A stretch of DNA of 33,084 nt from Thiobacillus sp. (GTDB lineage Bacteria > Pseudomonadota > Gammaproteobacteria > Burkholderiales > Thiobacillaceae), in contig JAIOJU010000088.1 of the NCBI GenBank assembly GCA_019911765.1, positions 1-33,084 of the forward strand, written 5' to 3'. Shown here piece after piece: positions 1 to 33,084 of the stretch; position 1 is the stretch's first letter; each line of letters starts with the position of its first letter. Position numbers and translations under genes: made by a program. The notes under the pieces were generated by a model, which did no database searches, was not told where the DNA came from, and saw only the letters and a program-made list of their open reading frames with translations.

Positions 1-159
1 GGCCGGGGTGATGATGTCGTAGTTTTCACGGCCGAGGTTGTCCACGGCCTTGTCGGCGACACGCCAGGTGGTTGAGGCAACTGCCGAGGCAATTTCTTCG
101 GCGGTTCGTTCGCCATCTTTCTTGAACCAGATAGTGCGGACTCTGACGGGTTTGACCAT
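1..159 (-). CDS. Unknown protein, N-terminal 53 residues (cut by window edge)
   Basis: The ATG lies at 159-157, with a good ribosome-binding site (AGGAG) inside the last codons of the upstream sulfurtransferase gene, so the two are almost certainly cotranslated. The frame is open to the window edge. The visible part begins MVKPVRVRTIWFKKDGERTA and continues with a hydrophilic, alpha-helical-looking stretch; it has no signal peptide, membrane segment or cysteine. I do not recognise the family. Its place as the last visible gene of the minus-strand cluster that starts beside dsrA suggests a role linked to sulfur transfer, but nothing in the residues shows this. Confidence 0.7.
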   Translation of the reverse strand, partial: MVKPVRVRTIWFKKDGERTAEEIASAVASTTWRVADKAVDNLGRENYDIITPA

Positions 160-161
160 GC

Positions 162-1010
162 TTATTCTCCTGTGGCGATGGGGCGGGCGGGATCGCGGAT
201 CCACTCGCTCCACGAGCCGGGATACAGACGCGAACCGGGGAGTCCGGCGATTTCCATCGCCAGAATGTTGTGACAGGCCGTGACGCCGGAACCACACATG
301 TGTAGCACCTGCCAGGCGGGTTTGCCCTTGAGCAATGCCTGGTAGTTTTCGCGCAGCGCCTCGGGCGGCAGAAAAGTGCCGTCCACATCGAGATTTTCAT
401 CAAACGGATAGTTGATGGCACCGGGCACGTGTCCGGCTACCGGGTCGAGTGGCTCAAACTCGCCGGAAAAACGGCGATCAGGGCGTGCATCGATGATGAG
501 CTGCTCGCCTGTGCGGGAGGCGTGCATCACTTCGTCGGCCCCGACGACCTGGGTGGGCTCAGGCAGGCAGGCGCAGGCGGCTTTGTGCGGCGTGGGAATA
601 TCGGCATCGACCGGGTGTTTTTCGCGCAGCCACTTGGGATAGCCGCCATCGAGCAGGGCCACGCCGGGGTGACCGAGCCAACGCATCATCCACCACAGCC
701 GCACGGCCATGGCGCCATAACTGTCGTCATACACCACGACTTGCTTGTTGACACCGATTCCCCATCCGCAGAGCTTTTCGGCCAGCGCGTGCGGGTCGGG
801 CAGTGGATGTCGTCCGGTTGTATCGGTAACGAGAGCCGAGAGGTCTTCGTCCAGGTGAACATAACGGGCGCCCGGAATATGGGCTTTCATGTAAGCCTGC
901 CGACCGGCCTCGGTGTCGGTGAGGGTGAAGCGGCAATCCAGGATGACCCAGTTCGGGTCGTCCAGATGTGCGGCCAGGTCTTCAGTGGTAACGAGCGTAT
1001 TGGAAAACAT
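162..1010 (-). CDS. sseA: Two-domain rhodanese, 3-mercaptopyruvate/thiosulfate sulfurtransferase
   Basis: This 282-residue protein has the two-rhodanese-domain layout and usual length of SseA/thiosulfate sulfurtransferase. The N-terminal inactive domain has the WVILDCRF strand and the HIPGARYVHLDEDLS signature; the C-terminal domain has IIDARPDRRFSGE and GHVPGAINYPF. The active-site loop near residue 239 reads CGSGVTA, the form typical of 3-mercaptopyruvate sulfurtransferases; classical rhodaneses usually carry CRKGVTA. Such enzymes form a cysteine persulfide and pass sulfane sulfur to an acceptor. No signal peptide is seen, so it should be cytoplasmic. It follows a DsrC-like gene and may load that protein or feed the DsrEFH relay (inference). 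The start is the first ATG of the frame; no strong ribosome-binding site precedes it. Family is certain, the symbol and exact donor less so. Confidence 0.85.
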   Translation of the reverse strand: MFSNTLVTTEDLAAHLDDPNWVILDCRFTLTDTEAGRQAYMKAHIPGARYVHLDEDLSALVTDTTGRHPLPDPHALAEKLCGWGIGVNKQVVVYDDSYGAMAVRLWWMMRWLGHPGVALLDGGYPKWLREKHPVDADIPTPHKAACACLPEPTQVVGADEVMHASRTGEQLIIDARPDRRFSGEFEPLDPVAGHVPGAINYPFDENLDVDGTFLPPEALRENYQALLKGKPAWQVLHMCGSGVTACHNILAMEIAGLPGSRLYPGSWSEWIRDPARPIATGE

Positions 1011-1044
1011 GAATGGAGCCTGGAGAGGTCAATTGCAAGTAAGA

Positions 1045-1078
1045 AGCGGGCAGGGTGGCGAGTGCCACACTGCCCGCT
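1045..1078 (-). terminator. Strong stem-loop between the DsrC-like and sulfurtransferase genes
   Basis: Bases 1045-1059 pair with 1064-1078 (14 pairs, one G/A mismatch at 1054/1069) around the tetraloop GAGT. It sits in the 90-nt gap after the DsrC-like gene on the minus strand. There is no long T-run on the exit side, so it may be a partial terminator or an RNA-stabilising 3' end rather than a full stop. Either would let the DsrC-like gene be expressed at a different level from the sulfurtransferase. Confidence 0.55.
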
Positions 1079-1100
1079 CGGCGGGGATGCGCTACCTGGA

Positions 1101-1433
1101 TCAGTAGCCGCCCTTGCCGAAAGGCTTGGGCAGACCGGCAACACGGCAACCCTGGCGGGCGGGCATGTTGGGGAACAGCTCATACAGCGTTTTTTTCCAG
1201 TCCACGCCATCGTGCAGGTCGGTCAGTTCGGCGACCATATTGCGGAAGTTGGGGGTCTGGCCGTCTTCCTTGTACTTCTCGCGCAGGTAATTGATGACTT
1301 GCCAGTGCGCGTCGGTCAGCTTGATACCTTCGGCCTCTGCGATAACCGGGACGATTTCATCGCTGAAATTGGCTTCCAGCAGAAAGTTTTCTTCGCCTGT
1401 TTCCAGTTCTTCGCCGTTCAACATGTACCCCAT
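1101..1433 (-). CDS. DsrC/TusE-family paralogue lacking the C-terminal cysteine
   Basis: This 110-residue protein belongs to the DsrC/TusE fold family: the EGIKLTDAHWQVINYLREKY segment, TLYELFP and the arm RQGCRVAGLPKP are all present. Canonical DsrC carries two arm cysteines, an inner one (CysB) and a penultimate one (CysA) eleven positions later. Here Cys96 is at the inner position, but the CysA position is Lys107 and the tail runs on as GGY. TusE keeps only CysA and the RspA type keeps neither, so this retains the opposite single cysteine to TusE. It cannot form the intramolecular trisulfide of DsrC in the usual way. It could be a sulfur carrier using Cys96, a regulator or an adaptor. A strong AAGGAG site precedes the ATG, and a Cas6-like gene lies 28 nt upstream in the same direction. 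Confidence 0.9.
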   Translation of the reverse strand: MGYMLNGEELETGEENFLLEANFSDEIVPVIAEAEGIKLTDAHWQVINYLREKYKEDGQTPNFRNMVAELTDLHDGVDWKKTLYELFPNMPARQGCRVAGLPKPFGKGGY

Positions 1434-1461
1434 GATTACTACTCCTTTCAGGTTTGGTTTT

Positions 1462-2070
1462 TTAAAGAATCACCGGTGCGACCGGTGCAATGGATTTGTG
1501 CGGGATAAATATCCCGCAGCCTAACAAACGGTTGCGACCCAGACCTTCGTCTTGAATTTGCAGGGATTTGTGCGGCGGCACGTCGTGCAACATCAAGCTA
1601 AAGCCGGTGAGCGGGCCGGACGCGCCTTGCAGCGTCTGCGGCTTGCCGCAGATAAATCCACAGCGCAGTTTGAAGTGCCCGTCCAGTTCACGCATCACAT
1701 CCTGGACGAATTGTTCTTCACTGACGCTGCCCGTGTCAACGAAATGGGCGTAGATGTGGGCGAATGGACTGAACTCACGGGTCTTGAAATTGCCGATCTG
1801 CAGGGTCTGGCCATCCAGGTCCAGTATCTGGCCGATCAGTTGTTGTGCGGCGCTCACCCGTGTTTTGGGTACGCGTATATACAGTTTGGTGCGCCGGTTG
1901 ATGATGAGCGAACTGTCGCCGCTGTTGGTTTCCGCGCCTTTCAGGTGCTGGATGCCGCTGCCCATTTCTTCACCAAGCCATGGCAAGGCTTTCTGCAGGG
2001 CGTCAGACAACATCTGGGCGCTGTCGGCCGGTATGGTCGTGCCGACCAGATCGAACTGCAGGTCGATCAT
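1462..2070 (-). CDS. Cas6-like RAMP protein (Cmx6-type), stand-alone
   Basis: The 202-residue product starting at the ATG at 2070 begins MIDLQFDLVGTTIPADSA and ends with a glycine-rich loop at residues 176-186, GLGRNRLLGCG, followed by IFIPHKSI. This fits the Cas6 signature GhGxxxxxGhG exactly. Overall layout resembles, from memory, the Cas6/Cmx6 family of CRISPR RNA endonucleases, which fold as two ferredoxin-like RAMP domains and bind or cut RNA hairpins. His162, His168 and His191 are candidate catalytic or RNA-contacting residues, but I cannot assign them. No repeat array or other cas gene is in the window. The gene lies between a small unknown gene and a DsrC paralogue, apparently in one operon. 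The frame is open further upstream to 2172, but that would overlap the preceding gene; the chosen ATG has an AGAGGAA about 11 nt before it. Family call is fairly sure; function here is unknown. Confidence 0.75.
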   Translation of the reverse strand: MIDLQFDLVGTTIPADSAQMLSDALQKALPWLGEEMGSGIQHLKGAETNSGDSSLIINRRTKLYIRVPKTRVSAAQQLIGQILDLDGQTLQIGNFKTREFSPFAHIYAHFVDTGSVSEEQFVQDVMRELDGHFKLRCGFICGKPQTLQGASGPLTGFSLMLHDVPPHKSLQIQDEGLGRNRLLGCGIFIPHKSIAPVAPVIL

Positions 2071-2117
2071 GGTAGGCGTGTATTCCTCTGGCTTGTTCTC
2101 TGGCCAGCCTGCCCAAC

Positions 2118-2339
2118 TCAAGATGCGTCTCCTTGATGATCCTTGCCCCATGCCTGCATCAGCGCACCCCACTTCTGGGCGCTGAGAGGGTCCACGTCAA
2201 AAATGGTGAAGCGCTTGTCTTCACGAATACGGACACGTAGAAACGGCACGCCACCCGATTCATGGGTCAGATGTTGAAATTCAATTTCCTGACCGCCAAA
2301 GGGCAGCCGCATTTTGTCTAGAGGCGTAATTTCTGGCAT
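2118..2339 (-). CDS. Small conserved-looking protein of unknown function (73 aa)
   Basis: The start at 2339 (MPEITPLDKMRLPFGGQEIE) has a GAG-containing site in front; an upstream ATG at 2417 would add 26 unconvincing residues. The product is charged and soluble, without cysteines, signal peptide or membrane segment, and looks like a small beta-rich domain (FLRVRIREDKRFTIFDVD) followed by one helix (PLSAQKWGALMQAWG). I do not recognise a function. It is the first gene of the minus-strand cluster, 47 nt ahead of the Cas6-like gene and divergent from dsrA, so it probably works with the Cas6-like and DsrC-like proteins. Confidence 0.65.
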   Translation of the reverse strand: MPEITPLDKMRLPFGGQEIEFQHLTHESGGVPFLRVRIREDKRFTIFDVDPLSAQKWGALMQAWGKDHQGDAS

Positions 2340-2368
2340 GTAATCTCGATCTGAATGGCTATTTACGT

Positions 2369-2387
2369 TTAAGGTACTCCGCCTTAA
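2369..2387. promoter_or_regulatory. Inverted repeat TTAAGG-N7-CCTTAA, possible operator
   Basis: A perfect 6-bp inverted repeat with a 7-nt spacer lies 30 nt upstream of the start of the 73-residue protein gene. The position, near the expected start of the minus-strand transcript, fits an operator for a dimeric regulator. The regulator is unknown. Confidence 0.35.
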
Positions 2388-2566
2388 TTTATGGGCGAAA
2401 CCACGGAACTCCAGCATTTATGGGGGGCGTACCCCGTATTTCAACCCTTTTGTGGCTAGGGGCTTGCGCTTGCAACAATATTTTAATACTCTTATTTGTT
2501 CCTGTGGCGGACGCGTAATGCCCCGATCTGCAGTGGGCAATGCGTTTAAAGCGTTGGAAAACGCTG

Positions 2567-2611
2567 CCTACTCCTTTTGGGTAGGTAGTTGCCTACCATG
2601 ATGGGGTAGGC
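2567..2611. promoter_or_regulatory. Clustered GGTAGG/CCTACC half-sites, candidate dsr operator
   Basis: Four alternating half-sites are seen: CCTAC (2567-2571), GGTAGG (2580-2585), CCTACC (2592-2597) and GGTAGG (2605-2610). They make two dyads, CCTAC-N9-GTAGG centred near 2576 and GCCTACC-N7-GGTAGGC centred near 2601, about 25 bp apart. They lie 112-156 nt before the dsrA start codon. Such regular spacing suggests cooperative binding by a dimeric regulator; an RNA hairpin (GGTAGG/CCTACC, loop TAGTTG) is the alternative. Confidence 0.45.
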
Positions 2612-2722
2612 GATTTACCCATGAGAATGATGGTGGCGCGGCCGCCAAGCCAATACGATGTTGGGATACCGTTAAGCTATCGGCTAAAGCGGGCATTTCG
2701 AAATGTTCTAGGAGAGAAAACT

Positions 2723-4024
2723 ATGGCAAAGAAGATGATTGATACGCCCAATCTGGACGAGCTTGAGAAAGGCCCGTGGCCCAGCTTCGTGACCGGACTG
2801 AAGCGTCTGGCTAATGATAACGACATGATGGTTGACCTGATGGGGCAGCTGGAAACGTCCTACCAGCACATGAAGGGTTACTGGAAGGGTGGTACGGTTG
2901 GTGTGTTTGGTTACGGTGGTGGCGTGATCCCCCGTTTCACCGAGCTGAAAGATGAAAATCACCAGCCGCTGTTCCCCGAGGCTGCCGAATTCCACACACT
3001 GCGTATCCAGCCGCCCCCTGGCATGCATTACACCTCCGATCTGCTGCGCAAGATGTGCGACGCCTGGTCGGCAACCGGTGGTTCCGGTCTGATCGCGTTC
3101 CATGGCCAGTCTGGCGACATCATGCTTCAAGGGTGTAAGACTGCTGACGTGCAGCCCGCATTTGATGCGTTCAATGAAATGGGTTTTGACCTTGGCGGCG
3201 CTGGTCCTGCGTTGCGCACCTCGATGTCTTGTGTTGGTGCAGCTCGCTGCGAAATGTCCTGCTTTGATGAGGCCAAGGCACTGCGCACCGTCATCAACAA
3301 CAACATTGATGACATGCACCGCCCGTCCCTGCCCTACAAATTCAAGTTCAAGTTCTCGGGTTGTCCGAATGACTGTGTCAACGCCATTCAGCGTTCCGAC
3401 ATGGCAACCATCGGCACCTGGCGCGACAACATCCGCGTGAACGAAGCTCAGGTTCAGGACTACATGAAGGCTCATGGCATGTCCGATCTGGTCAATGACG
3501 TGGTCAGCAAGTGCCCGACCAAGGCAATCACCCTGGTTGCTGCAGACAAGGTTGTTGCCAGCGACACCGTGTCGGTCGCCAATTTGGGCGACGGCAATGC
3601 CATGTGCATTGACAACAAGAACTGCGTACGTTGCATGCACTGCCTGAACGTGATCCCCGGTGGCCTGCTGCCTGGCGTTGACAAGGGTGTCAGCATCCTG
3701 GTGGGCGGCAAGAGCGTACTGAAAATTGGTGCAACCATGGGTACCGTGGTGATTCCGTTCATGAAGCTCGAGTCCGACGAGGATTTCGAAAAGCTGAACG
3801 AACTGTCACGCAACATCATCGACTTCTTCGCCGAAAACGCGCTGGAGCATGAGCGTACCGGTGAAATGATCGAGCGTATCGGTCTGGCCAACTTCCTCGA
3901 AGGCATGGATATCCCGGTTGATCCTCGCATGATCAGCCAGCCGCGTGCCAACCCCTACTTCCGTTCCGACGATTGGGACGAGCAGGTCGAGAAGTGGAAC
4001 GAGTACAAAGAGTCCGCAGCTTAA
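2723..4024 (+). CDS. dsrA: Reverse dissimilatory sulfite reductase, alpha subunit DsrA
   Basis: DsrA with DsrB forms the cytoplasmic siroheme/[4Fe-4S] enzyme that in sulfur oxidisers converts DsrC-bound sulfur to sulfite. The 433-residue product has the siroheme/cluster pattern C-X5-C at Cys170/Cys176 and C-X3-C at Cys214/Cys218 (FSGCPNDCVN). An inserted ferredoxin domain has Cys264 and Cys295, 301, 304 and 307. The start MAKKMIDTPNLDELEKGPWP is chosen because AGGAGAG lies 6 nt before this ATG; the frame upstream has no family-like sequence. It is the first gene of the operon, and its divergent upstream region carries operator-like repeats. Length and motifs are normal for the family. Confidence 0.98.
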   Translation: MAKKMIDTPNLDELEKGPWPSFVTGLKRLANDNDMMVDLMGQLETSYQHMKGYWKGGTVGVFGYGGGVIPRFTELKDENHQPLFPEAAEFHTLRIQPPPGMHYTSDLLRKMCDAWSATGGSGLIAFHGQSGDIMLQGCKTADVQPAFDAFNEMGFDLGGAGPALRTSMSCVGAARCEMSCFDEAKALRTVINNNIDDMHRPSLPYKFKFKFSGCPNDCVNAIQRSDMATIGTWRDNIRVNEAQVQDYMKAHGMSDLVNDVVSKCPTKAITLVAADKVVASDTVSVANLGDGNAMCIDNKNCVRCMHCLNVIPGGLLPGVDKGVSILVGGKSVLKIGATMGTVVIPFMKLESDEDFEKLNELSRNIIDFFAENALEHERTGEMIERIGLANFLEGMDIPVDPRMISQPRANPYFRSDDWDEQVEKWNEYKESAA

Positions 4025-4039
4025 GTTTCGTTTAACGCG

Positions 4040-4061
4040 GGTTCCGGCGTGAGTCGGGACC
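4040..4061 (+). other. Intercistronic stem-loop between dsrA and dsrB
   Basis: Bases 4040-4048 pair with 4053-4061 (nine pairs including two G-U) closing the loop GTGA, which as RNA is a GNRA tetraloop. No T-run follows, so an RNA stability or processing element is more likely than a terminator. Confidence 0.5.
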
Positions 4062-4089
4062 TGTGCAATCAATCAGTTGGAGATAGAAC

Positions 4090-5160
4090 ATGGCAGAACT
4101 ACGTCCGCCTATTGAATCCGGCGCACCGGATCCGATGCCCTACATGCACCCTGTGATGGTGAAAAACTATGGCAAGTGGTCTTTCCACAGCCATCCGAAG
4201 CCGGGTGTTCTTTATCATCGCGCCGAGTCGGGCGATGAGGTCTGGACCGTCAAGGCCGGTACGGCACGTCAGATGGATCACTACACCATCCGTGAACTGG
4301 CAGATATTGCTGACCAGTTCGGCGACGGTTTCGTGCGTTTTACCGCGCGTTCCAATATCGAATACATGGTGGCCGATGGCGCCAAGGTTGAGCCGCTGAT
4401 CAAGGCGCTGAGCGACAAGGGTTACCCCATTGGCGGTACCGCCAATTCGGTGTCGATGATTGCGCACACCCAGGGTTTCCTGCACTGCGACATTCCGGGC
4501 ACCGATGCTTCCGGCGTGGTCAAGGCGCTGATGGACGAGCTGTACGACGACTTCGTCAAGTGCGAGATGCCTAACCGCGTCAAGCTGTCGACTTCCTGCT
4601 GCGAAATTAACTGTGGCGGCCAGGCTGACATCGCCATCATCATGCAGCACACCAAGCCGCCGAAGATCAATCATGATCTGGTTGCCAACGTGTGTGAGCG
4701 TCCTTCCGTGGTGGCACGTTGCCCGGTTGCGGCAATCCGCCCTGCTCTGGTGAACGGCAAGCCGTCACTGGAAGTGGATGAGAAGAAGTGTATTTGCTGC
4801 GGCGCCTGCTTCCCGCCCTGTCCCCCGATGCAGATCAATGACCCCGAGCATTCCAAGATTGCAATCTGGGTGGGTGGCAAGAACTCGAACGCACGTTCCA
4901 AGCCGACTTTCCACAAGCTGGTTGCAAGCGGCCTGCCGAACAAAGGCCCGCGTTGGCCGGAAGTGGGCGAAGTGGTTCGCAAGATCCTGGCTACCTACAA
5001 GGCAGATGGCAAGCCTTGGGAGCGCATGAATGACTGGATCGAGCGTATTGGCTGGCCTGCATTCTTTGAGAAGACCGGTCTGCCCTTCACCAAGTATCAC
5101 ATTGATAACTGGCGTGGCAGCCGTTCCAACCTGAACGCTTCGGCGCACATTCGCTTCTAA
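4090..5160 (+). CDS. dsrB: Reverse dissimilatory sulfite reductase, beta subunit DsrB
   Basis: DsrB pairs with DsrA in the alpha2-beta2 enzyme. The 356-residue product has the cysteine cluster around residues 170-175 (SCCEINCGG) that serves the siroheme-coupled iron-sulfur centre. A C-terminal ferredoxin domain carries Cys234, 237, 240 and 244 (CICCGACFPPCPP) with Cys211 nearby. The tail NASAHIRF matches the DsrB pattern of a long arm reaching DsrA. A GGAG site precedes the ATG. The 65-nt gap to dsrA holds a stem-loop. The absence of dsrD downstream, with dsrEFH in its place, supports the oxidative type. Confidence 0.98.
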   Translation: MAELRPPIESGAPDPMPYMHPVMVKNYGKWSFHSHPKPGVLYHRAESGDEVWTVKAGTARQMDHYTIRELADIADQFGDGFVRFTARSNIEYMVADGAKVEPLIKALSDKGYPIGGTANSVSMIAHTQGFLHCDIPGTDASGVVKALMDELYDDFVKCEMPNRVKLSTSCCEINCGGQADIAIIMQHTKPPKINHDLVANVCERPSVVARCPVAAIRPALVNGKPSLEVDEKKCICCGACFPPCPPMQINDPEHSKIAIWVGGKNSNARSKPTFHKLVASGLPNKGPRWPEVGEVVRKILATYKADGKPWERMNDWIERIGWPAFFEKTGLPFTKYHIDNWRGSRSNLNASAHIRF

Positions 5161-5182
5161 GCTGTTTCGGGACGCTATCGGT

Positions 5183-5208
5183 GCCGCCGTGGCCTCGGCT
5201 GCGGCGGT
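5183..5208 (+). other. Intercistronic stem-loop between dsrB and dsrE
   Basis: Bases 5183-5193 pair with 5198-5208 (eleven pairs, three of them G-U) around loop CTCG. It is GC-rich and is followed by a weak T/A stretch (TTTCCTGATAAAAA). It may act as an attenuator or protect the dsrAB message. Confidence 0.5.
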
Positions 5209-5251
5209 TTCCTGATAAAAATGACAGATTTTTTCGGAGTTTGAGCTAGCC

Positions 5252-5611
5252 ATGCAATTCGGCATACTTGTTAACGAAGGCCCATACAGCCATCAGGCAA
5301 GCGATTCTGCTTACCTTTTCGCCCGTACGGCAATCGAGAAGGGACACAAAGTCCCGCGTGTGTTTTTTTACCATGACGGCGTGTACAACTCGTCGCGTTT
5401 GGCAACCCCGCCGCAGGATGACCGTAATGTAGCCGCTCGCTGGTCGAAGCTGGCTGCTGATCACGGCGTCGATCTGGTGGTGTGCGTGGCTGCGGCACAG
5501 CGTCGTGGCATCACGGACGGTGTGTTGGGCGACAATTTCCGCATCTCGGGTCTGGGCCAGTTGGTGGAAATGGGTATTCAGTACGATCGTCTCGTGACGT
5601 TCGGTGATTGA
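5252..5611 (+). CDS. dsrE: DsrE, sulfur-transfer subunit
   Basis: DsrE, DsrF and DsrH form the cytoplasmic alpha2-beta2-gamma2 sulfurtransferase that hands persulfide sulfur to DsrC. This 119-residue protein has Cys78 in VVCVAAAQRRGI, the conserved active cysteine of DsrE and of its relative TusD. It is separated by 11 nt from dsrF. The frame has no signal peptide. Presence of this gene beside dsrAB is a marker of sulfur oxidation rather than sulfate reduction. Confidence 0.96.
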   Translation: MQFGILVNEGPYSHQASDSAYLFARTAIEKGHKVPRVFFYHDGVYNSSRLATPPQDDRNVAARWSKLAADHGVDLVVCVAAAQRRGITDGVLGDNFRISGLGQLVEMGIQYDRLVTFGD

Positions 5612-5622
5612 GGAATAACGAG

Positions 5623-6018
5623 ATGAGTGATATGGACGATATGGACGAAGGCTCAGGCATCGTCAAAAAATTCATGTTCCTGAACCGCAAGGCGCCGCAC
5701 GGTACCGTGTATGCGCTGGAAGGCTTGGAAGTGGTGCTGATTACCGCCGCTTTCGATCAGGATGTGAGCATGGTGTTCACCGATGACGGTGTCTACCAGC
5801 TCTTGAAGGGCATTGATACCAAGGGCATCGAAGTCAAGGATTTCTCCAAGACTTATCGGGCGCTGGATGGCTACGACATCGAGAAGCTCTACGTCGATCA
5901 GGCATCGATGGATGCGCGTGGTCTGACCGAAGATGACCTGATTGTCGATGTGACGACGCTTTCTGTCGCCGAGATGGCTAATCTCATGGCAGAGCAAGAC
6001 GTCGTGATCAGCTTCTAA
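5623..6018 (+). CDS. dsrF: DsrF, sulfur-transfer subunit
   Basis: This 131-residue TusC-like subunit of the DsrEFH complex has the expected fold segments (KKFMFLNRKAPHG, ALEGLEVVLITAAFDQDVSM) and no cysteine at all, consistent with a structural role. The ATG at 5623 is preceded by TGAGGAATAACG, which supplies the ribosome-binding site; a TTG at 5608 in frame is less likely because it overlaps the dsrE stop and has no site. The acidic N-terminus (MSDMDDMDEG) is a small extension whose exact start could be one of several ATGs. Confidence 0.95.
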   Translation: MSDMDDMDEGSGIVKKFMFLNRKAPHGTVYALEGLEVVLITAAFDQDVSMVFTDDGVYQLLKGIDTKGIEVKDFSKTYRALDGYDIEKLYVDQASMDARGLTEDDLIVDVTTLSVAEMANLMAEQDVVISF

Positions 6019-6029
6019 GGGATACGGAT

Positions 6030-6329
6030 ATGCTGCATATTGTAAATAAATCGGCCACAGATCGCGGTTCGCTGGAAAGCTGCCTGCGTATGGCCACCAA
6101 AGGTTCTGCTGTATTGCTGATCGAAGACGCGGTTTACGCGGTAACGAACGGCAGCGCGGCAGCAGCGAAAATCCAGGCAGCAGCGGCTGACCTCAAGATT
6201 TACGCACTCGGTCCTGATCTGGCTGCGCGTGGTATGGCTGGGCGTGTGCTGGACGGAGTCAATGTCGTGGATTACGGCGGTTTCGTGGATCTGGTCGCAG
6301 AACACAACAGCTGTCAGTCTTGGCTGTAA
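6030..6329 (+). CDS. dsrH: DsrH, sulfur-transfer subunit
   Basis: This 99-residue TusB-like subunit completes the DsrEFH heterohexamer. Cys18 in SLESCLRM is at the family's conserved cysteine position. A second cysteine lies near the end (NSCQSWL). It starts 11 nt after dsrF and ends 23 nt before dsrC, so it is clearly in the same transcription unit. Confidence 0.95.
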   Translation: MLHIVNKSATDRGSLESCLRMATKGSAVLLIEDAVYAVTNGSAAAAKIQAAAADLKIYALGPDLAARGMAGRVLDGVNVVDYGGFVDLVAEHNSCQSWL

Positions 6330-6352
6330 CTTTTAATTAAAGGAGTATTGCT

Positions 6353-6688
6353 ATGCCCATGGTGGATATCGCAGGTAAGGATTACGAAGTCGATGAAGAA
6401 GGTTATCTGATCGACCTGTCGCAATGGAACGAAGATGTCGCCAAATATATGGCGGTCGAAGAGAAGGTCGAACTGACCGACAGCCACTGGGAAGTGGTCA
6501 ACTTTCTGCGTGAATACTACGCCGAATATCAGATTGCACCCGCTGTGCGCGTGCTGACCAAGGCCATTGGCAAGAAGCTTGGTCCCGATAAAGGCAACAA
6601 CAAGTACCTGTACGAGTTGTTCCCCTACGGCCCCGCCAAGCAGGCATGTAAGATTGCCGGCCTGCCCAAGCCGACTGGCTGTATCTAA
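6353..6688 (+). CDS. dsrC: DsrC, sulfur-carrier substrate of DsrAB and DsrK
   Basis: DsrC carries sulfur between DsrEFH, DsrAB and the membrane complex. The 111-residue product ends in the mobile arm KQACKIAGLPKPTGCI, with Cys99 (inner) and penultimate Cys110 separated by ten residues, exactly the functional DsrC pattern. The loop GPDKGNNKYLYELFP is also typical. An AAAGGAG site lies before the ATG. A GC-rich stem-loop follows its stop codon. Contrast with the paralogue at 1101-1433, which lacks the terminal cysteine. Confidence 0.98.
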   Translation: MPMVDIAGKDYEVDEEGYLIDLSQWNEDVAKYMAVEEKVELTDSHWEVVNFLREYYAEYQIAPAVRVLTKAIGKKLGPDKGNNKYLYELFPYGPAKQACKIAGLPKPTGCI

Positions 6689-6706
6689 GCCATCAGGTTT
6701 TCGGGT

Positions 6707-6730
6707 CGCCCCGGTGAAATTGCCGGGGCG
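6707..6730 (+). terminator. Stem-loop after dsrC (possible attenuator)
   Basis: CGCCCCGG (6707-6714) pairs perfectly with CCGGGGCG (6723-6730) around an 8-nt loop, followed by GCTTTGATT. It begins 19 nt after the dsrC stop in the 145-nt dsrC-dsrM gap. A partial terminator or 3' stabiliser here would raise dsrC transcript relative to dsrM and later genes, matching the known high demand for DsrC. The weak T-tract argues against complete termination. Confidence 0.6.
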
Positions 6731-6833
6731 GCTTTGATTCAGCGGTGTGTTTCCAAATCGAATGCCTGCCTGAGATGGTTCGCAAGGCGGCGGCGTTTAA
6801 TTTGAAAACAGACACGTAGTTAGGGGATAGGGA

Positions 6834-7568
6834 TTGTCTACATTGACGATGGTTTACGCCGGGATGTTCTACGTTGCGGCCTTGGTGCTGGTGATCGGGC
6901 TGGCATTCAAGGTGCTCGACTATAGCCGCACGCCTGCACCGTTGAAGATTCCGACTACACCTGCGCCGACAACGCGCAGTGGGGTTATGTATCGCATGGC
7001 CAAGGAAGTGGTGGTATTCGAATCGCTGTTCAAGTCCAACAAGTGGATCTGGGTATTCGGCTGGCTGTTTCACTTTGGCATGTTTCTGGTGCTTGCACGT
7101 CATCTGCGCTATTTCACCGAGCCGGTGTGGCTGTGGGTCAACATTATTCAACCATTTGGCAAATATGCCAGCCTCATGATGGTGATCGGCCTGGCTGGAT
7201 TGCTCGCGCGTCGTTTCCTGGTTGATCGCGTGCGCTATATCTCCACGCCGTCCGATATTCTGATGCTGGTGCTGCTGATCGCTATTGGACTAAGCGGCAT
7301 GATGATGACCTTTGTCGTGCATACCGACATTGTTTCGCTGAAGGCTTTCTTCATGGGGCTGATGTATCTGGATATCCAGCCTTTGCCGCAAGACCCCATT
7401 TTGATGGTGCATCTTGCGCTGGTGGCGTTGTTGATGCTGATTTTTCCGATCAGCAAGTTGCTGCATGCACCGGGCGTGTTCTTCAGCCCTACGCGTAACC
7501 AGGTTGATAATCCGCGCGAACAACGCCACTTGGCGAAGTGGGCCGCACGACTTGATCAGAAGAACTGA
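6834..7568 (+). CDS. dsrM: DsrM, membrane cytochrome b subunit
   Basis: DsrM is the di-heme b membrane subunit (NarI-like) of DsrMKJOP, exchanging electrons with quinone and DsrK. The 244-residue product has about five hydrophobic spans (for example MFYVAALVLVIGLAFKVLDY, WIWVFGWLFHFGMFLVLA, ILMLVLLIAIGLSGMMMTFV, MVHLALVALLMLIF) with histidines placed in them as heme ligands. The start is probably TTG at 6834, because AGGGG lies 7 nt before it; the ATG at 6849 is the alternative and would shorten the protein by five residues. Confidence 0.95.
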   Translation: MSTLTMVYAGMFYVAALVLVIGLAFKVLDYSRTPAPLKIPTTPAPTTRSGVMYRMAKEVVVFESLFKSNKWIWVFGWLFHFGMFLVLARHLRYFTEPVWLWVNIIQPFGKYASLMMVIGLAGLLARRFLVDRVRYISTPSDILMLVLLIAIGLSGMMMTFVVHTDIVSLKAFFMGLMYLDIQPLPQDPILMVHLALVALLMLIFPISKLLHAPGVFFSPTRNQVDNPREQRHLAKWAARLDQKN

Positions 7569-7617
7569 TCGCCTGGCGTTAAGTAACGATAAATAAGCAC
7601 GGACAAAGGACTTACAA

Positions 7618-9150
7618 GTGGCCGCTCCAGTATTTGATGTTCCGGAAATCAAGGACGAAATCGAAGTTCCCAAGTTGCAGGAAGGCGCGATGGCGCACAT
7701 CAAAACCTTTCCTGCGCCCAAGGCTACCCAGGACTTCATGGGCTATCCGCATGAGCTGGGCGAGGACTGGAAAGAGCGTGCTATCGACAAGATGGGTGAT
7801 TTGCTGGGCAAATACCGCTCGCTGAAAGTCTTTCTGGATGCATGCGTTCACTGCGGTGCGTGTACCGACAAATGCCACTACTATCTGGGCACATCCGATC
7901 CGAAAAACATGCCGGTGGCCCGTCAGGACCTGATGCGCCAGGTTTACCGCCGCTACTTCACGACGGCGGGCAAGCTGTTCCCCAAACTGGTGGGTGCCAA
8001 GGACCTGACCCAGGATATCCTGGGTGACTGGTACAACTACTACCATCAGTGCTCGGAATGCCGTCGCTGCTCGGTATTCTGCCCATACGGCATCGATACG
8101 GCCGAGATCACCATGGCCGGCCGTGAAATTCTGAACCATGTCGGCATGGGGCAAAAATACTCAAACGATATTCTGGGCAAGGTCCAGAAGATCGGAAACA
8201 ACCTCGGCCTGCCCGGCCCCGCGTTGTTGGACACCCTTGAAGGTCTGGAGGAGGATGTCGAAGCGGATACCGGCGTAGCGGTCAAACTGCCGCTGGATGT
8301 CGTTGGCGCAGAAGTGCTCTTGATTACGCCGTCCGCGGACTTCTTTTCCGAACCGCACGTGGAATCGCTGGTGGGCTATGCCAAGGTGTTTCATGCAGCG
8401 GGCATCAGCTGGACCCTGTCGTCTTATGCGTCTGAGGCGGGCAATTTCGGCCTGTTCAACGGCAATTACGAAACCATGCGCAATGTCGCCATGCGGATTC
8501 GTGACGAGGCGCTCCGATTGGGTGCCAAGCGTATTGTGGTCGGTGAATGTGGCCATGCCTGGCGCGTTGCCTACAGCTTCTGGAATACGCTGACTGGAAT
8601 CGGTTATGGCGGCAATGATCCTTTCTCGATTGAGCTGCAGAAACAGCTTGACCCGGCCTATCCGCAGCCACAGCACATCTGTGAATTGACGAATGACCTG
8701 ATCAAGTCCGGCAAGATCAAGGTCGATCCCTCTGCCAATGACGATCTGGTGGTTACCTTTCACGACTCGTGCAACGTTGCGCGCGGCTCCCGCATGGGTA
8801 CCGAGCCGGGTGGGCAGTTCACCATTCCTCGCGAATTGATCAAGTCGGTCGTGAATAATTTCCACGACATGGCGGACGAAACGATAGGCGAGGCCACCTT
8901 CTGCTGCGGCGGCGGCGGGGGTGTATTGACCGACGACTTGCTGGAAGTCCGCGTCAAGGGTGCTTTGCCTCGCGTGACGGCGCTTAATAATGTAGTCAAG
9001 GAACAGCAAGTCAATTTCCTGGCTTTGATCTGCGCCATTTGCAAGGCGCAGTTCACCAAGGTTTTGCCCAGGTATGGCTTCGACATGAGCATGGTGGGCG
9101 GAGTACATCAATTGGTCAGCAAGGCAATCAAGCTGGACACCAATCCATAA
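7618..9150 (+). CDS. dsrK: DsrK, HdrD-like iron-sulfur subunit
   Basis: DsrK is the cytoplasmic catalytic face of DsrMKJOP and is thought to act on the DsrC trisulfide/disulfide. The 510-residue protein has two [4Fe-4S] motifs at Cys76/79/82/86 (CVHCGACTDKC) and Cys145/148/151/155 (CSECRRCSVFC). CCG-domain cysteines include Cys385, Cys429-Cys430 (FCCGGGGG) and Cys472/Cys475 (CAICK), as in the HdrD noncubane cluster. Start is GTG at 7618 with AAAGGA upstream. It lies 49 nt after dsrM. Confidence 0.97.
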   Translation: MAAPVFDVPEIKDEIEVPKLQEGAMAHIKTFPAPKATQDFMGYPHELGEDWKERAIDKMGDLLGKYRSLKVFLDACVHCGACTDKCHYYLGTSDPKNMPVARQDLMRQVYRRYFTTAGKLFPKLVGAKDLTQDILGDWYNYYHQCSECRRCSVFCPYGIDTAEITMAGREILNHVGMGQKYSNDILGKVQKIGNNLGLPGPALLDTLEGLEEDVEADTGVAVKLPLDVVGAEVLLITPSADFFSEPHVESLVGYAKVFHAAGISWTLSSYASEAGNFGLFNGNYETMRNVAMRIRDEALRLGAKRIVVGECGHAWRVAYSFWNTLTGIGYGGNDPFSIELQKQLDPAYPQPQHICELTNDLIKSGKIKVDPSANDDLVVTFHDSCNVARGSRMGTEPGGQFTIPRELIKSVVNNFHDMADETIGEATFCCGGGGGVLTDDLLEVRVKGALPRVTALNNVVKEQQVNFLALICAICKAQFTKVLPRYGFDMSMVGGVHQLVSKAIKLDTNP

Positions 9151-9204
9151 GCAACTGATTGCGATTTATCTATCTTTAGTTACGTAGGCGTTAGGAGAAC
9201 CAAC

Positions 9205-11166
9205 ATGGCTGTCACGACGAACAAAGCAAAATCCGAAGGCGTTCAATGGCGTCGTTATAAGGATGGCGAGACCGAGAGCAATTTCCGGTCCTCGCAGGAC
9301 AAGATTTTCCAGGCTGGCTGGACGCACAAGTGCCCGGAGTACATGCTGTCCACGCCGCCTTGCCAGGGTTCGTGCCCGGCCGGTGAAGACATTCGCGGTT
9401 ACCTCAACATCGTACGTGGTATCGAAAAGCCGCCCGCAGGCGTGACCTGGCAGGAATATGCCTTCCGCCGCATCACCGAAGCCAACCCCTTCCCGGGCGT
9501 GATGGGCCGCGTTTGCCCCGCGCCGTGTGAATCCGGTTGTAACCGCAACATGGTTGAAGACCATGTCGGCATCAATTCCGTCGAGCATTTCGTTGGCGAC
9601 TGGGGCATTGAAAACAACATGGCCTACACGTCCACGGCAGCCGAAACCGGTAAGAAAGTGGCCGTGATTGGCGCCGGCCCTGCTGGTCTGGCTGCGGCTT
9701 ACCAGCTGCGCCTGCGTGGCCATGGCGTCACCATTTTCGACGAGCACGAAGAACTTGGCGGCATGATGCGCTACGGCATTCCCGGTTTCCGTACCCCGCG
9801 TGAAATGCTCGATGCTGAAATCAAGCGCATCATCGATCTGGGCGTTGAAACGCGCCTGAAGACCCGTATCGGCTCCGACATCAGCTTTGAGCAGATCGAC
9901 AAGGATTACGATGCCATTTTCATGGCTATGGGTGCCCAGGCTGGCCGTCCGCTGCCGGTTCCCGGTGCTGAAGCCCCGAACTGCGTGACTGCGGTCGCAT
10001 TCCTGCGCGCATTTAACGAAGGCCGCCTGCAGCACGTCGGCAACCGCGTAGTCGTCATCGGCGGTGGCGACACCTCGATCGACGTGGCAACCGTTGCCCG
10101 TCGTCTCGGTAACATCACCAAGACAGGGACTGCAGACGATCGTCCGGAAGCCGTGATCGCCGGTCACATGGCGCATGACGTGGCCTCGATCTCCGCTCGT
10201 GGCGGCGCTGAAGTCGTGCTGGTATCACGTGCCACCATGGACAAGATGGCTGCCAACAAGCATGAAATCGAGCATGCACTGCAGGAAGGCATTGAAATCA
10301 TCGGTGGTGTGACCCCGGTTGCCGTGGTCGTTGATGCCAACGGCCGTGCAACTGCACTCCGCGTGGCTGACTTCGTGATGGAAGGCAAGGAAACCAAGAT
10401 TGTCGAGGGCACCGAGCGTGATATCGAGGGCGATCTGATCGTGTCGGCAATTGGCCAGGGTGTCGATTTCACCGGTCTGGAGCAGTTCAACAACAACAAT
10501 GGCCTGATGAAGGCTGACAAGAACTACCGCTTCCCCGGCAGCGAAAAGATTTTCGTTGGTGGCGACGTGCTGCGGCCGCACCTGCTGACCACTGCCATCG
10601 GCCATGCTTCTATCGCGGTCGAAGGCATCGATGCTTTCCTGAAAGGGAAGAAAGAGCTGGATCGCCGTCCGAAAGTGGACGTGCATCACTTCGATCAGAT
10701 CCGCAAGTGGCTTGAAACGGGCCATGAATATCACGAGATCCATGGCCAGGACTGGGGCACGTCAGAGCGCAAGGACCTGCTGCACAACTTTGAAGACCGC
10801 TCGAACCGGCACATCATTCCGCATAACGACCTTTTCCTGGGCCACTTCCCCAACGTTCCGCGTCACATCCGTGAAGTGACCACGCTGGACAAGGAAGGCG
10901 CACTGGGCAACTTCGAAGAGCGTCTGCATGCGCTGTCCGACAAGGATGTCGTCGACGAAGCCAAGCGCTGCATGTCCTGCGGCCAGTGTTTCGAGTGCGA
11001 CAACTGCGTGGTCTATTGCCCGCAGGTTGCCGTGTTCAAGGTGAAGAAGAAGGACAACCCCACCGTGGGTCGTTACGTCGACACCGACTACACCAAGTGT
11101 ATCGGCTGCCATATTTGTGCAGACGTCTGCCCGACCGGCTACATCATCATGGGTATGGGTGACTAA
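9205..11166 (+). CDS. dsrL: DsrL, NAD(P)H-linked iron-sulfur flavoprotein
   Basis: DsrL resembles the small subunit of glutamate synthase (GltD) and couples DsrAB to NAD(P)+ in sulfur oxidisers. The 653-residue product has an N-terminal cysteine domain (Cys43, 53, 57, 104, 108, 112) and the FAD Rossmann motif GAGPAG at 156-161. A second nucleotide-binding motif, VVVIGGGDTS, is near 281-290. A C-terminal ferredoxin part carries CMSCGQCFECDNCVVYC and CIGCHICADVC. An AGGAG site precedes the ATG. Its place between dsrK and dsrJ is the standard order of the purple sulfur bacterial operon. Confidence 0.97.
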   Translation: MAVTTNKAKSEGVQWRRYKDGETESNFRSSQDKIFQAGWTHKCPEYMLSTPPCQGSCPAGEDIRGYLNIVRGIEKPPAGVTWQEYAFRRITEANPFPGVMGRVCPAPCESGCNRNMVEDHVGINSVEHFVGDWGIENNMAYTSTAAETGKKVAVIGAGPAGLAAAYQLRLRGHGVTIFDEHEELGGMMRYGIPGFRTPREMLDAEIKRIIDLGVETRLKTRIGSDISFEQIDKDYDAIFMAMGAQAGRPLPVPGAEAPNCVTAVAFLRAFNEGRLQHVGNRVVVIGGGDTSIDVATVARRLGNITKTGTADDRPEAVIAGHMAHDVASISARGGAEVVLVSRATMDKMAANKHEIEHALQEGIEIIGGVTPVAVVVDANGRATALRVADFVMEGKETKIVEGTERDIEGDLIVSAIGQGVDFTGLEQFNNNNGLMKADKNYRFPGSEKIFVGGDVLRPHLLTTAIGHASIAVEGIDAFLKGKKELDRRPKVDVHHFDQIRKWLETGHEYHEIHGQDWGTSERKDLLHNFEDRSNRHIIPHNDLFLGHFPNVPRHIREVTTLDKEGALGNFEERLHALSDKDVVDEAKRCMSCGQCFECDNCVVYCPQVAVFKVKKKDNPTVGRYVDTDYTKCIGCHICADVCPTGYIIMGMGD

Positions 11167-11169
11167 ATC

Positions 11170-11667
11170 GTGACTGGCAAGCTGAAACGTCTTCTTGCTT
11201 TGGGTGCGGTTGTGTTGACAACCGCAACCCTGGCATGGGCCGGGTCTGATACCCAGCCCAAGGCCAGCGGTGCGCCCAAGCCGGTCATCACAAAATCTGT
11301 CAAGGCTGAGCAGTGTGTAGAAGATACTGCTTACATGCGACGCAATCACATGAAGGTGCTCGATGGCCACCGTGACAAGACGGTGATCGAAGGTATCCGC
11401 ACCAAGAAGCACAGTCTCAAGGAATGCATCAACTGTCATGCCAGTGAAAAAACTGGCAGTGTTGCTGCAGCTAAAGACGATTTCTGTGTGAGTTGCCACA
11501 GTTATGCGGCGGTAAAGATCGACTGTTTCGAATGCCATTCCACCAAGCCGAAAGGCTCGATGGCCATGCATCCGCTGAACGCTGAAACAGCGCACTTGAA
11601 ACATGCGTTGGCTGTCAACGCCGATGTAAAGGTGAGTGCTGAAGAGATGGCAAAGGTTGCCCAATGA
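11170..11667 (+). CDS. dsrJ: DsrJ, periplasmic triheme cytochrome c
   Basis: DsrJ is the periplasmic c-type cytochrome of DsrMKJOP. The 165-residue product starts at GTG 11170, just after the dsrL stop. It has an N-terminal hydrophobic segment (residues 5-24, signal or anchor) and three heme-binding motifs: CINCH (86-90), CVSCH (106-110) and CFECH (119-123). Cys49 is a candidate for the unusual distal cysteine ligand known for one DsrJ heme. Its stop overlaps the dsrO start as ATGA. Confidence 0.96.
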   Translation: MTGKLKRLLALGAVVLTTATLAWAGSDTQPKASGAPKPVITKSVKAEQCVEDTAYMRRNHMKVLDGHRDKTVIEGIRTKKHSLKECINCHASEKTGSVAAAKDDFCVSCHSYAAVKIDCFECHSTKPKGSMAMHPLNAETAHLKHALAVNADVKVSAEEMAKVAQ

Positions 11668-12440
11668 GCGAACACGATACGAAGTCTGAAAAAGAGCCCA
11701 ATTCGCCTGAACGCCGCCGTTTTATTGGTGCAGCCACGGCTGCAGCAGGTTTGGCGATTGCACCGGGCGTGATGTTGTACGAAGTGGCGCATGGCCGTCC
11801 GGAAGAACAGGCTGCCAGCAGCGCGGTGCGCTGGGGCATGCTGGTCGATGCGACACAATGCGCAACCGGTTGCGATGATTGTGTGTCGGCCTGTAGTACC
11901 GAAAACGGCTGGACGCCTGTGGCTGAAAGCAGGCACCCCAAACAGGCACCGCAGTGGATCCGCAAGCTGGAACTGCAGGACCCGCTGACGCAGATGGAAA
12001 CCAACCTGCCGATGATGTGCCAGCATTGCGCAGATGCGCCTTGCGTGGATGTCTGTCCGACGGGCGCATCGTTCAAACGTGCCGATGGCATTGTGCTGGT
12101 TAACCGCCACACCTGCATTGGCTGCCGTTATTGCATGATGGCATGCCCCTACAAGGCGCGCTCGCTGGTGCATGAGTCGCTGAATGATACTCAGCTGGCC
12201 GATGTGCCGCGCGGCATGGGTTGTGTCGAAGCGTGCACCTTGTGCGTACAGAAAATCGATCGTGGCGATGGCAATACCGCGTGTGCCGAAGCGTGTACCG
12301 CTGCCGGCCACAATGCCTTGCTGTTCGGCGACATGAATGATCCTGAGAGCGAGATCTCCAAGCGCCTGCGCGAACTGCCGACCAAGCAGGTTCGTGCCGA
12401 CCTGAATCTCAATCTCGGCGTTCGCTATCACGGAATCTAA
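11664..12440 (+). CDS. dsrO: DsrO, periplasmic iron-sulfur subunit
   Basis: DsrO is the exported ferredoxin-like subunit that links DsrJ and DsrP. The 258-residue product has a twin-arginine signal (ERRRFIGAATAAAG, residues 16-29), consistent with export in folded form. It carries sets of cysteines for several [4Fe-4S] clusters: CATGCDDCVSAC, CQHCADAPCVDVC, CIGCRYCMMAC and CTLC...CAEAC. The ATGA overlap with dsrJ indicates translational coupling. Confidence 0.96.
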   Translation: MSEHDTKSEKEPNSPERRRFIGAATAAAGLAIAPGVMLYEVAHGRPEEQAASSAVRWGMLVDATQCATGCDDCVSACSTENGWTPVAESRHPKQAPQWIRKLELQDPLTQMETNLPMMCQHCADAPCVDVCPTGASFKRADGIVLVNRHTCIGCRYCMMACPYKARSLVHESLNDTQLADVPRGMGCVEACTLCVQKIDRGDGNTACAEACTAAGHNALLFGDMNDPESEISKRLRELPTKQVRADLNLNLGVRYHGI

Positions 12441-12446
12441 ATCAAC

Positions 12447-13649
12447 ATGGCAAGCATTACTTTCCGCGAAGTAGAAGGCAGCAGCCTGAAATACTGGATG
12501 CTGTTCGGGGTCCTCGGCCTGTTCGTGCTGTTTGGCGCACTGGCCTGGAATCATATGCACCACTACGGCCACGTTGTGACCGGCATGGACAACCAGATTG
12601 TCTGGGGCCTGCCGCACGTATTCGCGGTGTTCCTGATTGTGGCCGCGTCGGGTGCGCTGAACGTGGCCTCGATTGCATCGGTTTTCAACAAGCCGATGTA
12701 CAAACCCCTGGCGCCCCTGTCGGCCATCCTGGCGCTGGCCTTGATGCTGGGCGGCTTGCTGGTCCTGGTGCTTGATCTTGGCCGCTCCGACCGGCTGATC
12801 GTTGCCATGACGCATTTCAACTTCAAGTCGATGTTTACCTGGAACGTGTTCCTGTATTCGGGTTTCTTCGGTCTGGTGGGTGCGTACCTGTGGACGATGC
12901 TGGATCGCAACGTCAAGCCCTACTCCAAGACGGCGGGTACGGCTGCGTTTATCTGGCGCTTGATCCTGACGACCGGTACGGGATCCCTCTTTGGCTTTCT
13001 GATTGCGCGTGAGTTGTATGGCACAGCGATGCTGGCACCGATGTTCATCATCATGTCGTTTGCTTATGGCCTGGCCATTTACCTGATGGTCCTGGCCGCA
13101 GCGTACAGCTGGACCGGGCGCACCTTGGGAGACGCAGTCATGATGCGGCTGAAAAGCCTGCTGGCCGTCTTTGTGGCAGCAGTGTTGTACTTTGTTGTCG
13201 TGCACCATATGACCAACCTGTACTTCACCAAGTACCATGCGGTTGAGGCCTTTATTTTGCGCGACGGTGGAATCTTCACCACGCTGTTCTGGGTGGGGCA
13301 GATCCTCATCGGTTGCGTCGCACCGCTGGTGATTTTGCTGAGCAGCCTGGGCAAACAGCGCACATGGATCATGATTGCCTGCGTGTTGATCGTTCTGGGC
13401 GGCATTGCACAGATGTACGTCACGATCATCGGTGCCCAGGCATTTCCGCTGGACATGTTCCCAGGGCTGAAAGAGACAAGCAGCTTCTTTGACGGCGAAG
13501 TGCACAGCTATGCACCCAGCGTGCCTGAGTTCTTCCTGGGCCTGGGTGGCGTAGCAATCGCACTACTGGTGACAACTTTTGCGGTGAAGTTGCTGCGCCT
13601 GCTGCCAGCCAGCCTGGACGACGCGACGGTCGCCAAACTGGAACATTGA
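12447..13649 (+). CDS. dsrP: DsrP, NrfD-family quinone-interacting membrane subunit
   Basis: DsrP is the polytopic NrfD/PsrC-like membrane protein of the complex, exchanging electrons with quinone. The 400-residue product has roughly ten hydrophobic spans (for example YWMLFGVLGLFVLFGALAW, LAVFVAAVLYFVVVHHM, GLGGVAIALLVTTFAVKLL), the usual number for the family. It starts 6 nt after dsrO. A perfect stem-loop follows its stop codon, marking the end of the structural block of the operon. Confidence 0.95.
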   Translation: MASITFREVEGSSLKYWMLFGVLGLFVLFGALAWNHMHHYGHVVTGMDNQIVWGLPHVFAVFLIVAASGALNVASIASVFNKPMYKPLAPLSAILALALMLGGLLVLVLDLGRSDRLIVAMTHFNFKSMFTWNVFLYSGFFGLVGAYLWTMLDRNVKPYSKTAGTAAFIWRLILTTGTGSLFGFLIARELYGTAMLAPMFIIMSFAYGLAIYLMVLAAAYSWTGRTLGDAVMMRLKSLLAVFVAAVLYFVVVHHMTNLYFTKYHAVEAFILRDGGIFTTLFWVGQILIGCVAPLVILLSSLGKQRTWIMIACVLIVLGGIAQMYVTIIGAQAFPLDMFPGLKETSSFFDGEVHSYAPSVPEFFLGLGGVAIALLVTTFAVKLLRLLPASLDDATVAKLEH

Positions 13650-13656
13650 TGCATAA

Positions 13657-13680
13657 CCTGCCAGGCGCCTGCCTGGCAGG
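13657..13680 (+). terminator. Perfect 10-bp hairpin after dsrP
   Basis: CCTGCCAGGC (13657-13666) pairs perfectly with GCCTGGCAGG (13671-13680) around loop GCCT, 7 nt after the dsrP stop. No T-run follows, so it is either an incomplete terminator or an mRNA 3'-end protector separating dsrA-P from dsrN. It also overlaps the putative ribosome-binding site (AGGGGA) of the first mini-ORF. Confidence 0.6.
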
Positions 13681-13692
13681 GGATCGTTCGGC

Positions 13693-13788
13693 ATGAACCA
13701 GCAAGCCCCTTCGAACGACGCATCTAAACGTGGGGCTCAAATGTCCCACAAGGGGACCCCGACTTTCTGTGAGGTTAAAACCCCATGA
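13693..13788 (+). CDS. Putative leader peptide 1 (31 aa), coupled to the next mini-ORF
   Basis: An ATG at 13693, with AGGGGA 9 nt before it, opens a 31-codon frame ending KGTPTFCEVKTP. An internal in-frame ATG at 13741 would give a 15-residue version. Its stop codon TGA overlaps the ATG of the second mini-ORF as ATGA (13785-13788), the standard geometry for translational coupling. The C-terminal motif PTF(C)E recurs as PTFYE in the second mini-ORF because of the tandem repeat. No family is recognised. It may be a translated leader or a by-product of the duplication. Confidence 0.4.
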   Translation: MNQQAPSNDASKRGAQMSHKGTPTFCEVKTP

Positions 13789-13858
13789 AAAGTCGTATGC
13801 CCGACAAGCGGACTCCGACTTTCTATGAGGATGAATCCTCATGAAAGATCGTATGCCC
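13741..13858 (+). repeat. 56-nt tandem duplication spanning the dsrN start
   Basis: Bases 13741-13802 align with 13797-13858 at an offset of 56 nt with 51 of 62 identical by my count. Each unit contains an ATG, the GACTTTCT-TGAGG ribosome-binding segment and an ATGAAA start. Because 56 is not a multiple of three, each copy shifts the frame, ending one mini-ORF and starting the next. The second copy runs into the first codons of dsrN. Confidence 0.8.
13785..13844 (+). CDS. Putative leader peptide 2 (19 aa), coupled to dsrN
   Basis: The frame runs from ATG 13785 (GAGG site at 13771-13774) through MKSRMPDKRTPTFYEDESS to a TGA that overlaps the dsrN ATG as ATGA (13841-13844). Its first residues MKSRMP mirror the dsrN start MKDRMP because they come from the duplicated unit. 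Translation of dsrN may therefore depend on ribosomes arriving from this mini-ORF. Whether the peptide itself matters is unknown. Confidence 0.4.
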   Translation: MKSRMPDKRTPTFYEDESS

Positions 13859-15223
13859 CGCGTCTTTATTTCTGCTGCGCATAAATCCTCCGGCAAGACC
13901 ACGCTGACGCTCGGTCTGTGTGCTGCGCTGCATGCGCGCGGCCATGCGGTGCAGCCGTTCAAGAAGGGGCCGGATTACATCGACCCCCTGTGGCTGGGAA
14001 TGGCGGCCAGGCGATCCTGCTACAACCTCGATTTTCACATGATGCAGCGCGACGAAATCGCACAGCATTTCGTACGCAAGGCGAGTACTGCGCGGATCAG
14101 CCTGATCGAAGGCAACAAGGGCTTGTACGACGGGCTGGATCTGGACGGCAGCAATAGCAACGCGGCACTCGCCAAACTGCTGGGCGCCCCTGTGGTGCTG
14201 GTGATCGATGCACGCGGCATGACGCGTGGCGTGGCCCCGCTGATACTGGGATACCAGGCGTTTGATCCGGATATCCGGATCGCTGGTGTCATTCTCAACA
14301 ATATGGGGGGTAGTCGCCATGAATCGAAGCTGCGTGCGGTGATCGAGCATTACACCGATGTAGAAGTCATCGGTGCGGTGCAACACGATACGAGCATGCA
14401 GATTGCCGAACGCCACCTGGGGCTGGTGCCGGCCAATGAACAACAGGCCGCACTGGAACGGATTCACCATGTGGGGGCACGGGTCGCGGATCAGGTTGAT
14501 CTGCACCGCCTGCTGGCGATTGCGGACAGTGTGGCGCCTTTAAGCGTTACGTTGCCGGCAGCGTTCCCGGCGCCAGCCGAACGGGTTCGTGTCGGCCTCG
14601 CACACGACCAGGCCTTTGGTTTTTATTACAGCGAAGACCTGGAGAACCTGCGTGCCGCCAATGTCGAACTGGTCGAAATTGACACGCTGCATGAACAGGT
14701 GTTGCCAAACCTGGATGGGCTGATCATCGGCGGCGGTTTTCCGGAAATGTTCATGGAACAGCTGGAGGCCAACACATCATTGCGTTCCAGTATCCGGCAG
14801 GCAGTTGAGGGTGGCCTGCCAACCTATGCTGAATGCGGAGGGCTGATGTACCTGTCGCGCAGCCTCTGCTGGCAGGGGAAGACGCGACAGATGGTCGGCG
14901 TTGTTCCGGGCGATACAGTGATGCATGAGCGGCCGGTGGGACGTGGTTATGCGCGTTTGCAGCCGACGGGAGATGATCATTGGCAGGAGCCGGATAACAT
15001 TCCCGCTCATGAATTTCATTATTCAAGCTTGGAAAACCTGCCCAGCGACTCCATATACGCTTATCAGGTGACGCGTGGTCATGGCATTGATGGCATGCAT
15101 GATGGCTATCAAAGCCATCAGCTGCTTGCGGGTTATGCGCATCGACGCGGGTCCGGCGCGCAAGGCTGGATCACGCCATTTTTAAATCAGGTGCGTGCGC
15201 ATAAGCTGCGTGCTGCCACTTAA
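13841..15223 (+). CDS. dsrN: DsrN, siroheme-amidating cobyrinate a,c-diamide synthase homologue
   Basis: DsrN is a CobB/CbiA-family glutamine amidotransferase that makes siroamide for DsrAB. The 460-residue protein has an ATP-binding P-loop near residues 12-21 (AHKSSGKTTL), the KKGPDYIDPLW motif, and a C-terminal glutaminase domain with the nucleophile in YAECGG near residue 330. The ATG at 13841 has GAGGAT 8 nt upstream; an internal ATG at 13853 would also fit the family, whose members start just before RVFISAAHKS. The gene is preceded by two overlapping mini-ORFs in a tandem repeat. Confidence 0.93.
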   Translation: MKDRMPRVFISAAHKSSGKTTLTLGLCAALHARGHAVQPFKKGPDYIDPLWLGMAARRSCYNLDFHMMQRDEIAQHFVRKASTARISLIEGNKGLYDGLDLDGSNSNAALAKLLGAPVVLVIDARGMTRGVAPLILGYQAFDPDIRIAGVILNNMGGSRHESKLRAVIEHYTDVEVIGAVQHDTSMQIAERHLGLVPANEQQAALERIHHVGARVADQVDLHRLLAIADSVAPLSVTLPAAFPAPAERVRVGLAHDQAFGFYYSEDLENLRAANVELVEIDTLHEQVLPNLDGLIIGGGFPEMFMEQLEANTSLRSSIRQAVEGGLPTYAECGGLMYLSRSLCWQGKTRQMVGVVPGDTVMHERPVGRGYARLQPTGDDHWQEPDNIPAHEFHYSSLENLPSDSIYAYQVTRGHGIDGMHDGYQSHQLLAGYAHRRGSGAQGWITPFLNQVRAHKLRAAT

Positions 15224-15241
15224 TTGATAAAGGATTTCCCC

Positions 15242-15577
15242 ATGATCAAAATTACCGATGCAGCTGCGGCGCAGATTCGCGTAGCCGCCAATAACCCCGA
15301 TGTCTTCGACATGGTGTTGCGCGTGGCGGCTTACCAGGAAGATGACGGCAGCGTGAATTACGGCATGGGATTCGATCAGGAGCGCGAGGCCGATGAGCAA
15401 CTCATCTGCAACGGCATTCAAATTCTGATCGCGGCTTCCAGCACGCCGTACCTGCAAGGCGTGACGCTGGATTTCGTTGAAATGAAACCGGGCGACATGC
15501 GCTTCATTTTCATCCCGCCATATTCCAATGAATCCGAAACTGACGCCGGACCTGAATCCGACGCCGCCACCGAGTAA
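15242..15577 (+). CDS. dsrR: DsrR, A-type scaffold-like protein without cluster cysteines
   Basis: This 111-residue protein has the IscA/HesB fold pattern (MIKITDAAAAQIR, MGFDQ, GVTLDFVEM). It lacks the three cysteines that bind iron-sulfur clusters in IscA; its only cysteine, Cys60 (LICNGI), is at another place. This is the described property of DsrR, a factor needed for full Dsr function, probably acting after transcription. The ATG at 15242 follows AAAGGA and is preferred over a TTG at 15224. The tail is acidic (ETDAGPESDAATE). Confidence 0.9.
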   Translation: MIKITDAAAAQIRVAANNPDVFDMVLRVAAYQEDDGSVNYGMGFDQEREADEQLICNGIQILIAASSTPYLQGVTLDFVEMKPGDMRFIFIPPYSNESETDAGPESDAATE

Positions 15578-15582
15578 ATTGC

Positions 15583-17022
15583 ATGAACTACCTGCCCATA
15601 TTTCTTGATCTGCGTGAGCGCCACTGCCTGGTGGTGGGAGGGTCCGAAACGGCCGCGCGCAAGGCTGAACTGCTGCTTCGCGCCGGCGCTCGTGTTGATG
15701 TGGTCGCTCCTGAACTGCACGAAGGGTTCGAGCACCTGCCTCACCCGGACCATTTGAATCATGTGGCAGAGGGTTTCAGTCCAGCATTGCTCGACGGCAA
15801 GGATGCCGTGATAGTGGTCGAAGACGATGCCGCTGCCGCCCGGTCCGTTGCCGATGCGGCGCGTGCGCGGCACATTCCCGTCAACGTGGCAGACAAGCCC
15901 GCGCTGTGCAGTTTCATCCTGCCCTCGATCATCGATCGCTCGCCGATTGTGGTGGCGGTTTCCAGCGGTGGCGAGTCGCCGGTGCTGGCGCGCATGCTGC
16001 GCGCACGACTGGAAACCCTGGTCCCGGCTGCGTATGGGCGCCTGAGTTCGCTGGCATCCCGTTACAAGGACCAGGTGAAGGCCGCGATCAAGCCGCAACA
16101 GCGCCGCGCCTTCTGGGAAAAGGTGTTTTTGTCGCCCGTGGCGGAAATGGTGTTTTCCGGTCGTGATGTCGAGGCCGAGACACAACTCAAGTCCATGATC
16201 AAGGACGGTGGCGGGGACGATCTCAGCCATGGCGAGGTGTATCTGGTCGGGGCCGGCCCCGGCAACCCTGACCTGCTCACGTTCCGCGCATTGCGCTTGA
16301 TGCAGCAGGCCGACGTGATTGTGTACGATCGCCTGGTGTCGCAGCCGATACTCGATATGTGCCGGCGCGATGCCGAACGTATCTATGTCGGCAAGGAGCG
16401 CGACGACCACGCGGTGCCGCAGGAAGAGATCAACCTGATGCTGGTGCGCTTGGCCAAGGAAGGCAAGCGCACCCTGCGCCTGAAAGGTGGCGATCCCTTT
16501 ATCTTCGGCCGCGGCGGCGAGGAAATCGAAACCCTGGTCGAACATGGTGTTTCGTTCCAGGTCGTGCCGGGCATCACCGCGGCGGCGGGGGTGGCATCCT
16601 ATGCCGGCATTCCGCTCACCCATCGTGATTATGCGCAGTCGGTCGCATTTGTTACCGGCCATCTGAAGGAAAACACCTTCAATCTCAACTGGGAAGGCAT
16701 CGCCCGCAAAGATCAGACCATCGTCATCTACATGGGGTTGAAAGGCCTGCCGCTGCTGTGCGAGGCGCTGATCAAGCACGGCCTGACAGCCGAGACCCCG
16801 GCGGCCATCGTGCAGCATGGCACCCTGCCCACGCAACGCGTCATCACGGGCACGCTGGACACGCTGCCGGAGCTGGCCGAGAACGCCGGACTCAAGGCGC
16901 CGACGCTCATCATCGTCGGCAACGTCGTCAAGCTGCGCGAAAAGCTTGGCTGGTTCCAGCCTGAAATGCACAGCGAGCAGGCGCAGTTCACCCCGCTCGA
17001 ATCACCGGATCATCTGCGCTGA
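15583..17022 (+). CDS. cysG: Siroheme synthase CysG
   Basis: CysG makes siroheme from uroporphyrinogen III. The 479-residue protein has the usual three-activity layout. The N-terminal NAD-dependent precorrin-2 dehydrogenase/ferrochelatase has GGSETAARKAELLLRAGARV. The C-terminal SAM uroporphyrinogen methyltransferase starts near residue 217 with VYLVGAGPGNPDLLT and contains RLKGGDPFIFGRGGEE. It begins 5 nt after dsrR, so it is cotranscribed with the enzyme that needs its product. Confidence 0.97.
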   Translation: MNYLPIFLDLRERHCLVVGGSETAARKAELLLRAGARVDVVAPELHEGFEHLPHPDHLNHVAEGFSPALLDGKDAVIVVEDDAAAARSVADAARARHIPVNVADKPALCSFILPSIIDRSPIVVAVSSGGESPVLARMLRARLETLVPAAYGRLSSLASRYKDQVKAAIKPQQRRAFWEKVFLSPVAEMVFSGRDVEAETQLKSMIKDGGGDDLSHGEVYLVGAGPGNPDLLTFRALRLMQQADVIVYDRLVSQPILDMCRRDAERIYVGKERDDHAVPQEEINLMLVRLAKEGKRTLRLKGGDPFIFGRGGEEIETLVEHGVSFQVVPGITAAAGVASYAGIPLTHRDYAQSVAFVTGHLKENTFNLNWEGIARKDQTIVIYMGLKGLPLLCEALIKHGLTAETPAAIVQHGTLPTQRVITGTLDTLPELAENAGLKAPTLIIVGNVVKLREKLGWFQPEMHSEQAQFTPLESPDHLR

Positions 17023-17030
17023 TCGACAGG

Positions 17031-17852
17031 ATGACGCCTGCGCGCCCGCAACTGGGGAGCCGCGCCGACATCGACGCCGAGGTGGTGGCACTGGTGCAGG
17101 CCGGCCGGCATATCCAGCCGGTGCAATGGCAAGGTCGGCCGGCCTGGCTCAAGCTGAGCGTGTCGCAGCCCCCGGCCTGGCGCTATCAACTGTTGGCCGG
17201 GATGGCCAGACTGCTGCACCAGCCGGCCCTGCAGCCGGTGCGCCCACAGGGCGGTGTGGCCGGCATCCATAACGAGGTGCAACGATTGACCGCACTGGCC
17301 GCGGCAGGCTTGCGCGTACCGCAATTGCTGGCGCATGACGATCACTGGCTACTGGTTTCGGATCTGGGCCACACCACGCTTGAATCGCTGATCCGGCATG
17401 CCGATATCGAGGTGAAATGGGCACACTGGCAGTTCGGTGCGGACTACATTCACCAGGTCCATCAGGCCGGTCAATATCTCAGTCAGGCGTTTGCCCGCAA
17501 TCTGGTATGGTCGTCCGAGCATGGTCTCGGCGCCATCGATTTTGAAGACGACCCGGCCAGCGTCATGTCGCTGGAGCACGCGCAAGTCCGTGACTGGCTG
17601 CCCTATTTTTTTTCGACTGCGCATTTTTTCGAGGATAGTCTGCCGGAACTGGGCCGGGAAATAGACAGCGTATTGGCGCAGGAGACGGCATCGGTGCGCG
17701 AGGGGGTCTACGTGGCCCTGCGCCGCGTGCGCTGGCTGCGGGCGTTACGCTGGCTGCCACGCAGCATGCAGCGCCGCGATGTACTGAAAACGCAATGCCT
17801 GGGCGAACTGGCATCCCTCTGCAGCAGGCGTGCAGCCAGCGAGCAAACCTGA
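17031..17852 (+). CDS. Kinase-fold protein (lipopolysaccharide-kinase/BUD32-like), catalytic loop altered
   Basis: This 273-residue protein looks like a small-lobe-reduced protein-kinase fold: HNEVQRLTALAAAGLRVPQL resembles the alphaC region and HWLLVSDLGHTTLESLI the hinge. FARNLVW followed by GAIDFEDDP resembles the catalytic and metal-binding loops. The metal-binding Asp is kept in IDFEDDP, but the position of the usual catalytic Asp, five residues before the loop Asn, appears to be Gln. It is either a divergent kinase or a pseudokinase. It starts 8 nt after cysG. No signal peptide is visible; the C-terminus is basic (LRRVRWLRALRWLPRSMQRR), which may bind membrane or nucleic acid. Substrate unknown. 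Confidence 0.6.
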   Translation: MTPARPQLGSRADIDAEVVALVQAGRHIQPVQWQGRPAWLKLSVSQPPAWRYQLLAGMARLLHQPALQPVRPQGGVAGIHNEVQRLTALAAAGLRVPQLLAHDDHWLLVSDLGHTTLESLIRHADIEVKWAHWQFGADYIHQVHQAGQYLSQAFARNLVWSSEHGLGAIDFEDDPASVMSLEHAQVRDWLPYFFSTAHFFEDSLPELGREIDSVLAQETASVREGVYVALRRVRWLRALRWLPRSMQRRDVLKTQCLGELASLCSRRAASEQT

Positions 17853-17880
17853 ATTGATATTCGAGTAATCGATACTCTTT

Positions 17881-19734
17881 ATGGTTGAACACACCCTGAT
17901 CAGCCTGAGCGCTGTGGTTATCCTGGGCATTGCTGCCCAATGGCTGGGTTGGCGTATCCGCATCCCGTCGATCCTGCTGCTGCTGGTGTGCGGCATTCTG
18001 GCCGGTCCGGTGATGGGCTGGGTCAACCCCGACACCTTGCTGGGGCCATTGCTGTATCCCGTGGTCTCGCTGGCGGTGGCGATGATTCTGTTTGAAGGCG
18101 GGTTAAGCCTGTCGGTGAAGGAGTTTCGTGCCATTGGCGGGGTCGTGGCCTGGCTGGTCACGCTGGGCGCGGCCATCACCTGGCTGGTCGGCGGCCTAGC
18201 TGCGCACTGGATACTGGGACTCAACTGGCCGCTGGCGATCCTGCTCGGCGCAGTCCTGGTCGTCACCGGCCCCACCGTGATCGGACCCATGCTGCGGTTC
18301 ATCCGCCCGACCGGGCAGACCGGTGCCATCCTCAAGTGGGAAAGCATCGTCATTGACCCCATTGGCGCCATGCTCGCCGTGCTGGTGTTTCAGGTGCTGA
18401 TCCATTCCGGCGAGGGGACCGGGATGGTGGTGGCGATCCTCGTGCTGAAAACCGTGGCGATCGGCGTGGCGCTGGGTGTGGCCGGCGCACTGGTTTTGGG
18501 CTTTTGCATGAAGCGGGACTACATCCCCGACTATCTGCATAATCCCGTCTCGGTGATGTTTGTCGTCGGGGTTTTCACCGGCTCCAATCTGTTGCAAACC
18601 GAATCCGGCCTGCTGTCGGTCACCATCATGGGCTTTGCGCTGGCCAACCAGAAAGCCGTATCGGTCCAGCACATCGTCGAGTTCAAGGAGAATCTGCGGG
18701 TGCTCCTGATCGCCGCCGTCTTCATTTTGCTGGCCGCGCACCTCAAGCCCGCCGATCTCGAACAGATTGGCTGGGCCAGCGTCGCGTACCTGCTGGTATT
18801 GGTGCTTGTCGCTCGTCCTGCCTCCGTGTTTATGTCCACGCTGGGCAGCAAGCTCAGCATCAGGGAAAAGCTGTTTTTATCGTGGATGGCCCCGCGCGGC
18901 ATCGTGGCTGCGGCGGTGGCATCGATCTTTGCCCTGCGCCTGGAAGAGGTGGGACTGGCGGGTTCCGACGTGCTGGTGCCGCAAACCTTCTTTGTCATTA
19001 TCGGGACGGTGGCGCTGTATGGACTGACTGCGCCCTGGGCGGGACGGCACTTGGGCCTGGCCAAGGAACACCCGCAAGGCGTGCTGTTCATGGGCGGACA
19101 GTATTGGGTGCGCGACATGGCCAAGACCCTGCACGACGAAGGCTATCCCGTGATGCTGGTGGATAACAGCCGGCACAATGTCGCGGCCGCCCGCATGGCC
19201 GGCATCCCGGCTTTCTACGCCAGTATTTTTTCGGACAATGTGCTGGATCGCGTCGAGATCAGCGGTATCGGCAAACTGATGGCGATGACCACCAACGATG
19301 ACGTCAATTCACTGGCGGCGCTGCACTTTGCTCCGCTGTTTGGCCGCTCACAGGCCTATCAGTTGATGCCGGAGGATGAGAAGCAGCTGGATGCCCATTC
19401 GCGCCATCTGCGGGGCCGCTTCCTGTTTGGCAAAGGCATGACCCACTCCGTCCTGACCCAACGCTTCACCGAGGAAGCCGTCATCAAGAAAACCCGCCTC
19501 AGGGAAGACTATGGCCTGGAAGAACACAAAGCCCGATATGGGGGGGAGGTGTTGCCGCTGTTCCTGATCACGGAAGGTGGGGAACTGCAGGTATTTACCG
19601 CCGAAGCGAAACTCAAGCCACAAGCAGGCCAGACCCTGATCAGTTTGGTTCAGACGCCGGCCGAAGGAGCCGAGCCAGCCGAGTCATCCGGTGGCAAGGA
19701 CAAGCCGAATCAGGCACGGTCCCGACAGTCGTAG
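17881..19734 (+). CDS. CPA-family Na+/H+ (or K+/H+) antiporter with C-terminal TrkA-N-like domain
   Basis: The 617-residue protein has a membrane part of about 12 spans (residues ~5-395) with signature segments of CPA1 exchangers: RIPSILLLLVCGILAGPVMG, ILFEGGLSL, TGPTVIGPM and the ion-binding-type SIVIDPIGA. A cytoplasmic region follows with VLFMGGQYWVRDMAKTL and VMLVDNSRHNVAAARM, resembling a TrkA-N/RCK nucleotide-binding fold, although the usual GxGxxG is degraded to GGQYWV. It should exchange monovalent cations for protons across the inner membrane. It lies 28 nt after the kinase-like gene; a terminator follows. Confidence 0.85.
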   Translation: MVEHTLISLSAVVILGIAAQWLGWRIRIPSILLLLVCGILAGPVMGWVNPDTLLGPLLYPVVSLAVAMILFEGGLSLSVKEFRAIGGVVAWLVTLGAAITWLVGGLAAHWILGLNWPLAILLGAVLVVTGPTVIGPMLRFIRPTGQTGAILKWESIVIDPIGAMLAVLVFQVLIHSGEGTGMVVAILVLKTVAIGVALGVAGALVLGFCMKRDYIPDYLHNPVSVMFVVGVFTGSNLLQTESGLLSVTIMGFALANQKAVSVQHIVEFKENLRVLLIAAVFILLAAHLKPADLEQIGWASVAYLLVLVLVARPASVFMSTLGSKLSIREKLFLSWMAPRGIVAAAVASIFALRLEEVGLAGSDVLVPQTFFVIIGTVALYGLTAPWAGRHLGLAKEHPQGVLFMGGQYWVRDMAKTLHDEGYPVMLVDNSRHNVAAARMAGIPAFYASIFSDNVLDRVEISGIGKLMAMTTNDDVNSLAALHFAPLFGRSQAYQLMPEDEKQLDAHSRHLRGRFLFGKGMTHSVLTQRFTEEAVIKKTRLREDYGLEEHKARYGGEVLPLFLITEGGELQVFTAEAKLKPQAGQTLISLVQTPAEGAEPAESSGGKDKPNQARSRQS

Positions 19735-19742
19735 CAGTCTTC

Positions 19743-19776
19743 CCTGGCAGAATCAGCCAGGCCCCGTTTTATTTTT
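19743..19776. terminator. Terminator between convergent genes
   Basis: CCTGGC (19743-19748) pairs with GCCAGG (19756-19761) around a 7-nt loop, followed by GTTTTATTTTT (19766-19776). This is a normal rho-independent terminator for the + strand, overlapping the last codons of the convergent minus gene. Confidence 0.7.
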
Positions 19777-20263
19777 CAACTGCCGCAGGGGGCGAACCCC
19801 TGTCGAGTTTGTCTTCCACTTCACCGATATACGCCGACAGGCTGCGGCCGGATTCCTCTATGACATTCCGCAGTGTCTGCTCCATGCCATCCAGTCGCGT
19901 ACCGAGTTCCTTGCGGGTGGTGTCTGCCATATCGCGCAATTCTGCAAACGACTGCTCAAGTTGGCTCCGCAATTCACTTAGCCGTGATGCTTCCGCCTGT
20001 TCCGCCAGTTTCTGCTGGGAACGCAATTCCCGTTCATGGCGGCGCGCATCCATCAGCATCGCCGTGCGCAGGATAAGTGTGTAAGCGGTGAAAAGGGCCA
20101 CGAATGCGACAATGGCTCCCAGCAGAACAATCCCCAAAGGAGCCTCAAGATGGAAAACAAGAAAGGACAGGTTGGCCGGGGTATTTAGCGCGTCCCAGTT
20201 GGCGAGGGTAAATACGCCAAGCACAATCAAGCCTGTAAAAATGAGCGGCCCCAGAATTTTCAT
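19769..20263 (-). CDS. Membrane-anchored coiled-coil protein (LapA-like N-terminus)
   Basis: The 164-residue product has two N-terminal hydrophobic segments (residues ~4-21 and ~41-64) flanking NWDALNTPANLSFLVF, the arrangement of LapA/DUF1049-type proteins. A long charged helical region (residues ~75-155) follows, rich in Glu, Gln, Leu and Arg and likely to form a coiled coil. It would sit in the inner membrane with the coiled coil in the cytoplasm. Function is unknown; LapA-type proteins elsewhere act in envelope lipopolysaccharide regulation, but the match here is only structural. It is convergent with the antiporter gene. Confidence 0.75.
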   Translation of the reverse strand: MKILGPLIFTGLIVLGVFTLANWDALNTPANLSFLVFHLEAPLGIVLLGAIVAFVALFTAYTLILRTAMLMDARRHERELRSQQKLAEQAEASRLSELRSQLEQSFAELRDMADTTRKELGTRLDGMEQTLRNVIEESGRSLSAYIGEVEDKLDRGSPPAAVEK

Positions 20264-20514
20264 CCTGCTTCTCCAATAAATGGTTTTATCGTTCTCTTTA
20301 TAGCCAAATATGGGAAATCACGGATGGGGCCTCAAGTGCTTTTCCGGCTCACCTGTCTCGGCTAATTGTGATCGGGTGTGGAAGCGGTACGCGATCGGTT
20401 GTTACGAGAAACAGGAAAAGCGCCACAAAAACAGGGTTTCTCTCTGTTTTGTCCGTAGTGCAAGTCCGCATAATACAAGTGCAAAATTCAAACTAATGAG
20501 TTGAACCGAACCGA
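20264..20514. promoter_or_regulatory. Divergent intergenic region before the glycosylation genes
   Basis: This 251-nt gap separates the divergent coiled-coil protein and TPR-glycosyltransferase genes and should hold both promoters. One weak hairpin is visible, AAAACAG (20428-20434) with CTGTTTT (20444-20450). I see no credible small gene, and no strong ribosome-binding site right before the ATG at 20515. Confidence 0.4.
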
Positions 20515-23421
20515 ATGACACCCAATGTCACCCAGTTGCAACCTGTGTCACAAGCGACAGATCAACTGTTGCAACAGGCTATTGCACACCACCAGTCGGG
20601 CCGGCTTCAGGAAGCTGGAGTGCTTTACCAGACCATCCTGCAACATCAGCCCAGCCACCCTGAAGCAAACCACAATCTTGGCGTGATCGCGATTCAGGCA
20701 CAGCAGCCTGCTGCAGGTTTGCCGTATTTCATGGCGGCGCTGGATGCCGACCCGACATGCGGACAATACTGGCTGAATTACATTGACGCCTTGTTTCAGG
20801 CGGGTCAGCAGGAGGACGCGCGTGCCGTATTGGCGCTTGCCCGACAGCAGGGTTTGCAGGGAGAAGAGGTAGATGCATTGGCGGCGCACCTGAATGGGAA
20901 CGCACCGGTTGCAGTGCAACGGGACTTGGCCCCGTGGGATGGCGAGGAATCGCACCCGGTTTCACTGGCGGGTCCTCTGCCTGGAAACACCCCCGGCCAT
21001 CAGGAAATGGATGTGATCGTGGCACTGTTTGGCGAAGGGCGCTACGCGGAGGTCGCAACCCTTGCGCAGAGACTGACAGTGCACTATCCCCTGCATGAGT
21101 TTGGCTGGAAGATTCTGGGCGTTGCGCTCAAGCTGCTGGGCAGGGGGCAGGATGCACTGGAGCCGATGCGGAAAGCCGCCATGTTGTTGCCCACCGATGT
21201 CGAATCCCACTACAACCTGGGTGTAACCCTGCAGGAACTGGGCCGCATGGAGGAGGCTGAGGCCAGCTATCTGCGAGTGCTGCAGATCGATCCCGTCTAT
21301 GCCGATGCGTACCTCAACCTGGGCGTGACCCTCCGCACTCTGGGCCGCCTGGACGAGGCCGAAGAGCGCCTTCGACAGGCTCTGCAGATCAGGCCGGATT
21401 ACGCTGAGGCACATGGCAATCTTGGCACCATGCTTCAAGAACGAGGCTGCCTGGATGAAGCCGAGGCCAGCTTCCGCAAGGCGTTGCAGCTCACCCCGGA
21501 CCACGCGGTGTTACATGACAATCTGGGCGTCACGCTCTATCGTCTGGGGCGCCTGGAGGAGGCCGAAGGCAGTTTCAGGCAGGCTTTGCGGATTAATCCG
21601 GATAATGCCAGAACGCATAATGATCTGGGTGTCACCCTGCAGGAGCTGGGCCGGTTGGACGAAGCGGACGCACACTTTCAAATGGCACTGCTTATCAACC
21701 CGGATGATGCCAGGACGCACGATAACCGGGGCAACCTGCTTTGCTACCTGGGACGCCAGAACGAAGCCGCGGCCAGTTACCGACGGGCGCTGGAGATCAC
21801 TCCGGATGATGCCGGGATGCATGCCAACCTGGGACGATGCTTTCGCAACCTGCGGCATTGGAAAGACGCAGAAAGCCATTTTCGAAAGTCGCTGGAAATC
21901 AATCCGGATGATCTTGAAACCCATAACAACCTGGGGCTTACGCTTCAAGATCTGGGGCTCCTGGATAAAGCCGAAGCCTGCTTTCGAGATATTCTGCAGA
22001 TAAAACCGAATAGCGTAGGTGTCATAGGCAACCTGGGGCTTGTCCTGCAGAGTCTTGGCCGGCTGGACGAGGCCGAAGCCTGCTTCCGGCAGGCGCTGCA
22101 GATCAAGCCGGAACAAGCGTCGCTTTATAGCAACCTGCTTTATTTTCTTCTGCTCAGCGCGACAATGGATGTGAAGTCGGTTTTCTCTGAGCACGCCAGA
22201 TTTGGCGAACAGTTTGAATCCGCCCTAAGCCTTGATTGGCCTGAACACACTCATACACGAGACCCTGAACGCTGCCTGCAGATTGGTCTTGTTTCGCCCG
22301 ATTTCAATAATCATGCCGTGGCCACGTTTATCGAACCGGTACTGGAGCATCTATCAAGCTACCCGCAATTGTCATTGCATGCCTACTACAACAGCGTCAT
22401 CAATGACAAAGTTACGCATCGCCTGCGGGGTCACTTCGCACATTGGTACCCGGTTACTGGCTTGTCGGATGCAGAGTTGGCAGAAAAAATCCGTGCTGAC
22501 GGTATCGACATACTGATTGATCTGACTGGCCACACGGCTCGTAACCGCCTGCTGACCTTTGCCCGCAAACCGGCGCCCGTGCAAGCCAGCTGGATGGGCT
22601 ACCCTGGAACGACTGGCTTGAAATCAATGGATTACTTTTTGGCAGACCGGTTCTTTCTGCCGCCTGGCCAATTCGACGGGCAATTTACGGAAAGAATTGT
22701 ATATTTGCCTGCAGGCGCCCCTTTCTTGCCGTCCAAGGATGCCCCGCCAGTCAACGGTCTGCCTGCACTGAGCAATGGCTATTTGACTTTTGGCAGCTTC
22801 AGCCGGCCGAACAAGCTGAGTCCAGCGGTCATTTCCCTTTGGGCGGAACTCCTCCGGGCATTGCCCGATTCCAGGATGTTGCTGGGGGGGATGCCAGAGG
22901 AGGGCAATTACGATGCCCTGATCAAATGGTTTGAAATGGAAGGTATCGGCTGTGAACGGCTGATCTTTCATGCACGTTGCGGCATGGAGAACTACTTGAA
23001 TCTGCATCAGCAAGTGGACTATTGTCTGGATACCTTCCCTTACAACGGCGGTACCACGACCCTCCATGCGCTCTGGATGGGGGTGCCGACGCTCACCTTG
23101 GCGGGAGACACGGCAGCGGGACGGTCGGGTGCCTCGATTCTTGGCCATGCTGGCCTGGAGTCGTTTATTGCCCGTGATGCGGCGGATTTCTTAAACAAGG
23201 GCTTGTCCTGGGCCGGCAATCTTGCCGCACTGTCCGATATCCGGTCAGGGTTGCGGGAACGCTTTACCAAGTCGGCGATGGGTCAGCCGGTGCTGGTTGC
23301 CACGGGGGTGGAGCGTGCCCTGCGCATGATGTGGCAACGCTGGTGTGCGGGCCTGCCGGCGGAATCGTTCGAAGTGCCGCTGCAGGCTGTTAACAGCACA
23401 GTATCGGAGGTTGATTCATGA
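20515..23421 (+). CDS. TPR-repeat O-GlcNAc transferase-like glycosyltransferase (GT41, SPINDLY type)
   Basis: The 968-residue protein has two parts. Residues ~15-545 hold about a dozen 34-residue tetratricopeptide repeats with the typical NLGVTLQELGRLDEAEA pattern, forming a protein-binding superhelix. Residues ~585-955 match the GT41 catalytic region. His600 lies in SPDFNNHAV (the position of the OGT catalytic-loop His), followed by DILIDLTGHTARNR, QASWMGYPGTTG, GSFSRPNKLSP with Lys767, and DTFPYNGGTTTLHALWMGVP for UDP-sugar binding. Such enzymes add sugars to Ser/Thr, or fucose in the SPY branch. The stop overlaps the next gene's start as ATGA, tying it to sugar biosynthesis. Acceptor protein unknown; flagellin or another surface protein is a reasonable guess. 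Confidence 0.92.
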   Translation: MTPNVTQLQPVSQATDQLLQQAIAHHQSGRLQEAGVLYQTILQHQPSHPEANHNLGVIAIQAQQPAAGLPYFMAALDADPTCGQYWLNYIDALFQAGQQEDARAVLALARQQGLQGEEVDALAAHLNGNAPVAVQRDLAPWDGEESHPVSLAGPLPGNTPGHQEMDVIVALFGEGRYAEVATLAQRLTVHYPLHEFGWKILGVALKLLGRGQDALEPMRKAAMLLPTDVESHYNLGVTLQELGRMEEAEASYLRVLQIDPVYADAYLNLGVTLRTLGRLDEAEERLRQALQIRPDYAEAHGNLGTMLQERGCLDEAEASFRKALQLTPDHAVLHDNLGVTLYRLGRLEEAEGSFRQALRINPDNARTHNDLGVTLQELGRLDEADAHFQMALLINPDDARTHDNRGNLLCYLGRQNEAAASYRRALEITPDDAGMHANLGRCFRNLRHWKDAESHFRKSLEINPDDLETHNNLGLTLQDLGLLDKAEACFRDILQIKPNSVGVIGNLGLVLQSLGRLDEAEACFRQALQIKPEQASLYSNLLYFLLLSATMDVKSVFSEHARFGEQFESALSLDWPEHTHTRDPERCLQIGLVSPDFNNHAVATFIEPVLEHLSSYPQLSLHAYYNSVINDKVTHRLRGHFAHWYPVTGLSDAELAEKIRADGIDILIDLTGHTARNRLLTFARKPAPVQASWMGYPGTTGLKSMDYFLADRFFLPPGQFDGQFTERIVYLPAGAPFLPSKDAPPVNGLPALSNGYLTFGSFSRPNKLSPAVISLWAELLRALPDSRMLLGGMPEEGNYDALIKWFEMEGIGCERLIFHARCGMENYLNLHQQVDYCLDTFPYNGGTTTLHALWMGVPTLTLAGDTAAGRSGASILGHAGLESFIARDAADFLNKGLSWAGNLAALSDIRSGLRERFTKSAMGQPVLVATGVERALRMMWQRWCAGLPAESFEVPLQAVNSTVSEVDS

Positions 23422-24539
23422 CGGAATCACGTGACCCCCCGCCCATTTATGTCACGCAGCCCTCGCTGCCTCCCCTGGAGGAGTTCATACCCTATCTGGA
23501 GCAAATCTGGGAGAGCAAGCGGCTGACCAATAGTGGCCCGTTTCACGAGCAGCTGGAGCAGGCATTGTGCGACTATCTCGACGTTCCGCATATTGCCCTG
23601 TTTGCCAACGGAACCCTTGCGCTCGTTACTGCATTGCAGGCCATGCGCATTACGGGCGAAGTCATCACTACTCCCTATTCATTTGTGGCAACTGCACATT
23701 CGCTGCTGTGGAATGGCATCAGACCCGTGTTTTCCGATATCGATCCGCTTACGCTCAATCTGGACCCGGACAGGATCGAGGCCGCGATCACTCCGCAAAC
23801 CACCGCCATCATGCCGGTGCATTGTTATGGGCATTCATGCGATGTGGATCGCATCGAAAGAATTGCCGACAACTATGGGCTGAAAGTCATCTACGATGCT
23901 GCTCACGCCTTTGGTGTGCAATGTCAGGGCGGCAGCGTACTCAACCATGGCGATCTGTCGGTGCTGAGTTTCCATGCGACCAAGGTGTTCAATACGTTTG
24001 AAGGTGGCGCCATCGTCTGTCACGATGCCAAAACCAAGCAGCGTATCGATCACCTGAAGAACTTTGGTTTTGTGGATGAGGTGACGGTGGCTGCGCCCGG
24101 CATCAATGGGAAAATGAGTGAAATCAATGCGGCCTTTGGATTGCTGCAGCTCAAGGGGATTGATGAAATCCTGCAAAAACGCAAAGCCATTGATACCCGT
24201 TATCGCGAAGTGCTTACCGGGGTCAAGGGAATCCATTGTCTGTCAGCCACAGACGAGAAGCCTAACTACGCCTATTTTCCGATTCTGGTGCAGCCAGACT
24301 ATCCGCTCAGTCGCGATGCCTTGTATCAAGAGCTACAGGATAGCGGCATTCATGCGCGCCGCTATTTTTACCCGTTGATCAGCGATTTTCCGATGTATCG
24401 GGGAATTCCATCGGCGGCACCTGCGAACTTGCCAGTAGCGAGGGCTGCGGCGGAGCGGGTGATTTGCCTGCCGATTTATCCGTCACTGACCAGCAAGCAG
24501 GTTGATCTCATCATCGGGATAATCGTGGGACAGTGCTGA
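23418..24539 (+). CDS. DegT/DnrJ/EryC1/StrS-family sugar aminotransferase
   Basis: This 373-residue PLP enzyme transfers an amino group to a nucleotide-linked keto sugar. Motifs seen are NGTLALVTALQA for phosphate binding, TTPYSFVATAHSLLWNG, the PLP-contacting D160-AAHAFG segment and the catalytic Lys189 in SFHATKVFNTFEGG. The resemblance to VioA-type dTDP-4-keto-6-deoxyglucose aminotransferases is suggestive but not decisive for the substrate. It has a strong CGGAGG site and overlaps the glycosyltransferase stop codon (ATGA), and its own stop overlaps the next start (TGATG). No dTDP-sugar synthesis genes are in the window, so its keto-sugar substrate must come from elsewhere. Confidence 0.9.
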   Translation: MTESRDPPPIYVTQPSLPPLEEFIPYLEQIWESKRLTNSGPFHEQLEQALCDYLDVPHIALFANGTLALVTALQAMRITGEVITTPYSFVATAHSLLWNGIRPVFSDIDPLTLNLDPDRIEAAITPQTTAIMPVHCYGHSCDVDRIERIADNYGLKVIYDAAHAFGVQCQGGSVLNHGDLSVLSFHATKVFNTFEGGAIVCHDAKTKQRIDHLKNFGFVDEVTVAAPGINGKMSEINAAFGLLQLKGIDEILQKRKAIDTRYREVLTGVKGIHCLSATDEKPNYAYFPILVQPDYPLSRDALYQELQDSGIHARRYFYPLISDFPMYRGIPSAAPANLPVARAAAERVICLPIYPSLTSKQVDLIIGIIVGQC

Positions 24540-25495
24540 TGAAATGGAGAAAGCTCGGAAAAATATTCGATCCTACCCAGTTCAAGCTGCCACACGGTTG
24601 CATGGGATTTGCGCAATCTCCCCAGGCGATCATTTTCGAGGACTTCGTAAGGATCTACTTTTCCACGCGTTCGCTGGACCGCAGCAATGGACAGTACCTG
24701 AGCCATATTGCTTTCGTCGACATGAAGAAGAATTTCCGCGACATCATTGCAGTATCCGGGCATACCGTCATCGAACTGGGAAAGCTGGGCTGCTTCGATG
24801 AACACGGGATTTTCCCGATGAATGTGGTTCGTCACGGTGATCTGATTTACGGTTATACCTCTGGTGTGAACAGAAGAGTGTCGGTACCCGCAGACGGTGC
24901 CATCGGGCTCGCGATCAGTCGCGACGACGGCTACACTTTCCAGCGGCTCGGTGACGGACCGGTGCTCGCGCCCTCGTTGCATGAACCCTGCATCGTTGTC
25001 GATCCTTTCGTGAAGGTCTGCGGCGACACCTTCCACATGTGGTACGTCTTTGGTCTGGGCTGGAAGCGCTTTGCCCCGGACGCGGCGCCCGACCGCATCT
25101 ACAAGATCGGCCATGCCACGTCGCGCGACAGCGTCCACTGGGTCAAGGAGGAGGCGAGGCAGATCATCGAAAGCCGGCTGGGCGCTGACGAATGCCAGGC
25201 GCTGCCGACGGTGATCGACATCGATGGCCGCCACCATATGTTCTTCTGTTATCGCCAGTCGTTCGACTTCCGTACCAATCGTGACCGCGCCTACCGCATC
25301 GGCCATGCCTGGTCGGACGACCTTTTCGACTGGGTGCGCGACGACGACAGCCTGGCGCTCGACGTGACCGAAGGTGACTGGGATTCCGACATGCTGTGCT
25401 ACCCGCACGTCTTCGAATGCGACGGCCGCATCTACATGCTCTACAACGGCAACGCATTCGGCCGCTATGGCTTCGGCCTGGCGGTGCTGGAGTAA
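24539..25495 (+). CDS. Five-bladed beta-propeller glycosidase-like protein (copy 1)
   Basis: The 318-residue product resembles the GH43/GH32/GH130-type beta-propeller proteins often found in polysaccharide clusters: repeated GxDGxTxxR/HMWY-type blades are seen, such as AISRDDGYTFQRLG, GDTFHMWYVFG, IGHATSRDSVHW, DGRHHMFFCYR and IGHAWSDDLFDW. No signal peptide is present, so a cytoplasmic role in glycan precursor handling is more likely than secreted hydrolysis. Start ATG 24539 overlaps the previous stop; GTG 24533 is possible. A clear paralogue lies on the other strand at 26267-27235. Base composition changes sharply within this gene, from about 47% GC at its beginning (24541-24600) to 70% at 25081-25140. 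Confidence 0.75.
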   Translation: MKWRKLGKIFDPTQFKLPHGCMGFAQSPQAIIFEDFVRIYFSTRSLDRSNGQYLSHIAFVDMKKNFRDIIAVSGHTVIELGKLGCFDEHGIFPMNVVRHGDLIYGYTSGVNRRVSVPADGAIGLAISRDDGYTFQRLGDGPVLAPSLHEPCIVVDPFVKVCGDTFHMWYVFGLGWKRFAPDAAPDRIYKIGHATSRDSVHWVKEEARQIIESRLGADECQALPTVIDIDGRHHMFFCYRQSFDFRTNRDRAYRIGHAWSDDLFDWVRDDDSLALDVTEGDWDSDMLCYPHVFECDGRIYMLYNGNAFGRYGFGLAVLE

Positions 25496-25497
25496 GC

Positions 25498-26247
25498 ATG
25501 GCGCCGGCTTCCCCGAACCACTCGCAAAGCGTGGCTGCGATGCCTGGCGTGTCCGGGCTCGTCGGCATCATGCAGCCTTACTTTTTTCCCTACTTCGAGC
25601 AGTTCAGGCTGATCGCCGCGTGCGACATGTGGGTGGTTTTCGACACCGCCCAGTTCACGCGCAAGTCGTGGATGGTGCGCAACCGCATCCTCAATCGCGA
25701 CAAGGGTACCGCCTATGTTTCGGTTCCGGTGCAGCACACCGGCCTGGGGACGCACATCCAGGATGCGCTGGTCGACCACGGCCAGGACTGGCGCGGCCGG
25801 ATCATGGACAGGCTCAAGGTCTACCAGGCCGAGGCGCCGCATTATGCGGCTGTTCGCGATTTCATCGGCGATACCCTGGCCGGGCACCACGAGACTCTCG
25901 CCAGCCTGAACACCGAGGTGCTGCGGGCCGTGTGCCGCTATTTGGAAATCGCTACCCCGATCGAGCTTGCCTCGGCCCTGCCCCTCGATCTGCCGACGGC
26001 GTGCGAGCCGGGAGAGTGGGCGCTGCACATCTCGAAGCAGCTGGGGGCGACCGAATACCGCAACGCCGCTGGCGGCAAAGACCTGTTCAACGAAGCGCTT
26101 TACGCGAGCCATGGTATTGCGCTGAGTTTCCATGAGCATCACCAGCGGCAATACGCCACCGGCAGCTTCGACTTCGTAGCCGATCTGTCGGTCATCGACT
26201 GGATGATGTGGAACGACCGCGAGACCCTGCATGCCTGGCTGGGTTGA
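25498..26247 (+). CDS. WbqC-family protein
   Basis: The 249-residue product carries the WbqC-family opening GIMQPYFFPYFEQFRLI and later segments FDTAQFTRKSWMVRNRIL and SVPVQ. The ending FVADLSVIDWMMWN also fits. WbqC-like proteins occur in O-antigen and surface-glycan clusters, usually next to DegT aminotransferases, and are suspected to work as ligases or acyl-transfer enzymes on amino sugars, without firm proof. ATG 25498 has GGAG 6 nt upstream; ATG 25540 is an alternative closer to the conserved domain. It is 2 nt after the propeller gene, so cotranslation is likely. Confidence 0.82.
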   Translation: MAPASPNHSQSVAAMPGVSGLVGIMQPYFFPYFEQFRLIAACDMWVVFDTAQFTRKSWMVRNRILNRDKGTAYVSVPVQHTGLGTHIQDALVDHGQDWRGRIMDRLKVYQAEAPHYAAVRDFIGDTLAGHHETLASLNTEVLRAVCRYLEIATPIELASALPLDLPTACEPGEWALHISKQLGATEYRNAAGGKDLFNEALYASHGIALSFHEHHQRQYATGSFDFVADLSVIDWMMWNDRETLHAWLG

Positions 26248-26266
26248 ACCGCTGATGCTCGTCCGC

Positions 26267-27235
26267 TTAGCGCGTGGACTTGCCCATCATTTCGGCGATG
26301 CCGAAGCCCTCGCGGCCGAACTGGTTGCCGCAGTAGAACAGCAGGATGCGCCCATCCAGATCGATGGCCTGGGAGGAACCCATCATCTGCGAATCCCATC
26401 CCGTCGCCGACACATCGATGCCCAGCTGCGCATCGTCGCGGGTCCAGTGTGCCAGGTCTTCGGACCACGCATAGCCCAGGCGATACATGCATGCCGGGCC
26501 GCTACGGAAGCCGATGGGCCTGCGGTAGGCGAAGACGGCATGCCATCTGCCATCAAGAAAAAACGGCAGGAAGATGTCCTGGCATTCGTCTGCCGACAGG
26601 GTCGGGATGATCAGCTTGCCGTCTCGATTCCAGGCGATCCCGTCGGTCGATGTGGCGTGGGCAATCTGGAAGACGGATTCGGGTTTGCCTTCGTCCAGCA
26701 GCCATTTGGTCCCTGTCAGATACCACATGTGCCACGTGTCGCCGATGATGCGGACGGCGGGGCTGTTCACCAGATAGGGTTCGTTCAGGGTCAGTCCCAG
26801 GACCGGCCCTTCACCCAGTTTGCGGAAGGTTTCGCCACCGTCGTGGCTGACCGCTGCGCCGATGCCGACGGTGTAGGGAACGGACGCCATGCGCGTCCAA
26901 CCGGTGTAATAGAGATAAACCTTATCCCCCTTGCGTACCACGCTGCTCGGCATGATCCCGAATTCGTCGAAGGCACCAGGTTCGCCCAGCGGCAGCAGCG
27001 GCGTATCTGCTATGCGCACGACCCGTGTGATGTCGTCACGCGCCAGGTCGACGTAGCCGGGATACGAGACGTACTGCATGTCGGCCCCGCGCTGCGGCCG
27101 GCATGCGATATAGACGCGCAGGATGTCGTCGTTCAGCACGAAGGGCGTGGGGCACTGCGCATATTCCTGCATCCACGGCCGGGGCCTGCTCGCCGTCGGG
27201 TTGAAGATGTTGCCGAGCTTGTTCCACGAGAACAT
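26267..27235 (-). CDS. Five-bladed beta-propeller glycosidase-like protein (copy 2, inverted)
   Basis: This 322-residue protein is a paralogue of the one at 24539-25495. Both share the opening W-KLG-IF-PT, GxFDExGIxPxxVVRxGD, the HMWY blade, ADECQ and the ending YxGNxFGRxGFGxA. A good AGGAG precedes the ATG. It lies on the opposite strand to its copy and is read together with the acyltransferase gene upstream (27-nt gap). No signal peptide is seen. Role presumed to be glycan-related, substrate unknown. Confidence 0.75.
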   Translation of the reverse strand: MFSWNKLGNIFNPTASRPRPWMQEYAQCPTPFVLNDDILRVYIACRPQRGADMQYVSYPGYVDLARDDITRVVRIADTPLLPLGEPGAFDEFGIMPSSVVRKGDKVYLYYTGWTRMASVPYTVGIGAAVSHDGGETFRKLGEGPVLGLTLNEPYLVNSPAVRIIGDTWHMWYLTGTKWLLDEGKPESVFQIAHATSTDGIAWNRDGKLIIPTLSADECQDIFLPFFLDGRWHAVFAYRRPIGFRSGPACMYRLGYAWSEDLAHWTRDDAQLGIDVSATGWDSQMMGSSQAIDLDGRILLFYCGNQFGREGFGIAEMMGKSTR

Positions 27236-27262
27236 GGACTCACTCCTGCCGCGTGCGGCACA

Positions 27263-27961
27263 TCACTTGTGGCCGGGGCCGATGGCCGCCATGCGTGTCA
27301 TCTGAAGGAATTCGTCACTCGCCAGGCGGAATTTCTCGGTGCCGGGGGCGATGAATACGCTGCGCGGCGGCGCGCTCTTGAGCACCAGCGTGGCCGCGCC
27401 GAGGAAGGAGTCGGGGCCGATCGACAGTTCGCCACCGACGGTGGCGTTGAGGCCGACGAAGCAGCGCTCGCCCAGCACGGCGACGCCGCCCAGTGTCGCG
27501 CCTGCAGCGATCCAGCAATGATCCTCGACGGTCGAGTGGTGGCCGATCAGCACGTTGTTCCACAGCGAGACGTTGTGGCCGATGCGTGCGCCGGGCTGAA
27601 TGCCGACGCCGTCGAGGATGAGGCAGTTCTCGCCCACCTCGACCCAGGGTCCGAGGTCCGCGCGCGGGCTGACGTAGCTTGCCAGCGTGTAGCCCTTGGC
27701 CTTGGCCTCCTGGCATTTCTGCGCCCGCACGGCGTTGAGCTCGTGGTAGCCGATCGCCGCGAACAGCGCGACCGACTCCGACGGATAATGGCACTCGATT
27801 TCTTCGAAGGGCACGACGGGGAGACCGTAATGCGTGCCCGATGGCGGAAGCCACTCCGCGTCGCAGGTAAAAGCCACCACCTCGTATTCCCCGTCGCGGA
27901 GGAAGTGGTGGTAGGCGACGTCAGTGATCTTGCCCACGCCGAAAATGACAAGCTGTTTCAT
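27263..27961 (-). CDS. NeuD/PglD-type sugar O/N-acyltransferase
   Basis: The 232-residue product has an N-terminal Rossmann-like part (KQLVIFGVGKITDVAYHHFL) and a C-terminal left-handed beta-helix of hexapeptide repeats (residues ~100-200, such as VEVGENCLILDGVGIQPGA, IGHHSTVEDHCWIAAGA). This is the layout of NeuD, PglD and related enzymes that acylate amino or hydroxy sugars using acetyl-CoA or another acyl donor. The His of IGHHSTVED is in the place of the family's catalytic base. A GGGGAGA site precedes the ATG. Together with the aminotransferase it points to an N-acylated amino sugar. Confidence 0.85.
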   Translation of the reverse strand: MKQLVIFGVGKITDVAYHHFLRDGEYEVVAFTCDAEWLPPSGTHYGLPVVPFEEIECHYPSESVALFAAIGYHELNAVRAQKCQEAKAKGYTLASYVSPRADLGPWVEVGENCLILDGVGIQPGARIGHNVSLWNNVLIGHHSTVEDHCWIAAGATLGGVAVLGERCFVGLNATVGGELSIGPDSFLGAATLVLKSAPPRSVFIAPGTEKFRLASDEFLQMTRMAAIGPGHK

Positions 27962-28151
27962 CGTTCGTCTCCCCTATTCTGTCTGCCTTCACGCATGGCC
28001 GTGACCATGCTGGCAACCCGCGAAGGGTATCAGCGGCCCTCCCGGATTTGCAAAAATATATTTGCCCAGGGCCTTTACATTGCACCGATGATTGCCGAAA
28101 TGAAACTGAAACCGCGAGTCGGCGTCGTGCCGGCCAGCCCAAGGAGAAAAT
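27962..28151. promoter_or_regulatory. Divergent intergenic region with AT-rich palindrome
   Basis: This 190-nt gap separates the acyltransferase (minus) and methyltransferase (plus) genes. It has an AT-rich dyad GCAAA-AATATA-TTTGC at 28050-28065 within otherwise GC-rich sequence, a candidate promoter core or operator. An AAGGAG site at 28141-28146 serves the methyltransferase. Confidence 0.4.
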
Positions 28152-29168
28152 GTGCGCTTAGGTGAAGAAAAATTCTACGTCGACCCCGCGACGCTCGAGC
28201 CGCTGAATCTGGGGAACGCCGTGTGCGACGGCGACCAGATCGTCTCGGGTGTGCTGGTGAGTCCGTCCGGGCATCGCTTCGAGATCACCGGCGGCGTGCC
28301 CAACTTCGTCTACCCTTTTGAGCTGCCGAAAGCCGACCGCGATGCGCGGCAACAATCCGAGGATCGTGTCGAGGGGTACGACCGCTATCTGCCCTTGACC
28401 TTCCGCACCTATGGCGAGGACGAGCAGGCGGTGCGCAATACCATGGTCGACAAGCTCGACCTCAAGCCCGGATCGGTCGTACTGGAGACCGGGGCTGGAA
28501 CGGGGCGTGATTCCGAAATCATCGCGCAGCGGCTCGGCGCGGACGGTAAGCTCTATATCCAGGATATCTCACCTTCGTTCCTGGCGAAAAACATCGAGCG
28601 CATGCGCGATACAAGTAGGCACGTCGAACCGGCGCTGGCGAACGGCTACTACCTGCCATTCGCCGACAACAGCTTCGATGCCTGTTTCCATTTCGGCGGC
28701 ATCAACGCCTTTGCCGACATCAAGCGCGCCTTTTCCGAAATGGCACGTGTCACCAAGCCCGGCGGCAAGGTCGTGGTCGGTGATGAGAACATGCCGCCCT
28801 GGCTGCGCGAGACGGAGTTTGCCCGCATTCTGATGAACTCCAACCCGGAGTTTGCCTACTCGCTGCCGCTCGACAAGCTGCCTGTCGAGGCGCGCAAGAC
28901 CCGTCTGGAATGGATTATCGGGGGCGTTTTCTATGTCATCGATTTCGTGGTCGGCGAAGGTGAGCCGATGGCAAACTTCGACTTTCCGATTCCGGGCGTG
29001 CGCGGCGGCACCCACCGCACACGTTATTACGGACATCTTGAGGGTGTCACGCCCGAAGCCAAGCGCCTGGCCTATGAGGCACGTGCCAGGACGGGCAAGA
29101 GCATGCACCAGTGGCTGGACGACGTGGTGCGCGAGGCCGCAATGCGCGATATCGGACAGAAGGACTGA
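28152..29168 (+). CDS. Class I SAM-dependent methyltransferase with N-terminal Trm112-like segment
   Basis: The 338-residue product starts at GTG 28152, five nt after AAGGAG; the ATG at 28150 overlapping it runs into a stop. Residues ~1-55 (FYVDPATLEPLNL, HRFEITGGVPNFVYP) resemble the short Trm112-like domain found before many methyltransferases, but without zinc cysteines. Residues ~95-215 are a class I methyltransferase: VVLETGAGTGRDSEIIAQRL (motif I), LPFADNSFDACFHFGGINAF and ARVTKPGGKVVVGDEN. In this setting a sugar or lipid-linked glycan substrate is plausible. Confidence 0.82.
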   Translation: MRLGEEKFYVDPATLEPLNLGNAVCDGDQIVSGVLVSPSGHRFEITGGVPNFVYPFELPKADRDARQQSEDRVEGYDRYLPLTFRTYGEDEQAVRNTMVDKLDLKPGSVVLETGAGTGRDSEIIAQRLGADGKLYIQDISPSFLAKNIERMRDTSRHVEPALANGYYLPFADNSFDACFHFGGINAFADIKRAFSEMARVTKPGGKVVVGDENMPPWLRETEFARILMNSNPEFAYSLPLDKLPVEARKTRLEWIIGGVFYVIDFVVGEGEPMANFDFPIPGVRGGTHRTRYYGHLEGVTPEAKRLAYEARARTGKSMHQWLDDVVREAAMRDIGQKD

Positions 29169-29268
29169 TCGTTCGAGGCGATGGGACTTAATATTGGCGA
29201 CATACCTGTGACGAGCAGATCGCGATGAGAACGCAGGAGACCCTTCCGCAGAGTAAGCGATACCTTCA

Positions 29269-30357
29269 ATGAAAAATCCAAATGAAAACTGTGCAACGCT
29301 GATCTTCCCCGCCGTCAATCAAACGGCTGTGGAATACTTGAAGGCAGCGCGAGACCGAGGCGAGCAGGTGGTCTGCGCCGCTTCGGTGGCGAACGACGAG
29401 ATTGCCGCAGAAGGGGGGGGGCTGCATCGCCTACCCTCAATTTATGATGAGGATTTCGCCCGGAGCTTTTTGTCCCTGGTAGGAGAGCAATCCATATGCC
29501 GCCTGTTTTGCCCGGTATCCACGGTATATGCCTTCATGGCGCAATTTATTTCCGCCCATCGCCTTGAAATCAAGTTGATCGGCCAATCGCCGGTACGGCA
29601 GCAGATTGAGCAACACCGCCAGTTGAAGACGCGTGCAAGGCGATTGCTCCCGCTCGTGGAACTTTGCGCAGAGGGTGCCTCCACGCTTTCCTTGCTGGAA
29701 GTAGGCGGAATACTGCGGCAGGCATCGCTGATTTACGGTGAGTCGAACGACGACAAGCTGGCCGCCATGATGGGGATTTTTTCCAGCGCACCAGCGGGAG
29801 ACGTGGTTGAAATTGGTTCCCTGATGGGAAGGTCGGCATTCGTGCTGCTGTTTCTCGCCTGGCGCCACAGTATCGGTCCGGTGCTGACCATCGACCCCTG
29901 GCGAGCGGCTGACTGTATCCAGCGGGAGTCCCCCGATGCGCTGCAAACGGTGACGGATGAGTGGGATTACGAGATATTGAGCGAAGGCTTCATGGTGAAC
30001 ATGGTCCCGTTTCGTACGGACGACCACGCCCATCTGCGTCTCACATCGGATGAGGCATTCAACGTATATGCCCGGGAGGAGCCCATTCTGTCTTCAATTG
30101 GCAGACCTATCACTTATTCGGGAAAGATCGCGGTTATTCATATCGACGGTAACCATGACTATGATTGCGTCAAGAAGGATTGCGAACTTTGGCTGGGCAG
30201 GATGCTGCCGGGCGCGTGGCTGATTCTGGATGACTATATATGGGCACACGGCGATGGCCCTTTTCGTGCAGGGAATGAATTGCTTCATGACCAGCCGGAC
30301 CGGGTCGAGCGCGCCTTTGTGTGTGGCAAGGCACTTTTCGTCAAGCTTCGTTACTGA
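29269..30357 (+). CDS. Two-domain protein: unknown N-terminal domain plus class I methyltransferase
   Basis: The 362-residue product has a C-terminal methyltransferase of the Methyltransf_24 kind: GDVVEIGSLMGRSAFVLLFL (motif I, residues ~180-200), PVLTIDPWRA, VIHIDGNHDYDCVKKD and GAWLILDDYIW. The N-terminal ~110 residues (ATLIFPAVNQTAVEYLKAAR, SICRLFCPVSTVYAFM) look like a Rossmann-type domain similar to the front part of ATP-grasp enzymes, but without the ATP-grasp body. The combination is unusual to me. Composition is less GC-rich than the preceding gene. No clear ribosome-binding site precedes the ATG. Confidence 0.75.
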   Translation: MKNPNENCATLIFPAVNQTAVEYLKAARDRGEQVVCAASVANDEIAAEGGGLHRLPSIYDEDFARSFLSLVGEQSICRLFCPVSTVYAFMAQFISAHRLEIKLIGQSPVRQQIEQHRQLKTRARRLLPLVELCAEGASTLSLLEVGGILRQASLIYGESNDDKLAAMMGIFSSAPAGDVVEIGSLMGRSAFVLLFLAWRHSIGPVLTIDPWRAADCIQRESPDALQTVTDEWDYEILSEGFMVNMVPFRTDDHAHLRLTSDEAFNVYAREEPILSSIGRPITYSGKIAVIHIDGNHDYDCVKKDCELWLGRMLPGAWLILDDYIWAHGDGPFRAGNELLHDQPDRVERAFVCGKALFVKLRY

Positions 30358-30475
30358 CAGGTTTCAGGGCGCAGAAAACTGAATTGTGACAGGCCTGAAA
30401 TTTTTCATACGTTATATTAATTGGCACCATTTCTCTTAACCCGGTCTGCTTTCCAGGGCCTGCAAAAACACTGTC
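30358..30475 (+). promoter_or_regulatory. Terminator-like hairpin and likely promoter before the ACP gene
   Basis: TTTCAGG (30362-30368) pairs with CCTGAAA (30394-30400) and is followed directly by TTTTT (30401-30405), a plausible terminator for the methyltransferase gene despite the long 25-nt loop. Downstream, TATATT (30413-30418) could be a -10 box for the ACP-SDR-adenylation trio, but no matching -35 stands at the right distance. Confidence 0.45.
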
Positions 30476-30703
30476 ATGAGTCTAGAAAAAAAAATTTCCG
30501 AAGTGTTCGGCCTTCCTGAGTCATCCATCGTGGATTCCCTAACCCTGAATGAGATCCCAACCTGGGACTCCCTGGCGCACATGATGCTCATTGTCAGCCT
30601 GGAAGAGGCTTATCAAATCCAGTTTTCCGGAGATGAAATCGCTGACCTGAAATCCGTAGGTGATGTGCGGACCGCCCTGCGGGCGCATGGTGCCACCTTA
30701 TGA
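30476..30703 (+). CDS. Acyl carrier protein
   Basis: The 75-residue acidic protein has the carrier-protein fold with the phosphopantetheine attachment serine Ser32 in PTWDSLAHM. It differs from housekeeping AcpP, whose site reads DSL(D)TVE, so it is probably a dedicated carrier for the adjoining adenylation enzyme. Its stop overlaps the next start (ATGA at 30700), showing coupling to the SDR gene. Confidence 0.9.
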   Translation: MSLEKKISEVFGLPESSIVDSLTLNEIPTWDSLAHMMLIVSLEEAYQIQFSGDEIADLKSVGDVRTALRAHGATL

Positions 30704-31452
30704 AGATTGCAGGTGCCCGTGTTCTGGTAACGGGCGGCGGCTCGGGAATCGGGCGTTTTCTGGTCGAGCGACTGGCCGCCGAGTCTGCCGAAGTCGGGGT
30801 GCTCGAACTGAACGGGGAGCGTTGCGCCGAACTTAATGAAGCATCCGGCGGGCGGATCAGGACCTGGCCCTGTGATGTCACCGATGCCGCTGCCGTTGAC
30901 GCGGCACTCGAATCCCTGTTCGCCACCGGTTTTGAACCCGATGTGCTCATCAACAACGCCGGCATCATTCACAGCGAACCTCTGGTGAACATGCTGTCAC
31001 GGGGAGAGCGGGTGCATTCACGCGAATCCTGGCGGCGTGTGATATCGACCGATCTCGACTCGGTCTTTTTTGTGACGAGTCGGGTTGTGGATCGGATGCT
31101 GGCGAAACGCAAGAAAGGCGTTGTGATATCCATCAGTTCCATTTCTGCCAATGGCAATCCCGGGCAATCCGCTTACGCTGCCGCCAAGGCGGGCGTGAAT
31201 GCGCTGACATGCACATGGGCAAAGGAACTGGGCGGGATGGGGCTGCGCTTTGTGGCGATCGCGCCAGGATTTATTGATACCCCCTCCACCCGTGAGGCGC
31301 TCAGCGAGGCCGCACTTGCACGCCTGCAACAGCACATTCCTTTGCGCCGCCTGGGAGACTTGGAAAGCATCTATCTGGCCGCTCGCCATGCCATCGAGAA
31401 CGACTACCTGACCGGCACCGTGCTTGAGGTGGATGGCGGTTTGGTGATCTAG
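30700..31452 (+). CDS. Short-chain dehydrogenase/reductase (FabG-like)
   Basis: The 250-residue protein is a classical SDR: TGGGSGIG at residues 11-18 for NAD(P), NNAG at 85-88, the catalytic Ser in SISSIS near 147, and Tyr159/Lys163 in YAAAK. The ending LTGTVLEVDGGLVI is typical of FabG-type 3-oxoacyl-ACP reductases. Coupled to the ACP gene, it may reduce an acyl group bound to that carrier, for example to a 3-hydroxyacyl chain. A sugar dehydrogenase role is the alternative. Confidence 0.88.
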   Translation: MKIAGARVLVTGGGSGIGRFLVERLAAESAEVGVLELNGERCAELNEASGGRIRTWPCDVTDAAAVDAALESLFATGFEPDVLINNAGIIHSEPLVNMLSRGERVHSRESWRRVISTDLDSVFFVTSRVVDRMLAKRKKGVVISISSISANGNPGQSAYAAAKAGVNALTCTWAKELGGMGLRFVAIAPGFIDTPSTREALSEAALARLQQHIPLRRLGDLESIYLAARHAIENDYLTGTVLEVDGGLVI

Positions 31453-31463
31453 CCTACTTTACA

Positions 31464-33020
31464 ATGTCTTTTGCCCCGAATCTTGGCATCGCTTTCGAGG
31501 AAGTCGCAACGCGGCATGAAGTCCGAACCGCGCTGATCTATCCGGCTACCGGCGAGCAAATCAGCTACGGCGCATTGAGCCGGCTTGTGGATCGCATCTC
31601 GGGCGCCTTGTGGGCGAAGGGGTTGCGTCAGGGTCAGGTGGCGGCGATTTTTCACGATAAATCTCCCGCTGCTTTCGCCGCCATGCTTGCCTGCCTTCGA
31701 CTCGGCATCATCTACACCAACCTTGACCCGGGCAGCCCCTGGGAGCGGCTGCGTAGAATTCTCCATATCTGCCAGCCAGGCTTGATCATCAACGCTTTCC
31801 CAATGATGCCTTGTGCCGCCGAACTGGAGGCGGATGGCTACCTGGATACGCTGCACCTGCGCGATATCCGATCATCTGGCGAAATCGATCCGGTGCCGGA
31901 TTATCCGGTAATCGGGGGGGGCAGTCCGGCATACATCATGTTTACCTCCGGTTCGACAGGAATGCCCAAAGGCGCGGTTATGTCCCATGCCAATCTGTTG
32001 TGGTTCATCGCCTGGGCGCGCGAACGTTTCGCGATCACATCCGAAGATGTACTGACGAACGTCAATCCGATCTATTTTGACAATTCCGTTTTCGACTTTT
32101 ACACGGCCGTGTTCTCCGGGGCTGCGTTGGCTCCCATCACTTCGGATCAGGTGCGCGATACGCGTCTCCTGGTTCGGCTTGTCCGTGATGCGTGCTGCAC
32201 GATCTGGTTCTCCGTGCCGTCGTTGCTCGTTTATTTGCTGACGACCCGTGCGCTTGCAGCCACGGATTTTCCTGGCATTCGAAAGATCATCTTTGGTGGA
32301 GAGGGCTTCCCCAAAACCAAGCTGCGTCAACTCTATGAAATGTTCGGTGCGCGCGCCGGGCTGGAGAACGTGTACGGCCCGACTGAATGCACCTGCATCT
32401 GTTCGGCTCAGACTATCCGTGCGGCCGACTTCGAGGATATGCACAATTTTGCGCCGCTTGGTCTGCTGGCGGAAAATTTCGACTTTGAAATACTTCCGCT
32501 GGACGGGAACGCCCCGGATTCTGGCGAGCTCTTTCTGCGTGGAACCCAGGTGGGCCTTGGGTATTACAACGATCCCGAGCGCACAGCCCGGGCTTTCATT
32601 CAAAACCCACGCCATTCGCTGTATGCGGATATTGGCTATCGTACCGGGGACCTGGTTTACAGGGATGCGCGCGGCTGGCTGTATTTCAGGGGGCGCGCGG
32701 ACTTTCAGGTCAAGCACATGGGTTACCGCATCGAGTTGGAGGAAATCGAGGCTGCGTTCAACAGCTTGCCCGTCGTCAGGGAATGCGCAGTCATTTACCA
32801 GAAACTGGACGAGGGGCTGGGACAGATTCTTGCCTTCGCCGCCACGAGTGTGTCGGTGCCATCGGAAGAGCTGCTGCAGGACGTCTCCGCTATTGTGCCG
32901 CCCTATATGGTGCCTCGCCGCGTGATGCTTATCGATTCTCTACCGAAGAACGCAAATGGCAAGATTGACCGAGTTGCGCTGCAAGCCCTCGTCACGCCAC
33001 ATGACACACGCTCCGCGTGA
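31464..33020 (+). CDS. AMP-forming adenylation enzyme (amino-acid or acyl activating, DltA/NRPS-A-like)
   Basis: The 518-residue protein has the full adenylation-domain series: the P-loop-like FTSGSTGMPKG at 160-170, PIYFDNSVFDFY (core A4-like), NVYGPTEC (A5), GYRTGDLVYRDARGWLYFRGR (A7-A8), VKHMGYRIELEEIE and the catalytic Lys500 in NGKID (A10). The overall style is closer to free-standing NRPS A domains and DltA than to acyl-CoA synthetases. It would load an amino or carboxylic acid onto the ACP encoded two genes upstream. No clear ribosome-binding site is seen, which suggests reading on from the SDR gene 11 nt before it. Confidence 0.85.
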   Translation: MSFAPNLGIAFEEVATRHEVRTALIYPATGEQISYGALSRLVDRISGALWAKGLRQGQVAAIFHDKSPAAFAAMLACLRLGIIYTNLDPGSPWERLRRILHICQPGLIINAFPMMPCAAELEADGYLDTLHLRDIRSSGEIDPVPDYPVIGGGSPAYIMFTSGSTGMPKGAVMSHANLLWFIAWARERFAITSEDVLTNVNPIYFDNSVFDFYTAVFSGAALAPITSDQVRDTRLLVRLVRDACCTIWFSVPSLLVYLLTTRALAATDFPGIRKIIFGGEGFPKTKLRQLYEMFGARAGLENVYGPTECTCICSAQTIRAADFEDMHNFAPLGLLAENFDFEILPLDGNAPDSGELFLRGTQVGLGYYNDPERTARAFIQNPRHSLYADIGYRTGDLVYRDARGWLYFRGRADFQVKHMGYRIELEEIEAAFNSLPVVRECAVIYQKLDEGLGQILAFAATSVSVPSEELLQDVSAIVPPYMVPRRVMLIDSLPKNANGKIDRVALQALVTPHDTRSA

Positions 33021-33084
33021 ATGAGGGAAGAGGGCGATTACTGGGATTGATGGTGAAAGTGCACATTTAATAAATGGCTAAACG

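Follow-up and report, generated by a model that had tools for sequence, protein, structure and literature searches.

The window analyzed here, 33,084 nucleotides long, is an entire contig of an incomplete Thiobacillus-related genome (2.86 Mb in 292 contigs, ~94% complete), and its position 1 is a contig end. Five open reading frames, all on the minus strand, occupy positions 1-2339, and the reading frames and family matches agree on their assignment. In the order 5' to 3' they encode a DUF6967 protein of 73 amino acids (2118-2339; PF22295, E = 2.4e-29), a Cas6/Cmx6-family protein of 202 amino acids (1462-2070; PF09559, E = 5e-57; TIGR02807, 205.8 bits), a DsrC-like protein of 110 amino acids with the C terminus GCRVAGLPKPFGKGGY (1101-1433; PF04358, E = 1.5e-30), a two-domain rhodanese or 3-mercaptopyruvate sulfurtransferase (MST)-like protein of 282 amino acids (162-1010; PF00581, E = 2e-28, two stretches), and the start of an open reading frame that we label P5 (1-159). 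The intergenic gaps, taken in the same order, are 47, 28, 90, and 2 bases. P5 is incomplete because the contig begins within it, so that only 53 of the ~206 residues found in relatives are present. An AGGAGA site lies within the 3' end of the rhodanese gene, upstream of P5; together with the 2-base gap this fits the translational coupling that the first-pass annotation had proposed for the far end of the module.

The direct divergent neighbor of the module is the oxidative dsr cluster of sulfur oxidizers (dsrABEFHCMKLJOPN). The constant landmark is dsrA (2723-4024, plus strand; TIGR02064, 496.9 bits), which is followed in the window by dsrB, dsrE, dsrF, and dsrC. The layout of five co-directional genes with short gaps, divergent from dsrA, that had been read from the DNA at first pass was thus borne out. 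The operon is nevertheless longer than five genes, as a gene for a TauD/TfdA-type dioxygenase comes next after P5 in most relatives (61 of 80 loci checked). This sixth gene starts 9 bases past P5 in Thiobacillus and is missing after P5 from Sulfuricella-type loci.

The 383 bases between the module and dsrA (2340-2722) form a control region common to both, with conserved blocks recognizable across 46 Thiobacillaceae regions. Within it lies an inverted pair of CTACCC..GGGTAG-type palindromes (2566-2611), which are degenerate in the window. Palindromes near CTACCCATATGGGTAG occurred in 35 of 71 regions from several families, compared with 1.1 after shuffling, and in some Thiobacillaceae the two inverted copies could pair as a long hairpin. 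The palindromes look like a putative transcription factor site serving dsr, the module, or both. A CsoR/CstR-type repressor was considered as the binding protein and is unlikely in the window genome, where no CsoR-family gene (PF02583) was found at ~94% completeness. A second element, GCAAGCCC-N-GGTTGAAA, is conserved in the Thiobacillaceae, lies on the minus strand at 2439-2467 in the leader, and has a single occurrence in the window genome. The leader element GGGTTGAAAT was compared, in 12 regions, with repeats taken from six cyanobacterial I-MYXAN arrays and was rejected as CRISPR-repeat-like; only one region (L013) gave p < 0.05, and that match lay off the element. The base pairs of the leader hairpin are mostly invariant, the variable pairs did no better than shuffles in a covariation analysis (p = 0.16), and a search of Rfam returned no match.

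Scanning genome contigs with the window Cas6 protein as the query yielded 79 relative loci. The same gene order and the same place opposite dsrA were found in Thiobacillus, Hydrogenophilus, Sulfuricella, Sulfurimicrobium, Gallionellaceae, and other Burkholderiales. Among the 79 loci the Cas6 and DsrC-like genes were neighbors in all 79, DsrC-like and MST in 76, MST and P5 in 74, and DUF6967 and Cas6 in 73. Several of the absent neighbor pairs are contig ends. The first-pass annotation had staked the module on its genes being kept together in relatives, and the order indeed recurs in these 79. The median dN/dS of the five operon genes was 0.07-0.18, compared with 0.09 for dsrA, indicating that purifying selection acts on all five. 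The recurrence of order and orientation across many families, together with this selection, places the operon beyond chance.

Because they were selected by Cas6, the 79 loci cannot measure the association of Cas6 with dsr. Co-occurrence was counted instead in one set of 399 Burkholderiales genomes, searched with PF09559 and a dsrB model and scored over cut-off. Cas6 was found in 80 genomes, dsrB in 84, and both in 77, and in 75 of these 77 the two genes lay within 4.6 kb. Three genomes have Cas6 but no full dsrB, and in two of them (L089 and L103) dsrA adjoins Cas6. Across 399 evenly sampled Pseudomonadota, the PF09559 family was present in five genomes, all of them Burkholderiales. A class sample of 276 genomes contained 89 with dsrB over cut-off, and the module was seen only in the window genome (G000) and in G773 and G815. 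The module is therefore lineage-specific, unlike the oxidative dsr cluster beside which it lies; it is near-constant in dsr-bearing Burkholderiales and rare elsewhere in the class. When all loci are taken together, distances between module proteins follow dsrA distances (Mantel r = 0.52-0.75, with none of 300 permutations as high). Within the Thiobacillaceae, rhodanese distances do not follow those of dsrA (r = 0.02), and for this reason the rhodanese gene may have been exchanged within that family. Taken as a whole, the locus is an accessory operon dedicated to the oxidative (reverse) Dsr pathway, and one of its genes encodes a Cas6/Cmx6-type protein such as is otherwise known from CRISPR systems.

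The Cas6 protein matches its family models over its full length and far above their thresholds (TIGR02807, cut-off 98.85 bits; PF09559, 193.5 bits against a cut-off of 26.7). A profile of the family matched a solved Cas6 of a type I-B system (PDB 8fcj_B) with E = 1.3e-29. In the family alignment the glycine loop, G-G-R-CGIF-P, is conserved, with Gly-176, Gly-178, Gly-184, Cys-185, and Gly-186 invariant. This loop and the full-length match are shared with the Cas6/Cmx6 proteins of type I-MYXAN (TIGR02807, PF09559). Among 80 close dsr-linked members, Arg-60, Arg-66, His-109, Glu-118, His-191, Lys-192, and an IPHK end are also invariant. His-109 and the PHK motif of the PHKS end set the dsr-linked group apart from the CRISPR members compared; in its most distant members His-109 is variable. 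The dsr-linked proteins are also less basic, with a median pI of 6.7 compared with 9.3-9.6 in the CRISPR members; in a wider dsr-linked set the median was 7.2 (range 5.3-10.0). CRISPR members have an N-terminal histidine, which most dsr-linked members outside Thiobacillus retain and which is replaced by Asn or Ser within that genus. Catalysis could accordingly have been lost in Thiobacillus, the catalytic role of this residue being itself inferred; the solved I-B Cas6 (8fcj), however, also carries Asn at this site.

In an unrooted maximum-likelihood tree, 28 dsr-linked and seven cyanobacterial Cas6 proteins were split by one branch with support of 100/99, so that the dsr-linked and CRISPR proteins form separate groups by sequence. 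As the root of the tree is not known, we claim this separation and not which group descends from which; the usual role of the family is the ground for inferring that a CRISPR Cas6 gave rise to the dsr version.

The family models label the protein as a CRISPR gene, and the locus could on that ground be a CRISPR-Cas remnant, or its Cas6 could process crRNA in trans for arrays elsewhere in the genome. The cyanobacterial plasmid relatives of the protein do lie mostly within full I-MYXAN operons with cas3, cas8, cas7, and cas5. The dsr-linked protein, in contrast, has neither these genes nor an array beside it. The cognate Cas7 (DevR) was found in none of the 80 Cas6-positive Burkholderiales genomes. 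Some Cas1 was present in 29 of the 80, which is compatible with processing in trans, but none was found in the other 51, among them the window genome at ~94% completeness. A simple repeat scan detected no CRISPR array in the window or in 172 loci; the one match, in L185, is no array but a sequence repeated four times around dsrA and dsrB. With no Cas7 (DevR) in any of the 80 genomes, no Cas1 in the window genome, and no array nearby, the module is not a CRISPR system. The linkage of Cas6 to dsr and the purifying selection on it also speak against the remnant or in trans reading, which we consider largely refuted and very improbable. The protein is very probably a Cas6 that is dedicated to dsr and free of CRISPR, which suggests that sulfur metabolism has co-opted a protein of a defense type.

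The partner encoded immediately downstream of Cas6 belongs by sequence to the same fold family as DsrC and TusE (PF04358, TIGR03342), and its best solved match was Allochromatium vinosum DsrC (PDB 1yx3). It differs from that family at the C terminus. Where DsrC ends in G-C-V, 79 of 80 DsrC-like members end in GKGGY and so have no penultimate cysteine (CysA), and the remaining one has an aberrant tail. The other cysteine, CysB, is present in 28 of the 80 members, the window protein included, which make up part of the Thiobacillaceae, and is otherwise replaced by Ala, Val, Ser, or Pro. RspA-type homologs of DsrC lack both cysteines and have a regulatory role. Most of the DsrC-like members likewise lack both, although the window protein retains CysB; no paper on the RspA-type cysteine-free homologs was found in the open literature. 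In A. vinosum DsrC the penultimate cysteine (Cys-111), which has an essential role, is the only one to bind sulfur and sulfite, and DsrC interacts less strongly with DsrEFH when this residue is mutated (PMC3397948). Since this sulfur-binding residue is missing throughout the subfamily, the DsrC-like protein would not be expected to carry substrate, and the sulfur-carrier function assigned to it at first pass is not supported. A regulatory or adaptor role may be proposed in its place.

The rhodanese resembles 3-mercaptopyruvate sulfurtransferase (SseA; NF008557) in its pair of rhodanese domains and in the sequence of its active loop, CGSGVTA; CGSGVT or CGSGIT is found in 76 of 77 members. It differs in scoring 146 bits, under the equivalog cut-off of 250, and in being a fixed member of a dsr-linked operon. 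The intact loop bears on two further explanations of the module. In one, the operon would thiolate or otherwise modify RNA: the Cas6-like protein would present tRNA or another RNA to a Tus-like relay built from the rhodanese and the DsrC-like protein, comparable to TusE acting for MnmA, and the dioxygenase would add a further step. The membership of the DsrC-like proteins in the TusE/DsrC family and the TauD-type gene in the operon accord with such a scheme. It is made less likely by the loss of the carrier cysteine, as the penultimate residue on which sulfur transfer depends is absent in 79 of 80 proteins, the last having an aberrant tail (PMC3397948), and the module is linked to dsr and not to tRNA genes; we consider it improbable. 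In the other, the TauD-type dioxygenase and the rhodanese would release sulfite or persulfide from organosulfur compounds for the Dsr pathway, with the other genes in a regulatory role. The position of the TauD-family gene after P5 in most relatives agrees with this proposal, but Sulfuricella-type loci retain Cas6, the DsrC-like protein, and P5 without it. As organosulfur utilization would also leave Cas6, DUF6967, and the carrier-dead DsrC-like protein unexplained, we rate its likelihood as low.

The DUF6967 protein was modeled as four strands and one helix (pLDDT 90). The best matches of the model in the PDB were the repeats of Pur-alpha, with a probability of 1.00 yet an E-value of 0.07, and the protein is predicted to have a PUR-like fold. 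It shares the four strands and helix with the PUR-repeat proteins but is a single repeat of 73 amino acids, without demonstrated sequence relation to them. The model of P5 is all-helical, with six helices (pLDDT 82). P5 gave no Pfam or NCBIfam match over cut-off and no convincing match in the PDB by sequence or fold.

Reduced forms of the module indicate which parts are held most firmly. In G773 (L176), which belongs to a different gammaproteobacterial order, only DUF6967, Cas6, and P5 were recognized, separated by gaps of 7 and 2 bases, and G815 (L175) has a similarly reduced module. Three dsr genomes without Cas6 (L183, L184, and L185) retain DUF6967 and P5; in L184 a TusA-like gene sits between the two. 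DUF6967 was also found alone, far from dsr (L177-L179). Because both the Cas6-less dsr genomes and the distant members keep them, DUF6967 and P5 appear to form the core of the module, usually accompanied by Cas6, with the sulfur proteins as the variable part.

The survival of P5 and DUF6967 without Cas6 can be taken to favor a protein-only accessory, in which the Cas6-like RAMP fold would bind DsrAB, DsrC, or P5 and no RNA, and the operon would aid Dsr assembly, cofactor loading, or sulfur delivery. That Cas6 is no longer basic points the same way, as do the sulfur proteins among its partners (the DsrC-like protein and the rhodanese, and TusA in L184). Against it, the glycine loop and several basic residues of Cas6 are still invariant, and DUF6967, too, resembles a nucleic acid-binding fold. 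We regard a protein-only role as possible, and about as likely as regulation through RNA.

Regulation through RNA, our leading though weakly supported reading, would make the operon an accessory post-transcriptional regulator of dsr with the DsrC-like protein as its adaptor. The Cas6-like and PUR-like proteins would act on RNA, most likely dsr transcripts, after transcription; the DsrC-like protein would dock on Dsr partners as an adaptor or decoy and report on pathway status; the rhodanese would supply persulfide; and P5 would serve as a scaffold. Several observations are in keeping with this proposal. Cas6 and dsrB co-occur within a fixed operon order and with neither Cas7/DevR (0/80) nor, in the window genome, Cas1. 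The glycine loop persists beside the invariant basic residues Arg-60, Arg-66, His-109, His-191, and Lys-192, and the DUF6967 model resembles the PUR repeats, a nucleic acid-binding fold. The cysteine-bearing tail of DsrC has given way to GKGGY, and the operon uses the control region that it has in common with dsrA. On the other side, the low pI of Cas6 speaks against a general RNA-binding surface, and no target RNA emerged, as Rfam, covariation, and likeness to CRISPR repeats all gave no support. The Asn or Ser at the N-terminal histidine site in Thiobacillus, the E-value of only 0.07 for the PUR likeness, and the three dsr genomes without Cas6 weigh against it as well. RNA binding of any kind by the module appears evenly balanced to us. 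Owing to the loss of charge and the failure to find a target RNA, regulation of dsr through RNA is put forward tentatively. The most specific form of the proposal, in which the Cas6-type and PUR-like pair is an RNA-based sensor-regulator of dissimilatory sulfur oxidation, coupled to sulfur status by the carrier-dead DsrC paralog, is a more speculative suggestion.

The first-pass annotation had remarked that an RNA-binding-type fold combined with sulfur proteins did not correspond to a named system. The combination is real, with a Cas6-family protein encoded beside a DsrC-like protein and a rhodanese, and no description of Cas6 within dsr clusters, or of this operon, was found in the open literature searched. 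Since mostly open papers were covered, an earlier notice of Cas6 in dsr clusters is possible. The kinds involved, a Cas6-family protein and a dsr accessory operon, are known; a mechanism of a wholly new category is conceivable.

The Cas6-family gene almost always accompanies dsrAB in Thiobacillus, Sulfuricella, Sulfurimicrobium, Hydrogenophilus, and Gallionellaceae, an environmentally important group of sulfur oxidizers, and has been hidden because annotation pipelines label it as CRISPR. A DsrC subfamily that is apparently unable to carry sulfur helps, in metagenomic data, to tell genuine DsrC apart from proteins that only resemble it. It would be unusual for central energy metabolism to include an RNA-processing protein of the CRISPR type, and the sensor-regulator proposal, if true, would represent metabolic RNA regulation of a kind not described before. 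The operon offers a concrete starting point for studying how the reverse Dsr pathway is controlled.

The window genome encodes six proteins of the DsrC family, two of them in the window itself (contig C10) and the others on contigs C8, C230, C220 and C63. At L184 12364-12852, a locus from a dsr genome without Cas6, DUF6967 (73 aa in the window, where it is the first gene of the module) and the all-helical orphan protein P5 flank a TusA-like gene. DUF6967 genes standing alone, apart from dsr, were observed in two further loci (L177 9847-10158 and L178 9754-9984), in both cases near an rpmB-like gene (by appearance, ribosomal protein L28). A further Cas6/Cmx6 gene is carried by the Gloeobacter morelensis plasmid pGMOR1 (L150 1974-4546); it lies next to genes for a cupin and a member of the PAPS reductase family, and no annotated CRISPR neighbors were found within the stretch read.

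The module leader contains two blocks (2439-2490) that are strictly conserved across the Thiobacillaceae. Block 1 is GTATTAAAATATTG, and block 2 is GCAAGCCC-N-GGTTGAAA, which occurs once in the window genome. In another locus, L185 (7287-9098), four copies of the 20-base repeat GTCGCGAATGAATTCGCTCC were observed around dsrA and dsrB, with a spacing of ∼80 bases between three of the four.

No CsoR-family gene was found in the window genome (∼94% complete). The dsrA upstream region contains CTACCCATATGGGTAG-type palindromes (2566-2611), which are also present upstream of dsrA in several families of sulfur oxidizers and apparently form an operator.
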